50,343 nucleotides of DNA from Ktedonobacterales bacterium (GTDB lineage Bacteria; Chloroflexota; Ktedonobacteria; Ktedonobacterales; DATBGS01), in contig DATBHW010000017.1 in NCBI GenBank assembly GCA_036557285.1, positions 1 through 50,343 on the forward strand, read 5' to 3'. The position numbers were made by a program, and so were the translations under genes. The notes under the pieces were generated by a model. It did no database searches, was not told the DNA's origin, and saw nothing but the letters and a program-made list of their open reading frames with translations. This document shows, in pieces, positions 1 through 50,343 of the stretch. Positions within the stretch are counted from its first letter, which is position 1. Every line of letters begins with the position of its first letter.

Positions 1-314
1 CAACTTGATACAAGTGGTTCTTATGAGGGTTTCGCTCATAGGAATGAGTATACTACAGACGAGCCTATCTGTCAAGCGAGAGGAGGGGGCGCTTCCTCCC
101 ACGTCGAAAGCGCGTGGGTATCCGCGCCCAAAAACTCATGATCCCTATTGAGGGACGCCTGTGCCTGCTGGCCCCTGAGATGGCCGCCGCCAATGAACCC
201 CTCTTAGGGAGCGCCAGCGCCAGAGCGCCGCAGCAAGGGAGCCATCAGCAAATCAGAACACCTGCCCGACGAGGCTTTCACGTCACGCGTCGCCACAACC
301 ACCAGAGGCGAAGT
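1..314. other. Left-edge intergenic DNA without a gene
   Basis: No convincing coding frame is seen here; the short open frames lack family resemblance and good ribosome sites. The segment follows the stop of the DppC-like gene and contains a leftward promoter (47-75) plus a small TATGAG/CTCATA inverted repeat near 23-40. No ATPase gene of the peptide importer is present, so if it is linked it lies beyond the left edge. Confidence 0.5.
47..75 (-). promoter_or_regulatory. Sigma70-type promoter reading off the left edge
   Basis: On the minus strand the -35 is TTGACA (75-70) and the -10 is TATACT (52-47), separated by exactly 17 bp. This is close to consensus and would start a transcript near position 40, leaving the window to the left. 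It implies that the next gene to the left is transcribed on its own and not only by read-through from the importer operon. Confidence 0.6.
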
Positions 315-1241
315 TCACGATTTGCGGAGCGGCATCGCAAGCCGTTTGGCATCGCGTGGATCGAGGCGGTCGCGCAGGGCATCGCCAACTATATTCAGGC
401 TTAAGAGCACCAGAACAATCGCCAGTGCTGGGCCAAGCATCATCCAGGGATCACTAAAGAGAAAGCTTTGCGCAGCAGTGATCATCGAACCCCACTCCGG
501 CGTTGGTGGCTGAGAACCCAGGCCCAGGAAGCTAAGCACAGACTCGTCGAGAATGGCGAAAGAGATTGAAAGGGTTGCCTGGACGAGCAGCGGACTGAAA
601 ATATTGGGCAGGACATGCCGCCTCAAGATTCTCGTTGTTTTCGTTCCTGTGCTGCGAGCAGCCGCAACGTAATCTTGCGCCGCAACTTGCAGCGTCTGGC
701 CTCGCGCGAGGCGGGCATAAATGGGGATACGCACGATAGCGAGCGCAACCGCCACATTGACGAGGCCAGGCCCCAGCGAAGCCAAAATGGCGAGCGCCAG
801 GATCAGCGAGGGGAAGGCCAGGAGCGCATCAACAACGGCAGTGATCAACTGGTCAACCCACCCTTTGAAGTAGGCCGCGAGCATACCCAGCAGCACCCCT
901 GCCAGTCCGCCCATCAGAATCGAGATAACCCCAATCGAGAGCGAGATGCGCGCGCCATAGATGACCCGGCTCAACTGGTCGCGCCCAAGCGCGTCAGTGC
1001 CAAGCAGGTGAGACCAACTGGGAGGTTGTTCAACAATAGTGGGATGGTAGGTCAGCGGATCGTAAGGGCTGACCTGAGGCGCGAAGATGGCGGCCAGGGT
1101 AAAGAGGAGGAGTACGACGCCGAACCACCAGCGCGGATCCCGGCGAAACCCTCTCCACAGGCTCCTGAAGCGAGGATCCCTGGCCTCATCCGCCTGGGTT
1201 GCTATTACCGGAGCTTCGTCAATTTGGATTGGCCTTGCCAT
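315..1241 (-). CDS. Peptide/nickel-type ABC transporter permease, DppC-like
   Basis: Inner-membrane permease of an oligopeptide-class ABC importer. The 308-residue protein has the DppC layout: a cytoplasmic N-terminus, a first membrane segment at about 39-56, a periplasmic linker with GTDALGRDQLSR (81-92), and the binding-protein-dependent transport domain from about 95 to 290. The EAA coupling loop, which contacts the ATPase, is visible at about 188-213 (DYVAAARSTG then RHVLPN). The start is supported by GCAGGAGT a few bases upstream. It is third in a minus-strand operon after the binding protein and the DppB-like permease, 83 bp from the latter. Substrate cannot be told; peptides, nickel or oligosaccharides are all used by this family. 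Confidence 0.93.
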   Translation of the reverse strand: MARPIQIDEAPVIATQADEARDPRFRSLWRGFRRDPRWWFGVVLLLFTLAAIFAPQVSPYDPLTYHPTIVEQPPSWSHLLGTDALGRDQLSRVIYGARISLSIGVISILMGGLAGVLLGMLAAYFKGWVDQLITAVVDALLAFPSLILALAILASLGPGLVNVAVALAIVRIPIYARLARGQTLQVAAQDYVAAARSTGTKTTRILRRHVLPNIFSPLLVQATLSISFAILDESVLSFLGLGSQPPTPEWGSMITAAQSFLFSDPWMMLGPALAIVLVLLSLNIVGDALRDRLDPRDAKRLAMPLRKS

Positions 1242-1324
1242 AACTACTCCTGCAAACTATCGCCAACAGGCTACGACCTTCTGCGAAGATGCGTTACACC
1301 ACATGGTAAAAAAAACCCCCATTG

Positions 1325-2275
1325 CTACGACTTGCTGAGACGTATACGCGGGTCAAAGAGAGGATAAGAGACATCAACCAGCAGATTGGTCAGCATATAA
1401 GAAAAGGCCACGAGCAGTACGACACCTTGAACCACAGGATAATCTTTCGAGAAAATGCTCTGGATCGCTAGCGCCCCTACGCCCGGCCAGAGGAAGACCG
1501 TCTCAATCACAAATGCGCCCCCCAGAATCGAGCCTATTTGCAGCCCGACAATGGTGATCATCGGGACCAGCGCGTTGCGCAAGGCGTGTACATAGTTGAC
1601 TCGCCTCTCAGAGAGACCCTTGGCCCGCGCTGTACGCACGTAATCCTGCGCCAACACCTCAGTCATACTGGCGCGAATCTGGCGCAGGTTCACCGCAACG
1701 GCGCCTGTACCAAGGGCAATCATCGGCAGAACCAGATCGCGCAGATTGCGAACCGGATCATCTATAAGCGGCGCGTAACCGCCGGGTGGGAAGGGACGCC
1801 AGACCACAGCGAAGAGGAAAATCAAAACTAGGGCCAGCACAAAACTGGGAACAGCCGTGCCAAGGAGACTGGAAATATTGACCAGCCACTCAACCAGGCT
1901 ATTGCGATGCGTTGCACTATACACCCCCAGAGGAATAGCCAGCACCAGGGAGAAAAGTAGTGAAGCCACTCCCAACTCGACTGTGACTGGCAGGCGCTGC
2001 ATCAACGCCTGAGTCACCGGCAGGTGGAGCTGGATCGACACTCCCAGGTTGCCGTGTACCGCCTGCCAGAGCCAGAGTACGAACTGGATGAGAAGAGGCT
2101 GATCCAGGCCAAGCTCTTTCCGCAAGGCCGCGACAGTCTGGGGTGTCGCCTCCTCTCCTAGCAGAACACGCGCCGGATCGCCAGGGATCAGGTGGATCAG
2201 CAGGAACGCCATAAAACTGACGATCAAGGCCACCGGTATCATGAAAATTATCCGCTGGATAATATAACGCAACAT
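1325..2275 (-). CDS. Peptide/nickel-type ABC transporter permease, DppB-like
   Basis: Partner permease of the importer, 316 residues when started at MLRYIIQRI. I chose this start because AGAGGAG lies 7 bases before it and the protein then begins with the usual DppB signature: a first membrane helix, GDPA (32-35), and LRKELGLDQPL about 20 residues later. A longer frame opens 22 codons upstream but runs into the hairpin region and lacks family resemblance. The EAA loop is at DYVRTARAKG followed by LRNALVPM. Six membrane segments are expected. It sits between the binding-protein gene (227-bp gap filled with hairpins) and the DppC-like gene. Confidence 0.93.
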   Translation of the reverse strand: MLRYIIQRIIFMIPVALIVSFMAFLLIHLIPGDPARVLLGEEATPQTVAALRKELGLDQPLLIQFVLWLWQAVHGNLGVSIQLHLPVTQALMQRLPVTVELGVASLLFSLVLAIPLGVYSATHRNSLVEWLVNISSLLGTAVPSFVLALVLIFLFAVVWRPFPPGGYAPLIDDPVRNLRDLVLPMIALGTGAVAVNLRQIRASMTEVLAQDYVRTARAKGLSERRVNYVHALRNALVPMITIVGLQIGSILGGAFVIETVFLWPGVGALAIQSIFSKDYPVVQGVVLLVAFSYMLTNLLVDVSYPLFDPRIRLSKS

Positions 2276-2338
2276 CCTTGGCTCCTCTAAAAAAAGAAAG
2301 CTATCAGGGCGCCAAATCCGAGGGATGCAGGTTAGCTT

Positions 2339-2490
2339 CATCCCTACACACAGGCGTCAGCGAGCTTGCCTCACTGACACCCGTGTGTAGGGATGTGTTG
2401 ATCTCCTCATTGGCCGCGTGCCGCCTGAGTGGCAGGTGGGCCTGAGGCAAGCTCAGGCCCATCCGAGAAACGGAGCTTGCTTCCGTTTCT
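2339..2490 (-). promoter_or_regulatory. Three tandem stem-loops in the importer mRNA
   Basis: Between the binding-protein gene and dppB lie three hairpins. The first (2339-2395) has a perfect 13-bp outer stem (CATCCCTACACAC at its + strand left end) and a further 12-bp inner stem in which two pairs are G-U only if the minus strand is transcribed. The second (2437-2461) has a 10-bp stem. The third (2466-2490) has a 9-bp stem directly after the binding-protein stop. Loops are GCAAG, CTTGC and a GCAAG-containing one. By analogy with other importers, such hairpins may protect the binding-protein mRNA from 3' decay and lower permease output. No U-run marks a true terminator. Confidence 0.65.
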
Positions 2491-2502
2491 TCAACCAACT
2501 GG

Positions 2503-4089
2503 TTACGAACTCACATACACGCTGGCAAACTCCATGATCCCCGTTGGCAGGAGCAGGAAGTTTTGCACTTTCTTCGAAGTTGCCTGAATGCTGACCCCAT
2601 GAGTGAGGAAGATGTACGGGGCATCATTCACGAGCAGTTGCTGGGCCTGGATATAATCCTGGGCGCGCGTTGCCTGGTCATTGGAGGTGCGAGCCGACTC
2701 CAGCAGAGAGTCTACCTGCGGATTGGAGTACTGCATGTCGTTAAAGCCACCGCCAGTGTGGAACCAGGCATACGTATTGCCGTCCGGGTCCGGGCGTCCG
2801 CTCCAGCCGACCAATGCCGCCTGGAAGTTATGCGCGGCGGTATCATCCAACAACGTGGCAAAAACCTCTTCTTTGATGTTGACGGTAATCCCCACAGGTT
2901 TCAGTTCTGCCTGGATAAACTCCGCTTCCTGTGTTCCCAGGGGACTGCCGCTGGCAATCAGCAAGGTGAAGCTCACATTCGACTGTCCTGACTGCTGTAG
3001 CGCGGCTTTCGCCTTATCTACATCGTAGCTGAAGGGCGCGAAAGAGCTGTCGAAAGCCCAGCTACCAGGCGAGAGTGGCCCCTGCGCGGTGACTCCCACT
3101 CCTTTGAGTACCGTGTTCAGGATCTCGTCGCGGTTCACTCCCCACGCGATGGCCTGGCGCACATTCACATTATTGAGCGGCGGGGCCTGGGTGTTGAGCA
3201 TGAAGCCGCCGAAGCTCAAACTGGCCTGCTGTTTATAGATGAGATCAGGGTTCGCTTTGGCTTGAGCCACAAGGTTTGGATTGATAGCATCAGCGACATC
3301 AATATTGCCCGTTTGCAGGTTGGTGTACTCCACTGTGCTATCAGTGATGGGGCGATAGGTCACGGAACTCAGATAAGGCAAAGCCTGACCATCCGAATCC
3401 TTCTTCCAGTAGTGCGCATTGCGCAAAACGGTGAGATGATCGCCCTTCACCCATTCCTTGAACACAAAGGGTCCACTGCCGGCATTGGTCGGGGTGGTTG
3501 CCAGAGCCGTATCACCCAGGCCCTGTACGGCCTTGGGCGAAAGGATCATTCCAGCGCGGTCAGTTAAAGTCAACAATAATGGCGCGAAGGCCGTTGTGAG
3601 ATCGAAACGCACATGGGAGGCATCAACCGCCACGACATCTTTCACCGTTGAAATCTCACTGAGGCGCGGTGAACTTGGCGTACTGAGGATGCGCTTGATG
3701 TTGAAGACCACAGCATCGGCGTTAAAAGGTGTCCCATCCTGGAACGTCACGTCGGTGCGCAGGGTAAATACCAGTTCGGTTGGCGAGGGATACTGCCAGG
3801 ATGTCGCCAACTCTGGTTGAACGTTGTTCTTAGCATCTACCCGTACCAGGGTATCGTAGAGATTCAACATAACCTGGCGATCATAGAACGAACTTGACTT
3901 TAACGGGTCTAGCGTGCTGAGGTCCGCAGCCAGGCCAACCTTGAGATCGCCTCCTTTGGTGGTAGTGGTAGTCCCCGAACCGCAAGCTGAAAAGAGTAGG
4001 GCTAATAGGACAAAACAGACTGGAAGGGTGCCCCACACAGCATTGCGCGGAGAAACGCCTTTGACAAGGCGTTGGGCCATAGACCACAT
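2503..4089 (-). CDS. Extracellular solute-binding lipoprotein, family 5
   Basis: Substrate-binding protein of the peptide-class importer, 528 residues, the normal size for SBP_bac_5. The N-terminus is a lipoprotein signal: a basic start, a hydrophobic stretch (about 20-33) and a lipobox LLFSAC with the modified Cys at about 36, then a Gly/Thr-rich linker. Family signatures follow, including GGDLKVGLAADLSTLDPLKS, VFTLRTDVTFQDGTPFNADAV and NPNL/NVRQAIAWGVNRDEI. GGAGGG precedes the ATG. As first gene of the operon it should be the most abundant product, in keeping with the hairpins after it. The ligand is not evident from sequence. Confidence 0.94.
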   Translation of the reverse strand: MWSMAQRLVKGVSPRNAVWGTLPVCFVLLALLFSACGSGTTTTTKGGDLKVGLAADLSTLDPLKSSSFYDRQVMLNLYDTLVRVDAKNNVQPELATSWQYPSPTELVFTLRTDVTFQDGTPFNADAVVFNIKRILSTPSSPRLSEISTVKDVVAVDASHVRFDLTTAFAPLLLTLTDRAGMILSPKAVQGLGDTALATTPTNAGSGPFVFKEWVKGDHLTVLRNAHYWKKDSDGQALPYLSSVTYRPITDSTVEYTNLQTGNIDVADAINPNLVAQAKANPDLIYKQQASLSFGGFMLNTQAPPLNNVNVRQAIAWGVNRDEILNTVLKGVGVTAQGPLSPGSWAFDSSFAPFSYDVDKAKAALQQSGQSNVSFTLLIASGSPLGTQEAEFIQAELKPVGITVNIKEEVFATLLDDTAAHNFQAALVGWSGRPDPDGNTYAWFHTGGGFNDMQYSNPQVDSLLESARTSNDQATRAQDYIQAQQLLVNDAPYIFLTHGVSIQATSKKVQNFLLLPTGIMEFASVYVSS

Positions 4090-4792
4090 CTTGAATTCCC
4101 TCCGTTAGTTTGATCCAGGGGCCGCGTGGCCGCGCAGCAAACATCTTGCTGGCGGTGCGCGACCCCTGCTCTCTATGGACACTATACAGACGCCCGCGTC
4201 ACACAAGCAAACGCGCAGAATAAATCCAAGAGACACGTATCTCTAGCTCAACCTGAGCAACAATTGAAGCAAGCCACCAGTGGTTATCACAAGAATACCA
4301 TGCGCCGCGCTCACTGTCAAGCGTATAGTAACTTCTACTGCTTCAACCTATAAAGTGAGAACGCCGTTCGCAGGCAGCATCAGCATGTCTTCAGGAGATA
4401 ACGCATGTCTGTTCTCCCAACATTCCGCAGTTTGCGAACAGGTGATTTTTGATTATTTTGGCAGAGGGACTATAAACTCAGGATGAGCGCGGCTCATGAA
4501 GAACGCGGTTCATGCACATCAAGCGCCGCTTCCCTAGATTACATGCCAGGAAACAGTGTTTTGGGCCTGCTCTCTTACAATTCCACTTTATAGCCTGATC
4601 CCTGAATTGCCCTGGGGGTTGAGTGCTTCGCCCAACATTCCTTCAGAATAAGGAAAATTGTCTGAACCCAAACTGTGGAATGTGGACGTTACTGTTCATT
4701 ACGCTAGAAAGTTACATAAAGTGCGTTACAGAGAAAATATTGGTTTTTTAGAGAATACGTCATTTCTAATGACAATCTCACAGATAATCCCC
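4090..4792. other. 700-bp intergenic region upstream of the importer
   Basis: No gene is recognised; the region is more AT-rich than its neighbours toward 4430-4790. It contains the leftward promoter of the importer operon (4292-4320), a perfect palindrome ATGAGC-GCG-GCTCAT at 4483-4497 preceded by TATAAACT, and an 11-bp direct repeat CCCAACATTCC at about 4416 and 4632. None of these is enough to call a gene or RNA. Confidence 0.5.
4292..4320 (-). promoter_or_regulatory. Sigma70-type promoter of the peptide importer operon
   Basis: Minus-strand -35 TTGACA (4320-4315), 17-bp spacer, -10 TATTCT (4297-4292). The transcript would begin near 4285 and carry a leader of roughly 195 nt before the binding-protein ATG at 4089. 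Confidence 0.6.
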
Positions 4793-7777
4793 TCAGTCCT
4801 CATTGAGCCGCAGCGTCTGGCCGATTGATGGCTTCGCAACAATGCGCGCCATCATCCAAAGCGCCACCACACAGATGAGGATCAGCCCCGCGAAGACAGC
4901 GCCCAGCGAAGGGGGCAGAACGATCTGGACCGGCAGCACATGCTGGATCACGTAAAACTCACCGCTGCTGATAGCCGCCCCGTTATTGGGCGCGCCAACA
5001 AACACCAGCACCGGAACGATGGTTGCAATCAGCAGCGCGCCAAAAAGGATGCCCAGCAGAAGAGCCGCTGCATAGACCATCCCCTGCTCCCAGATCAACA
5101 CCCTGGCAAGCTGCCAGGGTGCGCTGCCCAGCGCGCGCAGCACCGCAAAGTTCAGCAGGCGGCTGCGGGCATTCAGCCAGGAAGCGATCAGATTACCCAC
5201 CAACGCCAGCAGCACCGTGACAATCGCCCCCAGCCCCAGCACCGCGATAAGATCGAGATACAGCGGATCGTATTGCAGGGCAGCAATCATCGCGCGGCGA
5301 TCATTCAGCGGCGCCAACCCTAACAGCCCGGCGCTCAACGCAGCGCGTATTTTCGTCAGCACAGCAGGATCATCGCTGGTGCGCAGCCAGACATAATTCA
5401 GCGCGAGCCGTTCCAGATTCGCTGTCTGGTAGGAGGCGGCCAGTACATTATAATCAACCAGAATACCCCCAGGCGGGGTATAATCGCTGGTTCCTGGGGC
5501 ATCCAGGCTGTCATTCACCGTTGGGATATGCTGCACCTCAGCAACGGCGGCGAATAGGAGCGCGCTGTTCTGCACAGAAAGCTCAAACCGCGCTCCGCTG
5601 GTCAGGTGGAGGTTTTTCCAGGCCAACGCATCTACAATGGCCGGAATAGCAAGTTTTGTAGACGCGCGCGTAAGCTGGCTCATCAGCGATGGCAAGGATT
5701 GGGACGAGTCCTGGTCAGTCCAGAGAGCCGTCTGGACAAAGGTCTGCGGATCGACAGCCCTGATCGCTATCGGAATGGTCGAAGCTCCTCCCGCAGGCAC
5801 TGCGTCGGCTGCAAAGCCCAGCGTCGCCGACAAGACCCCAGGAATCTTGCGGTAGGCGGCTATCCGCTGTGCCAGCGTTAACTGCTCGACAGCGGTATTG
5901 ACAACGGCGGACTCCTGCGTGATCCCGCTAAAGTCGGCCCCCGTCTGTTGAGCGGCCACATTGAGAATCTGCTGCGACTCCGAAGCCGTGAAGGTCAGTG
6001 AAAAGATCGCAAAACTGCTCGCCAATGCCAGCAGCAGCACCATACGCATCGCCTGACGCGGCGCGCGGGCTATCTGCGCCAGCGCCAGCATCGGCGGCGC
6101 GCCAGGGCGGCGAGCAGCAAACCGCGCGGCCTGGCGCACGAGCAGGGGAAAAAAGCGCAGAAAGCACAGCACACCCGCAACGACCAGAAAAATGGGCGCG
6201 ATCAAGGCCAGCGGGGCCGCAATCAACAGATTGACGCGCGTATCGAAGACACCGGCATGGGCCACATAGAGCGAAATACCAAAGCCGGTGAGCGCAATAA
6301 TCATCGCCACTATATCCAGATAGAGCCGCTGCCAGAGCGGCGCGCGTGTCGCTCTGGCAGCTTCGCGGCGCATCTCAAGCACATCGCGGCTGGCCGAACT
6401 CCTCAGCGCCACGATCATTGCAATGACCGCGCCCAGGGAAGCCGCCAGCGCGTACCAGCCCGCTCCAAGCGCGATCCGAAGCGGATTTCCCGCGAGAATA
6501 TTCAGCGCGCCCTGATCTGCCGATATAAGCAGAGCCTGCGCGATCCAGCGCGTCGTAAGGATGGCAAGCAATGGACCAGCAACTAGCACAATCACGCCCA
6601 GGCCAATACTCTGATTCACAAAAGAACCAAAGACCTGCCAGCGGCTGGCCCCCCGGCTGCGCAGCAGGGCAATCACCTCCGCCTGGCGCTCAACCAGCAG
6701 ATCAGCCATCATGCTCACAAAAAAGAGGAGCAGGCAGAAGACTTGCAGCGCCACGATGTTTACAGGAATCTGGACTACCGCGACACGATCACGATACTTT
6801 TCCAGCGTGCTTGGAGCGCCAAATGATTCTACAGGGGGGCCAATAAGTCGTGTACCCTCTAATGTAGAGGTGTCTCCAAATTGCTGAGTAATCTGAAGCT
6901 GCGTAACATTCAGCTTACCAATCAGATCATCGAGATCAGCCATGCTGATATGCAAAACATCCAGGTGGTAATACCATAACAGGGTGGGCTTATCCAGGAG
7001 GAGGGGCCAAAGCGGATCCTCCAGGCGCGTCAGAGTAGCCAGGAAGCCATCATTCGACATCAACGCTTGAAAGAAGGTAAAGTCTTTTCCCAGGATGCCT
7101 GGGCTAAACGTCTCACCATGCCAGTATGGATCGCCGGGGATAGGTATGAACGTACCAACCAGCCGCAGCTTCAACCTTACCTCAATAGGAGCCGTCGAGC
7201 CAAGGAACCCCATAGTAGTGGTAAGCACTGTCCCAATGGTTGCAGGGATAGCGTCAGCCGTGGTTGGCGTCATAGCGATCTCTACCTCATCGCTGTTCGT
7301 AGCCTGTGGCAGCCGCCCTTTAATCAGTTCCACGTGGGCTGCGCTCGCCTGCATAGAATCGCCAACAAGCTGAAGTTGATCGCCCGCTCTGAAGGAAGCG
7401 ACATGCAGCCGTGGTGGTTGAATGGTAAAATGTGGCGGGCCACTGAAATACGCCCCCGCGTGCTGCCGCATAAAATCCCCAAGCTCCTTGTTGTTCTGGG
7501 CCGCAATCGAGGTTGAGAGTTGAAGCGCGGTGGTGCGGATAACCACCTCTGAATCCGGGGGAGTAGCCGTCAGCACACTGCGCAGCCCCGCCGTCAGCGT
7601 GACTTGCGAGAAGAACGGCGTGGTACACACAATCACCACTCCTACCAGCATACCCAGGCCGGTCACGACGAGCAAGCGCCATGTCTGGCGCATCCGCCAG
7701 GCAGCCAAAGTCACAGTTGCAGGCAGAACCGTCCGGCTCTTCCGGCGCGGAGGCGCGCTGGTTGAACTGGTCATCAT
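4793..7777 (-). CDS. Large FtsX/MacB-type ABC transporter permease
   Basis: A 994-residue membrane protein with the duplicated FtsX arrangement. A first helix at about 34-55 is followed by a large extracellular domain (to about 340), three helices (about 345-470), a further helix group near 490-570, a second extracellular domain, and three final helices (about 845-985). Such permeases usually move lipoproteins, peptides or lipids outward, or transmit mechanical signals, using a separate MacB/LolD-type ATPase. No ATPase gene lies on either side, so the partner must be encoded elsewhere. GAGAGGG precedes two adjacent ATG codons (7777 and 7774); the second has better spacing. Substrate unknown. 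Confidence 0.85.
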   Translation of the reverse strand: MMTSSTSAPPRRKSRTVLPATVTLAAWRMRQTWRLLVVTGLGMLVGVVIVCTTPFFSQVTLTAGLRSVLTATPPDSEVVIRTTALQLSTSIAAQNNKELGDFMRQHAGAYFSGPPHFTIQPPRLHVASFRAGDQLQLVGDSMQASAAHVELIKGRLPQATNSDEVEIAMTPTTADAIPATIGTVLTTTMGFLGSTAPIEVRLKLRLVGTFIPIPGDPYWHGETFSPGILGKDFTFFQALMSNDGFLATLTRLEDPLWPLLLDKPTLLWYYHLDVLHISMADLDDLIGKLNVTQLQITQQFGDTSTLEGTRLIGPPVESFGAPSTLEKYRDRVAVVQIPVNIVALQVFCLLLFFVSMMADLLVERQAEVIALLRSRGASRWQVFGSFVNQSIGLGVIVLVAGPLLAILTTRWIAQALLISADQGALNILAGNPLRIALGAGWYALAASLGAVIAMIVALRSSASRDVLEMRREAARATRAPLWQRLYLDIVAMIIALTGFGISLYVAHAGVFDTRVNLLIAAPLALIAPIFLVVAGVLCFLRFFPLLVRQAARFAARRPGAPPMLALAQIARAPRQAMRMVLLLALASSFAIFSLTFTASESQQILNVAAQQTGADFSGITQESAVVNTAVEQLTLAQRIAAYRKIPGVLSATLGFAADAVPAGGASTIPIAIRAVDPQTFVQTALWTDQDSSQSLPSLMSQLTRASTKLAIPAIVDALAWKNLHLTSGARFELSVQNSALLFAAVAEVQHIPTVNDSLDAPGTSDYTPPGGILVDYNVLAASYQTANLERLALNYVWLRTSDDPAVLTKIRAALSAGLLGLAPLNDRRAMIAALQYDPLYLDLIAVLGLGAIVTVLLALVGNLIASWLNARSRLLNFAVLRALGSAPWQLARVLIWEQGMVYAAALLLGILFGALLIATIVPVLVFVGAPNNGAAISSGEFYVIQHVLPVQIVLPPSLGAVFAGLILICVVALWMMARIVAKPSIGQTLRLNED

Positions 7778-7926
7778 ACCCTCTCATCACCTTAAAATGA
7801 GTCCATCTCAGGCAAAGAAACGCAGAGGCGAGCATCACTCTATCGCCAGGGATTGTCTGAAGCAGCGGCGAAGGAAGCCCATCATGATCATTACGCTGCT
7901 GAGCCAGGAAGATTCACAGCCAGATG

Positions 7927-8403
7927 TCAATGCCCGCTGCCCTGATGCATGGCAGCATTAGCGACTTGCTGCGCTGCGTCCCATTCGCCCGGCTCCAGGT
8001 TCACCACCACTGGCTCCTGGGCATTGCGAACTACCACCCATTGCGACGGCGTATCAGGTGATGGGTTCATTTCCTGGTGAGGCACAAACGGCGGCACATA
8101 AATAAAATCGCCCGGTTCCACCTCTTGCTCGTGTTCCATCTTCGCCCCCCACCGAATCTTTCCATGCCCAGAAACCACATAGATGATCGTTTCCAGTTCG
8201 CCGTGATGATGCACACCACTGGCAACAGTCGGAGCAACAACGGTCACTCCACCCCACAGGCCCACTGCGCCCGCCAACTGGCGCGAAATGGCCGTGACTC
8301 GCTGCATACCTGGCGTCTGGATAGTATTGGCGTCAAACTGATGCGGCTTCACCACACGCACACCCACTTCGGACACCGCCTGCTCTACAGGATGCTCATC
8401 CAT
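7927..8403 (-). CDS. Cupin-domain protein
   Basis: A 158-residue single-cupin protein. The beta-barrel motif 1 appears as G-V-HHHGELETIIYVVSGHG, giving the metal-binding His-His-His-Glu pattern, and motif 2 as PGDFIYVPPFVPHQE, where the second His completes the site. This fits a small metal-binding cupin; whether it is an enzyme or a sensor cannot be decided. I start it at MDEHP because AGGGGGCGG lies just upstream; an earlier ATG at 8451 would add 16 residues of poor quality. It is downstream of the GntR gene on the same strand, separated by 123 bp, and may be co-transcribed. Confidence 0.85.
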   Translation of the reverse strand: MDEHPVEQAVSEVGVRVVKPHQFDANTIQTPGMQRVTAISRQLAGAVGLWGGVTVVAPTVASGVHHHGELETIIYVVSGHGKIRWGAKMEHEQEVEPGDFIYVPPFVPHQEMNPSPDTPSQWVVVRNAQEPVVVNLEPGEWDAAQQVANAAMHQGSGH

Positions 8404-8510
8404 CGTTCCGCCCCCTGTCTTAATCCGGCCCCGGCCATGTCTCGATACCATGCCTGGCCGCCTGTTAAGAGATGCTGTTGTCTCTGATGATAGAACGCGC
8501 CAGCCGTTGG

Positions 8511-8528
8511 AAGCGTTTCTGAACGCTT
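8511..8528 (-). terminator. Small stem-loop at the end of the GntR gene
   Basis: AAGCGTT-TCTG-AACGCTT forms a 7-bp stem with a 4-base loop overlapping the stop of the GntR-type gene. There is no T-run, so it may equally be a weak terminator or an operator-like palindrome ahead of the cupin gene. Confidence 0.3.
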
Positions 8529-8940
8529 AATCTATCGGCTGGCTAAAGACATCTGCCGCCAGTTCCTGAAGCATAGGCAGCGACAGTCCACGCAGCAGCG
8601 CATCGGTGCGCACTCGCCCCAACAGCGCCCGGACATGGGCAACATCGCCCGCCTGGGGCGAAGCTGGCCTGGTCAGGCGCGGATGAATCACTGCCCGCGA
8701 ACCATGCCGCAGCAGAATAATCTCCTCAGTCTCCAGCGCGTGGTAAGCGGTCAGGACCGTATTGACATTAATGCCCAGGTCCGAGGCAAGCTGGCGGACT
8801 GAAGGAAGCTGCATCCCCGGCTTTAGCTTACCTTCGGCCACAAAGGCGCGCGCCTGCTCGACGATCTGCATATACTTGGGCAAGGGATTGGTCTCATCCA
8901 GCGAGAGCAGCAAAGGCTCCGGCTCCATCGTTTCAGCCAT
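8527..8940 (-). CDS. Short GntR-family transcriptional regulator, YtrA-like
   Basis: A 137-residue DNA-binding protein. The N-terminal half is a GntR winged helix: NPLPKYMQIVEQARAFVAEG, then KPGMQLPSVRQLASDLGINV and NTVLTAYHALE as recognition region. Only about 60 residues follow, too short for a FadR or HutC effector domain, which matches the YtrA subfamily that often controls neighbouring ABC transporters. The start has GGAAGGGGAAGG immediately upstream; a longer frame to 9225 is only antisense overlap with the hydratase gene. It lies 28 bp after the enoyl-CoA hydratase and probably shares its transcript. Confidence 0.87.
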   Translation of the reverse strand: MAETMEPEPLLLSLDETNPLPKYMQIVEQARAFVAEGKLKPGMQLPSVRQLASDLGINVNTVLTAYHALETEEIILLRHGSRAVIHPRLTRPASPQAGDVAHVRALLGRVRTDALLRGLSLPMLQELAADVFSQPID

Positions 8941-8968
8941 ACCTTCCCCTTCCAGAAAATACAATAGC

Positions 8969-9760
8969 TTATTGAGTCTGAGAAGCGCCCTTCCCCTCCA
9001 GATCAAAACGGCCATGTCGGCCCAGCCCCTCGGCGAACCACTGCGCGCCCGCCGCGCCTCCCGCCTGCATGGACGCCAGACCATGTTGAAACTCGTTTGC
9101 CAGCGCCTGGTCCCACGCAAGATCGAACTGCTCATATGCCGAGAGCCGATCCCCGCGCATACACACCTGCGGGAAGTGCGCCAGTTCGCTGGCGAGCGCC
9201 TCGGCCACCTGGCGCGCCTGCCCATGCGCTGCCACGCGATTGACCAATCCCATCGCCAGCGCCTCCTCCGCGCTGACCGGGCGACCAGTCAAAATCAAGT
9301 CCAGCGCCCAGCTCAGGCCGATCAGCCGAGGCAGCCTGATCGTCCCGCCATCAATCAGCGGCACCCCCCAGCGCCGACAAAACACGCCCAGCGTAGCATC
9401 TTCCTCCATCACGCGCAGGTCGCACCAGAGCGCCAACTCAAGACCACCGGCAACGGCGTAGCCCGCAATCGCCGCGATCACCGGCTTACTCAAGAGCAGG
9501 CGGCTTGGCCCCATTGGCCCGTCGCCTGTCGGTTCCATCCGGTTTGCATGGCCGCTGGCAATCGCTTTTAGGTCCGCGCCAGCGCAGAACTGGCCGTGAT
9601 CGCCAGCAAACACACCCACCAGCGCGGCAGGGTCCGCATCGAAAGCCCTGAACGCCGCCGCCAGCGATTCCGCCGTCTGGCGGTCAACGGCGTTGCGCAC
9701 CTCTGGTCGGCTCAATATCACCGTCGTCACGGGTCCGTTGCGTTCGATAGTAACAGACAT
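8969..9760 (-). CDS. Enoyl-CoA hydratase/isomerase family protein
   Basis: A 263-residue crotonase-fold protein. The oxyanion-hole segment FCAGADLKAI (about 58-67) and the second oxyanion loop IAGYAVAGGLELALWCDLRV are both present. The position of the usual second catalytic Glu carries VPLIDGGTIRLPRLIG, so a Gly-Gly-Thr run replaces the commonest Glu pattern; the exact reaction (hydratase, isomerase or thioesterase) is therefore open. GGAGAAGG precedes the ATG. It is followed by a GntR regulator, while the kinase gene ends 115 bp upstream. Confidence 0.88.
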   Translation of the reverse strand: MSVTIERNGPVTTVILSRPEVRNAVDRQTAESLAAAFRAFDADPAALVGVFAGDHGQFCAGADLKAIASGHANRMEPTGDGPMGPSRLLLSKPVIAAIAGYAVAGGLELALWCDLRVMEEDATLGVFCRRWGVPLIDGGTIRLPRLIGLSWALDLILTGRPVSAEEALAMGLVNRVAAHGQARQVAEALASELAHFPQVCMRGDRLSAYEQFDLAWDQALANEFQHGLASMQAGGAAGAQWFAEGLGRHGRFDLEGKGASQTQ

Positions 9761-9848
9761 AACGCCTTCTCCTTATGTTAAGCGCCCCGCTGATCATACC
9801 GCCCGTACTCTTCTCATACTATATCAGCTTGAAGAAGTTCGTTCTGCG

Positions 9849-9877
9849 TGTACCGCCGCCGTCCCTGGCGGCGCATC
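9849..9877. repeat. Dispersed palindromic repeat, divergent copy
   Basis: A divergent copy of the TGTAGCGCCGCC...GGCGGCTCA repeat seen elsewhere in the window. Here it reads TGTACCGCCGCC, GTCCCT, GGCGGCGCATCA and can form a 7-bp stem. It touches the stop codon of the kinase gene at 9876 and could act as its 3' hairpin. Confidence 0.5.
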
Positions 9878-11516
9878 AGGCCAGCAGCGCCTCTATCAAA
9901 ATGGAGGCAAAGCACGCCAGACCGGCATAGACCAGAATCGAGATGCTTGGCGGAGTCATAAACCAGTCACTTTTCCATAGGGCTACCTCCACGAACAGCC
10001 AGTAGAGAAACCCCACCAGACCGGCCAGGCCCAGCAGCATCACGGCTCTGCGGCGCAGCCAACCGGCCTTGCCGCGCCGGGTGATAACGGTATCATCCCA
10101 GCGGATCAGGATTTTGGCGAAGAGGGGAAAGAGCAAAAAGAAGAACACCGAACAGCCAATAGTCACCCCACTCACCAGCGAAAAGACCATGCTCACTGAC
10201 CGACCACCAAGGGCCAGGCCAGCCAGAAGAACCCAGTAGGCCAGCACCAGCAGGCTCTTTCCCAGCCCGCTCAGCATCGGCCCACCCAGGACAATCTGGC
10301 GGGCAAACAGCAGCGACATAAACTGCGGGCCAGGCGTGCGCGGCACAGAGAGGCCAGCAGCCCCCAGGATAGCCAGCGGCGGCGCAGAAGCCGGAACCAC
10401 TCTGGCCGCTGGATCAAGCGCAGCGCCGCAATCATCGCAGAATACCTCTCCAGGCCGGTTGCGCTTCTGGCAGCAGAGGCAAACATTGCCCCGGCGCGCA
10501 GGCATCGCTCGCGCCGAGGGCTGCTGTTTGGGCCGCTTCAGCGGCAATGGGGGCAGCGGCGGCACATTCGCGGGTGATGAAGCCTTTGTAACCAGCGCGC
10601 CATTTCCCGCGCCGCTCAGCAAGCCCAGTGCCTGAAGTGTCGAAAACAGCGCCGTCTTATTGCCATCCTGCGCCAGCCGGAGCGCATCAATCATCTCCCC
10701 CATTGTAGAGAAGCGTTGTCCAGGATGATAGGCAGTGGCTATCTGAATGATCAGTTCCAACTCAAGCGAGAGAGCCGGGTTCTTTTGACGCGGCTCCAAT
10801 ATATCCCTGGGGCCACGACCGATAGAAGCAGGTGGTATTTCTCCTGTTACCATTTCATAAAGCGTCGCGCCTAGCCCATAGACATCGGTGCGGCGGTCTG
10901 TGCCGCCTTTATATTGTTCAGGGGGCGCATAGCCATCGGTTGCTGCTCTGGCGCCGCGCCAGGTCTGGTTGCCCACTTTGGCAATCCCGTAATCAACCAC
11001 AACAGGCTGGTAGCGCTTCCCCAGCTTCAGCATAATGACATTATCTGGCTTCACATCCCGATGAATAATGTTTTGCTGATGCAGCACTTCAAGCCACTCA
11101 GCAATAGCAATCGTCAACTCTATAGCGGTTGATTCGGCAAGCGACCCCTGAGAGGCGATCAACTGCGTCAGCGTCTGACCAGGAACATAATCCATTGCCA
11201 AAAAAAACAGATCAACCTGATGATAGTGTTTCTGCCAGAGCAGACCGTCACCGCCGCCCAGCGTTGCCACATGCTGGACCTGCCTCAGAATGTCGGCTTC
11301 ACGCAGCGCCTGATCTCTACTCGCTGCATCTTCCGCCGCAATCACCTTAATTGCCAGAGGCTTTCCACACCCATCCTCGGCGGCCAGAACGGTTCCCCCA
11401 CCACCCATTCCCAGCGGCGGGAACGAGAGCCGTATGCCGGTTTGCTGCTTAAACTCCTCCAGAGCCTGGGCATACGGGACCAGTTCTGGAGGGAGCGATC
11501 TGGTTGGATATTTCAT
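9876..11516 (-). CDS. Ser/Thr protein kinase with zinc ribbon and four membrane segments
   Basis: A Hanks-type kinase of about 546 residues. The kinase domain spans about 30-285: Gly-rich loop GMGGGGTV, Lys near 57 (LAIKV), catalytic HRDVKPDNV near 152-160, and DYG in place of DFG near 175. APE is PPE. After a Pro-rich linker comes a zinc ribbon (CLCC...CDDC at about 346-363), then four hydrophobic segments to the C-terminus, so kinase and ribbon face the cytoplasm and there is no sensor domain outside. I prefer the ATG at 11516, 9 bases after AAAGGA; 11525 is possible. Substrates are unknown. Confidence 0.9.
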   Translation of the reverse strand: MKYPTRSLPPELVPYAQALEEFKQQTGIRLSFPPLGMGGGGTVLAAEDGCGKPLAIKVIAAEDAASRDQALREADILRQVQHVATLGGGDGLLWQKHYHQVDLFFLAMDYVPGQTLTQLIASQGSLAESTAIELTIAIAEWLEVLHQQNIIHRDVKPDNVIMLKLGKRYQPVVVDYGIAKVGNQTWRGARAATDGYAPPEQYKGGTDRRTDVYGLGATLYEMVTGEIPPASIGRGPRDILEPRQKNPALSLELELIIQIATAYHPGQRFSTMGEMIDALRLAQDGNKTALFSTLQALGLLSGAGNGALVTKASSPANVPPLPPLPLKRPKQQPSARAMPARRGNVCLCCQKRNRPGEVFCDDCGAALDPAARVVPASAPPLAILGAAGLSVPRTPGPQFMSLLFARQIVLGGPMLSGLGKSLLVLAYWVLLAGLALGGRSVSMVFSLVSGVTIGCSVFFFLLFPLFAKILIRWDDTVITRRGKAGWLRRRAVMLLGLAGLVGFLYWLFVEVALWKSDWFMTPPSISILVYAGLACFASILIEALLA

Positions 11517-11566
11517 CACCAGCATTCCTTTCTTCTTCCAGAGGCCAGGAGCTTAAGATCAAGAGC

Positions 11567-12265
11567 TTACTTCACTGAACAATTCATGATGTTAGGAATA
11601 TAGTGCTGCGTCTCAGAAGCCATCCGCGCCAGCCAGGCCCAGGGGCTTTTGGGCCAGGCAGCCGAAAACGCCAGATACCAGGCGCTCTCCAGCGAACCTG
11701 GGCCAGCGTTATAGGCTGCCAGCGCCAGCGCGTAGCCATAGCGAGCAGACCAGCCGCCATAATGATCGGAAAGCTGCCGTGCACGGCTGGCATATTGTTT
11801 CAGATGCCCCACATCCAGCCGCGCCGAAGCATCCAGCGCCTGCCTGGGGTCACGGGGATCAATGCCCATCCCTGCGGCAGTCTCCGGCATAAATTGCGCG
11901 ATGCCAATCGCCCCCGCAGAGCTATTGTGGACATCGGGATTGAAGCCCGACTCCTGCCAGATTTTCCACTCGAACACCAGGGCGTCTAGCTGATATTTCT
12001 TGGCGTCAGCGCGCGCCACCGCTAGCCAGGGCGAGTGTGTAGGCGGCTCAGCCGTCCGACAGGTAGCCGAGCCGCTCAACCCAAAAGCCCGCAGGGTATC
12101 GGCGCCGGACTCACCGCTGCCAGGAGATGGAGCATTGGCATTCGTCGTCCAGTGCAGCTCAGCGAGTGTGAAGTCTGGCGCTCCAGCTTGCCTGAGCAAG
12201 AGCAGGCTCACGCCGAGCAACAACAGCACCGAGACAGAAACCATCACGTTACGGCGCATTGCCAT
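11567..12265 (-). CDS. Secreted lytic transglycosylase, SLT domain
   Basis: A 232-residue peptidoglycan-cleaving enzyme with an N-terminal signal or anchor helix (about 8-24). The SLT fold shows the catalytic Glu in IWQESGFNP (about Glu105), the GAIGIAQFMP motif (118-127) and AAYNAGPG (183-190), all expected of a goose-lysozyme-like transglycosylase. Five cysteines or fewer are visible and no LysM or PG-binding domain is attached. GAAAGGGAG precedes ATG-GCA-ATG. The gene begins 8 bp after the stop of the C39-like peptidase gene, so its ribosome site overlaps that stop and translation is probably coupled. Confidence 0.9.
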   Translation of the reverse strand: MAMRRNVMVSVSVLLLLGVSLLLLRQAGAPDFTLAELHWTTNANAPSPGSGESGADTLRAFGLSGSATCRTAEPPTHSPWLAVARADAKKYQLDALVFEWKIWQESGFNPDVHNSSAGAIGIAQFMPETAAGMGIDPRDPRQALDASARLDVGHLKQYASRARQLSDHYGGWSARYGYALALAAYNAGPGSLESAWYLAFSAAWPKSPWAWLARMASETQHYIPNIMNCSVK

Positions 12266-12273
12266 TCTCCCTT

Positions 12274-12963
12274 TCAGGGCAGCGAGATGGAGGCTCCCTG
12301 CCAGATCACCACGCCAATGCCAGTGAAGAGCGTGTGAAACACCCCCAGGCCGAGCGTGCGCAGGTGATAGCCGCTCGAATCGCGCACCTCCACCCGATCT
12401 GCCGTCACCTTGACCACCACCAGCCAATGGCCGACTACGAAATCGGGGTACGGCGTCTGGCGTTTGGCATCCACCACATCAATCAGCACCGGAACGCCCT
12501 GGTCCGTCACGTGCCGCAGATCCTTGAGCTTCCAACTCCAGAAGGTCGTGGCCGCAAACCCATAGCTCTTTGCCACCGACTCCAGCGCCTCGACATGCAG
12601 CAGCCCATGCTGAGGGGTAATGGCCTTTTTCGCAATCAGGCGATCAAGCACCTGCCCAATGCGCACCGGTGCTCCCCAGGCGCGCAAGGCCATTGTCAGC
12701 GCCGCTGGCGAGCAGGCGCTGGGCCACCAGAGGGTATACTGCTGGCGGGTATCCCACCCGATGCCAGGATCGCCCTGGTACAGCGCCTGTACCTGGCCCG
12801 CAATGGGGCGCGGAGTAGGCGCAGGAGTATTCATCCCCGGAGCCTGCGATGTCGCCCAACTCACCCCGTAGAGCGCGGCAGAACCACCCATGCTCAGCAG
12901 CAGACTGACCAAAACGCCCGCTGATATGAGCAGCGACAGGCACATGACCACTTTTCTGGACAT
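12274..12963 (-). CDS. C39-like (papain-fold) secreted cysteine peptidase
   Basis: A 229-residue protein with an N-terminal membrane or signal segment (about 5-30), a Pro/Thr linker, and a peptidase C39-like domain from about 70 on. The likely triad is visible: Cys84 in WWPSACSPAALTMAL, His179 in VVGHWLVVV and Asp195 in VRDSSG. It lacks the ABC parts of bacteriocin exporters, so it is the free-standing C39_2 type, whose substrates are mostly unknown. It sits between a small membrane protein and a lytic transglycosylase on the same strand, which suggests a cell-envelope role. Confidence 0.83.
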   Translation of the reverse strand: MSRKVVMCLSLLISAGVLVSLLLSMGGSAALYGVSWATSQAPGMNTPAPTPRPIAGQVQALYQGDPGIGWDTRQQYTLWWPSACSPAALTMALRAWGAPVRIGQVLDRLIAKKAITPQHGLLHVEALESVAKSYGFAATTFWSWKLKDLRHVTDQGVPVLIDVVDAKRQTPYPDFVVGHWLVVVKVTADRVEVRDSSGYHLRTLGLGVFHTLFTGIGVVIWQGASISLP

Positions 12964-13120
12964 AAAGCAGCTCCAGGCTCCAGCGCCTTGTCAGGCACAC
13001 AGATTGCTCTGTCTTCAAGTTACACAAGAAAAGCTCTCTTAAACAGGGAGCGTATTGGTAGGGATGAGTGGGTTAGGAAAACAACGTGCCGTTTGGTCAG
13101 AAGGAGAGGAGAAGAGAACC

Positions 13121-13702
13121 TCAGCTTCCCAATTTTTGCAACGCCTGCGTCAGCTCAGCGGAGGTCGGCGCGCGAAAACCAGGGGCCTGCGGGTTTTTCT
13201 TCACCGCATCCACATTATTGACCAGAACCGTCGTAAACTGTGTATGGTATGCTAGCCCGCCCTTGAGCCTGATCACCAGGTCCAGCCTGCCAGATTGGAG
13301 CACCTCTTGCAAGGAGGCGGTAAGCACGCTGCTCCCATCGGGGATCGCTATCTGTTCGTTGACTTTCATCACCGTCACCCGGCTGGGATCGTTCGCATCA
13401 ACCTCAGTGACAATCAGGGTGTGATCGTTAAAGGCTACGGTAATCTCGCTCATGCCGCCATGTCCGATATTCTCTACGAGCGTCACGGCATTGTTGGTCC
13501 CGTTTCCCCAGACGAGCGTGGTATAAGTGATCCACTGCACAGCAAGATAGAGCAGCAGGCATATGATCGCAAAACCTGCAAAGAGCATCCCGATGGTCCA
13601 CTTCCCCCACATGCTAAATCTGCTCGCCAGATATTGCGTTACTCTGCCTGGGTTCCTGGCGGCTTTAATAGCTGCCTGATTGACAGGTGCATTCGCAGGC
13701 AT
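13121..13702 (-). CDS. Single-pass membrane protein of unknown function
   Basis: I do not recognise this 193-residue protein. It has a cytoplasmic N-terminus of about 35 residues, one strong membrane helix (about 36-58) and an extracytoplasmic domain rich in beta-type Val/Thr sequence. The start at MPANAPV is well supported by AGGAGG six bases upstream; a frame open to 13837 lacks such a site. It is the first gene of a minus-strand trio with a C39-like peptidase (157-bp gap) and a lytic transglycosylase. Confidence 0.75.
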   Translation of the reverse strand: MPANAPVNQAAIKAARNPGRVTQYLASRFSMWGKWTIGMLFAGFAIICLLLYLAVQWITYTTLVWGNGTNNAVTLVENIGHGGMSEITVAFNDHTLIVTEVDANDPSRVTVMKVNEQIAIPDGSSVLTASLQEVLQSGRLDLVIRLKGGLAYHTQFTTVLVNNVDAVKKNPQAPGFRAPTSAELTQALQKLGS

Positions 13703-14002
13703 GGTTTTCCTCCTATCACAGATGTAAACAGGACAGTTAAGAGGCTTCCCCAAGCTCATGTTTGAGGTTTCAAGGTTGGCAAACAACACGGACGCTGCCT
13801 CAGCGAGCCAGGATATGCTGTGCTGAAAAGCGCACATGGTCAGATCAGTGTGCTAAGCTGATTTCACAGAGCGCCTGTTGTGAATCAAGGCGCGGCGCTG
13901 GCATGAGTGGTAACAGCCTCATGCTCAGATGCAAAACCTTCGCTACCTGCGCGGGCGCAAGCTTTGTTGCTCGTGGCGGCTTACAACATGGACACGCTAC
14001 AA

Positions 14003-14085
14003 AGCCCTCTTGAACATAGGTTTTACATACAAGTGTTCTATTACAGGCAATAATAGAACGTAAGTTCTATCTTGTCAAGAGGGCT
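14003..14085. repeat. 83-bp inverted-repeat-bounded AT-rich element
   Basis: Perfect 11-bp terminal inverted repeats, AGCCCTCTTGA at 14003-14013 and its complement at 14075-14085, enclose an AT-rich core. Inside are a 9-bp palindrome GTTCTATTA/TAATAGAAC (14035-14059) and ATAGAAC-GTAA-GTTCTAT (14053-14070). No target duplication flanks it, so it may be a regulatory module, not a miniature transposon. Confidence 0.6.
14051..14079 (-). promoter_or_regulatory. Promoter overlaid by palindromic operators
   Basis: On the minus strand TTGACA (14079-14074) is followed after exactly 17 bp by TATTAT. The spacer is occupied by the palindrome ATAGAAC-N4-GTTCTAT, and a second GTTCTATTA palindrome covers the -10 and start region. 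The GAAC-N4-GTTC core resembles the Gram-positive LexA box, but the regulator is not known. The transcript would run into the membrane-protein/C39/transglycosylase trio after about 340 nt of leader. Confidence 0.55.
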
Positions 14086-14137
14086 ATAGGAAAATTTTAA
14101 GCGGCTTTCCCTGGGATCCGAGATATTGGATGCGCTG

Positions 14138-14659
14138 TTACTCAGGAAGAGCCTGGGTGAACGGTTGGCCCCACCGCTCCCGGTGCGCAATCTCGCCCAG
14201 TGGTTTGCGATTCTTCTTCCCTTTGCCGAGCGCGGCCACCGGATAGCCAAAGGCCAGAATCGCCAGAATCTCAATCTCCTCAGGAATGCCCAGCACAGAA
14301 TTGACCTGCTTGAGATTCTGGAAACCGACCCAGTTGGAGCCGACGCCCTGTGCCCAGGCGGTCAGCATCATAGATTGAATGGCCCGACTCGCATCAGACA
14401 CCGCAAAGATGCTCGCTTCCATACCCACCACAATCGCCAGCGAGGCTTGCGCGAGATACCGCCCGGTGGGCGCGAGCGCGCCGAGTTGGCGCAGCGTGTC
14501 CTTGTTCTCTACGACGACGAAATGCCAGGGTTGGCCGTTCCTGCTGCTCGCGGTCAGGTGGGCCGCTTCGACGATTTGCCGGATGACGGGTTCGGGGACA
14601 AGTTTTTCTTGAAATTGGCGTACTGCCAGGACTGTGCGAACCGCTTCAAAGACCTCCAT
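14138..14659 (-). CDS. Nitroreductase-family FMN oxidoreductase
   Basis: A 173-residue flavoprotein of the NADPH:FMN nitroreductase fold. FMN-binding features are visible: RQF near the start (Arg-Gln-Phe replacing the usual RxS-R), HLTASSRNGQPWHFVVVEN (about 33-51), and the C-terminal LAILAFGYPVAALGKGKK. Between them lies the dimer helix region SDASRAIQSMMLTAWAQGVGSNWVGF. The ATG at 14659 has AAGGAG five bases upstream and gives the usual family length. It stands alone between the operator-like promoter region and the IS605 relic. The substrate is unknown. Confidence 0.88.
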   Translation of the reverse strand: MEVFEAVRTVLAVRQFQEKLVPEPVIRQIVEAAHLTASSRNGQPWHFVVVENKDTLRQLGALAPTGRYLAQASLAIVVGMEASIFAVSDASRAIQSMMLTAWAQGVGSNWVGFQNLKQVNSVLGIPEEIEILAILAFGYPVAALGKGKKNRKPLGEIAHRERWGQPFTQALPE

Positions 14660-14790
14660 GCTGCTCCTTCTTTCTGTTGTACCCTCATTGGGCCTAGGTG
14701 CTCTTGCCTTCCGACCTGGCGCTTGCACACATGCACAAGAGGGGGTAGGTAATGGTCGGACCTACACCGCCAGAGACTAGCCGACTGCTT

Positions 14791-14956
14791 TGACACTCCC
14801 CATCACTTGAGCGATGGGCTTTACGCAGCCCTTGGTATGGACAGCATAAGATGCTGCCTCAACCTGGTCAACCCCTGTGAGCCAGCATCGCCTACCGATC
14901 AACCGCAAGAAACGGCCCAGCCGGAGGCGTTAAGACAAGCTGATGTCAAGCGATGC
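14791..14956 (-). mobile_element. IS200/IS605 right-end relic with tnpB tail
   Basis: Minus strand, 14956 to 14899: a frame reads QHRLTSACLNASGWAVSCG and stops; LNASG followed by a short tail is typical of TnpB C-termini. Downstream to 14791 come three stem-loops (about 14829-14860, 14816-14831, and CCCATC/GATGGG at 14799-14818), then GGGGAGTGTCA, like the omega-RNA end at the right border of these elements. No other tnpB or any tnpA sequence is left. This is recognition from memory of the family, so it needs a database comparison. Confidence 0.5.
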
Positions 14957-16015
14957 TGGGGGTGGAAAGGGTGTATGTGGCTCGCGCTGATACCAAAAGG
15001 CTGTGGAAGCGATATCGTCCTGGAGAGGAAGGTAGTGCCCCTCTTCACGCCAGCCCAGAGCTTGAATCGTCACCCGCAGTTTGTCCTCGAACCGGATGGG
15101 ATCGAGAATATGCCAGCGATACAGGCCAAAGCGTTGTCCACTTTGGAAGAACGCTTCGGGTGGTATGACCTGGGGCAAGCCCAGAAATGGCGTGGTATAG
15201 GCGCCATAACGCCCCTGCGGGGCCTCAAAACACCAGGCGCCTCCAAAATAATCCTCGGTTCCTGTCCCACAGATGGTAGGGAACTCCTCATCCTCATCCA
15301 GATAAAATTTGATCTCCCCTTCACCCCACCAGCCTGGGCTGTTGGACTGCCAGGCGAGGTACGTCCCAACATAGTGTCCTGGGCCACGAACCTGATCCAG
15401 CAGCGTATGGACCTGCTTATACGCGAGCGGGTTGCTCCGTCTCCAGTGGGCGTGAAAATAGGCGCTATCCAGCGGCACATCGGTCAGCGCATAATCCACC
15501 TGGTAGAACAGCGTCACCTCCTCCGCACTCCGATTCTCCAGGGTCAGGCGCGCGCCCTGCCGAAAAGGCATCGGCCAGTACGCATTCATCCCTCCCATCG
15601 GATTGACGGCAACAGGCAGCGAACTGATCTGGCAGGGTTCACACCAGCCGCTGGCGAAAAAGTCACCATAGGGGCATTCAACTGATGGTGTGTCCTCTCC
15701 ATCCCAGTAGGCCCGCAAGATCAGGTGCCGCCAGTGTTTGGGAGCCGTTGTCATCCAGAGATGCTGGATAACGCCAGGCTCTTGGATGGCGGCTAGCAGA
15801 AAGACATTCTGCGGAGGTATTATTACTGATGGGGAGATTTTCCACCCCTGCCCCAGTTCACGGGCATGCCAGGCGCCGGTTCCTTCCGTCGCCATACCCC
15901 CACGTCCTTTCTCCCCGGTCCTGTTTTCAGCACTGATCGAACGCGACTTCGCCCGAGAAAGCTGGGGGAGATTTCCCAGCCCGAGATTCAGGACAGGAAA
16001 CGGCTGCGCTTCCAT
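14930..16015 (-). CDS. GH172 (DUF2961) glycoside hydrolase family protein
   Basis: A 361-residue protein of the family long known as DUF2961 and now GH172, whose characterised members act on fructofuranosides (forming or cleaving difructose anhydride) or on D-arabinofuranosides. The conserved core is clear: GGMNAYWPMPF (about 141-151), WRRSNPL, GEGEIKFYLDED (231-242) and GTGTEDYFGGAW (250-261). Glu232 or Glu234 and Glu254 are the candidate catalytic pair. It has no signal peptide, so it is probably cytoplasmic. Its last codons lie inside the IS605 relic, so the original C-terminus may have been replaced. Substrate not predictable. Confidence 0.85.
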   Translation of the reverse strand: MEAQPFPVLNLGLGNLPQLSRAKSRSISAENRTGEKGRGGMATEGTGAWHARELGQGWKISPSVIIPPQNVFLLAAIQEPGVIQHLWMTTAPKHWRHLILRAYWDGEDTPSVECPYGDFFASGWCEPCQISSLPVAVNPMGGMNAYWPMPFRQGARLTLENRSAEEVTLFYQVDYALTDVPLDSAYFHAHWRRSNPLAYKQVHTLLDQVRGPGHYVGTYLAWQSNSPGWWGEGEIKFYLDEDEEFPTICGTGTEDYFGGAWCFEAPQGRYGAYTTPFLGLPQVIPPEAFFQSGQRFGLYRWHILDPIRFEDKLRVTIQALGWREEGHYLPLQDDIASTAFWYQREPHTPFPPPASLDISLS

Positions 16016-16144
16016 TGTTCCGCTCTTTCTTGCTTAGCTTAGCGTATGATGATACCTCTATGCAAGGCTTTTCCTTGCCAGGATAATAGCATCTAGAGGC
16101 GAAAGCGCCGCAAAGCATGTCATCGTTGAGAAAGCAGGTGAGCA

Positions 16145-16960
16145 ATGGAAAGCATTCCCACACCCTACCCCGATCTCAATGTGGTGCTCCAGAACCTGGT
16201 AGAAAGCGTCCAGCTAGCTCTTGGTCAGAAGTTCATGGGCGCTTACCTCCAGGGGTCATTCGCCGTTGGCGATTTCGATGAGCATAGCGATGTGGATTTC
16301 ATCATCGTCATCACCGATGACCTCGCTGACTCTGAGGTATCAGCCCTCCAGCTTATGCACGCACGTTTGTATGGGCTGGAGAGCGCGTGGGCGCAGCATT
16401 TAGAGGGTTCTTACTTTCCCCAGCGTATCTTGCGGCGCCCTCCTCAGAGCAACGGTCTGCTCTGGTATCTCGATCATGGGAGCCGCTCACTCATTCAATC
16501 CGATCATTGTAATACCCTCCTGGTCAGGTGGGTTGTGCGCGAACAGGGGATACCTCTGGCTGGGCCTGCTCCTGTGACCCTGATCGATCCCTTATCGGTG
16601 ACTGCATTACGCCAAGAAATGCTGGCAACCATTCAGGACTGGGGGCAGGACATCCTGGCCCATCCTGATCACTACCAGAACCGCTTTTATCAAACCTACA
16701 TCGTCTTGCAGTATTGCCGCATGCTCCACGATCTGCACAACGGATTCCCTGGCTCCAAGAGAGCGGGCGCAGCTTGGGCCAAAACCACCCTGGATACTTC
16801 CTGGAAAGGGCTGATTGATCGCACGTGGGCTGGCCGACCCAATCCGGCCCTTTCTGTGCGCCAGCCTGCCGACCAGGCAGATTTCCAAGCAACGTTGGAG
16901 TTTGTCCGCTACATCATCAACCAGAGCAGGAGCTATGCAACAGCCAACCATCTTGAATAA
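16145..16960 (+). CDS. AadA-like nucleotidyltransferase
   Basis: A 271-residue protein with an N-terminal polymerase-beta-type nucleotidyltransferase domain: GSFAVGDFDEHSDVDF (about 37-52) supplies the Gly-Ser and the Asp-x-Asp metal ligands. The C-terminal half matches the helical domain of aminoglycoside adenylyltransferases (ANT(3'')/DUF4111 group). It may adenylylate a small hydroxylated molecule; whether this includes streptomycin-type drugs cannot be told from sequence. The start has AGGTGAG before ATG. It is divergent from the GH172 gene and convergent with lysA. Confidence 0.82.
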   Translation: MESIPTPYPDLNVVLQNLVESVQLALGQKFMGAYLQGSFAVGDFDEHSDVDFIIVITDDLADSEVSALQLMHARLYGLESAWAQHLEGSYFPQRILRRPPQSNGLLWYLDHGSRSLIQSDHCNTLLVRWVVREQGIPLAGPAPVTLIDPLSVTALRQEMLATIQDWGQDILAHPDHYQNRFYQTYIVLQYCRMLHDLHNGFPGSKRAGAAWAKTTLDTSWKGLIDRTWAGRPNPALSVRQPADQADFQATLEFVRYIINQSRSYATANHLE

Positions 16961-17032
16961 GTGGTCTTTCCCTCTCAATGTGGCCGATTGATACCGCCTC
17001 GTTATTCAAGCTGCTCTGCGACCCACCGTATA

Positions 17033-18349
17033 TCAGGTGGCGAGCAGGTCGAGGCGCAGCATATCCTCCAGCGTTTCACGGCGACGGACCAGTCGGGCAG
17101 ACCCCTCGCGCAAGAAAACCACCGCTGGTCGTGGGACCATATTATAGTTGCTCGCCAGCGGCAGGTGATACGCTCCGCTCACCGGGATCGCCAACACCTC
17201 CCCCGCCTCCGCTGGCGGCAGCGCCACTTGCTCGATTAAGGTGTCGCCCGATTCGCAATAGCGTCCAACCACCCGCACCTGCTCGGTGGCGGGGACCGTT
17301 ACCCGCTCGGCCAGTACCGCGTGATAGGCTGCTCCATACAAGGCTGGCCGCACATTGTCCCCCATCCCGCCGTCCACCGCCAGCACAACGCTCCCATCAG
17401 CCAGTACTTTCCGTGGCCCAACCGTATAAAGCGCGATGCCCGCCCGCGCGACAATCGCCCGCCCTGGTTCCACCACCAACCTCGGTGGAGACAGACCGCG
17501 CTGCTCCACCACCTGTCGCAGAGTGGTCGTCAAGGTTTCGGCGTATATCTCGATGTCGGGCGACTGCTCCTCTGGCAGCGAAGCCACCCCCAGCCCACCT
17601 CCTGGACTTATCTCACGGACAGTGATCCCGTAGCTCTCGCCCATCGCAGCCGCGAAATCGCCTAGCGCCCACAGCGCCTGCGCCAGCGGCTCCAGGTCGC
17701 TGAGGTGGGAGCCAACATGCGCGTGCAATCCGACCAGATCAAGCCAGGGCGAGACGCTGGCGCGGGCGACAACCTTGGCTGCGCTGCCATTGGCGAGGGG
17801 AAGTCCGAACTTGGAGGCGGCGTGTCCTGTTTGCAGATGACGATGTGTCTGGACGGGGACATCCGGGCAGAGGCGAAGCCAGAGAGAGACGCGCTGTTGA
17901 CGCCGGGCTGCCCATGACTCGATCTGCTCCATTTCCTCCAGACTATCAACCACGATGCGCCCCAGGCCAACCTCCAGCGCCGCCTTCAACTCCGCTTCTG
18001 GTTTGAAATTGCCATGCAGGTGCATCCGGGCGACGGGATAGCCTGCCGCCAAAGCCAGGCCCCATTCGCCCGCCGAGACTACATCGAGTTCCAGCCCTTC
18101 CTGAAGCAGTATCTGGCAAAGCGCCGGGGAGAGATACGCCTTGCTTGCATAGGCAATGGCGCTCTGCGTCCAGCGCGAGGCAAAAGCTCGACGAAAGGCC
18201 CGACACTGGCTCCGAATGGTTGCCTCGTCAAAGAGGTAGAGCGGCGTTCCATACTCACGCGCCAGGCTCGCCAGAGGCACGCCAGCCACAGACAGGCGCC
18301 CGACCTCATCCACAGCAATGGTATCCGGCCAGAGATGAGTATGGATCAT
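17033..18349 (-). CDS. lysA: Diaminopimelate decarboxylase
   Basis: PLP enzyme that decarboxylates meso-diaminopimelate to L-lysine, the last step of the DAP pathway. The 438-residue protein has the alanine-racemase-like barrel with the PLP lysine in AYASKAYLS (about Lys70), HAHVGSH, the phosphate-binding ISPGGGLG and VEPGRAIV, then the C-terminal beta domain with RYCESGDTL and GAYHLPLASNYN. These are the family's landmarks. GGAGGG precedes the ATG. It stands alone; the adjacent hydrolase gene is divergent, with about 100 bp between the starts. Confidence 0.94.
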   Translation of the reverse strand: MIHTHLWPDTIAVDEVGRLSVAGVPLASLAREYGTPLYLFDEATIRSQCRAFRRAFASRWTQSAIAYASKAYLSPALCQILLQEGLELDVVSAGEWGLALAAGYPVARMHLHGNFKPEAELKAALEVGLGRIVVDSLEEMEQIESWAARRQQRVSLWLRLCPDVPVQTHRHLQTGHAASKFGLPLANGSAAKVVARASVSPWLDLVGLHAHVGSHLSDLEPLAQALWALGDFAAAMGESYGITVREISPGGGLGVASLPEEQSPDIEIYAETLTTTLRQVVEQRGLSPPRLVVEPGRAIVARAGIALYTVGPRKVLADGSVVLAVDGGMGDNVRPALYGAAYHAVLAERVTVPATEQVRVVGRYCESGDTLIEQVALPPAEAGEVLAIPVSGAYHLPLASNYNMVPRPAVVFLREGSARLVRRRETLEDMLRLDLLAT

Positions 18350-18450
18350 AACGCAGCCCTCCGGTACCTTGATTATTCGTCAAACTTCATAATAGTCCTC
18401 GCTGGCAAGCCTTGAAGTGGGTATATCCCTTGCAGATAGAAAGGAAGATA

Positions 18451-19353
18451 ATGCCTATGCAAAGATCAACACCTGGAGAAATATACGCCCTCCCCGATGG
18501 GAGGGCGCTTGGGTTCGCTCAATTTGGCTCGCCCGATGGAAAGCCCCTTCTTTTCTTTCACGGCCTGGGAGCTTCGCGGCTTACCCGCCACCCTGATGAT
18601 TCTATCGCGGCGGGGCTGGGAGTTCGCCTGATAACGATTGATCGACCCGGCATTGGCCTTTCCGACCCCAAACCTGGCCGGACTCTGCTCGATTGGCCCG
18701 ACGATGTCGTGGCGCTGGCAGACGCCCTGGGAATCGGCCAGTTCGCAGTTCTTGGATGGTCAGGCGGCGGGGCGCATGCTCTGGCCTGTGCTTACAAAAT
18801 CCCCGAACGCCTCTCAGCAATAGGCGTGGTCAGCGGCGGCGCGCCCCTGGCTGGCATTCACCCGGCAGATTACCTGACGCCCCAATGGTGGGGGGCAGCG
18901 CGTATCGTCCAGGTTGCTCCCTGGGCCGCGCGCCTATTTGCCTGGCAGCAGGGCCGACAGGCACGCCACAACCTATACCAGACATTGGAGGCGATCATCG
19001 CGCGGTATTCAAAGACAGATCGGGCGCTTCTGGACAACCAGCGCATGCGCGCCATGATGCTGGAAACGACACTAGAACTCTTCCGGCAGGGCAGCCGTGG
19101 ACTCTATGATGATATGCTGGTGCTGGCGCGTCCCTGGAGATTTCGTCTCGAAGGGATTCTCAAAGAAGTCTTCCTCTGGCATGGTGAAGCGGATACACTT
19201 CTGGCGCCTGCCTTTGGCCGCCATCTAGCCCAGACGATCCCCAACTGCCGCGCTACTTTTTATCATGGAGAAGGTCATTGCCTCCTGCTTGCCCACTGGC
19301 GAGACCTCCTCATGGCCCTGACTATGCCAGAAACGACTCATACGAAGAAATAA
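18451..19353 (+). CDS. Alpha/beta-hydrolase fold protein
   Basis: A 300-residue soluble hydrolase. The nucleophile elbow is GWSGGG (Ser104), and the acid and histidine are likely Asp248 (LWHGEADTLL) and His276 (HGEGHCLL). The oxyanion motif HGLG (37-40) and the segment DRPGIGLSDPKPGR are typical of the proline iminopeptidase/epoxide-hydrolase-like branch. I start at MPMQRS because AAAGGAAG lies just upstream; a frame open 13 codons further has no site. The substrate is unknown. It converges on the nitroreductase gene at 19440. Confidence 0.88.
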   Translation: MPMQRSTPGEIYALPDGRALGFAQFGSPDGKPLLFFHGLGASRLTRHPDDSIAAGLGVRLITIDRPGIGLSDPKPGRTLLDWPDDVVALADALGIGQFAVLGWSGGGAHALACAYKIPERLSAIGVVSGGAPLAGIHPADYLTPQWWGAARIVQVAPWAARLFAWQQGRQARHNLYQTLEAIIARYSKTDRALLDNQRMRAMMLETTLELFRQGSRGLYDDMLVLARPWRFRLEGILKEVFLWHGEADTLLAPAFGRHLAQTIPNCRATFYHGEGHCLLLAHWRDLLMALTMPETTHTKK

Positions 19354-19386
19354 CCCCGAGCAAGTCGTTTCCTCTGCTCACTCTCT

Positions 19387-19422
19387 GAAAAACCTCCCAG
19401 CACCGAGAAAAACCTCCCAGCA
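19387..19422. repeat. Two 16-bp direct repeats between convergent genes
   Basis: GAAAAACCTCCCAGCA occurs at 19387-19402 and again at 19407-19422, a period of 20 bp. The repeats fill the short gap between the hydrolase and the nitroreductase genes. No hairpin is formed. Function unknown. Confidence 0.7.
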
Positions 19423-19439
19423 GAGAAGGTATACCGACA

Positions 19440-20084
19440 TTACCAGTGATCCCAATGCGCCACAGTATCCAATGGCTCGCGCTGTGCCGGAGAAAAGTCC
19501 ACACCTTTGGTATAAGCCACAGGAATCATCGCCGCCTGGGTGATTTTCTCGTAGGGAATGCCGAGAAGCTGCGCCGCATCTTGCTCAAAGAAGAGGTGGA
19601 TGGTCGTCCAGACGCTCCCCAACCCGCGAGCGCGGGCGGCAAGCATGAAACTCCAGGCGGCAGGCAAGATAGACCCCCATACTCCAGCCTGTTCGACACT
19701 GGATTTCCCCTCCAGGCGACCCTTGATACAGGGGATCAGCAGAACAGGCGCTTCGTGCATATGGGCTGCCAGATAATCCGAAGAACTGATAACCCGCTGC
19801 AAGGTCTGTCCGCGCGGCGTTTCATCTACGACTCGTGGGGCAACACTGGAGCGATAGACCCCATAGCCGCGCCGATAGATGTCGCCGAGCGCCTGGCGCT
19901 GTGCCGGATCGATCACCACAACAAAATGCCATTGTTGGCGGTTGCCGCCGGTGGGCGCCTGCAAGGCAATCTCCAGGCATTCTCGAATGACTTCGGGTTC
20001 GACAGGGCGGGAGAAATCGAGACGTTTGCGCACTGAGCGGGTGGTCGTCAGCACCTCGTCAGCGGTCAGGCCAAGTAGGGGCAT
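19440..20084 (-). CDS. Nitroreductase-family FMN oxidoreductase
   Basis: A 214-residue flavoprotein of the nitroreductase superfamily. The N-terminal FMN motif is TRSVRKRLDFSRPV, then ALQAPTGGNRQQWHFVVV (about 42-59), and near the end AAMIPVAYTKGVDF. The central SILPAAWSFMLAARARGLGSVW is the dimer helix. The ATG at 20084 is chosen because AGGAG lies 7 bases upstream of it but only 1 base from the ATG at 20090. It follows the alcohol dehydrogenase gene by 26 bp and probably shares its mRNA, so the two may act on one pathway. Confidence 0.88.
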   Translation of the reverse strand: MPLLGLTADEVLTTTRSVRKRLDFSRPVEPEVIRECLEIALQAPTGGNRQQWHFVVVIDPAQRQALGDIYRRGYGVYRSSVAPRVVDETPRGQTLQRVISSSDYLAAHMHEAPVLLIPCIKGRLEGKSSVEQAGVWGSILPAAWSFMLAARARGLGSVWTTIHLFFEQDAAQLLGIPYEKITQAAMIPVAYTKGVDFSPAQREPLDTVAHWDHW

Positions 20085-20110
20085 GAACATACTCCTATGA
20101 GACGATGAAA

Positions 20111-21097
20111 TTAGCGGGCAGTGGACTCGTTCTGAGCCATCTCCAATTGCACCTTAAGCATACCATGCTCTGCGGCTCGTGCAAATGCTTCCACTCCTCG
20201 ATCCAGCGGATAGGTAATGCTCAACAGCGGGGCTACGCTGATACGTTTTTGTTCAAGGGCGCGCAGGGCAGGCTCGAACGGCCCGCAGCGCGAGCCGACA
20301 AGAGTGATCTCATCAACAACAAATGGGGCCAGATCGAGGGTCGTCCGGCTTGCCACCGTACTCTTCAGCACGATAGTTCCACGCGGCTTCACCAGTTCTC
20401 TGGCGGTTTCCAGACCAGACGCGCTTCCAGTGCATTCAATGACCAGATCATAGGCCGCTGCTGAACGAGGCGCGTCATCGGCTCTGCTAGTTGCTATTCC
20501 CAGCCTGCTGGCAATGGCTAATTTTTCTGCGTGCCTCCCCTGTATCGTCACCTGCGCTCCCGTCAGCCGCAGCGCCTGGGCCGCCAGCAGACCCAGTTTG
20601 CCGTCTCCCAGCACTAATACCGCCCTGGTTGGCCGCGCCTGGACCTGCTCCAGTATCTCAAAACAGGCCGCCAGCGGCTCAACGAAGGCCGCTTCAGCGT
20701 CACTTACGGCATCTGGAACTAGATGCAGGTTCTCAACCGGAAGCGTCAGGTACTCGGCAAAAGCCCCATCCTTGTTGAGAATGCCCAAGACTCGCCGATT
20801 CTGGCAGTGCGTTCGCAGACCCTCGCGGCAGCGCGGGCAAGAGCCGCAGCTTATGTTAATCTCACCGACCACCCTGCGCCCAATCAATTCTGGATGAGTA
20901 TCACAAACCTCGACCTGGCCGACAAACTCGTGGCCGGGAACGCCCTCGAAGCCTTTGTAGCCCTGCTGAAGCTCCAGATCAGTGTTGCAAATCCCAGCGC
21001 GCAGGACACGGATAAGCGCTTCATCCGGTAAGGGATCGGGACGAGGGTAGTCCTGAATAAAGCGAATCTTGCCCTTGGAGAGATAAAGCACTCTCAT
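20111..21097 (-). CDS. Zinc-dependent medium-chain alcohol dehydrogenase
   Basis: A 328-residue MDR-family NAD(P)-dependent dehydrogenase. Catalytic zinc ligands are Cys37 (AGICNTD), His56-Glu57 (PGHEFVG) and Glu140 (FVEPLAACFE). The structural zinc loop CGSCPRCREGLRTHC gives four Cys at about 84, 87, 90 and 98. The Rossmann motif is unusual, LVLGDGKLGLLAA, with Asp in the Gly-rich turn. The closest well-known relatives are the glucose or sorbitol dehydrogenase-like MDRs. First gene of a two-gene unit with the nitroreductase; divergent from the aminotransferase. Confidence 0.9.
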   Translation of the reverse strand: MRVLYLSKGKIRFIQDYPRPDPLPDEALIRVLRAGICNTDLELQQGYKGFEGVPGHEFVGQVEVCDTHPELIGRRVVGEINISCGSCPRCREGLRTHCQNRRVLGILNKDGAFAEYLTLPVENLHLVPDAVSDAEAAFVEPLAACFEILEQVQARPTRAVLVLGDGKLGLLAAQALRLTGAQVTIQGRHAEKLAIASRLGIATSRADDAPRSAAAYDLVIECTGSASGLETARELVKPRGTIVLKSTVASRTTLDLAPFVVDEITLVGSRCGPFEPALRALEQKRISVAPLLSITYPLDRGVEAFARAAEHGMLKVQLEMAQNESTAR

Positions 21098-21147
21098 AGC
21101 TCACCTTTCCTCTATGCTATTCCGTCTTCTACCTCACTGCACGCCGA

Positions 21148-21176
21148 TTGAAAGCCAGGCGTCCATGTGCTATCAT
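21148..21176 (+). promoter_or_regulatory. Sigma70-type promoter of the aminotransferase gene
   Basis: TTGAAA (21148-21153), 17-bp spacer, TATCAT (21171-21176). The transcript would begin near 21184, about 118 nt ahead of the ATG at 21302. Confidence 0.5.
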
Positions 21177-21301
21177 AGAACCATCACCAACAGTCTCTGA
21201 CTTGGGAACGGCTTGTGCAGAAGCGCCGTATGGCACGATACACAACCTCACTGTCGTCATCGGCAAAGAAGCTTCTAAGCAGCTTTGATTTAAGGAGCAT
21301 C

Positions 21302-22477
21302 ATGGACTACGTTATCAAGCGAGAACTTCTGGCCGAGCGCGTGCGCCTCGTCAAGCCCTCCGGTATCCGCAAGTTCTTTGATATTGTGGCCGGGATGCCT
21401 GATGTCATCTCGCTGGGCGTGGGTGAGCCGGACTTTGTGACTCCTGAACATATCCGCCGCGCTGGCATTGCCGCCATAGAGCAGGGCGACACGCACTATA
21501 CCTCAAATTATGGCACACCCCAACTCCGTCGGGCCATTGCCCAGCATCTTCAACAGCGTTATAAGCTGGACTACGATCCTCAGCACGAGCTTTTTGTGAC
21601 CGTTGGCGTGAGCGAAGGCGTTGACACCGCGCTGCGCGCCCTCATTGACCCCGGCGCTGAGGTCGTCACGCCGGACCCTGGCTATGTCGCTTACGAGGCC
21701 GGTATTCTTTTTGCCGGTGGTGTCCCGGTGCCAGTGCCGACGCATGCGAAAGATAACTTTGAAGTAAAAGCAGCGGCCATCGAGGCAGCGATTACGCCAC
21801 GTACCAGGCTGATCCTCTTTGGCAACCCGAATAACCCGACTGGCGGTGTCATCGAGCGCCATGAATTGGAAGCTATTGCCGAGGTAGCTCGTCGGCATGA
21901 TCTGATCGTTCTGGTAGATGAGGTCTATAGCCGATTGACCTATGACTTTGAGCATATCTGCCTTGCCACGCTGCCGGGGATGCGCGAGCGCACCGTGTTG
22001 CTCGACGGCTTCTCGAAAGCCTACGCGATGACAGGCTGGCGCATCGGCTACGTGGCCGCTCCCCAGCCGATTCTGGAGGCTATGCTCAAAATCCATCAGT
22101 ATGCCATCATGTGCGCTGCCTCGATGAGCCAGGCCGCCGCGCTGGAGGCGCTGCTGCATGGTGAAGAAGATGTGCAGCAGATGGTCGCCAGCTACGCTCA
22201 GCGCCGCCGCGTAATGGTGGATGGCCTGAACCGCATCGGACTGGCCTGCGGCGACCCGAGAGGCGCGTTTTATGCGTTTCCCTCCATCGTATCTACTGGT
22301 ATGACTTCAGAGGAGTTCTCCGAGCGCCTCTTGTTTGAGGAAAAGGTGGCTGTCGTCCCTGGCAGCGCCTTTGGCGCTGCTGGCGAAGGGTTTGTACGCT
22401 GCGCCTACTGCACAGCCCAGGAGAAGATCGAAGAGGCATTGATACGCATCGAGCGTTTTGTCAAACGACATGTTTGA
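21302..22477 (+). CDS. Class I/II PLP aminotransferase
   Basis: A 391-residue fold-type I aminotransferase of the aspartate/aromatic amino acid branch. Landmarks are GNPNNPTGG (about 174-182), the PLP-pyridine Asp in VLVDEVYS (206), the Schiff-base Lys239 in LDGFSKAYAMTGWRIGY, and a late Arg in GFVRCAY. The ATG at 21302 has AAGGAG four bases upstream and starts the usual family N-terminus (LVKPSGIRKFFD); a frame open to 21215 includes the promoter leader and is unlikely. It is followed by gatB 73 bp later on the same strand. Amino donor is undetermined. Confidence 0.92.
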   Translation: MDYVIKRELLAERVRLVKPSGIRKFFDIVAGMPDVISLGVGEPDFVTPEHIRRAGIAAIEQGDTHYTSNYGTPQLRRAIAQHLQQRYKLDYDPQHELFVTVGVSEGVDTALRALIDPGAEVVTPDPGYVAYEAGILFAGGVPVPVPTHAKDNFEVKAAAIEAAITPRTRLILFGNPNNPTGGVIERHELEAIAEVARRHDLIVLVDEVYSRLTYDFEHICLATLPGMRERTVLLDGFSKAYAMTGWRIGYVAAPQPILEAMLKIHQYAIMCAASMSQAAALEALLHGEEDVQQMVASYAQRRRVMVDGLNRIGLACGDPRGAFYAFPSIVSTGMTSEEFSERLLFEEKVAVVPGSAFGAAGEGFVRCAYCTAQEKIEEALIRIERFVKRHV

Positions 22478-22550
22478 CGTTCTGGTAGGATTTCAAGAAC
22501 AAAGAGCAACGCATCTCATTGGATAGCTCTCTGGTGTATATGAGGCGGTG

Positions 22551-24038
22551 ATGGCGACACTATCTGCTGTGGATTATGAAGTGGTAATCGGGTTGGAGGT
22601 ACACGCCCAACTCCTGACCGCGAGCAAAATGTTCTGCCGGTGCAGTGCTGACTACGCTGATGCAGCGCCCAATACCCATAACTGCCCGATCTGTATGGGC
22701 ATGCCTGGGGTGCTGCCAGTCATCAACGAACAGGCCGTAGAGTATACGGTCATGACGGCTCTGGCGCTCAACTGTACCATTCCCTCTTTCTCAAAGTTCG
22801 ACCGCAAGAACTACTTTTATCCCGATTTGCCCAAGGGCTACCAGATCTCGCAATATGATATTCCACTGAGCCGCAATGGTTATCTGACCATCAGGCTAAA
22901 GGATGAGGAAAAGCGCATCGGCATTCATCGCGTTCACCTCGAAGAAGACACCGGGCGGCTGCTTCACCGTGTTGGGCCGGATGGCGTCTCGTACAGCCTG
23001 GTAGACCTCAACCGCGCTGGCGTGCCGCTGATGGAGATCGTCAGCGAGCCAGATATTCGCTCAGCCGAAGAGGCGCGCCTCTATCTGCAAAAGCTGCGGA
23101 CTACGCTCGTCTACCTGGGCGTCTCCTCGGGGCGCATGGAAGAGGGCAGCCTGCGCTGCGACGCAAACATCTCTGTCCGACCCGCCGGGGACTCGCGGTT
23201 GGGCGTCAAGACCGAAATCAAAAACATGAACTCGTTCCGCTCGGTGCAGCACGCGCTGGAGTACGAAGCGGCGCGGCAAATTGCCATACTGCGCGAGGGC
23301 GGGAAGATCTCTCAGGAGACGCGCGGCTGGGTGGAGGGCAGAGGGATAACGGTCTCTCAGCGCAGCAAAGAGCAGGCGCACGATTATCGCTACTTTCCAG
23401 AGCCGGACTTACCGCCCCTGGTGCTGAGCCAGGAATGGGTGGACAGCGTGCGCGCTAAAATGCCGGAACTTCCCGACGCCAAGCGCCAGCGTTTCATGCA
23501 GCACTACGGCCTCAATGCCTATGACGCCGAGCTATTGACAGCGGAACGGGCGCTGGCCGATTATTTTGAGCAGGCTGTTGCCGACGCTTCTCAGGGAACA
23601 TTGCCTGGGCGCGCCAAGGCGCTGGCAAACTGGATCACTGGCGATCTTTTGCGTCTGCTGAACGCCGCCGGTCAGGAGATCAGCGCCTGCCCGGTGACGC
23701 CTGCGGGCCTGGCCCAGCTCGTTGATCTGCTGGCCCAGGAACGGATCAGCGGCAGCCAAGCCAAAGACGTGCTGGAAAAATCGTTTGCCACCGGCGGGCA
23801 GCCAGCAGAAATTGTGGAGGCGGAGGGTATTGCTCAAATCAGTGATCAAGCTGAGTTGGAGCGCATGATAGAGGAGGTAATTACAGCCAATCCAAAAGCG
23901 GTAGAGGATTTCCAGCGAGGCAAGGAATCTTCAGTCACCTGGCTGATCGGCCAGGTCATGAAACGAAGCGCCGGACGCGCGAAGCCCGCCCTGGTACGTC
24001 GGCTGCTGCTGGAAAAATTGCAACACAAATCGTCGTAG
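22551..24038 (+). CDS. gatB: Aspartyl/glutamyl-tRNA amidotransferase subunit B
   Basis: Subunit of the GatCAB complex, which converts Glu-tRNA(Gln) and/or Asp-tRNA(Asn) to the amide form. The 495-residue protein has the kinase domain with [12 protein letters not shown], the zinc Cys pattern CRCSAD...[29 protein letters not shown] and [12 protein letters not shown], then the helical and YqeY-like tail ending in [24 protein letters not shown]. The start ATG is 22551; a GTG sits one codon upstream. gatA and gatC are not in the window, although the aminotransferase and glutamate dehydrogenase neighbours share a glutamate theme. Confidence 0.96.
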
Positions 24039-24059
24039 CCTGTGGCGAACTGGTAGGAG

Positions 24060-24091
24060 AGAAACGTCTTTCTAAATGAAAAGACGTTTCT
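24060..24091 (+). terminator. 12-bp stem-loop after gatB
   Basis: AGAAACGTCTTT at 24060-24071 pairs perfectly with 24080-24091 around an 8-base loop, 22 bp after the gatB stop. The sequence after it is TGTTCTC, which is only weakly T-rich, so read-through into glutamate dehydrogenase is possible. Confidence 0.5.
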
Positions 24092-24116
24092 GTTCTCTAG
24101 CAAACAATGGGGACTC

Positions 24117-24134
24117 TGGCGCAATGTTGCGCCA
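24117..24134. promoter_or_regulatory. Palindrome in the glutamate dehydrogenase leader
   Basis: TGGCGCAA-TG-TTGCGCCA is a perfect 8-bp inverted repeat placed just upstream of the ribosome site of the glutamate dehydrogenase gene. It may be an operator for a dimeric regulator or a short leader hairpin. Confidence 0.4.
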
Positions 24135-24160
24135 TAATATTGAAGGAGAAAGGGACCGAC

Positions 24161-25429
24161 ATGCACAAAGTTGTGCCAGAATCGGCGCCAATCAACCCGT
24201 ATCAAATGGCGGTAACTCAATTCGACGTGGCGGCAGACCTGCTGAACCTCAGCGAAGATATGCGCCAGGTACTCCGCTTCCCCAAGCGCGAACTGATCGT
24301 CAACTTCCCGGTACGCATGGACAATGGCTCGATCCGTATGTTCACCGGCTTCCGTGTGCAGCATAACGTGAATCGCGGACCGGCCAAGGGCGGCATCCGC
24401 TTCAGTCCCGAAGTGACCCACGATGAGGTCAAGGCGCTGGCGATGTGGATGACCTGGAAGTGCGCGGTGGTAGGTATCCCCTATGGCGGCGCGAAGGGCG
24501 GCGTCATCTGCAACCCCAAAGAAATGAGCATTGGCGAACTGGAGCGGCTGACCCGACGCTATGCCACTGAAATTGCTATCCTGATTGGCCCAACCAGCGA
24601 TATTCCCGCGCCTGACGTGAATACCAACTCCCAGGTAATGGCCTGGATTATGGATACCTATTCGATGCACGAGGGCTACTCGGTCCCCGCTGTCGTGACT
24701 GGTAAGCCCCTGGCAATCGGAGGCAGTGAGGGCCGCAACGACGCTACCGCCAGCGGAGTTATTTCCGTCGTCAAAAAGGCTGCCCGGCATCTGAACATCA
24801 ATCTTCCTGGCGCGCGCGTAGCCGTTCAGGGCTATGGCAACGCTGGCGCTATTGCCGCGCGGCTGCTTCATGCTGAGGGCTGCAAAGTCGTAGCAGTCAG
24901 TGACACGCAGGGCGGCATCTACAGCGAGGCTGGCTTCGACCCATCCAAAGTCTTGCTGCATAAGCAAGAGCGAGGAACGGTTGTCGGATTCCCTGGCACT
25001 CAGAAGATGGGTATCCGCGAGGTGCTGGAGGTTCCCTGCGATATTCTCATCCCTGCGGCCACTGAAGGGATGCTGACCGTTGAGAACGCCGAGCGCGTTC
25101 AGGCAAAGATTATCGCTGAGGCAGCCAACGGCCCGACGACGCCGGACGCTGATCGGGTATTCTATAAACGTGGCATCTTTGTCATCCCGGATATTCTGGC
25201 GAACGCTGGCGGCGTAACGGTAAGCTATTTCGAGTGGGTGCAAGACCTGCAAAGCTTCTTCTGGAGCAACGACGAGATTGCAGCCAAACTTGAAACGATC
25301 ATGGACCGCGCGTTCCAGGCCGTCTTAGACAAGTCCCTGACCCATAAATGCGACATGCGCACAGCAGCCTATATGGTTGCCATTGCGCGCGTTGCCGAAG
25401 CGACCCAACTGCGCGGCATTTATCCCTGA
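24161..25429 (+). CDS. Glu/Leu/Phe/Val-family glutamate dehydrogenase
   Basis: A 422-residue hexameric-type dehydrogenase that interconverts glutamate with 2-oxoglutarate and ammonia. The substrate domain has GPAKGGIRFSP and the catalytic Lys112 in PYGGAKGGV, followed by the DIPAPDVNT signature; the C-terminal Rossmann domain has VAVQGYGNAG. Length is typical of the NAD(P)-dependent bacterial/archaeal small hexameric form. GAAGGAG-AAAGGG lies before the ATG. Cofactor preference is not clear from the sequence alone. Confidence 0.93.
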   Translation: MHKVVPESAPINPYQMAVTQFDVAADLLNLSEDMRQVLRFPKRELIVNFPVRMDNGSIRMFTGFRVQHNVNRGPAKGGIRFSPEVTHDEVKALAMWMTWKCAVVGIPYGGAKGGVICNPKEMSIGELERLTRRYATEIAILIGPTSDIPAPDVNTNSQVMAWIMDTYSMHEGYSVPAVVTGKPLAIGGSEGRNDATASGVISVVKKAARHLNINLPGARVAVQGYGNAGAIAARLLHAEGCKVVAVSDTQGGIYSEAGFDPSKVLLHKQERGTVVGFPGTQKMGIREVLEVPCDILIPAATEGMLTVENAERVQAKIIAEAANGPTTPDADRVFYKRGIFVIPDILANAGGVTVSYFEWVQDLQSFFWSNDEIAAKLETIMDRAFQAVLDKSLTHKCDMRTAAYMVAIARVAEATQLRGIYP

Positions 25430-25599
25430 TGTCCTGGAAGACTTTCCTGGGTAAGCCGAACTGTATTATAATACATGAGGAGATTCCGCCGCCTCGCGCC
25501 CACAGAATGATTGCTTACTTTGCTGGAAGCAGTCCGAGCGCGGCGGCTCCTCGCGCCTGGAATAGCAGTCGTCTTCAGTGCCCGTACCTGTGGAAAGTT

Positions 25600-26382
25600 A
25601 TGAACCAAGACCCGGATGACCTGTCATTGAATAATCCACCGAATGAGCGAGGTTCTGACCCCGCATCTTCCCATAGGTTCCCCCAACCTTCCAGGCAGGG
25701 ACAACCGCAGCCTCCTCCTCAGCCATCAGGGGCTTTCCCTTCGCCGCAAGATGAGCGCCTGGCGCGCCTGCGCGCACTGCGCGAGCAGCGCCAGCAGTTT
25801 GGCGCCGGGCCGATCCCTCCGGCAGACTTCCAGCGGCGCGGCCTGCCAACCCCACCGCCTGCTCAGCCACCAGTCCAGGAACTTCTCAAGCATTGGTGGC
25901 ATCATGGCCCTTTTTCAGGGCGGCTCCCTTCTGTAAACCCTACAGACCCGCAAGCGGAGAAGAAAGAGACCAGACCAGCCACACCCCCTTTACCGACGAC
26001 GGCGACCCCATACGAAGAGCGCGCAAAAGAATGGATCGCTCAGGGCCGCAAGGGTCTCTCTATCGCAAGCGCAAAAGCTCAAGAAATGATGAACCAGGCA
26101 AAGGACTTGCTGAACCAGAAGATGCAAAGCCAGCCTAAACCCTCCAACGCAGAAGAGATAGTGCCTGGGCTGATCATCGTCGGCTTTGCCCCCACCGTCT
26201 CGATGGAGGAGGCCGTGAAAGAAATAGGCGCGCTGGGCGGCAAGCCGCTGCGCCACAAAGCGGCGCTCAATCTCTATCAGGTCGCGGTACCCCCCGGACA
26301 AGAGCAGGCGCTGATTCAGCGGTTCCGCCAGCAGCCAGGTGTCATCTCTGCTGATCTGGAACACGCCAGACCTCCACGCTGA
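25600..26382 (+). CDS. Orphan protein ending in a subtilase-propeptide-like domain
   Basis: A protein of about 260 residues. The first 110 residues are Pro/Gln-rich and probably disordered, the middle has two short helices (REQRQQFG; AKAQEMMNQAKDLLNQ), and the last 75 residues (EIVPGLIIVGFAPTVSMEEA through GVISADLEHA) look like the fervidolysin-type N-terminal propeptide of S8 subtilases. No protease domain follows in this or another frame. No signal peptide is seen. The start is uncertain because the ribosome site is weak (GGAAAG); an earlier in-frame ATG at 25507 would add 31 residues. Function unknown; a chaperone- or inhibitor-like action on a protease is one idea. Confidence 0.6.
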   Translation: MNQDPDDLSLNNPPNERGSDPASSHRFPQPSRQGQPQPPPQPSGAFPSPQDERLARLRALREQRQQFGAGPIPPADFQRRGLPTPPPAQPPVQELLKHWWHHGPFSGRLPSVNPTDPQAEKKETRPATPPLPTTATPYEERAKEWIAQGRKGLSIASAKAQEMMNQAKDLLNQKMQSQPKPSNAEEIVPGLIIVGFAPTVSMEEAVKEIGALGGKPLRHKAALNLYQVAVPPGQEQALIQRFRQQPGVISADLEHARPPR

Positions 26383-26480
26383 GTGACGCCTCTCATAGAG
26401 CTTCTAGAGAGCGTTCTTCTGTTTTAGCAAACGCTTGATAGCAAAACCATCAGAAAGCGTCTTCAACAAAGGAGCAGCGA

Positions 26481-28250
26481 ATGCCAGACCCACAGGCCAA
26501 CCAGGGCATCCACGTTGACTTTGATGTGCCAGCTACGATGCGCGACGGCATCACCTTGCGGGCCAATATCTACCGTCCGGCTGCCGAGGGCAGCTACCCG
26601 GTAGTCTTGACCCGCCTGCCTTATGGCAAGGATTTCCCGCTGGGCGCTTCGGTGTTGGACCCGGTGAGAGCCGCGCGCCAGGGGTATCTGGTCGTGGTGC
26701 AGGACACACGCGGGCGCTTCACCTCTGAAGGAGACTGGTACCCGCTGCGCGACGAGGGGCCGGATAGCTACGACACGATTGAGTGGGCGGCTGCGCTGCC
26801 AGGGAGCAATGGGAACGTTGGCATGTATGGCGCTTCTTACTTCGGCTTTACCCAATGGGCTGGCGCTATCCAACGCCCGCCGCACCTGACAGCTATGTTC
26901 CCCTACATAACCTGGGCTGACCCGCATAATGGAGTGTTCAGCCGAGGAGGCGCGCTGGAACTCGGCATTCAAGCGGGCTGGCTGCTTGAAACCGGCCTCG
27001 ATAGCGTCCTGCGCCGGGAACGGGGCAACCCCGATCAGAGCGCGGGGTATAAGAAACTGGTGGCCCTGGCGCGTGAGATTGATCGCCTGCCCGACGAGGG
27101 CTATCAGTCATTGCCATTGAAGGCGTTTGAGCCGTTCCGCCGTACCGACCTTGGGCAATCGTTCTTCGACGGGATCGAGCATCCCTTTGCGCCAGAGTAT
27201 GCGGCGCCTTCGACCATCCTGGGGCATCATGATCAGGTGCATGTGCCAACCTTCAACGCCGGGGGCTGGTATGATATTTTCCTGTCAGGCACCATTCGCA
27301 ACTTTCAAGAGATGCGCGCCAGCGGGGCTACCCCCGAAGCCCGCCAGGCGCGGCTCCTGATCGGCCCCTGGTCTCACAGCAACGCGAGCCACACCGTCGG
27401 CGATGTGGCTTTTGGCTACGGCGCAGCGTCGGCGTTCATCAACCTTCAGATCGATTTTATGAGCCTGCAACTGCGCTGGTTTGATCGCTGGCTCAAAGGG
27501 ATAGACAATGGCGTTGACCGCGAGCCGCCGGTAAAAATCTTTGTCATGGGTGAGAACGCCTGGCGCGATGAACAGGATTGGCCGCTGGCTCGCGCCATCC
27601 CCACGCCATTCTATCTGCACAGCAATGGGCACGCGAATACGCTGGAGGGCGATGGTTCGCTCAGCACAGAGCTTCCCGGCAGTGAATCGGCTGATCGCTT
27701 TGTCTATGACCCGCTGAACCCGATGCCCACGCTGGGCGGCGCATTGCTGATGCCCGCGATCTATCGCCCAGGCGCGCGCGATCAGCAGCCGATTGAACGC
27801 CGCGCCGATATGCTGGTCTATACCAGCGCCCCGCTGGAGCGCGACCTTGAGGTGACGGGGCCGGTGACGGTCACACTCTGGGCGGCTTCCAGCGCGCCAG
27901 ATACCGATTTCGTGGCGCGATTGGTAGATGTGCATCCTGATGGCTTCGCGCAAAACCTGACGGACGGCATCATTCGCGCGCGCTATCGCAACAGCCTTCA
28001 GGCGCCGGAACTGCTGGAACCAGGGAAAGCCTACGAATACACGATTGACCTCTGGGCAACCAGCAACCTCTTTCAAGCAGGCCATCGTATTCGCCTGGAT
28101 ATTACGAGCAGCAGCTTCCCCCGCTGGGACCGCAACCTGAATACCGGCCATCAGATCGGCGCGGATGCCGAGGCGCAAAGCGCCAGCCAAACCATCTTGC
28201 ACAGCCGCGAATATCCCTCGCGTGTGCTGCTGCCGGTGATACCACGCTAA
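26481..28250 (+). CDS. CocE/NonD-family alpha/beta hydrolase (peptidase S15 type)
   Basis: A 589-residue enzyme of the cocaine-esterase/X-Pro-dipeptidyl-peptidase superfamily. The alpha/beta part carries the nucleophile Ser119 in GMYGASYFG, preceded by QDTRGRFTSEGDW, with a late His in GPWSHS. The C-terminal third (from about 400) is the jelly-roll domain with TGPVTVTLWAASSAPDTDFVARLVDVHPDG. Both domains are complete and the length is normal. AAAGGAGC precedes the ATG. The next gene, a TetR regulator, overlaps its stop by one base, so they form one unit. Substrate is likely an ester or acyl amide. Confidence 0.92.
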   Translation: MPDPQANQGIHVDFDVPATMRDGITLRANIYRPAAEGSYPVVLTRLPYGKDFPLGASVLDPVRAARQGYLVVVQDTRGRFTSEGDWYPLRDEGPDSYDTIEWAAALPGSNGNVGMYGASYFGFTQWAGAIQRPPHLTAMFPYITWADPHNGVFSRGGALELGIQAGWLLETGLDSVLRRERGNPDQSAGYKKLVALAREIDRLPDEGYQSLPLKAFEPFRRTDLGQSFFDGIEHPFAPEYAAPSTILGHHDQVHVPTFNAGGWYDIFLSGTIRNFQEMRASGATPEARQARLLIGPWSHSNASHTVGDVAFGYGAASAFINLQIDFMSLQLRWFDRWLKGIDNGVDREPPVKIFVMGENAWRDEQDWPLARAIPTPFYLHSNGHANTLEGDGSLSTELPGSESADRFVYDPLNPMPTLGGALLMPAIYRPGARDQQPIERRADMLVYTSAPLERDLEVTGPVTVTLWAASSAPDTDFVARLVDVHPDGFAQNLTDGIIRARYRNSLQAPELLEPGKAYEYTIDLWATSNLFQAGHRIRLDITSSSFPRWDRNLNTGHQIGADAEAQSASQTILHSREYPSRVLLPVIPR

Positions 28251-28900
28251 TGCCAGCCAGGAAACCATCAGACCAGCAACACTCTAAGCAAAGCAGGGAA
28301 CACAGCGGGATGCGCGATAAGGACGCTACCCGGCAGCGCATTTTAGATGCCGCTGAAGAGGTCTTTGCCGAAAAAGGCTATCACGGCGCGGTGGTTGACG
28401 ACATTATCCAGGTGGCGAAAACCTCCAAAGGGGGCTTCTATTTCCATTTCCCCAGCAAACAGGGCATCTTTCTGGCACTGACCGATGTCCTTGCGCCCAA
28501 ACTCATGGCTGCGGTTGATCGAGCCATCGAGCACGAGGACACAGCTATAGGAAAAGTGGATGCCGCGCTGCGCGTCGTGCTGGACCAGTTCTCTCGCCAT
28601 CGCCGCCTGAGCAAGATTCTGCTCGTCGAGGCGGTCGGCCTGGGTCATGGCTTCGATGAGAAGATCGTCGAGATTCACGGCCAATTCGCCAGCATGATCC
28701 GGCGCTATCTCGATCTGGCGGTGGCCGAAGGGGTGATAGCCCCGCTGGATACAGAGGTAGCCTCCTATGCCTGGTTTGGGGCCATCAACGAGGTCGTTGT
28801 GCGCTGGCTGATAACACCTGATCCTGAGCCGCTCGAACGCTCCCTGCCCGCGCTGCGCGCCCTCCTGCTGCGCAGCGTGGGCATGCCGATCTCCGCATAA
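28250..28900 (+). CDS. TetR/AcrR-family regulator
   Basis: A 216-residue repressor-type protein. The helix-turn-helix is at about 26-70: TRQRILDAAEEVFAEKGYHG, DDIIQVAKTSKGGFYFHFPSKQ. The C-terminal ligand domain is all-helical and variable. The ATG overlaps the hydrolase stop (TAATG), which suggests translational coupling; MRDKDATR at 28310 is an alternative start. As second gene of the unit it probably controls the CocE-type hydrolase or the facing ABC exporter, whose permease gene ends 10 bp away on the other strand. Confidence 0.9.
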   Translation: MPARKPSDQQHSKQSREHSGMRDKDATRQRILDAAEEVFAEKGYHGAVVDDIIQVAKTSKGGFYFHFPSKQGIFLALTDVLAPKLMAAVDRAIEHEDTAIGKVDAALRVVLDQFSRHRRLSKILLVEAVGLGHGFDEKIVEIHGQFASMIRRYLDLAVAEGVIAPLDTEVASYAWFGAINEVVVRWLITPDPEPLERSLPALRALLLRSVGMPISA

Positions 28901-28909
28901 CCTCAGCGC

Positions 28910-29722
28910 CTATCTCCAGCGGGTGAGGATGGTTTCACGCTGAAAGAGGCGCACCGCCAGGCGCAGGAAAACAAGATCGACAACAACAATAAGTACCGCC
29001 AGAACCAGGATCGTCAGCGTATTGATCACCGCGATGCCCAGAAGCTGGCTGAAGAAAAGCACCAGGATCGGCAGAATAACAAACGTATTCAACTGCTCGG
29101 CTGCGCGCGGGTCATTGGAGCGCGAGCTAACCATCAACCCAAGACACACGCTCAAAAGGGTGAGCAAGGGAACCACCAGAAACATCGCCAGCAGCCAGGT
29201 GGTATTAAAGATCGCGCTGTAGACCGCATCGCTGATCACCAGGGCGCGCGCCACAGCCAGATAGATGACGAAACAGAGCCAGGTGCTTAATACGCCAGGG
29301 ATCAGGGAGGCTAACCCCTTGGCGAGCAAGAGTTCAGAAATGGAGATCGGGGTCGCCAGCAGCGGCTCCAGGCTGCGATCACGCTTCTCACCGACAACGC
29401 TGTAGGCCGCCATAGCTACAGGCAGGGGTAACGCGAGGATGAGAAACAGGAGCATAAACTGATTGGCAAGCGCCGCTTGAAAAATCTCGCCAGGCTGAAG
29501 ATCATGCAGAGCGGGATTCTGGCGCAGAAACGCGGGCAAACTATTGCCCACGCCTAACTGCTCCGCAGAAACGGTTCGCGCCACCGCGAGCAGAATCAGG
29601 GGTATCGCTGTGAGGAGCAGCGGCAGCAAGATGCCGATCAACAAGATGTAGCGATTCTTGAACGCATCCAGCCATTCTTTCACGATGACGATCCGAATGC
29701 GCCGCAGAGAACTAGAACGCAT
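28910..29722 (-). CDS. ABC-2 type exporter permease
   Basis: A 270-residue membrane protein with the ABC-2 layout: a first helix at about 25-47, an extracellular loop of about 55 residues (EQLGVGNSLPAFLRQ...), then five helices, including the conserved VVGEKRDRSLEPLLATPISISELLLAK cytoplasmic segment (about 110-136). It overlaps the end of the ATPase gene by 11 bp, so the two are translated together. The NatB-like sequence may point to sodium or drug export, but substrate is not decided. Confidence 0.88.
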   Translation of the reverse strand: MRSSSLRRIRIVIVKEWLDAFKNRYILLIGILLPLLLTAIPLILLAVARTVSAEQLGVGNSLPAFLRQNPALHDLQPGEIFQAALANQFMLLFLILALPLPVAMAAYSVVGEKRDRSLEPLLATPISISELLLAKGLASLIPGVLSTWLCFVIYLAVARALVISDAVYSAIFNTTWLLAMFLVVPLLTLLSVCLGLMVSSRSNDPRAAEQLNTFVILPILVLFFSQLLGIAVINTLTILVLAVLIVVVDLVFLRLAVRLFQRETILTRWR

Positions 29723-30740
29723 CTTTGCGCCCCTTCCGCACAGCTTCGCCAGCCATCGTTCGCGGGGCCGGCTTTTTCGGTGATGTCTGGCGGCGCGGCG
29801 CTAACTCCGCTGGCTGGCTCTCTGCAAGCAGCGTCAAATAGGCGTCCTCCAGAGAATGGGTAGCCTCTGCTACCGCGAACAGATCAGCGCCAGCTTCCAC
29901 CAATCGCCGCACCATCGCTGCGGTTGCCTCCTGTTTCTCGCCGCCGCTCGTCAAGGTAACTGTCATGCTATCGCCGGACGAGGTGATGTGACGAACAAAA
30001 GGCAGCGGGCTGAGCAGCGCCTGATAACCCTCAGCGCGGCCCCGTATGCGCAGGGTAACTTGCGGCTCCCACAATTCCTGACGCAGATGCTCAGGAGTAT
30101 CAACGCGCAGCAAACGCTGGCGCATGATGCCCACGCGATCACAGAGTTGGTCGGCCTCAACCAGATTGTGGGTACAAAGAAAAACGGTGCGTCCCTGCGC
30201 GCGCAGTTCCCCAATAGATTCGCGTACCATTCTGGCTGATTCCGGGTCTAATCCGCTGGTTGGCTCGTCCAGGAAAAGTACCTGCGGCTCGTGGAGGAGC
30301 GCGCGGGCGATAGCCAGCTTTTGTTTCATGCCTTTTGAGAAACTGGCAACCGGGTCTCTGCGCTGGTTCCACAGACCCATCAATTGCAGGTAGCGTTTTA
30401 CCTGGACAGGGCCATCGGCCACTCCATAGAGGCCGGCGAAGATACGCAGATTTTGCTCGGCGCTCAGGCGCTCGTATAACCCCGGTACCTCGGTGAGCAG
30501 CCCCACGCTGCGGCGGATCAACGCATTGCCTGCTTCGCTGGCTCCAAGCTGTTGGCCCGCCACCCAGGCTTCGCCAGCAGTAGGCGCAATGAGCGTGCTA
30601 AGCATGCGAACGGTGGTCGTTTTGCCCGCGCCATTGGGGCCAAGCAGCCCGAACACCTCGCCCTCAGCGACCTCCAGGGTGAGACCTTCAACAGCCGTTG
30701 TGGTATCAAACTGTTTGGTTAAGTGAGCAATCCGAATCAT
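29712..30740 (-). CDS. ABC exporter ATP-binding protein
   Basis: The 342-residue ATPase that powers the ABC-2 permease. Walker A is GPNGAGKTT (about 34-42), the Q-loop lies near LTEVPGLYERLSAEQNL, the signature FSKGMKQ, Walker B VLFLDEPTSGLD, and the H-loop THN. The C-terminal extension (about 215-342) ends in a basic, Pro-rich tail. Sequence type is that of NatA/CcmA multidrug or sodium exporters. It is first in a two-gene unit; a likely promoter sits about 90 bp upstream. Confidence 0.93.
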   Translation of the reverse strand: MIRIAHLTKQFDTTTAVEGLTLEVAEGEVFGLLGPNGAGKTTTVRMLSTLIAPTAGEAWVAGQQLGASEAGNALIRRSVGLLTEVPGLYERLSAEQNLRIFAGLYGVADGPVQVKRYLQLMGLWNQRRDPVASFSKGMKQKLAIARALLHEPQVLFLDEPTSGLDPESARMVRESIGELRAQGRTVFLCTHNLVEADQLCDRVGIMRQRLLRVDTPEHLRQELWEPQVTLRIRGRAEGYQALLSPLPFVRHITSSGDSMTVTLTSGGEKQEATAAMVRRLVEAGADLFAVAEATHSLEDAYLTLLAESQPAELAPRRQTSPKKPAPRTMAGEAVRKGRKDAF

Positions 30741-30829
30741 ATACTCCCCCTACCCGCTTGTGGCGTGACGCCAGGCGAGGCGACATCGGCCAGCCCGCTC
30801 CAATAGCTGATTGGATGGCTATGCGCACT

Positions 30830-30835
30830 ATTATA
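30830..30835 (-). promoter_or_regulatory. Consensus -10 box upstream of the ABC exporter
   Basis: TATAAT on the minus strand with start expected near 30823, about 80 nt before the ATPase ATG. The -35 at the right distance (TAGCTT) is poor, so an activator may be needed. Confidence 0.35.
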
Positions 30836-30947
30836 ACCCATGTATTCGAGCGAAGCTAGAGGAACCAACAAGAGACAAGAACGGCGAGGGAGGAGCGTGA
30901 TGCTTTTAAGAGCGTCTCACACACCCTCCGCACGAGCAGGGGCGGGG

Positions 30948-30983
30948 TTGTAGCGCCGTCCTTCTAGGCGGCAGGGGTGGGGC
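30948..30983. repeat. Dispersed palindromic repeat, divergent copy
   Basis: TTGTAGCGCCGTCCTTCTAG followed by GCGGCAGGGGTGGGGCC resembles the copies at 40.9 and 49.7 kb, including the GGGGTGGGGCC flank shared with 49705-49716. Confidence 0.5.
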
Positions 30984-31032
30984 CAACCGTCGGTTTTGTG
31001 AGGCATTTTAAGCGGCCTGTATCACTCCGCGC

Positions 31033-31061
31033 TTTTCAGTGCTCTTCGCTCGTAGTATGAT
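31033..31061 (+). promoter_or_regulatory. Candidate promoter of the second kinase gene
   Basis: TTTTCA (31033-31038), 17-bp spacer, TATGAT (31056-31061). Leader of about 115 nt. The -35 matches consensus at only four of six bases. Confidence 0.35.
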
Positions 31062-31180
31062 ACAGAAGAGGAATAGGATATGAACTGGAAGAAGCCCGAC
31101 TCCTGTAGCCCAGGGATAAGAGGCGCGCCTGCCCAATATTCTTTCAAGCCCTGGGACTATGTTGCACTAGGGGAGAGATT

Positions 31181-32935
31181 ATGGGAATAGATGCTGGAAC
31201 ATCAGAGCAACGCTTGCCGGAAGATTTGCTGGGAAGCGTCTTGGGAACCTGCACCCTGGAGCGAATCCTGGGGCGCGGTGGTATGGGCGTCGTCTATCTG
31301 GCCCAGCAATCGCGCCCACATCGCCAGGTGGCAGTAAAAGTATTGTTGCTCTCGCTTATGCCCGATGCCTCGCGGCGCACGCGATTCTTAGAACGCTTCC
31401 GCCGCGAGGCCGACGCGATTGCCACGCTGGATCATCCCAATATCTTGCCAATCTATGAATATGGCGAGCAGGCTGACCTGGCCTATCTGGTGATGCCTCA
31501 CGTCACCGGCGGTACGCTGCGTGATCGCGTCGAGCGCAAAGGTCCGCTGCCTCTGGCCGAAGTGGCCGGATTTCTGGCGCAGATGGCCTCGGCGCTCGAT
31601 TACGCGCACACGCATGGGGTGATTCACCGGGATGTCAAGCCACAGAACATGCTGCTCTATCCCAATAAGCGCCTGATGCTGAGTGATTTTGGCATCGCCA
31701 AGGTAGCAGAACAAGCGGCAGCCGACGAGGATGGGCCAACGCTTCCTCAGTTGACCACGATGGGTCATGTAGTCGGCACCCCCGATTATATTGCCCCTGA
31801 ACAGGCGATGGGGCATCCAGTGGACGCCAGGGCTGATATTTACAGTCTTGGGGTGGTATTATTCTATCTCGTCACCGGGCGCGTTCCCTTTGTCGGGCCT
31901 CAGCCGATGACCGTAGCGGCAAAGCACGTCAGCGAGCCGCCTCCACCGCCGCGCCAGTTTCGCTCTGACCTGCCACCCGCCGCCGAGCAGGTGATTCTGA
32001 AGGCGTTGGAGAAAGACCCTGCCGCCCGCTATCGGTCAGCCGGAGAGCTTTCGCGCGCTTTTCGTGCGGCCCTGCCCTCAACGCTGCCGGAGCCTCCCAA
32101 AACAACAGCAGCCCCCTCGCCACAGGCAGTCGCCGCAGCAGAACGCGCCCTGCGCCAGAAACAGCCCCCAAAGAAGAGTCGTTCCGGGCAACGCTGGCTG
32201 GCAATACTCATAACGAGCTTACTGCTGATATTAGCGGCTGGTGGAGGGTATGCCGCCATCAGGAGCAACCAGCCACAGCCAACGGCTGGCCCCACAACTG
32301 CCCCGACGAAAGCAACCACACCGACGGGTACACCAAGTACCGAGACGCCCACCACCGGCGTGACCGTTACGCCAGCGCCAACCAGTCCACCTACGTCCAC
32401 GCTTTATCAAGCAGAGCAGTTCTTGCCTCAACCGGGCGATCTGCCAGCAGGTACACAAGCGACCTCGCCACAAATCGCCACGACCCCTCAGCAGTTCCAA
32501 GACTTGAACCTCCCTCTGGCGGTCGATCCAACGTCAGGAAAATATAACTGGCAGAAAGAGGCGTATGTTGAGGTAGATCAGAACGGAAGCGCCTACCTTG
32601 CTGTCGCTATCGCGCAGTTTTCGCAGGCTGCCGGTGCGCAGAGCTATTACGCTGATGTGGCGAAACTCATCCAGAATCCGCAGACGCAGAATATCGGGCA
32701 GCAGGCCATTGACGGCCTCTGCTGCGGCAGCAGCGCCGCTGACTATAACGTGGTCTTTCAGGACCAGAATGTCGTGGCGATTATGCTGGCGGTAGCCTCG
32801 TCGGATCAGGCGAAGTCGGACGGTCTGAACCTGGCGGGGAATATGGATAAACACGTTCATCCGGCGGCTCAGGCGTCGCAGATTGATCTCTGGCTGGCTG
32901 ATTTTCAGCAGCCCCGGATAACAGCGGCGCTCTAG
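31181..32935 (+). CDS. Membrane Ser/Thr protein kinase, PknB-like
   Basis: A 584-residue Hanks-type kinase. The kinase domain (about 25-295) is complete: GRGGMGVVYLA (31-41), Lys53, HRDVKPQN (149-156), DFG (169-171), GTPDYIAPEQ (199-208) and the F-helix Asp in DIYSLGVVL. A Pro/Ala linker leads to one membrane helix (about 340-360), then a Thr/Pro-rich stalk and a 160-residue extracytoplasmic domain with no PASTA repeats, which presumably senses an unknown signal. GGGGAGAG precedes the ATG. Its last 155 bp overlap the convergent membrane-protein gene. Confidence 0.93.
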   Translation: MGIDAGTSEQRLPEDLLGSVLGTCTLERILGRGGMGVVYLAQQSRPHRQVAVKVLLLSLMPDASRRTRFLERFRREADAIATLDHPNILPIYEYGEQADLAYLVMPHVTGGTLRDRVERKGPLPLAEVAGFLAQMASALDYAHTHGVIHRDVKPQNMLLYPNKRLMLSDFGIAKVAEQAAADEDGPTLPQLTTMGHVVGTPDYIAPEQAMGHPVDARADIYSLGVVLFYLVTGRVPFVGPQPMTVAAKHVSEPPPPPRQFRSDLPPAAEQVILKALEKDPAARYRSAGELSRAFRAALPSTLPEPPKTTAAPSPQAVAAAERALRQKQPPKKSRSGQRWLAILITSLLLILAAGGGYAAIRSNQPQPTAGPTTAPTKATTPTGTPSTETPTTGVTVTPAPTSPPTSTLYQAEQFLPQPGDLPAGTQATSPQIATTPQQFQDLNLPLAVDPTSGKYNWQKEAYVEVDQNGSAYLAVAIAQFSQAAGAQSYYADVAKLIQNPQTQNIGQQAIDGLCCGSSAADYNVVFQDQNVVAIMLAVASSDQAKSDGLNLAGNMDKHVHPAAQASQIDLWLADFQQPRITAAL

Positions 32936-34493
32936 CAGGGCGTGTAAGCAACCAGAACCTTGCCAGAATCATACTTACGCCGATAAAGAGGGGCAGCAGT
33001 TGCCAGATGCCCGGCAGATGAAACAGTTCGCCCCAGTTATTATCAAACTGGGCATGGGTAAAAAGCGGCGCTTCCCGCCAGAAGCCAGACCAGAGCGCAG
33101 CAGCGGAGAGCGCGGGGTGGTCCGGGTCGGGCTGCATGCCCAGCAGCAGCGGAATGACCCGCTGGGTAAGTGGAGCGTCAAAGCGCGGGTCATTGAGGGG
33201 AAAGACAGCAGTTGCCAGCGTCACGATAACGATAGAGAGCGAGATCGAGGCTGCTGCCAGGCCCCTGAGCCACCCGCGCTGTTTCAGCGCCAGAGCGATA
33301 GGCAGAACGAGGAACGGCAGCGCCGGAATGAAATGGCGCGGCCCCAGGCTGTAGCCGCCATCCCAGGCATAGTACGAGATGGCAAAGAGGAAATAGACCA
33401 CGACAATCCCCAGCCAGAGGATCGCTTCGCTGCGCCAGGCGCGCTGGCGAAAGAGCAGCACAAAACCAGGCACAGCCAGCGCCAGGAAGGGCGAAAACAA
33501 GAATAATCCCCGATACGGCCCGAAGGTCGTTTGCCAGAGGGCATCGAGGTGAGGGCCAGTAATGCCCAAAAACCCCTGCGCCTGCCCGACGCGAAATGCT
33601 TCGGGGCCTGCCAGATTGGCGTAGCCCTGATTCCAGGGGCTGCCAAAGCACAGCGTATTGTAGAGAGCCACTATAACCAGCGAGGGGAGCATCCCCGCTC
33701 CCAACAGCAGCAGCGCACGCCAATGGCGCGCGTGGGAGAGCGCGTAGAGCAGCAGGCAGACAGCAATAAGGGCAGCAGGATACTCGCTCATGATCGCGCA
33801 GCCAGCTAACACTCCGGCGGTGACATAGTGGCGCTGCGAAAGGGCGTTCTGGCGAATCCTGAAAAGCAGATAAAAAGCCGCAAACAGGAGCAGGGCAACG
33901 ATCTGATGGCCGAAAAAGACGCTAGAAAAGGCAAACGCAATGGTTCCCAGGCCATAACCCAGCGTCAGCAGCAGCCGCCCTCGCGGCCCCAGCCCGAAAT
34001 ACGCGAGAAAGCGGAAGAACAGCCCACCCAGCAAGGCAGAAGGCAGGCCCACCAGAAGCAGCGTGATAAGGTAGCGCGCCAGAAAATCGGTTCGCTGTTC
34101 ATCAGAATCGCTCAGAAGCTGGAGATATGGCGTCTTCCCCTGGAAAAGCGTCAGCTTCACCAGCGCATAGGCTGGAACAGCGAGCAGCGAGCTTCCCGGC
34201 GCTTTATCGCTGTAGTAGTGGCCGTTGAAAGCGGCTTTATCCCCCGTATACTGCGCGTAGGGATCAATGTTCAACTGGCCTCGGTCAACGATACTGGCAG
34301 CCAGGAAGATACGAGTATCGGGGTTCCACAAAGCGCCGCGCGGGATGAAGTACCCATACGCCAGAAACAGGATAAGAACAATGCTCCCCATGCCAATCCC
34401 ACGCCGTTTCCGACTCCTTCGCCCAAAGAGGGATACCTGGGGGGCCGAATCCTGGGCTGTCTGCTGTATTATGCTGTCCTGCTGCTGTGCCAT
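32781..34493 (-). CDS. Multi-pass membrane protein, GT-C glycosyltransferase-like
   Basis: A 570-residue protein with about 11 hydrophobic helices. An Asp-containing first loop (ALWNPDTRIFLAASIVDRGQ) and later NGHYYSDKAPGSSLLAVPAYAL fit the PMT/GT39-like family, lipid-linked sugar transferases with the active site outside the membrane. After the last helix (about 495-520) comes a 50-residue Pro/Ser-rich cytoplasmic tail, coded in the 155 bp shared with the kinase gene. No clear ribosome site precedes the ATG at 34493; a start at 34391 (MGSIVLIL) is possible. Donor and acceptor unknown. Confidence 0.78.
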   Translation of the reverse strand: MAQQQDSIIQQTAQDSAPQVSLFGRRSRKRRGIGMGSIVLILFLAYGYFIPRGALWNPDTRIFLAASIVDRGQLNIDPYAQYTGDKAAFNGHYYSDKAPGSSLLAVPAYALVKLTLFQGKTPYLQLLSDSDEQRTDFLARYLITLLLVGLPSALLGGLFFRFLAYFGLGPRGRLLLTLGYGLGTIAFAFSSVFFGHQIVALLLFAAFYLLFRIRQNALSQRHYVTAGVLAGCAIMSEYPAALIAVCLLLYALSHARHWRALLLLGAGMLPSLVIVALYNTLCFGSPWNQGYANLAGPEAFRVGQAQGFLGITGPHLDALWQTTFGPYRGLFLFSPFLALAVPGFVLLFRQRAWRSEAILWLGIVVVYFLFAISYYAWDGGYSLGPRHFIPALPFLVLPIALALKQRGWLRGLAAASISLSIVIVTLATAVFPLNDPRFDAPLTQRVIPLLLGMQPDPDHPALSAAALWSGFWREAPLFTHAQFDNNWGELFHLPGIWQLLPLFIGVSMILARFWLLTRPARAPLLSGAAENQPARDQSATPEPPDERVYPYSPPGSDRPTSPDPTRLPPA

Positions 34494-34503
34494 CGTGGCG
34501 CCC

Positions 34504-34532
34504 AGTATAGGATGGGTTGGCTAAGAATGCAA
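34504..34532 (-). promoter_or_regulatory. Candidate promoter giving a near-leaderless mRNA
   Basis: Minus strand TTGCAT, 17 bp, TATACT (34509-34504). The start would fall only about 4 nt before the ATG at 34493, which would explain the absence of a ribosome site. The -35 matches consensus at only three bases. Confidence 0.3.
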
Positions 34533-34562
34533 GAACAGGGGCGCGCTGGCCGTGTTGAAGGG

Positions 34563-35145
34563 CTACAGCGCGCCGGGGTCCATCATGAGCAGCACGATCA
34601 ACATTCGGGGGCCATACACGCCCTCAACGCGGCTCAGTTCAATGTCGCTGGTTGCCGAAGGACCAGAGATAAAGGTAATGGGCCGTGTCGCACTTGCTTG
34701 CAGGGTGGTGATCGCCCGCGGCACGAGGTCTACAATCTGCCTGGCCTGTACCACACACAGATGCGCGTCTGGTATCAGCGAGAGCGGGGGTAGACCGAAC
34801 TATAGGCATGGCCGCCCACGCGCGCGTACACCGGGCAGACATTCAGGCACGCCGAGCAGCGGATGCACTGGAGCGTCTGCCGCCCGACCTCATCACGCAA
34901 AACATGGGCTGATCGGTCAAGTCCTGGCCCCGCGCAATCGTCTGGCGAAAGAGGGCGCGAATCTTGTGGATGGCCGGAACCAGGATATGCGAGGATGACT
35001 CCCCGGCAAGCTGAATGATCAACTCGGCCAGATCGGTTTCAATAGCCGTGATGCCTGCCTGGGTCAGCGCCGCATTCAGCCTGAACTCCTCATGCGCGAA
35101 TCCAGCCTGTTCGCGCACCTGCCATACTGAATAAGATGTTAGCAA
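34563..35145 (-). pseudogene. Collapsed lutB-lutC remnant
   Basis: Remnant of a lactate-utilisation locus. From 35145 the frame reads [20 protein letters not shown] and IIQLAGE, then [12 protein letters not shown], matching the LutB/LUD N-terminal region. A frameshift near 34905 moves to the 4Fe-4S motif ([20 protein letters not shown], 34866-34807). Within about 20 codons the frame jumps to the very end of LutC (VQARQIVDLVPRAITTL, PSATSDIELSRVEG, stop at 34563). The start of LutB, its second Fe-S region and most of LutC are missing. The order and strand suggest one large internal deletion plus at least one frameshift and a 5' truncation. No function is expected. Confidence 0.72.
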
Positions 35146-35157
35146 GCGAGACGTGTT

Positions 35158-35199
35158 GCTTGTAGCGCCGCCCCCCGATTAGGTGGTGGAATCTCCCGG
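35158..35199. repeat. Dispersed repeat with conserved flank
   Basis: TTGTAGCGCCGCC followed by CCCCGATTAGGTGGTGGAA. The second part occurs, reversed, next to the repeat at 40830-40850 (TTCCACCACCTATCGGGG). The copy lies at the truncated 5' end of the lutB remnant. Confidence 0.55.
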
Positions 35200-35209
35200 T
35201 GAATACGGA

Positions 35210-35238
35210 TTGCTTTTTGAGGAAAAAGGGGATAAAAT
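35210..35238 (+). promoter_or_regulatory. Promoter of the F420 biosynthesis genes
   Basis: TTGCTT (35210-35215), 17 bp, TAAAAT (35233-35238). The start would be near 35245, about 80 nt before the cofE GTG. The genes cofE to cofC follow without large gaps and are probably one transcript. Confidence 0.5.
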
Positions 35239-35324
35239 CAGACTGTTTGAGCGCTTCCCTCGCGTCACACGCAGACGCAAGCGCCTTTGTCAAAGAGCCA
35301 ACCAGAACGCAAGGAGCAGCTTTT

Positions 35325-36074
35325 GTGGAGTTGCGCATTATCCCAGTGCGGGGGATTGGTGAAATAGAGCCAGGCGATGACCTGGCAGCAGTAATCCTTG
35401 GCGCGCTTGAGCAACAAGGAGAACCCTTACTCAATCATGACATCGTAGTGGTGACTCAGAAGATCGTTTCCAAAGCGGAAGGTCAGATAGTAGACCCTGC
35501 AACCGTCGAACCTTCCGCCTTTGCTCAGGAGCTTGCTCAACAGGGCCGTAAGGATGCGCGCCATTATGAGGTGGTGCTGCGCCAGAGTCGGCGTGTTGTT
35601 CGCATGGATCGCGGCGTACTGATTACCGAAACAAAACATGGGCTGATCTGCGCCAACTCCGGCGTGGATGAATCCAACGTCGGGGGTGGGCATCTGCTCA
35701 CACTCCTTCCCGAAGACCCCGATGCCTCGGCAGCCAGCTTGTGCGACGTTTTTGCGCAGCGGGCAGGCGCGCGTGTTGCCGTCATCATCTCTGATACATT
35801 CGGGCGGCCCTGGCGGATGGGGCAGGTCAACTTTGCCATTGGCCTTGCCGGCATGGCCCCCCTGCGCGATTACGTCGGCCAGCGTGACCCCTACGGCTAT
35901 GAATTGCATGTCAGCGTGATTGCTGTTGCCGATGAACTTGCCAGCGCCGCTGAACTCGTCATGGGCAAAACAGATCAGGTTCCCGTCGCTCTCATTCGTG
36001 GCTTTGCCTATACCCCTACCGAGGGAAACGCTCGCAGTCTCATCCGCGACCCTGCCAGCGATCTCTTCCGATAG
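35325..36074 (+). CDS. cofE: Coenzyme F420-0:L-glutamate ligase
   Basis: Adds glutamate residues to F420-0 using GTP, the tail-forming step of F420 synthesis; in mycobacteria this is the N-terminal half of FbiB. The 249-residue protein matches CofE length and pattern: IIPVRGIGEIEPGDDLA, DIVVVTQKIVSKAEG, the GLICANSGVDESNV metal/GTP site, VIISDTFGRPWR and VNFAIGLAGM. A GTG start at 35325 is chosen because AAGGAG lies 8 bases upstream and the protein then begins as the family does. The FMN reductase gene follows 17 bp later. First gene of the F420 unit. Confidence 0.93.
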   Translation: MELRIIPVRGIGEIEPGDDLAAVILGALEQQGEPLLNHDIVVVTQKIVSKAEGQIVDPATVEPSAFAQELAQQGRKDARHYEVVLRQSRRVVRMDRGVLITETKHGLICANSGVDESNVGGGHLLTLLPEDPDASAASLCDVFAQRAGARVAVIISDTFGRPWRMGQVNFAIGLAGMAPLRDYVGQRDPYGYELHVSVIAVADELASAAELVMGKTDQVPVALIRGFAYTPTEGNARSLIRDPASDLFR

Positions 36075-36091
36075 AAAGGACGTGTGTGGCG

Positions 36092-36724
36092 ATGACTTCG
36101 CCCACCCAACAGCAGCGCCCACAGGATTTGAGGAGCGTCTTGCGTGGCCGCCAGAGCGTGCGTCATTACCAGGAGCGTGAAGTACCCAGGCGGCTCATTG
36201 AAGAGGTTCTGGAAGCGGCGCGGTGGGCGCCCTCGCCTCATGGTCGGCAGCCCTGGCGCTTTGTGGTGCTCACTCGCCCGGACCTGAAAGAGCAGTTGGC
36301 GGACGCGATGGGCGCGAGCTGGCGCGCCAACCTGGCAATGGATGAGGAGCCTGAAGAGGTCATCAACAGCCGTCTGGCGCTTTCCCGGCATCGGCTCCTC
36401 CACGCCCCCGCCCTGATCATCCCCTGCCTCTACCTGAAAGAACTCGACCACTATCCTGATGCGCGGCGGCAGGAGGCTGAAACCATCATGGCAATCCAGA
36501 GCCTGGGCGCCGCAGTAGAAAATCTCATGTTGGCCGCCTGGAGTCTTGGGCTGGACAGCGGTTGGATGTGCGCGCCCTTGTTCTGCCCCGAAATCGTCTG
36601 TCAGGCGCTCGATTTAGACCCGACGCTTATTCCCCACGCCTTGATTACCCTTGGCTATCTTGGCCGGGCATCGAAACGCCGGGAGCATCGCCCCATCGAG
36701 GCGCTCATTGCGCGTTGGGATTGA
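36092..36724 (+). CDS. FMN reductase, FbiB C-terminal type (dehydro-F420-0 reductase candidate)
   Basis: A 210-residue nitroreductase-fold protein. RGRQSVRHYQ and RWAPSPHGRQPWRFVVL (about 20-60) are typical of the FbiB C-terminal domain, which in mycobacteria reduces dehydro-F420-0 with FMNH2. Here it is a separate gene directly after cofE, so FbiB is split in two. Its place between cofE and cofD supports the role, although other nitroreductase functions cannot be excluded by sequence alone. ATG at 36092 or GTG at 36086 are both possible with AAAGGA upstream. It ends 11 bp before cofD. Confidence 0.82.
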   Translation: MTSPTQQQRPQDLRSVLRGRQSVRHYQEREVPRRLIEEVLEAARWAPSPHGRQPWRFVVLTRPDLKEQLADAMGASWRANLAMDEEPEEVINSRLALSRHRLLHAPALIIPCLYLKELDHYPDARRQEAETIMAIQSLGAAVENLMLAAWSLGLDSGWMCAPLFCPEIVCQALDLDPTLIPHALITLGYLGRASKRREHRPIEALIARWD

Positions 36725-36735
36725 GGAACCGCAGT

Positions 36736-37659
36736 ATGATTGTCACTCTGGCCGGTGGTGTCGGCGCGGCACGCTTCCTTGAAGGACTGGCGCGCGTTGT
36801 GCCGCCCGCGTCCATTACCGTCATCGTCAATACTGGCGATGATATTGATCTCTATGGCCTGCGTATCTCCCCCGATCTGGATATTGTCATGTATACCCTG
36901 GCCGGGCTGGTGGACCCCAAACAAGGGTGGGGTATACAAAACGACACCTATCACTGCCTCGACACCCTCAAGAGCTATGGACATGACCCCTGGTTTCTGC
37001 TCGGTGATCGTGACCTGGCAACCCATATCCATCGCACCCTGCTGCTGAACCAGGGGCGCACGCTCACAGAAGTCAGCGACCAGATTCGCCGCTCCCTCAG
37101 TCTGGAAACGCGCTTCTTGCCGATGAGCGATGAGCGCGTGACGACACGCATCCTCACCCCAGGTGGCTCGCTGCATTTCGAGGAATATCTTGTCCAACGA
37201 CACGCCCGCGATCCCGTACAAACCGTCGAGTTCGCCGGTATCGAGGCGGCTCATCCAGCGCCTGGCGTTCTGGAGGCTATCGCCGAAGCCGAGGCTATCA
37301 TCCTCGCGCCCAGCAATCCCATTGTCAGCATCGGCTCTATTCTCGCGGTGCCAGGCGTGCGCGCGGCGCTCCGCCAGACACCCGCGCCGGTCGTGGCAAT
37401 CAGCCCCATCGTTGGCGGCGCGACAATCAAAGGGCCAGCGGATAAGCTGATGAGCGGCCTGGGCCTGGAGGTCTCAGCGCGCGGGGTCGCTGATTATTAC
37501 CGCGATTTCCTTGATGTCTTGATTATTGATCAGGTAGACGCCGCGCTGGCAGCGGCCATAGAAGCACAGGGCCAGCGAGTCATGGTCATGGATACCATCA
37601 TGCGCGGCCTACCGGAAAAGGAGGCGCTGGCCCGCGCCGCGCTGGCGGCAATTCAATGA
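36736..37659 (+). CDS. cofD: 2-phospho-L-lactate (or PEP) transferase, F420 pathway
   Basis: CofD/FbiA joins the activated phospho-lactate or phosphoenolpyruvyl-guanosine unit to Fo, giving (dehydro-)F420-0. The 307-residue protein starts with LAGGVGAARFLEGL and IVNTGDD, has DIVMYTLAG, GDRDLATHI and SLHFEEYLVQ, and closes with APSNPIVSIGSILAV and SPIVGGATIKGPADKLM, all in family order. Start ATG at 36736; a longer frame in the same phase would run back through the reductase gene. It overlaps cofC by 4 bp (ATGA). Confidence 0.94.
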   Translation: MIVTLAGGVGAARFLEGLARVVPPASITVIVNTGDDIDLYGLRISPDLDIVMYTLAGLVDPKQGWGIQNDTYHCLDTLKSYGHDPWFLLGDRDLATHIHRTLLLNQGRTLTEVSDQIRRSLSLETRFLPMSDERVTTRILTPGGSLHFEEYLVQRHARDPVQTVEFAGIEAAHPAPGVLEAIAEAEAIILAPSNPIVSIGSILAVPGVRAALRQTPAPVVAISPIVGGATIKGPADKLMSGLGLEVSARGVADYYRDFLDVLIIDQVDAALAAAIEAQGQRVMVMDTIMRGLPEKEALARAALAAIQ

Positions 37660-38342
37660 CGACCTGGGCCATCGTCCCCGCCAAGACACTGGAGCAAGCC
37701 AAAACGCGGCTGGCGCACGTCTTGAGTCCCAACGAGCGCCGCGCCCTGAGCCTGGCAATGCTGCGCGACGTGTTGATCGCCTTACGCGGCGCACACACCC
37801 TTGATCGCATAGCGGTAGTCACCGCCGATGCCGCTTTAGGGGCGGAGGCCAGCGCCCTGGGGGCTGAGGTCTTGCCAGAGCTAAGCACAGGACAAAACGC
37901 AGCCCTGGAAGCGGGATCAGCCTACAGCCGCGCACAGGGGGCAGACGCGGTACTGGTCGTCTCCGCTGATCTTCCGCTCTTATGTTCGACGACCGTTGAG
38001 CAGTTGATAGCCCGGGGGATGCGGGCCAGGCAGAGTCCCCTGGCGCTGCTGGCGCCCGCGCACGATACAACCGGCACAAACGCCCTGTTTCAACGCCCGC
38101 CCGGAGCCATCCCTTTTTTGTTTGGCCCCAACAGCCTCCAGCGACACCAGCAGGCCGCCGCCGAACGTGGAGTGCGCGTTGATCTGGTTCACGCGCCTGG
38201 GCTGGCGTTTGATATAGATACGCCCTCTGACCTCGTTCATCTTGCCAGGAGCCGGGGGCAGACACACACCCATCAAGCCATCGCCCCGATGCGCCTGCTG
38301 GAACGACTATCAGAAACCGTCTCTCGAACTCCCGTCCCATAG
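37656..38342 (+). CDS. cofC: 2-phospho-L-lactate/PEP guanylyltransferase
   Basis: CofC/FbiD activates phosphoenolpyruvate or 2-phospholactate with GTP for CofD. The 228-residue protein shows IVPAKTLEQAKTRLAHVL (nucleotide-binding start), VVTADAALG, VLVVSADLPLL (metal Asp) and GTNALFQRPPGAIPFLFG, in normal order for the family. The last 25 residues are an extra Arg/Thr-rich tail. It overlaps cofD by ATGA. Which C3 acid is used cannot be told from this sequence; the presence of the FbiB-like reductase suggests the PEP route. Confidence 0.93.
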   Translation: MTTWAIVPAKTLEQAKTRLAHVLSPNERRALSLAMLRDVLIALRGAHTLDRIAVVTADAALGAEASALGAEVLPELSTGQNAALEAGSAYSRAQGADAVLVVSADLPLLCSTTVEQLIARGMRARQSPLALLAPAHDTTGTNALFQRPPGAIPFLFGPNSLQRHQQAAAERGVRVDLVHAPGLAFDIDTPSDLVHLARSRGQTHTHQAIAPMRLLERLSETVSRTPVP

Positions 38343-38405
38343 CCTCAACCGCTCATTCGCGTTGAAGGATTGGTCAGTATCCAAACGATTCAGGAGCAGC
38401 ATCGT

Positions 38406-38807
38406 ATGACAGAATTGACACCAGCCGCCCGCGCATTCTTAAGCGAGACACGCTTTGCCTCGCTGGCAACCATCAACAAAGATGGTTCCCCGCAGCAAAC
38501 CACCATGTGGTATGACCTCGATGGCGATACCGTCCTGATGAATACCGCCGCCGGGCGGGTGAAACATCGCAACCTTCTGCGCGATCAACGCGCGTCAATC
38601 TGCGTGCTGGATGGCTATCGCTGGGTCACGATCAGCGGGCATGTCGAACTCAACGACGATCAGGCAGTTGCCCAGCCGGACATTAAACGGCTGGCGATAC
38701 GCTATCATGGTCAGGAAAAGGGCGAGCGGCAGGCCCGCGAAAGCTTCTCCAAACAGCAGCGAGTCACCATACGCCTCAAGATAGAACACATCATCGAAGA
38801 CCTTTAG
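38406..38807 (+). CDS. PPOX-class F420-dependent oxidoreductase
   Basis: A 133-residue split-barrel flavin/F420-binding protein. Family marks are FLSETRFASLATINKDGSPQ, TTMWYDLDGDTVLMNTAAG, RVKHRNLLRDQRASICV and the W-V-T-I-SGHVEL strand, as in short deazaflavin oxidoreductases. It lies 63 bp after cofC and before an LLM gene, so it is probably a user of the cofactor made upstream. CAGGAG precedes the ATG. Substrate unknown. Confidence 0.88.
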   Translation: MTELTPAARAFLSETRFASLATINKDGSPQQTTMWYDLDGDTVLMNTAAGRVKHRNLLRDQRASICVLDGYRWVTISGHVELNDDQAVAQPDIKRLAIRYHGQEKGERQARESFSKQQRVTIRLKIEHIIEDL

Positions 38808-38857
38808 GGCTGTCAGCACAGCGCCCAGGAAGACGAGAACTTACAGAGGAGCAAGAG

Positions 38858-39775
38858 ATGCGAATCGGATTGCACATCCCCAATTTCACCTGGCCGGGTG
38901 GTCCGGCTGCCTTACAGGAACGCCTGGCGGCTGTCGCGCACACTGCCGATGACGCGGGCTTCAGCTTCATCACCGTGATGGACCACTTCTTCCAAATCGG
39001 CGCGTATGGTCCCCCTGAAATGGAGATGCTGGAAGGGTACAGCGCGCTCTCGTACCTGGCAGGCGCTACGAAAAGAGCGCGCCTGGGTACAATGGTCACT
39101 GGCGTGACCTATCGCCATCCTGGTGTACTCATCAAAACGGCAACCACCCTTGACGTACTTTCGGGCGGCAGAGCGTTTCTAGGAGTTGGCGCGGCCTGGT
39201 TCGAGCGCGAGCATCAGGGATTGGGGGTCGCCTTTCCCCCGCTGAAAGAACGCTTCGAGCGACTGGAGGAAACCTTACAGATTGCCCAGCAGATGTTTGC
39301 CGGAAACGCGGAGCCATACGAGGGACGCCATTATCAACTCGCCGAGCCGCTCTTGAAACCTGCGCCGCTTTCGCAGCCACGCATCCCCATCCTGGTTGGC
39401 GGCAGCGGCGAACAAAAAACGCTGCGCCTGGTGGCAAAATACGCCGATGGCTGCAATACCTTTGGAAACCCTGACACCCAGCGCCAGAAATTAGCGATCC
39501 TCAAGCGGCACTGTGAAGAAGTAGGCCGCCCCTATGCAGCCATCCTGCGCACCACAAACAGCCGTATCCATGTCACCACCAATGGCGCGGATGGCAGCCT
39601 GACGCCTGCTCAGGCGCTGGAACAGGTGCGCGCCCTGGGAGAAGCTGGCGTGCAGCTTGCCAATTTGAGTATGCCGAACGTCTCAACCCTGGAGCCGCTG
39701 GAAATCTTTGGGCGAGACATCATTCCCGCCCTGGCCGATCTTGGCGATCCAGCGCCCGCCATCTGGTGGGGCTAG
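38858..39775 (+). CDS. Luciferase-like (LLM) F420-dependent oxidoreductase
   Basis: A 305-residue TIM-barrel enzyme of the luciferase-like family. MRIGLHIPNFTWPGG, TVMDHF, RLGTMVTGVTYRHPGVLIKTATTLDVLSGGR and PILVGGSGEQKTLRLVAKYADGCN are typical of the F420-binding branch (actinobacterial LLM class F420-dependent oxidoreductases). It follows the PPOX-class gene by 50 bp on the same strand with AGAGGAG before the ATG. It uses F420 rather than FMN by context and sequence, not by test. Substrate unknown. Confidence 0.9.
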   Translation: MRIGLHIPNFTWPGGPAALQERLAAVAHTADDAGFSFITVMDHFFQIGAYGPPEMEMLEGYSALSYLAGATKRARLGTMVTGVTYRHPGVLIKTATTLDVLSGGRAFLGVGAAWFEREHQGLGVAFPPLKERFERLEETLQIAQQMFAGNAEPYEGRHYQLAEPLLKPAPLSQPRIPILVGGSGEQKTLRLVAKYADGCNTFGNPDTQRQKLAILKRHCEEVGRPYAAILRTTNSRIHVTTNGADGSLTPAQALEQVRALGEAGVQLANLSMPNVSTLEPLEIFGRDIIPALADLGDPAPAIWWG

Positions 39776-39799
39776 CGGCCCCATCTTGCGCGCGCCTGT

Positions 39800-40687
39800 T
39801 CAGGGCAACAGCGGCAAGACCTCGCTGTTGAAGCGTTCCAGCGAGGCAATATCGCTGAAACGAATCATGAAATGGCTGACGCCCAGGTTGATAAATCCCA
39901 TCAGTTCTTCGGCCACCTGCTGCGGAGCGCCGCCGATGACATGCAGTTGCGATTTCATCACCTGGGCCGGGTCTGTTGGCAGGCTCACGATGCCGTAATA
40001 CGTCAATCTGATCGTCGAAAAGTCGCGCCCCTCTTCAGCGCAGCGTGTATGCAGCACATCCAGCTTGCGGGCGTATGCTTCTGCCGTACAGAAATTATAG
40101 TTCCACCAATCAGCGTAGCGAGCCACCGAGCGCAGCACCAGTTGTTCGCCGCCGCCACCAATCATCAAAGGGATAGCAGGCTGTGGGCGCGGCGAACAGT
40201 AGGCATCCTCGACCTGATAGTGCGCGCCCTTGAACGTGGCCGGGGCATCGTTCCACAGCCTGCGGATAATCTCGATAGCCTCATCCATCTGAGCCACGCG
40301 CACTCTGGCCGGTGGATATGGATAGCCGTAAGCGCGATACTCATCTTCTTTCCAGCCCGCGCCGATGCCCAGAATAAAGCGGCCACCCGTGATATAGTGC
40401 AGATTCGCGGCCATCTTGGCGGTCAGGGCCGGATTGCGATACGACTGGCCTAGCACTAATGTGCCAAAACGCAGCGCAGGAAACTCACCCGCCAGAAAGC
40501 TGAGCGTCGTCAAACATTCCAGCGTCGCCTGATCGCCCCATTGAACGTGATCTTCAACCCAGACGGTGGTGAAACGCGGTGAGAGCAAACGCAGACAGCG
40601 CCGGTTATAATCCATCAAGGTCGAAACATCGCGCCCCTCGCCGCGCGCGACCGGATAGAGCGTAAACCCAAAATCCAGATCAGCCAT
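39800..40687 (-). CDS. Second luciferase-like (LLM) oxidoreductase
   Basis: A 295-residue LLM-family protein on the opposite strand, convergent with the previous LLM gene. It has TVWVEDHVQWG, RFGTLVLGQSYRNPALTAKMAANLHYITGGRFILGIGAGW and IPLMIGGGGEQLVLRSVARYADWWN, so it belongs to the same family but is clearly diverged. ATG at 40687 is chosen because AGGAAGG lies upstream; a frame open to 40840 lacks family sequence. It is possibly another F420 user gathered around the biosynthesis genes. Confidence 0.9.
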   Translation of the reverse strand: MADLDFGFTLYPVARGEGRDVSTLMDYNRRCLRLLSPRFTTVWVEDHVQWGDQATLECLTTLSFLAGEFPALRFGTLVLGQSYRNPALTAKMAANLHYITGGRFILGIGAGWKEDEYRAYGYPYPPARVRVAQMDEAIEIIRRLWNDAPATFKGAHYQVEDAYCSPRPQPAIPLMIGGGGEQLVLRSVARYADWWNYNFCTAEAYARKLDVLHTRCAEEGRDFSTIRLTYYGIVSLPTDPAQVMKSQLHVIGGAPQQVAEELMGFINLGVSHFMIRFSDIASLERFNSEVLPLLP

Positions 40688-41180
40688 GCTACCTTCCTGC
40701 CTTCTACAAGACACCATTTTCAGGGTACTCCGTGCGGCCTCTATGACTGTAGACCATTTTATCACGCATCTCAGTCCGCTGGCCTCCACACCCCTGACGG
40801 GCCGGTACATGGCCCTGGAAGGATGAGCAGGTTCCACCACCTATCGGGGAGCCACTTGTAGCGCCGCCATCTTGGCGGCTCAACGCTGGCCCGCCGCTAC
40901 GTTGGCCTGGAGGGCGAACGCGCGCCAGGGCGAAGCGTTGGCCGCCTGGAAGGCGGCGCTACAAGTGGCCCCCTGCCAGGCAGGATGGCGGCGCTACAAG
41001 TCACAGGTCTCGCTTGCCAACACCTCATTTTGGTGGAACGGGATGAGCAACAGACATGGCCCTGAATATGCCTGATGGGCTATACTATGAGTATTGTGCG
41101 TGGGATGCGGAAGGGCAGCGGCATATGTCCTGGCTCATGAGCGTCAGCGGAGAGCGCCGCGAAGGGATAAGAGTTCATAT
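40688..41180. other. 490-bp intergenic region filled with repeats
   Basis: The region between the divergent LLM and S51-type genes holds three copies of the dispersed repeat (40853-41001), the TTCCACCACCT flank at 40831, and a lone TATACT box at 41081 that might serve the S51-type gene. No gene is recognised. Confidence 0.6.
40853..41001. repeat. Cluster of three dispersed palindromic repeats
   Basis: Copy 1 (40853-40890) reads forward: CTTGTAGCGCCGCCATCTTG then GCGGCTCAACGC. Copy 2 (40931-40968) and copy 3 (40979-41001) are inverted. Copies 1 and 2 can pair over more than 30 bp as a large hairpin with a 40-bp loop. Each unit also carries its own short GCCGCC/GGCGGC stem. Confidence 0.75.
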
Positions 41181-42323
41181 ATGGCTGAAGAACGTGCTCC
41201 TGCACAACCCGGCGTGATTGCCCTGCTTGGCTCCGGCGAAACAGCCGCCCTGGGCAGAGAAGTCTTTGTCAACGTATTTCGTAGGTTGAAACGGCCAATA
41301 TCCGTAGCCGTCCTTGAGACACCGGCTGGCTTTCAACCCAATGCCACGCTTGTCGCGGAGAAAGTGGCTGATTTCGTTTCCCATCGCCTGCAAGACTTTG
41401 CGCCTCAAGCAGCGGTGGTCCACGCGCGTTATAAAGGTGGACCCTACGATACTGACGCCCCTGAGCTAGCCGGAACGCTCGCAGCCGCCAACTGCATCTA
41501 CGCGGGCGCGGGCAGCCCTGGCTTCATGATTCGCCAACTACAAGATTCGCGCCTGCTGGCCGCTGTGCGCCAGCGCCACGCGCAGGGAGCAGCGTTGGTC
41601 TTCTCCAGCGCCGCCGTGCTGGCGGTGAGCGCGCACGCCCTGCCAGTCTACGAGATATTTAAGGCTGGCGCTGATCTCTCCTGGCTCTCTGGCCTGGATA
41701 TGCTTGGTCCCTTTGGCTATCACCTGACGATTGTCCCCCACTGGAATAATAAAGAGGGCGGGGCAGAACTCGATACCTCACACTGCTTCATGGGCCAGGA
41801 GCGATTCGAGCTGCTCCAGTCCTTGCTGCCTGCCCAGGAAACCATCCTGGGCATTGACGAACACACCGCCTGCATCCTGAATATCGCCGCTGAGACAGGG
41901 CGCGTGATTGGCAGAGGCTCGCTGACGCTGCTGCGTCGAGACATGCCCCCGGCTGTCTATCATACCGGGGATGCCTTCCCGCTCGCCGTCTTGCGCGGCG
42001 AAGCGCACAGCCACCCGGAGCGCCTGTATCGCCCGGCCCCCCTCATATCGCTGCTGCCCGCCGATGAGCAGGAAGAGGAGGGAGAAGGCGGCCTGGGAAT
42101 CAGCGGGTTGCACGCCGCAGATGAGGAGACGCTGGAAGCCATTGGATTCGCCGACCTGCCTCCGCTGCCAGCTTCAGTGATTGATACGCTGCTGGACATT
42201 CGCGGCGAACTGCGGCGTGAAAAGCGTTGGGCGCTGGCCGATAAACTGCGCGACGCCTTGAAAGAAACGGGTATTCTTATTGAAGATACACCAGATGGCC
42301 CGAGATGGGTCTACCAACAATGA
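41181..42323 (+). CDS. Peptidase-S51-like domain fused to a cysteinyl-tRNA synthetase tail
   Basis: A 380-residue protein. The N-terminal part (about 10-265) follows the S51/cyanophycinase class I glutamine-amidotransferase-like fold: [20 protein letters not shown], a candidate nucleophile in VFSSAAV (Ser142/143, where the family usually has TSAGA), His187 in IVPHWNN, and Glu227 in GIDEHTA. The last 48 residues ([40 protein letters not shown]) look like the extreme C-terminus of CysRS. A Glu-rich linker joins them. The start is supported only weakly (GAAGGGAT, 12 nt away). It is 15 bp from etfB and very likely co-transcribed. Substrate unknown. Confidence 0.78.
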
Positions 42324-42338
42324 TGGGAGAGTTGTACT

Positions 42339-43121
42339 GTGAAAATATGTGTCTGCGTAAAGCAGATTCCTGACCCCAATATCGAAGTGAGTAAGCTTGA
42401 TCCGGCGACCAATCGCCTGGTGCGCACCGGCGTTTCGTTAGTGCTGGACCCCGGCGACGAAGGCGGGGTTGAGGCGGCGCTCCTGCTGCAAGAAAAGCAT
42501 GGCGGCGAAGTGGTTGCCGTCTCGATGGGACCGCAAACCGCCCAGGAGGCGCTGCGGCGTACTCTGGCGATGGGGGCCGACGGAGCCATTCTCATTAGTG
42601 ATCCGGCGCTGGCTGGCGCGGATTCGCTGGGGACAGCCCGCGCGCTGGCGGCGGCCATCGGGCGCGAACAACCCGATCTGGTCATTTGCGCCACCGAAAG
42701 CACCGACGGCTACACCGGCATGGTCCCCGGCGGTATCGCTCAACTGCTGGGGATGCCCGCGCTGACGTTCGCTCGTGAAATTAGCATTGACGGCGATACC
42801 TGCACGATACATCGCGTCACCCCCACCGGCTATCAGGTCGTCGAGGCAACACTCCCTGTCGTCATCACCGTTGCCAGCGGCGCGTACACCCCGCGTTATC
42901 CGTCAATGAAGGGCATTATGGCCTCCAAAAAGAAGCCGCTCTCTGTCCTGAGCATGGCTGACCTGGGGCTGAACGCCAGCGAGGTCGGCGAGGCAGGCGC
43001 GAAAGAGCGGGTCGTTTCGGTTTCCAAGATAGAGGCGCGAGCCGCCGGACGTGTCATCAAAGATGATGGCGCTGCCGCTGTGGCAATCGCCGACTTCCTG
43101 GACCAGTATAAATTGCTGTAA
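42339..43121 (+). CDS. etfB: Electron transfer flavoprotein beta subunit
   Basis: Small subunit of ETF, which takes electrons from acyl-CoA and related dehydrogenases and passes them on to the quinone pool via ETF dehydrogenase. The 260-residue protein has VCVKQIPDPN, NPxD-like NRLVRTGVSLVLDPGDEGGVE, SMGPQTAQEALRRTLAMGAD and ICATESTDGYTGMVPGGIAQ LLG (AMP site). A GTG start with GGGAGA 8 bases upstream gives the family N-terminus. It is followed by etfA 29 bp later. Confidence 0.94.
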   Translation: MKICVCVKQIPDPNIEVSKLDPATNRLVRTGVSLVLDPGDEGGVEAALLLQEKHGGEVVAVSMGPQTAQEALRRTLAMGADGAILISDPALAGADSLGTARALAAAIGREQPDLVICATESTDGYTGMVPGGIAQLLGMPALTFAREISIDGDTCTIHRVTPTGYQVVEATLPVVITVASGAYTPRYPSMKGIMASKKKPLSVLSMADLGLNASEVGEAGAKERVVSVSKIEARAAGRVIKDDGAAAVAIADFLDQYKLL

Positions 43122-43150
43122 TTTCAAGTGATGGCGCGGTAAGGAGAGCA

Positions 43151-44128
43151 ATGATGGCGGATACAATCTGGGTATGGGTAGAACTGAACCAGGGCAAACC
43201 GTTTCGTGGTTCGCTGGAAGTGCTGAGCAAAGCCGCCCAGCTAGGCGCGGCGGAGGCAGTGGTCTTTGGCTCCGGCGCGCGCGCGGCAGCCCCGACCCTC
43301 GGCGCGTATGGCGCGAGCAAGGTCTACGTCCACGACGACGCGGCCTATGATGACTATATGGCAATGCCTGCGGCGGCCACGCTGGGCGCATTGATCGAGC
43401 AGCAGCGTCCGGCGCTGCTCCTGTTTGCCACCACCTATGATGGCCGCGACGTGGCCGCGCGCCTGAGTCCGATGCTTGGCAGCGGCCTGATTACCGACGC
43501 CACTGACTTCTCGCTCAACGGCGGCGAACTGCGCGTCAGCGTCCCCTGGGGCGGCGAGAACATCGTCACGGCGACGCTGGTACACAACGGAACGAAGCTC
43601 GTCCTCTTCCGGCCAAAGGCGTTTGCCCTGGAGGAACACAGCGGCATTACCCCCACCGTTGAAGAGGTCCAGGCCAGCATTGATCCCGCACTGCTGCGGG
43701 CGCGCATTACCCGGCGTGTCGAGCAGGCCGCCGAAGGGCCGGGACTCGAAGACGCGGCGATCATCGTCAGCGGCGGGCGCGGGCTGGGCAAGCCCGAAAA
43801 CTTCTCAGTCGTCGAGGCGCTGGCAAACGTCCTGGGCGGCGCGGTTGGCGCGACCCGCGCGGTGGTTGACGCCGGATGGGTGCCGTACAGCTATCAGGTG
43901 GGGCAGACTGGCAAAACCGTCAAACCCACCCTCTATATCGCCGTCGGCATCAGCGGCGCGATCCAGCACCTGGCGGGCATGAAAGGCTCGAAGTACATCG
44001 TGGCGATTAACCGCGACGAGAACGCGCCCATCTTCTCTGCCGCCGATCTCGGCGTGGTGGGCGACGCGCTGACCATCGTACCCCAACTGACCGAAGAATT
44101 GAAGCGCCGCAAAGCGGCTGGCGGCTAA
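43151..44128 (+). CDS. etfA: Electron transfer flavoprotein alpha subunit
   Basis: Large ETF subunit, binds FAD. The 325-residue protein has the N-terminal domain with [21 protein letters not shown] and the C-terminal FAD domain: [61 protein letters not shown] and [20 protein letters not shown]. These residues contact FAD in known ETFs. The ATG has TAAGGAG upstream. Together with etfB it is complete; the dehydrogenases that feed it are not in the window, apart from the distant crotonase gene. Confidence 0.95.
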
Positions 44129-44138
44129 CACCGCGCAG

Positions 44139-44160
44139 CCAGCGCGGGCAGGCTGGTGGT
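44139..44160. repeat. 22-bp direct repeat, left copy
   Basis: Begins CCAGCGCGGGCAGGCTGG and is repeated exactly at 45090-45111 in the same orientation. The two copies bracket the RHH-like/HNH gene pair. Confidence 0.8.
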
Positions 44161-44189
44161 ACAATGGAGAGGAGAAAGGGGAGCGAGGC

Positions 44190-44606
44190 ATGGCGAACCA
44201 GAGTTTGACATTGAACTTTCCCGATGACCTCTATCAGCGGTTGAAAGCGCGGGCAGAGGGAGCGCAGCGCAGCATAGAGGATGAACTGCTCTCGCTGGCA
44301 GCAGCGGCGCTGGATGATGAGCCGATTCCTCTTGACATCCAGGCAGCGGTGGCGTCGCTTTCTGTGCTGGATGATGCGGCGCTCTGGCAGGTAGCCCGGG
44401 CCAGCCGTCTCTCCCAGGAAGAGTCTGACGAGAGCGAGGAGTTACACTTCAGACGCCAGCGCGGCGAGCGGCTGACAGACGCTGAAAAGCGCCGACTGGC
44501 TGTCTTGATGCACCAGTATGACAAATCGCTGCTCGTCCGCTCGCACGCGCTCTTGCTCCTGAAACAGCGCGGACATGATATTACGCCGCTGCTCCAGACG
44601 CCGTGA
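44190..44606 (+). CDS. Small protein with ribbon-helix-helix-like N-terminus
   Basis: A 138-residue protein. The first 45 residues (SLTLNFPDDLYQRLKARAEG then SIEDELLSLAAAAL) have the beta-strand and two-helix spacing of Arc/CopG-type DNA-binding antitoxins. The remaining part is helical and charged (Ser/Glu-rich, then RLTDAEKRRLAVLMHQYDK). AAAGGGGAG precedes the ATG. It overlaps the HNH gene by 4 bp (GTGA), so they are co-translated. Probably a DNA-binding partner or antitoxin of the HNH protein, by context only. Confidence 0.7.
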   Translation: MANQSLTLNFPDDLYQRLKARAEGAQRSIEDELLSLAAAALDDEPIPLDIQAAVASLSVLDDAALWQVARASRLSQEESDESEELHFRRQRGERLTDAEKRRLAVLMHQYDKSLLVRSHALLLLKQRGHDITPLLQTP

Positions 44607-45031
44607 GCAAGGCATATGTTTCTAAAGCACTCCGCCGCCGCGTGGCCGATCAGGCCCGGCATCGCTGTGGCTATTGCCTCACTCCTGAAACGATTACCGG
44701 CACGCCAATGGAGATTGAGCATATCGTGCCGGAGAGCCGGGGCGGCTTGACCGTCGAATCCAATCTCTGGTTAGCGTGCAAACTGTGCAACGACCACAAA
44801 GGCGAACGCGTAGAGGCGCCAGACCCGCTCACCGATGAGGTAGTGCGCCTCTACAATCCACGTACCCAGCGATGGAGCAAGCATTTCACCTGGACGCCTG
44901 AAGGAACTCAGGTTATTGGGATGACGCCAACGGGCCGGGCAACTGTTGTTGCCTTGAAACTCAATCGCTCTGTGCTGGTGGATGCCCGTCAGGTTTGGGT
45001 CGCTGTTGGCTTGCACCCGCCTGAAGAATGA
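44603..45031 (+). CDS. HNH endonuclease-domain protein
   Basis: A 142-residue protein. The HNH zinc-finger nuclease core is complete: CGYC (22-25) and LACKLCNDHKG (about 55-65) supply zinc Cys ligands, and MEIEHIVPESRGG supplies the catalytic His. The C-terminal half (YNPRTQRWSKHFTWTPEGTQ) is a conserved extension often attached to such HNH proteins in Chloroflexi and cyanobacteria. It starts with GTG overlapping the RHH-like gene and has no own ribosome site, so it depends on the upstream gene. Role unclear: toxin, defence or mobile-element nuclease. Confidence 0.88.
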   Translation: MSKAYVSKALRRRVADQARHRCGYCLTPETITGTPMEIEHIVPESRGGLTVESNLWLACKLCNDHKGERVEAPDPLTDEVVRLYNPRTQRWSKHFTWTPEGTQVIGMTPTGRATVVALKLNRSVLVDARQVWVAVGLHPPEE

Positions 45032-45089
45032 GCGCGTCCTCGTCGCCCCGCAATGCAGCCTGCGAGCCGCGTTCGCAGAGCAACACCTT

Positions 45090-45111
45090 CCAGCGCGGGC
45101 AGGCTGGTGGT
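45090..45111. repeat. 22-bp direct repeat, right copy
   Basis: Exact second copy of the repeat at 44139-44160, 58 bp after the HNH stop. Flanking bases differ on both sides. Confidence 0.8.
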
Positions 45112-45121
45112 CCAGACGCCA

Positions 45122-45166
45122 GAACAGAGGGGGCGAACACTGCGAATGTGTTCGCCCCCTCTGTTC
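45122..45166. terminator. Strong 19-bp hairpin between convergent genes
   Basis: The arm GAACAGAGGGGGCGAACAC (45122-45140) pairs perfectly with 45148-45166 around the loop TGCGAAT. It lies between the HNH gene and the convergent secreted-protein gene. No T-run follows on either strand, but a stem of this strength should block or protect both transcripts. Confidence 0.7.
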
Positions 45167-45235
45167 ATGATGAAAGCAACCCGGACATTCGGCCCGCCTG
45201 GCGAGGCAGCGCAGCCGAAGCCCCTGAGCAAAGCG

Positions 45236-47161
45236 TTACGGCGTCACATTACTGATGTGGGTCGCCCAGTTCCCCAATGGAGCGCGTGTGCCACCACACG
45301 TGGGGTCAGCCCTATAGGCCGTGTAGTCGCAGGTCTGGGCCACATACTCGGAAGCAATCCAGATGGTGTTGCCAACCACCGCTGCCGCGCCGTAGTCACC
45401 CCAACGCGGACGCCCGCTGCCGAATACGACGTAACTCGTGAAGCCATCCCACGGACCCGCGCCCGCTGCGGCGATCTGGACATTCCCCATGCCGACTTTG
45501 GCATCCAGTCCAGCAAAAGCGGCGCTCGGGAACGTGTTATCACCGGTCAGGGTGAAAGCAATCACCCCACGCCCGCTCTGGGTAACACCAATGGCGGGAT
45601 ACGTCATATCGGTATCGGCGATACCAGCCTGCCCTTGCAGGACAACCTTGTGGGCATGCGGGTTGAACACGTAGTACGCGATACCAGCCCGTATCTCGCC
45701 CCCAACTTCCACAGCGGTATCCAACGCGCCCCACAGCTTCCCGTTGGCATAGGAAACCTGCTGCATGCGCGAGTCATTGGAGTTCAAGTTGCCGTTGGGC
45801 GGGCCGAAGGTCGCGTTGTTGTGGCTGGCAATGCCCGCGATGGCTGTATTGCAGTTCGGCATGATGGTCACATCCGCGATACAGTCGCCTAATGGGCGGT
45901 TGCCAGCCGGCTGCGTCGCTCGCGGCGGCACAGCATACTGATCCACATCAATGGAGGTGACATCCAGGCTCGGCGTCGGGTTGGCCGTATTGAGCGAAGA
46001 CGTGTCGGACATCGTCCACTGAAGGATGCTGGTGCTCACCCCATCGTTATCGAAGACGGCGCGCGAACTGAGGAAAAACTCGGTCCCACCATTACTCCCG
46101 TCGAACTGGTTGCCAGGCGACTGTGCCGGCCAGACGGTGAAACCAGCGCCATCAGGGCCAGCGCCCAGCGTGTTGAACAGGACCACACCGCCCACACCAG
46201 AAGTCAGGACGTTATGCCCAATCGCATAGACCTGCGATCCAAAAAAGCCAGCGCCAAAGACCGCAAACTCGTTGGTGGTCAGGTAAATGCCATTCGCATC
46301 CGCGCCGATGTGGGGATAGTCGCCCAGGCAGAAGTTATTGGTGCAGTGGTGGTCGGGCGTTCCCTCGGTGCCATTATTCTGCACCGGGAGCTTGAACAGC
46401 GTCCAGCCCTGCGTCGGGTCGGACGTGTTGCTTACCGCGATGTCCAGATGATTAGTGCCACTCAGATTGGCCGTCGTACCGATATGATCCAGCGTTAAGA
46501 CGACATGCACGAAACGCTGAATGGCCTGGTCGTACAAACAGACCGGGTCGGTGATGGAGGGGCCACGCGCGCCAGTGGTGCGGTTGATGGCGGCAGGATA
46601 CCCATAGAAGGTGTTGAGGTCAATCACCCCCGTCGCGGGCGAACCATTCGTATGATAGACCCGCAGCACATCGTTGACCGACTCCAGAATGAATCCGTTC
46701 CCTACGCACAGCGCCTGATCCGGCGGTTCTACGGTGAACTGATTGCCCCCGTTGGCGAACCGCTGATCAAAGAGGTTCAGGCCATCGAAGTTGGTCCCCA
46801 GGACCGGATTGGATTTGGGCTTGGCATTGGGTTTGACCGGCTTGCCGTTCCCGGTCGTTGCGCCAGGCACCGTTCTGTTCACCCCGGCTTCCTCGTCATC
46901 GCCACCGCCACCCGCGCTGTCCTCATCATCACCGTTGAGGGCAGCATCAATCTCGTCAGGCTGGGTGGTGAAGTCCGTAGCAGTCGGCGCTGAATCGAAT
47001 GATGCCGAGCCGATGGGGGTCAAATGGAGGATTTGACCAGTAATGGTTGGCGCCGCGTGTGCGTTGCCAGGAATGAGGGCAAAGGCTCCCAGGAGCAGCG
47101 CCAGGATCGTGAGGCTGCTCACACTGTACAGGATGACCCGTTTGTGACGATGCAACAGCAT
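45236..47161 (-). CDS. Large secreted protein, paralogue A, function unknown
   Basis: A 641-residue exported protein with a Sec signal (basic LLHRHKRV, hydrophobic about 10-28, AHA-AP cleavage) and an acidic Gly/Asp linker (DDEDSAGGGGDDEE). The rest is rich in beta-strand turns and shares motifs with the next gene: EPPDQALCVGNGFILESVND, DSRMQQVSYANGKLWGALDT and RPRWGDYGAAAVVGNTIW. This suggests a beta-propeller-like secreted domain. I recognise no enzyme motif. The ATG at 47161 has AAAGGAG 6 bases upstream; an in-frame GTG at 47167 overlaps that site. Confidence 0.82.
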   Translation of the reverse strand: MLLHRHKRVILYSVSSLTILALLLGAFALIPGNAHAAPTITGQILHLTPIGSASFDSAPTATDFTTQPDEIDAALNGDDEDSAGGGGDDEEAGVNRTVPGATTGNGKPVKPNAKPKSNPVLGTNFDGLNLFDQRFANGGNQFTVEPPDQALCVGNGFILESVNDVLRVYHTNGSPATGVIDLNTFYGYPAAINRTTGARGPSITDPVCLYDQAIQRFVHVVLTLDHIGTTANLSGTNHLDIAVSNTSDPTQGWTLFKLPVQNNGTEGTPDHHCTNNFCLGDYPHIGADANGIYLTTNEFAVFGAGFFGSQVYAIGHNVLTSGVGGVVLFNTLGAGPDGAGFTVWPAQSPGNQFDGSNGGTEFFLSSRAVFDNDGVSTSILQWTMSDTSSLNTANPTPSLDVTSIDVDQYAVPPRATQPAGNRPLGDCIADVTIMPNCNTAIAGIASHNNATFGPPNGNLNSNDSRMQQVSYANGKLWGALDTAVEVGGEIRAGIAYYVFNPHAHKVVLQGQAGIADTDMTYPAIGVTQSGRGVIAFTLTGDNTFPSAAFAGLDAKVGMGNVQIAAAGAGPWDGFTSYVVFGSGRPRWGDYGAAAVVGNTIWIASEYVAQTCDYTAYRADPTCGGTRAPLGNWATHISNVTP

Positions 47162-47295
47162 ATTCACTCCTTTATTTCTTGTGTGAAGCGTTGATTGGCT
47201 CCATTGCCAAAGGCCGCCGCGCTACGTTGCTGTCACCTCCTTTCTCCTTCCAGACCACGCCTGGTGGTGAGAGATACTGTGGTCAGTCGCCGGAA

Positions 47296-47332
47296 ACCCC
47301 ATGCCAGGCCGTCTTCACACCTGGCATGGGGT
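47296..47332 (-). terminator. 13-bp hairpin between the secreted paralogues
   Basis: ACCCCATGCCAGG (47296-47308) pairs perfectly with 47320-47332, 17 bp after the stop of paralogue B. There is no U-tract after it on the minus strand, so it may be a partial terminator or an mRNA stabiliser between the two genes. Confidence 0.55.
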
Positions 47333-47349
47333 CTGGATAGATGCTTGCG

Positions 47350-49047
47350 CTAGTCCCCGGTGCTCACCTCCAGCACCCTGGTCCCCCAGTTTTGCCGACC
47401 ATCTACGGTCTGGCTTGCCAGCGGAGGAATATACTCCGTTGCCAGCCAGAAACTCTTGCCGCTGGGATCAAGGGTTGCCCAGGAATAATCGCCCCAGCGG
47501 GTTGACCTGCGGAAGTACGGCCCCTCGCCATCCGCCGCGATTTTGACATGCCCAAAGGCGTGGCGGTCGTCAGAGCGAACGACGTAGGCCGCGCTGCCGA
47601 AGTGATCCGCCCCGGAAAGCGTGAAAACGATAGCAACCACGCCTTCGGCGCTGGCTTGAATCGCCGGATAGAGCAGATAGTTGCCCGCGACAGCCACATA
47701 GCCCTGATCGCGGATATGCGCCGAACCAATCGTCTGCCCTTTCAGGTGCGGCTGCACCTCAAACCAGGCGATCCCCGAGCGTGGGGTGGCGTCGTTGGGC
47801 AGTTGGATGACGGTATCCAGCGCACCCCACAACTTCCCATCAATGAACTGCACTTGCTGCATGCGGGCATCGCCGGTATCCAGCAGGCTCGTCGCGCCCT
47901 TCTGAACCGCGCCAGGCGGCACGCCATAGGCTTCGGAGGTGATGACCAGGCTGGACAACGTAGGGATTTTCCCGTGTTCGACGGCGTGCTGATTGGTCAG
48001 CGCCCAGACGCCCAGGCGATTGCCGGTGTCTGCTTCCTGGTCCACCGCGTTGAGGAAGTATTCGGCAGCATCGCCATCGTGCTTGCCGGTGTTGATGGCT
48101 GGCTGCACCGAAGCCGCCACATCGCCGCCGATGCTCAGGTTATCGAAGTGGACGAAATGCACCGTGTTGGAGTTGGAAACCAGGTCTTTCTTGGCGACAG
48201 CATAGATTTGCGCCCCGTTGAACTCTGGCCCCAGCAGGGAGAACTCGTTGGTGCTGATGTACAGGTTCGCGCTGTCAATGCCCAGCAGCGGCTGATCGCC
48301 CAGGCAGGGGCAGCCAGGATGGCTGGGCGACCCATTGGCGCCGTCGTCCGTCGCGTCGAGATGATACACGGTCCAGGGCGTGGTGGGATCGCCCGACGAG
48401 TTGACCGCGATGTCGGTGCGCGCGGCGTCAAAACTGTCGTTGATGAAGAGAATGACCGCAAACCAGGTATGTGTGGCCGGATCAAAGTAGCAGCGCGGGT
48501 CGCTGGTAAACTCGGTCAGCCCTTCGTCAAAGAGGACGTTGACGTTGAGGGGGCCAGCAACCACCTTGCCGCTGCGGCGATAAATGGTGAACGCGGAGTT
48601 CACCGGCTCGACGATAAATCCATTGCCGACGCACAACCCCTGATCGGGCGGCTCAAACTCAGCGCCGAAATTGGTGACGGCGCTGTCCAGGCTGCTGACG
48701 CCGTTGAAGTTTGCCAACAGCTTGCCAGCGCCATGAGCGTCCAGCGGGGTAGGAGCAGCCACAGGCCCCTGCCCTGCGCCGCCGCCTGCATCTTCATCCC
48801 CATGATCAAACCGCGCGTCCTTCGCGCCAGAAGGCTGTGGTACCACCCCTTGTCCGGGGGCCGGAGGATGGATGGGGTCCGCCGTTCCGGCGCGGGTGAG
48901 TATGCCGGTGGTCGCGTGGGCCGTCGGCGCGCCCGCCGCGTAGACGCTGGCCCCTGGGGACATCCCAAGCAGCACCGTCGTCAACAGGGTGGCGAACGTG
49001 AGGAACGGGAGGGCAGACCTCATCTTTGAGCGAAGCGAGAAAAGCAT
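47350..49047 (-). CDS. Large secreted protein, paralogue B, function unknown
   Basis: A 565-residue exported protein with a signal peptide (about 1-38, VYAAGA) and an acidic Gly-rich linker (HGDEDAGGGAGQG). It shares with paralogue A the motifs EPPDQGLCVGNGFIVEPVNS, DARMQQVQFIDGKLWGALDT and STRWGDYSWATLDPSGKSFW. Paralogue B is shorter because of loops missing in the middle. GGAGG precedes the ATG. The pair forms one minus-strand unit, B first, with a 188-bp gap. No catalytic motif or cell-wall anchor is seen. Confidence 0.82.
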   Translation of the reverse strand: MLFSLRSKMRSALPFLTFATLLTTVLLGMSPGASVYAAGAPTAHATTGILTRAGTADPIHPPAPGQGVVPQPSGAKDARFDHGDEDAGGGAGQGPVAAPTPLDAHGAGKLLANFNGVSSLDSAVTNFGAEFEPPDQGLCVGNGFIVEPVNSAFTIYRRSGKVVAGPLNVNVLFDEGLTEFTSDPRCYFDPATHTWFAVILFINDSFDAARTDIAVNSSGDPTTPWTVYHLDATDDGANGSPSHPGCPCLGDQPLLGIDSANLYISTNEFSLLGPEFNGAQIYAVAKKDLVSNSNTVHFVHFDNLSIGGDVAASVQPAINTGKHDGDAAEYFLNAVDQEADTGNRLGVWALTNQHAVEHGKIPTLSSLVITSEAYGVPPGAVQKGATSLLDTGDARMQQVQFIDGKLWGALDTVIQLPNDATPRSGIAWFEVQPHLKGQTIGSAHIRDQGYVAVAGNYLLYPAIQASAEGVVAIVFTLSGADHFGSAAYVVRSDDRHAFGHVKIAADGEGPYFRRSTRWGDYSWATLDPSGKSFWLATEYIPPLASQTVDGRQNWGTRVLEVSTGD

Positions 49048-49260
49048 CCAGGCGCCTCCATGTGTGCAGAAACAGTCACATCACAGCAATAGAAGAGTAC
49101 TTGTGGCGCGAGGGATAAATGTCTCAGAGAACGGAAGAAACTACACAAGCACTCATCAAGAGTATACGCAAGAGGTTGCACAAACAGTAGGGAGATCTGG
49201 TGCTGATCTGGTGGACATCCGGTAAAGAAAGCCGGGGTACGGCTGTGGTTTCCTGCGGCC

Positions 49261-50343
49261 CTACATCATCTCGCCCGGCTCCTCGTCCTCGTCGCCCTCA
49301 AGCTCGTCGTCACCAGGGATGGGACCAAAGGGGCGCGGCTGATAGGCGCGGGGGTCTATGCCCTGACCCTGCGAGGCAATCAGCCAGCAGCGTTCGCACA
49401 GCGGCGTCTTCCAACGCGAGGCCACCGTTGCCGGAGCGAAGCAGTATTCGCAGATGGCCCCGGAGCGCGGCTCGTGGCGCTCGAAGTACCAGGGATGGTC
49501 GTCAATCAGCGCCCCCGCTTCGCAGCCGCAGTCGTCGCAGAGGTGGTCGCCGCAGACGCATTCGCCCTCGCAGAAGACGCCGGTACACTCGCCCGCCACC
49601 GGCCACACCTCGCCGGAGCGCGCGCGTCCCGGCTGAGTGGGGCGTCCACTTGCAGCGCCGCCTTCCAGGCGTCCACTTGTAGCGCCGCCATCTTGGCGGC
49701 TCAAGGGGGTGGGGCCACCTGTAGCGCCGCCATCTTGGCGGCTCAGTGGGGTGGTGTCGGGCGGCGGCGGGGGCGGCGGGACCGGCTTGCCACCCTCGAC
49801 AGCGGCGGCGTGCTGCTCCAGCCAGTCCTGCCAGGGGGCATCGCTGCGCCAGAGGGCGTGCCGCTTCAGCCAATCGCGCCAGGCGCTGCGGCGTTCGGCC
49901 AGCGGCTTCCCTTTGTCGGCAAACATCAACCGGGCCGAATCGTAGAGGATCGCTTCCTCCGAGAAGGCGCACTGCGGGATACGCATGAGGCGCTCCAGCA
50001 CGCCCAGGTCCAGCGTCTCGATATGCTCGGCGGGCGTCACGCCCGGCCTCCGGCGCAGCGCGGGCGGCAGACGACGCTGGCGGCGCAGCTCCACGCGCCG
50101 CGCGCGCTCGTCAGGGTCCAGCGGCGTCTCCTCTGGCGCTGGCTCGTCGTCTGCGCCTGCGGCTGGCTCATCCTGAAGGGTGGCTGGCTCATTTCTCTGT
50201 ATCCCTATAGACAGTGTAGACACTGTAGACAGTGGAGGTTCTGAAGAGCTTCTCTTCTTCTCAAAAAGAGCATCGGTATGCTTCTCCTTACTTCTTTTGC
50301 TAAGTGAAGAGTTGAGACTGTCTACAGTGTCTACACTGTCTAT
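49261..50343 (-). CDS. Cysteine-rich protein, N-terminus beyond the window
   Basis: C-terminal 360 residues of a protein whose frame stays open to the right edge; a GTG at 50223 exists but has no ribosome site, so I treat the gene as cut by the window. Visible parts: DSVDTVDS and STVSTLSI encoded by the two arms of an inverted repeat; a helical basic region (RVELRRQRRLPPALRRR; RRSAWRDWLKRHALW); a Pro run; a Gly-rich segment made of dispersed repeats; then a Cys-rich domain (CTGVFCEGECVCGDHLCDDC and ICEYCF...CERCW) that should bind two or more zinc ions; and an acidic tail. The family is not recognised. Such S/T/V/D repeats are sometimes seen near primase-like phage or plasmid proteins. Confidence 0.68.
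   Translation of the reverse strand: MDSVDTVDSLNSSLSKRSKEKHTDALFEKKRSSSEPPLSTVSTLSIGIQRNEPATLQDEPAAGADDEPAPEETPLDPDERARRVELRRQRRLPPALRRRPGVTPAEHIETLDLGVLERLMRIPQCAFSEEAILYDSARLMFADKGKPLAERRSAWRDWLKRHALWRSDAPWQDWLEQHAAAVEGGKPVPPPPPPPDTTPLSRQDGGATGGPTPLSRQDGGATSGRLEGGAASGRPTQPGRARSGEVWPVAGECTGVFCEGECVCGDHLCDDCGCEAGALIDDHPWYFERHEPRSGAICEYCFAPATVASRWKTPLCERCWLIASQGQGIDPRAYQPRPFGPIPGDDELEGDEDEEPGEMM
49646..49745. repeat. Three tandem copies of the dispersed repeat inside a gene
   Basis: Copies at 49646-49671, 49673-49703 and 49715-49745 all read CCACYTGYAGCGCCGCC forward on the + strand. On the coding (-) strand they translate in frame as SRQDGGAT, SRQDGGAT and RLEGGAAS, so the repeat forms a Gly-rich linker in the protein. 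Confidence 0.8.
50207..50343. repeat. 27-bp perfect inverted repeat at the right edge
   Basis: 50207-50233 is exactly complementary to 50317-50343, with 83 bp between. Each arm is itself built of TGTCTACA-type units (TGTCTACAGTGTCTACACTG). The right arm reaches the window end and may continue. Both arms lie in the open frame of the Cys-rich protein. Confidence 0.8.

Follow-up and report, generated by a model that had tools for sequence, protein, structure and literature searches.

A probable SOS promoter ahead of a putative cell-wall operon in a Ktedonobacterales bacterium

Layout of the locus

In the 50,343-nucleotide stretch of Ktedonobacterales DNA analysed here (the window), an 83-bp block lies upstream of three genes and a protein kinase gene on the minus strand (Table 1). 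A sequence-only reading of this DNA had proposed the promoter TTGACA-N17-TATTAT in the block. The promoter was found, matching 11 of the 12 consensus positions in the promoter scan, and was assigned to the minus strand, a point that the reading had left unstated. On this strand, the block runs AGCCCTC-TTGACA-AGA-TAGAAC-TTAC-GTTCTA-TTAT..., and the LexA-type box overlaps the predicted RNA polymerase site, as in LexA-regulated promoters. The GTTCTAT/ATAGAAC half-sites described for the spacer, the –10 element and the predicted start point were all located in these places. Together with the half-site on the –10 side, the extra one at the start point yields GTTCTATTA-N7-TAATAGAAC. Its full 16-mer showed four mismatches in 12 positions when counted by eye, and its function is doubtful.

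Table 1. Features of the block at 14003–14085 and of the genes behind it (window coordinates).
Feature	Position	Strand	Remarks
Distal arm of the AGCCCTCTTGA inverted repeat	14003–14013		Overlaps the weak second LexA-like box
Weak second LexA-like box, TAAAACCTATGTTCAA	14010–14025	minus	2 of 12 mismatches; lies past the predicted start, at a distance of 44 bp from the main box
Extra ATAGAAC half-site	14041–14035	minus	At the predicted start point
–10 element, TATTAT	14055–14050	minus	17-nt spacer; begins with the TAT in which the LexA-type box ends
LexA-type (SOS) box, ATAGAAC-TTAC-GTTCTAT (ATAGAACTTACGTTCTAT)	14070–14053	minus	Perfect dyad; fills the spacer, overlaps the –10 element
–35 element, TTGACA	14078–14073	minus	Within CCCTCTTGACAAG, close to the –35 of sister promoters
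Proximal arm of the AGCCCTCTTGA inverted repeat	14075–14085		Coincides with the extended –35 region
Predicted 5' leader	13703–14043	minus	About 341 nt; fold not unusual
Gene 1	13702–13121	minus	193 aa; short N-terminus, one predicted membrane helix
Gene 2	12963–12274	minus	C39-like cysteine peptidase (Peptidase_C39_2); N-terminal hydrophobic segment
Gene 3	12265–11567	minus	SLT lytic transglycosylase; N-terminal hydrophobic segment; ESGFNP, GIAQFMP, AYNAGP
Protein kinase	11525–9876	minus	41 nt after gene 3; possible fourth member of the unit, co-transcription predicted

The block had been placed in front of an envelope trio with a 340-nt leader. The distance held: the trio begins about 341 nt from the predicted start near 14043, and the start codon of gene 1 is preceded by GATAGGAGGAAAACC, an AGGAGG ribosome site. 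The envelope part of the claim is suggested by the domain names, which point to a wall-directed function of the trio. Gene 3 starts 8 nt past the end of gene 2. For gene 1, Pfam and other family searches gave no match, and the structure model was of low confidence (mean pLDDT 48.6); sequence and this weak model both indicate one helix, and the C-terminal part of the protein is presumably outside the cell. None of the three trio proteins matched the anti-phage models. The search for relatives of gene 2 in plasmids and viral contigs returned none, as did a first scan of genome contigs. A riboswitch or other structured leader was rejected on the basis of the folding z-score (–0.86) and the Rfam search, which gave no family at gathering score. 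Its sole match, MIR396 on the other strand (28.1 vs a gathering score of 80), probably reflects a hairpin. Elsewhere in the window, an ORF on the plus strand (16145–16960) matched AadA_C, the C-terminal domain of aminoglycoside adenylyltransferases.

Taken inside the window alone, the dyad, repeat and promoter features are weak evidence. Five perfect 7-4-7 dyads were counted in the window as compared with 4.4 in shuffles, and promoter-like sites in a scanned 6-kb stretch were not more frequent than in shuffles. We judge the block to be real and beyond chance because the combination of promoter and box recurs throughout the genome.

The LexA-type box in the genome and in relatives

The bacterium's own genome (5.1 Mb, 82 contigs) was searched with reversed motifs as controls. 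The search for further sites that the sequence-only reading had called for yielded 20 composite promoters (TTGACA-N3-TAGAAC-N4-GTTCTA, at most two mismatches), as compared with none for the reversed control. With at most two mismatches, the 18-mer ATAGAACTTACGTTCTAT was found at 36 sites per strand vs 10 for its reversed control. Nine perfect TAGAAC-N4-GTTCTA boxes are present in the genome; at up to one mismatch, the box alone gave 26 sites vs 16 control sites per strand, and single-mismatch boxes without a –35 element are mostly noise. At the sister sites, the position of the box within the 17-nt spacer hardly varies. At least one composite promoter was found in 24 of 47 genomes of the order.

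Only one gene with a LexA DNA-binding domain was detected in the genome. Its product passed the TIGR00498 model (147.4 bits, cut-off 110.95), aligned with solved LexA repressors over nearly the full length, and retains the cleavage-site, Ser and Lys motifs, which we take to be the marks of a cleavable LexA. Judged by these motifs, the genome encodes a cleavable LexA, and it encodes RecA as well. The lexA promoter, which the earlier reading had singled out for inspection, carries a perfect TAGAAC-N4-GTTCTA box (TAGAACGTGGGTTCTA). This box ends 88 nt ahead of the lexA ATG and is identical to the window box in all 12 specified bases, but the promoter layout differs, since the lexA box lies downstream of its –10 element.

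Among relatives, 61 lexA loci were retrieved by scanning with eight aligned LexA proteins. Many were titled Ktedonobacterales, Ktedonobacter, Dictyobacter or Thermogemmatispora, some came from other Chloroflexi, and four were labelled Proteobacteria. A box with at most two mismatches was found within 250 nt upstream at 53 of the 61 loci and at none (0/61) with the reversed control, for which three mismatches were the best result. The best box had no mismatch at 7 loci, one at 9, two at 37, three at 4 and four at 4. In many Ktedonobacteraceae-type and Thermogemmatispora records (L180–L205), the lexA box has diverged and takes forms like TCGAATAGCCGTTCTA, in which one half-site is weaker than in the lineage of the window.

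Other SOS core genes were also preceded by the box. Directly upstream of uvrA, CTTGACAGAGG-TAGCACACCTGTTCTA-TAATG repeats the composite layout of the window promoter. At recA, TTGACG-N17-TATAGT overlaps TAGTACACTTGTTCAA, 116 nt ahead of an ATG that follows a good ribosome site. For a dinB-type polymerase gene, the box has one mismatch and is located about 50 nt ahead of the gene start, and the boxes of recA and mutS are weak (2 of 12 mismatches each). When the sites were read singly, the genes behind such promoters encoded a DUF900 hydrolase, a 79-aa ORF ahead of LytB/IspH, a glyoxalase-like protein, a DnaB-type helicase at a contig end, a HEAT-repeat protein and several family-less proteins; behind one of these promoters, a UvrD-type helicase lies further downstream of an unknown ORF. 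Caution is needed here, as several perfect promoters precede family-less genes or genes without an obvious SOS role, and the regulon is partly of this kind.

Two side observations concern sites of this type. At L029:2–1234, a DnaB-type helicase with AAA_25 has a small Cys-rich ORF before it and a perfect LexA promoter, at the contig end. Sites resembling TTGACAGATGAGAAC-N4-GTCCTA (position 1501 of L128, L129, L130 and L131) occur in many near-identical copies in three genomes (G042, G045, G046) and once in a fourth (G043). An IS605-type TnpB lies 40 nt downstream of the L128 site, and an ORF of equal length is found at about the same place in L130 and L131; these sites are possibly a LexA-like promoter of a transposon.

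The LexA/SOS reading is well supported because lexA, the lexA genes of relatives and uvrA share the box. The block had been described as a tightly repressed, possibly damage-inducible promoter of the GAAC-N4-GTTC type. The box at lexA and at most of the relatives' lexA genes, together with the layout at uvrA, speaks for this description, and we regard the block as very probably an SOS promoter repressed by LexA. LexA would occupy TAGAAC-N4-GTTCTA in the spacer, touching the –10 element, and would thereby exclude RNA polymerase. Following the LexA paradigm, DNA damage would activate RecA, LexA would cleave itself, and the near-consensus promoter would fire. The transcript would then run leftwards through the leader of about 341 nt into genes 1, 2 and 3 and perhaps the kinase gene.

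According to excerpts of two reports, the LexA motif of Gram-positive bacteria is GAAC-N4-GTTC (PMC3323433, PMC9578287). As far as these excerpts describe Bacillus and other Gram-positive LexA promoters, the core half-sites, their spacing and the position of the box on the promoter are alike, and so is its occurrence at lexA, recA, uvrA and a polymerase gene. The flanks differ, being TAGAAC/GTTCTA here and CGAAC/GTTCG there, and the near-fixed register of the box within the 17-nt spacer is a further difference. For a genome placed within or close to the Ktedonobacterales, the results define a clear SOS box and predict a LexA regulon; among the titles listed in a literature search, none dealt with the SOS response of this order.

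Possible role of the operon

The genome contains four SLT genes, and two of the four lie behind perfect LexA promoters, namely gene 3 of the trio and a gene on contig C45. The C45 protein is an SLT–C39 fusion with 45% identity to gene 3 (145 columns) and 30% to gene 2 (188 columns). The pairing of SLT and C39 thus occurs twice in the genome. Neither the other two SLT genes nor the two C39 paralogues (C18, C5) showed a box with two or fewer mismatches in the stretches fetched around them.

Conservation was searched in 47 genomes of the order, in which the family and genus of this bacterium are not represented. Gene 1 gave two matches, itself and one weak match with 22% identity. This relative (L163:1237–1758) is followed, some 0.7 kb on, by an ORF resembling a serine recombinase by eye, and may belong to a mobile element. 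For boxes, 23 loci were scanned (161,402 bases, several loci being cut by contig ends): 20 around C39 relatives in other genomes, among many more matches, two around paralogues and one around the gene 1 match. Five box-like matches were found as compared with seven in the control. SOS control of the trio appears, from these sequences, not conserved among the relatives examined. The stretches around a C39 gene in the genomes G021 (L155:6265) and G023 (L161:6305), both from a single genus of the order, each contain a composite LexA-like promoter, CGACAG-N-TCAGAACAAATATTCTATAAT.

The domains suggest a LexA-repressed SOS operon that acts on the cell wall, either as a division checkpoint or in controlled lysis. 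Its products would change the wall during DNA repair. Gene 1 is a candidate division inhibitor of the type known from Gram-positive SOS responses, with a single membrane pass and an extracellular C-terminus, and the two hydrolases would loosen or open the wall. The wall-checkpoint role as such is tentative, and we put it somewhat below an even chance. In the excerpts of PMC6851548, SOS division inhibitors of Gram-positive bacteria are described as commonly spanning the membrane once, with the C-terminus outside the cell, and wall hydrolase activity is reported for ChiZ. Compared with YneA, ChiZ, DivS and SosA as they appear there, the operon would have in common the damage control and, in gene 1, a single predicted membrane segment with a putative extracellular C-terminus. 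Unlike them, gene 1 has neither a LysM domain nor any other family match in Pfam, although LysM is also absent from SosA and DivS, and the hydrolases here are separate C39- and SLT-type genes.

A second reading keeps the SOS control and takes the trio as a lysis module: upon heavy damage, the wall would be dissolved and the cell would burst, releasing DNA or vesicles. We consider this possible but rather unlikely. The combination of a peptidase with a lytic transglycosylase is consistent with such a function, as are the second LexA-driven gene, the SLT–C39 fusion, and the endolysin family that gene 3 matched best in PHROGs; SLT domains, however, are also typical of ordinary housekeeping enzymes. 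A precedent is found in Pseudomonas aeruginosa, in which excerpts of PMC4834629 describe RecA-dependent explosive cell lysis by a pyocin endolysin. That system, as described there, resembles the present one in the SOS control of a peptidoglycan-cutting enzyme, which is predicted here, but no prophage or tailocin genes were present among the neighbours scanned in the window. A prophage lysis cassette was likewise not found: the scanned window ORFs included no holin, phage structural or other phage gene, and the neighbours were metabolic, transport and similar genes. Against this objection, both hydrolases have N-terminal hydrophobic segments of their own, and a holin would therefore be unnecessary. 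For Clostridium difficile, an excerpt of PMC4234289 reports an in silico LexA site ahead of a putative cell wall hydrolase; the likeness is that of a LexA site before a wall hydrolase, the family of that enzyme being unnamed in the excerpt.

The lineage may have evolved a prophage-free chromosomal SOS wall programme consisting of two independent LexA-driven SLT + C39 modules, one of them including a candidate division inhibitor. In response to DNA damage, these modules would halt division and bring about a controlled opening or dissolution of the wall. We put this forward as speculation, held with low confidence. DNA damage would be linked to enzymes that cut the wall at two loci of a single genome with no phage evident, which would make it a case of damage-induced wall remodelling or lysis.

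The framing repeat and other readings of the block

The AGCCCTCTTGA inverted repeats said to frame the block are present as perfect 11-bp arms with a 61-nt gap. They are not a general design, since full arms were found at 1 of 20 LexA sites. Perfect inverted repeats of at least 11 bp with gaps of at most 61 nt numbered eight in the window vs an average of 1.25 in shuffles; when the surrounding 500 bp were shuffled, such a repeat arose in 21 of 3000 cases. Among the 20 compared LexA sites, long arms occurred at the window site only (11 bp, 0/300 shuffles); the site on C73 had 7-bp arms (p 0.037), and the remaining ones were not significant. At the sister sites, the counterpart of the proximal arm is the extended –35 region, CCCTCTTGACA and variants, and the distal arm is peculiar to the window site. 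The framing repeat was therefore rejected as a common trait of LexA promoters. A second box with at most two mismatches within 110 bp was also confined to the window site among the 20. This weak box may be an extra operator or an accident; together with the inverted repeat, it may tighten repression.

The 83-nt block folds as one long hairpin (z = –6.29). In one framing, z fell below –4 in 2 of 19 LexA sites (C23, C80); the window site had z = –1.8 in that framing, which excludes the repeat arms. The palindrome might also act at the RNA level by attenuating or terminating transcription that arrives from the upstream nitroreductase gene (14138–14662). The predicted RNA hairpin (–30.8 kcal/mol) is positioned past the nitroreductase stop, but just three T follow the stem, the site is absent from the list of the terminator scan, and the LexA-type box would be left unexplained; we consider this role improbable. 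A divergent promoter from the distal arm was rejected, as no properly spaced –10 element was seen by eye on the plus strand and the promoter scan gave no plus-strand promoter at this place.

It is very improbable that a different dimeric repressor with an equal half-site (TetR, GntR or phage-type) owns the promoter in place of LexA. A GntR-family gene does lie in the window (8527–9225), and lexA's own promoter has its box downstream of the –10 element; against this stand the agreement of the lexA box in all 12 specified bases, the window layout at uvrA and the single LexA-type gene. Least credible, to the point of being negligible, is a small mobile element (MITE) that carried the promoter in, for which the earlier reading had looked to copies at many unrelated loci: the block is imperfectly palindromic, its 11-bp ends match perfectly and it forms a far better fold than its shuffles do, but the genome holds one full copy, and its three further matches span only 31–37 nt of the promoter-operator.

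In the background scan of the window, two very strong hairpins were seen at 24060 and 45120 (z about –6.8 and –8.4), which are perhaps terminators.

Follow-up and report, generated by a model that had tools for sequence, protein, structure and literature searches.

A REP family with cognate RAYT genes in a Chloroflexota bacterium, and its REPINs inside a MITE-like element with 9-bp target duplications

Introduction

The anatomy of REP units and REPINs has been defined in earlier work (PMC2817692, PMC3116915), and the units described below conform to it. With the REP/REPIN and RAYT combination (REPtron) of Pseudomonas, Stenotrophomonas and Escherichia (PMC2817692, PMC3116915), the system analysed here shares a GT(A/G)G head, a GC-rich hairpin, inverted doublets, hundreds of copies, a RAYT flanked by inverted cognate REPs, and several RAYTs per genome, each with its own REP type. 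It differs in that the host belongs to the Chloroflexota, that the heads include one GTAC and one GGAG type instead of GTRG, and that about half of the REPIN doublets are enclosed by a target-duplicating MITE. RAYT/TnpAREP subclass 2.7 of Quentin et al. 2018 (PMC6006769) has in common with the present proteins the NHVH, WQ and YxxQNP motifs, an Asp at the E100 position, a length of ~210 aa and long canonical GTRG REPs; the placement in this subclass is by motif only, the best sequence matches lying in Planctomycetota, Acidobacteriota, Verrucomicrobiota and one cyanobacterium.

The GTAG-tagged repeats of Di Nocera et al. 2013, including GTAG-23 of Thermomicrobium roseum (PMC3733652), come from the same phylum in that instance and are likewise GTAG-tagged hairpins with dimers that are sometimes nested in palindromes, but the enclosing palindrome reported here is transposon-like, as judged from its 9-bp target duplications; the term 'target site' is absent from the text of that paper. 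The bacterial MITEs Correia/NEMIS, ERIC, RUP and YPAL (PMC2229807) share with the present shell a length of 100–400 bp, the lack of an ORF, terminal inverted repeats, target duplications and the capacity to fold, whereas the present element has a 9-bp duplication, a short imperfect terminal inverted repeat (~10 bp), no TA termini, a REPIN interior and no parent identified in the 2.4 of 5.1 Mb searched. The REP/RAYT combination is thus an already known type of system, of which we describe another member, in the Chloroflexota. The carriage of REPINs as cargo inside a target-duplicating MITE looks new and unusual, provisionally so given a partial coverage of the literature that left subscription journals mostly outside, and the closest published remark encountered places some GTAG and CGTC dimers inside palindromes (PMC3733652).

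Materials and methods

The window is a stretch of 50,343 nt (contig C17 of genome G000; GenBank DATBHW010000017.1) from a Ktedonobacterales bacterium whose genome is a 5.1 Mb draft of 82 contigs with 3.7% contamination. Pattern searches were run on this genome with reversed patterns as controls. Results beyond the pattern searches rest on 2.4 Mb (~47% of the genome), in stretches partly picked for holding the repeat, and gene calls were ORF-based and crude.

Results and discussion

A large REP family

The repeat unit consists of the tetranucleotide GTAG, one C and a GCCGCC-N5-GGCGGC hairpin. The first-pass annotation, made from the window's sequence, had staked its repeat family on there being further copies in the genome, and the genome-wide count bore this out, with 494 exact copies of TTGTAGCGCCGCC against 2 of the reversed pattern; the full hairpin unit GTAGCGCCGCC-N5-GGCGGC was found 675 times (control, 0). 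Within 50 kb the five exact copies of TTGTAGCGCCGCC compare with ~0.002 expected for an exact 13-mer, while matching at three mismatches was uninformative (37 matches in the window versus 25 expected). GTAG was by far the commonest tetranucleotide preceding the hairpin (439 of 1750 loose matches in 1.22 Mb of sequence, with GTAC at 101). Chance GC-rich palindromes were ruled out by the reversed-pattern controls of 0–2, and a CRISPR or tandem-array reading by the dispersed, inverted copies with variable loops. In short, this Chloroflexota bacterium carries a large family of genuine REPs, which are short, palindromic and mobile.

Neighbouring REPs were paired in inverted orientation with GTAG outward in 205 cases, with GTAG inward in 33 and directly in 189, with modal spacings of 93–96 and 42–43 nt, so that the family forms inverted doublets at preferred spacings, as REPINs do. 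This geometry, the GTAG-tagged hairpin and the cognate RAYTs described below together support the REP/BIME-like structure first proposed for the repeats. No other genome searched belongs to the family of the window's genome, and a pattern search found the REP missing from nearly all of 100 relatives. Genome G003, of the same order, contains ten exact GTAG hairpins, mostly with GTCCC loops, and lacks a RAYT of the present group; these hairpins are possibly an old or independent REP population. Rfam gave no match anywhere in the window, and the element had no match among plasmid and phage records.

Copies in the window

The window holds the following copies and associated features.

9848-9872, plus strand: GTAC-type REP, GTACCGCCGCCGTCCCTGGCGGC; TTGTAGCGCCGCC with 2 mismatches
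30948-30972, plus strand: lone GTAG-type REP with no MITE shell around it; TTGTAGCGCCGCC with 1 mismatch
35130-35192, minus strand: decayed MITE with internal deletion, consisting of left end TTCCACCACCTAATCGGGG, half a REP and right-end tract CGTCTCGCTTGCTAACATC
40821-40829, no strand: left target-site duplication, GGATGAGCA, identical to 41041-41049
40830-41040, plus strand: MITE-like element of 211 bp with three REP units, ends GGTTCCACCACCTATCGGGG...CACCTCATTTTGGTGGAACG, terminal inverted repeats and an exact 9-bp target duplication
40856-40879, plus strand: REP 1, TTGTAG-C-GCCGCC-ATCTT-GGCGGC; exact TTGTAGCGCCGCC at 40856 (plus)
40941-40964, minus strand: REP 2, GCCGCCTGGAAGGCGGCGCTACAA, inverted partner of REP 1 in a REPIN at modal spacing; exact TTGTAGCGCCGCC at 40952 (minus)
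40987-40999, minus strand: REP 3, hairpin incomplete, GGCGGCGCTACAA; exact TTGTAGCGCCGCC at 40987 (minus)
41041-41049, no strand: right target-site duplication, GGATGAGCA
49650-49671, plus strand: REP in frame in ORF 49261-50223; TTGTAGCGCCGCC with 1 mismatch
49677-49700, plus strand: REP in frame in the same ORF; exact TTGTAGCGCCGCC
49719-49742, plus strand: REP in frame in the same ORF; TTGTAGCGCCGCC with 1 mismatch

All nine places originally listed carry the unit. The copy at 9848 belongs to a GTAC-headed sub-family and shares both head and loop with the REP that precedes RAYT gene L084 on its upstream side. The copy at 35160-35172 (exact TTGTAGCGCCGCC at 35160, plus) is a relic in which half a REP, lacking the complete hairpin, is joined to the end of a MITE. 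The relic (35130-35192) has an inverted match to 40987-41029 (86%). The feature noted at 40831-41001 is in fact the 211-bp transposon-like element at 40830-41040, which as a single strand folds with z = -8.6.

The placement of copies mostly between genes held genome-wide, where 32% of REPs lay deep within long ORFs compared with 71% expected under a crude ORF model, indicating a dispersed and mainly extragenic family, but not for the three copies at 49650-49742. These three in-frame REPs, within an ORF on the minus strand, would encode the linker PLSRQDGGATGGPTPLSRQDGGATSGRLEGGAASGRP, and they resemble the in-frame palindromic elements of Rickettsia.

The MITE shell

The flank shared by some copies, TTCCACCACCT-ATCGGGG (= TTCCACCACCTATCGGGG), occurred 125 times at up to 2 mismatches (control, 0) and proved to be the terminal inverted repeat of a longer MITE, in keeping with the earlier suggestion that copies had moved with neighbouring DNA. 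The shells are 127–460 bp long and end in RGTTCCACCA / TGGTGGAACY, with variants such as GCTAGAACY. Among 97 candidates, 34 had perfect 9-bp target duplications and 16 matched at 8 of 9 positions (shuffled flanks gave 0.4 and 0.1); the duplication lies one base outside GTTC...GAAC, and longer repeats fitted at no offset. Each of the 52 target-duplication-supported copies examined has 2–5 REP units, always in the same inner position; loops, interior orientation and inserts vary between copies. The interior runs one way in most 'CACC' shells and the opposite way in most 'CAAT' shells, with exceptions. Long copies (L134:2121-2368, L125:16382-16730 and others) contain a repeated palindromic segment, CCCTTCGGGAAGGG...CTCGCTCCCGTTGGTCGCTCGCGCGTCCCT, in the REP hairpin loop, which is a third nested layer.

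Of 46 further genomes in the order, nearly all lacked the shell end, and the relatives yielded one copy as a possible source of the shell. This 100-bp element (L326:1421-1520, in genome G016 of another family of the same order) ends in the same terminal repeats and is flanked by a target duplication matching at 7 of 9 positions; its interior is different, contains GTAG/GTGG and has parts that recur in G016, and it may be an independent case of a REP in a MITE.

No autonomous partner was found in 2.4 of 5.1 Mb, either as inverted shell ends with 9-bp duplications up to 8 kb apart or as any terminal inverted repeat with a 9-bp duplication at 0.6–4.5 kb, and the surroundings of PF01609 and PF00872 transposase genes held no element with shell ends. 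The only yield of these searches was an unrelated IS on contig C24 (L260:1370-2711) with a PF01609 transposase, terminal inverted repeat CAGGGCTATTTAA and 9-bp duplication TCCTGATGC. As no partner was found, the DDE class given to the shell is read solely from its 9-bp duplication. The superfamily of RAYT-type enzymes is reported to lack larger target duplications (PMC2817692), and the 9-bp duplication therefore points to a different transposase for the shell, probably of the DDE type.

RAYT genes beside their own REP variants

Searching the genome with Pfam Y1_Tnp returned six loci, three of which are RAYTs (L084 on contig C38, L085 on C12 and L086 on C55). The impression that no RAYT-type transposase is visible is correct for the window, and it arose because the RAYT genes lie outside it; the genome has these three, each adjoining its own REP variant. 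Against the NCBIfam profile NF047646 (REP_Tyr_transpos) they scored 81.6, 83.9 and 82.5 (cut-off 80), and their match to Pfam Y1_Tnp was partial, as is usual for class 2. The IS200-type profile NF033573 gave them 18–26 bits (cut-off 55), which places them outside IS200/IS605, and true IS200/IS605 copies (L081 and L083) are separate from them. The sole PDB match of L086 was 4er8, TnpArep, and in an alignment of the RAYTs to 4er8 and A1 the HUH motif (NHVH), the Tyr (Y179), the Asn (N183) and the GTAG-contact residues (W158/Q159/R168) were conserved, the roles of the contact residues being taken from PMC6006769.

L086 lies between shell-less, inverted REPs of the present GTAG family; L085 likewise has REPs on either side, with GGAG heads; and L084 has GTAC-headed REPs upstream, the only side on which recognisable cognate REPs were seen. 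Head and loop are linked genome-wide, the GTCCCT loop following 48 of 98 GTAC heads and 10 of 441 GTAG heads (Fisher p = 4e-31). Most likely, to judge from sequence, the L086 protein recognises GTAG and the hairpin on single-stranded DNA. The three genes form one clade (99/98 support), and L085 (L085:1129-1791) departs from its two sisters at Q95 (to E) and H101 (to R; E. coli numbering), positions reported as contacts of the GTAG head (PMC6006769), a pair of changes that possibly reflects altered guide specificity. Three sister RAYTs with three REP heads (GTAG, GTAC, GGAG), one of them changed at two reported head-contact positions, are a ready natural experiment on guide recognition outside the Proteobacteria.

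Relatives of these RAYTs showed 45–59% identity and belonged mostly to Planctomycetota, Acidobacteriota and Verrucomicrobiota, with one cyanobacterium among the best matches. Inverted flanking repeats of at least 14 nt were present at 8 of 32 foreign genes tested (control, 0), nearly all with a GTRGC-headed palindrome, and the one next to the gene of Kamptonema includes CGCCGCCTTCCAGGCGG, a near match to the hairpin of the present REP. Among 101 genomes, the sole one with the present RAYT group was also the sole one with more than 10 REP copies, namely the window's genome, a comparison with one positive genome.

Spread of the REPINs

Among 173 close REPIN pairs, 87 had recognisable MITE ends and 86 had no shell. 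At these 86, conservation of the flanks ends ~6 nt outside GTAG and a 9-bp repeat was found once (1.8 expected by chance), so that no target duplication is apparent where 9-mers alone were examined. With about half of the pairs shelled and the rest free of target duplication, a single REPIN family seems to have two routes of spread: on its own, through single-strand copying of the RAYT type, and as cargo of the MITE. We consider it highly probable that a REP/RAYT system together with a REPIN-carrying MITE making 9-bp duplications explains the repeats as a whole. To our knowledge, RAYT-driven movement of REPINs has been incompletely demonstrated.

The amplifying form would be the REPIN, two inverted REPs with GTAG outward, which the RAYT on contig C55, an HUH-Y1 nuclease, would most likely copy or move via single strands and without target duplication. 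A REPIN would at some point have been incorporated into a MITE with ends RGTTCCACCA.../...TAGAACY, like those of a DDE-type element, and the MITE would then have multiplied with the REPIN as cargo, its shells presumably moved by a DDE enzyme. Recombination among hundreds of REPs may exchange, invert and extend the interiors. In the window, 40830-41040 is a MITE of this kind, 30948 and 9848 are free REPs, 35160 is a MITE relic and 49650-49742 are REPs in frame within an ORF. Whether the RAYT and a DDE-type MITE act as two engines on one REPIN family, with recombination shuttling copies between the free and the shelled state, is in our judgement an even call; if so, the element would unite two classes of small bacterial repeat that are usually treated as distinct.

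The shelled half of the pairs might instead suggest that there is a single, DDE-type MITE system, the free REPs being decayed remnants and the RAYT genes bystanders, and relics such as that at 35160 show that shells do decay. We regard this as very improbable, for decay predicts neither the linkage of head and loop nor the flanks of the RAYT genes, one of which sits between shell-less inverted REPs, while a second head and loop type pairs with a second RAYT; the 86 pairs without shell or target duplication, with conserved flanks ending ~6 nt beyond GTAG, likewise speak against it. The converse, in which the RAYT does everything and REPINs were inserted into existing intergenic palindromes so that the shell is a target and not a mover, has been suggested for some GTAG/CGTC repeats within palindromes; it could draw on palindromes described as enclosing REP dimers in A. 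variabilis, T. roseum and H. neapolitanus (PMC3733652) and on the MITE-like L326, which has a different interior in another family of the order. It is very improbable, since the exact 9-bp duplications flank the shell and not the REPIN, and since right shell ends are nearly never without a REP (4 of 93), which makes the REPIN a built-in part of the MITE rather than something acquired afterwards, site by site. That selection retains the repeats as regulatory elements of RNA or DNA (terminators, mRNA stabilisers or gyrase sites), their copy number maintained by function and not mobility, is very improbable, because the strong hairpin (z = -8.6) and the depletion within long ORFs that would suit it stand against target duplications as evidence of insertion, three copies within an ORF, a shell end and a REP missing from nearly all of the 46 order genomes and 100 relatives, respectively, and no Rfam match, and because such depletion is expected for any tolerated insertion.

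For the REP/RAYT system with its REPIN-carrying MITE, the shelled copies have a particular use. The mode of REPIN spread has been difficult to settle because free copies leave no duplication to mark their insertion; shelled copies with exact 9-bp duplications fix insertion sites to the base, and they therefore offer a datable and countable record of REP dispersal.

Two further structures were seen in the window. A perfect 27-nt inverted repeat, ATAGACAGTGTAGACACTGTAGACAGT, lies at 50207-50233 and 50317-50343 and ends exactly at the window end, and a strong hairpin at 2339-2395, with 26-nt arms (88% complementary) and a 5-nt loop, is unrelated to the REP family.
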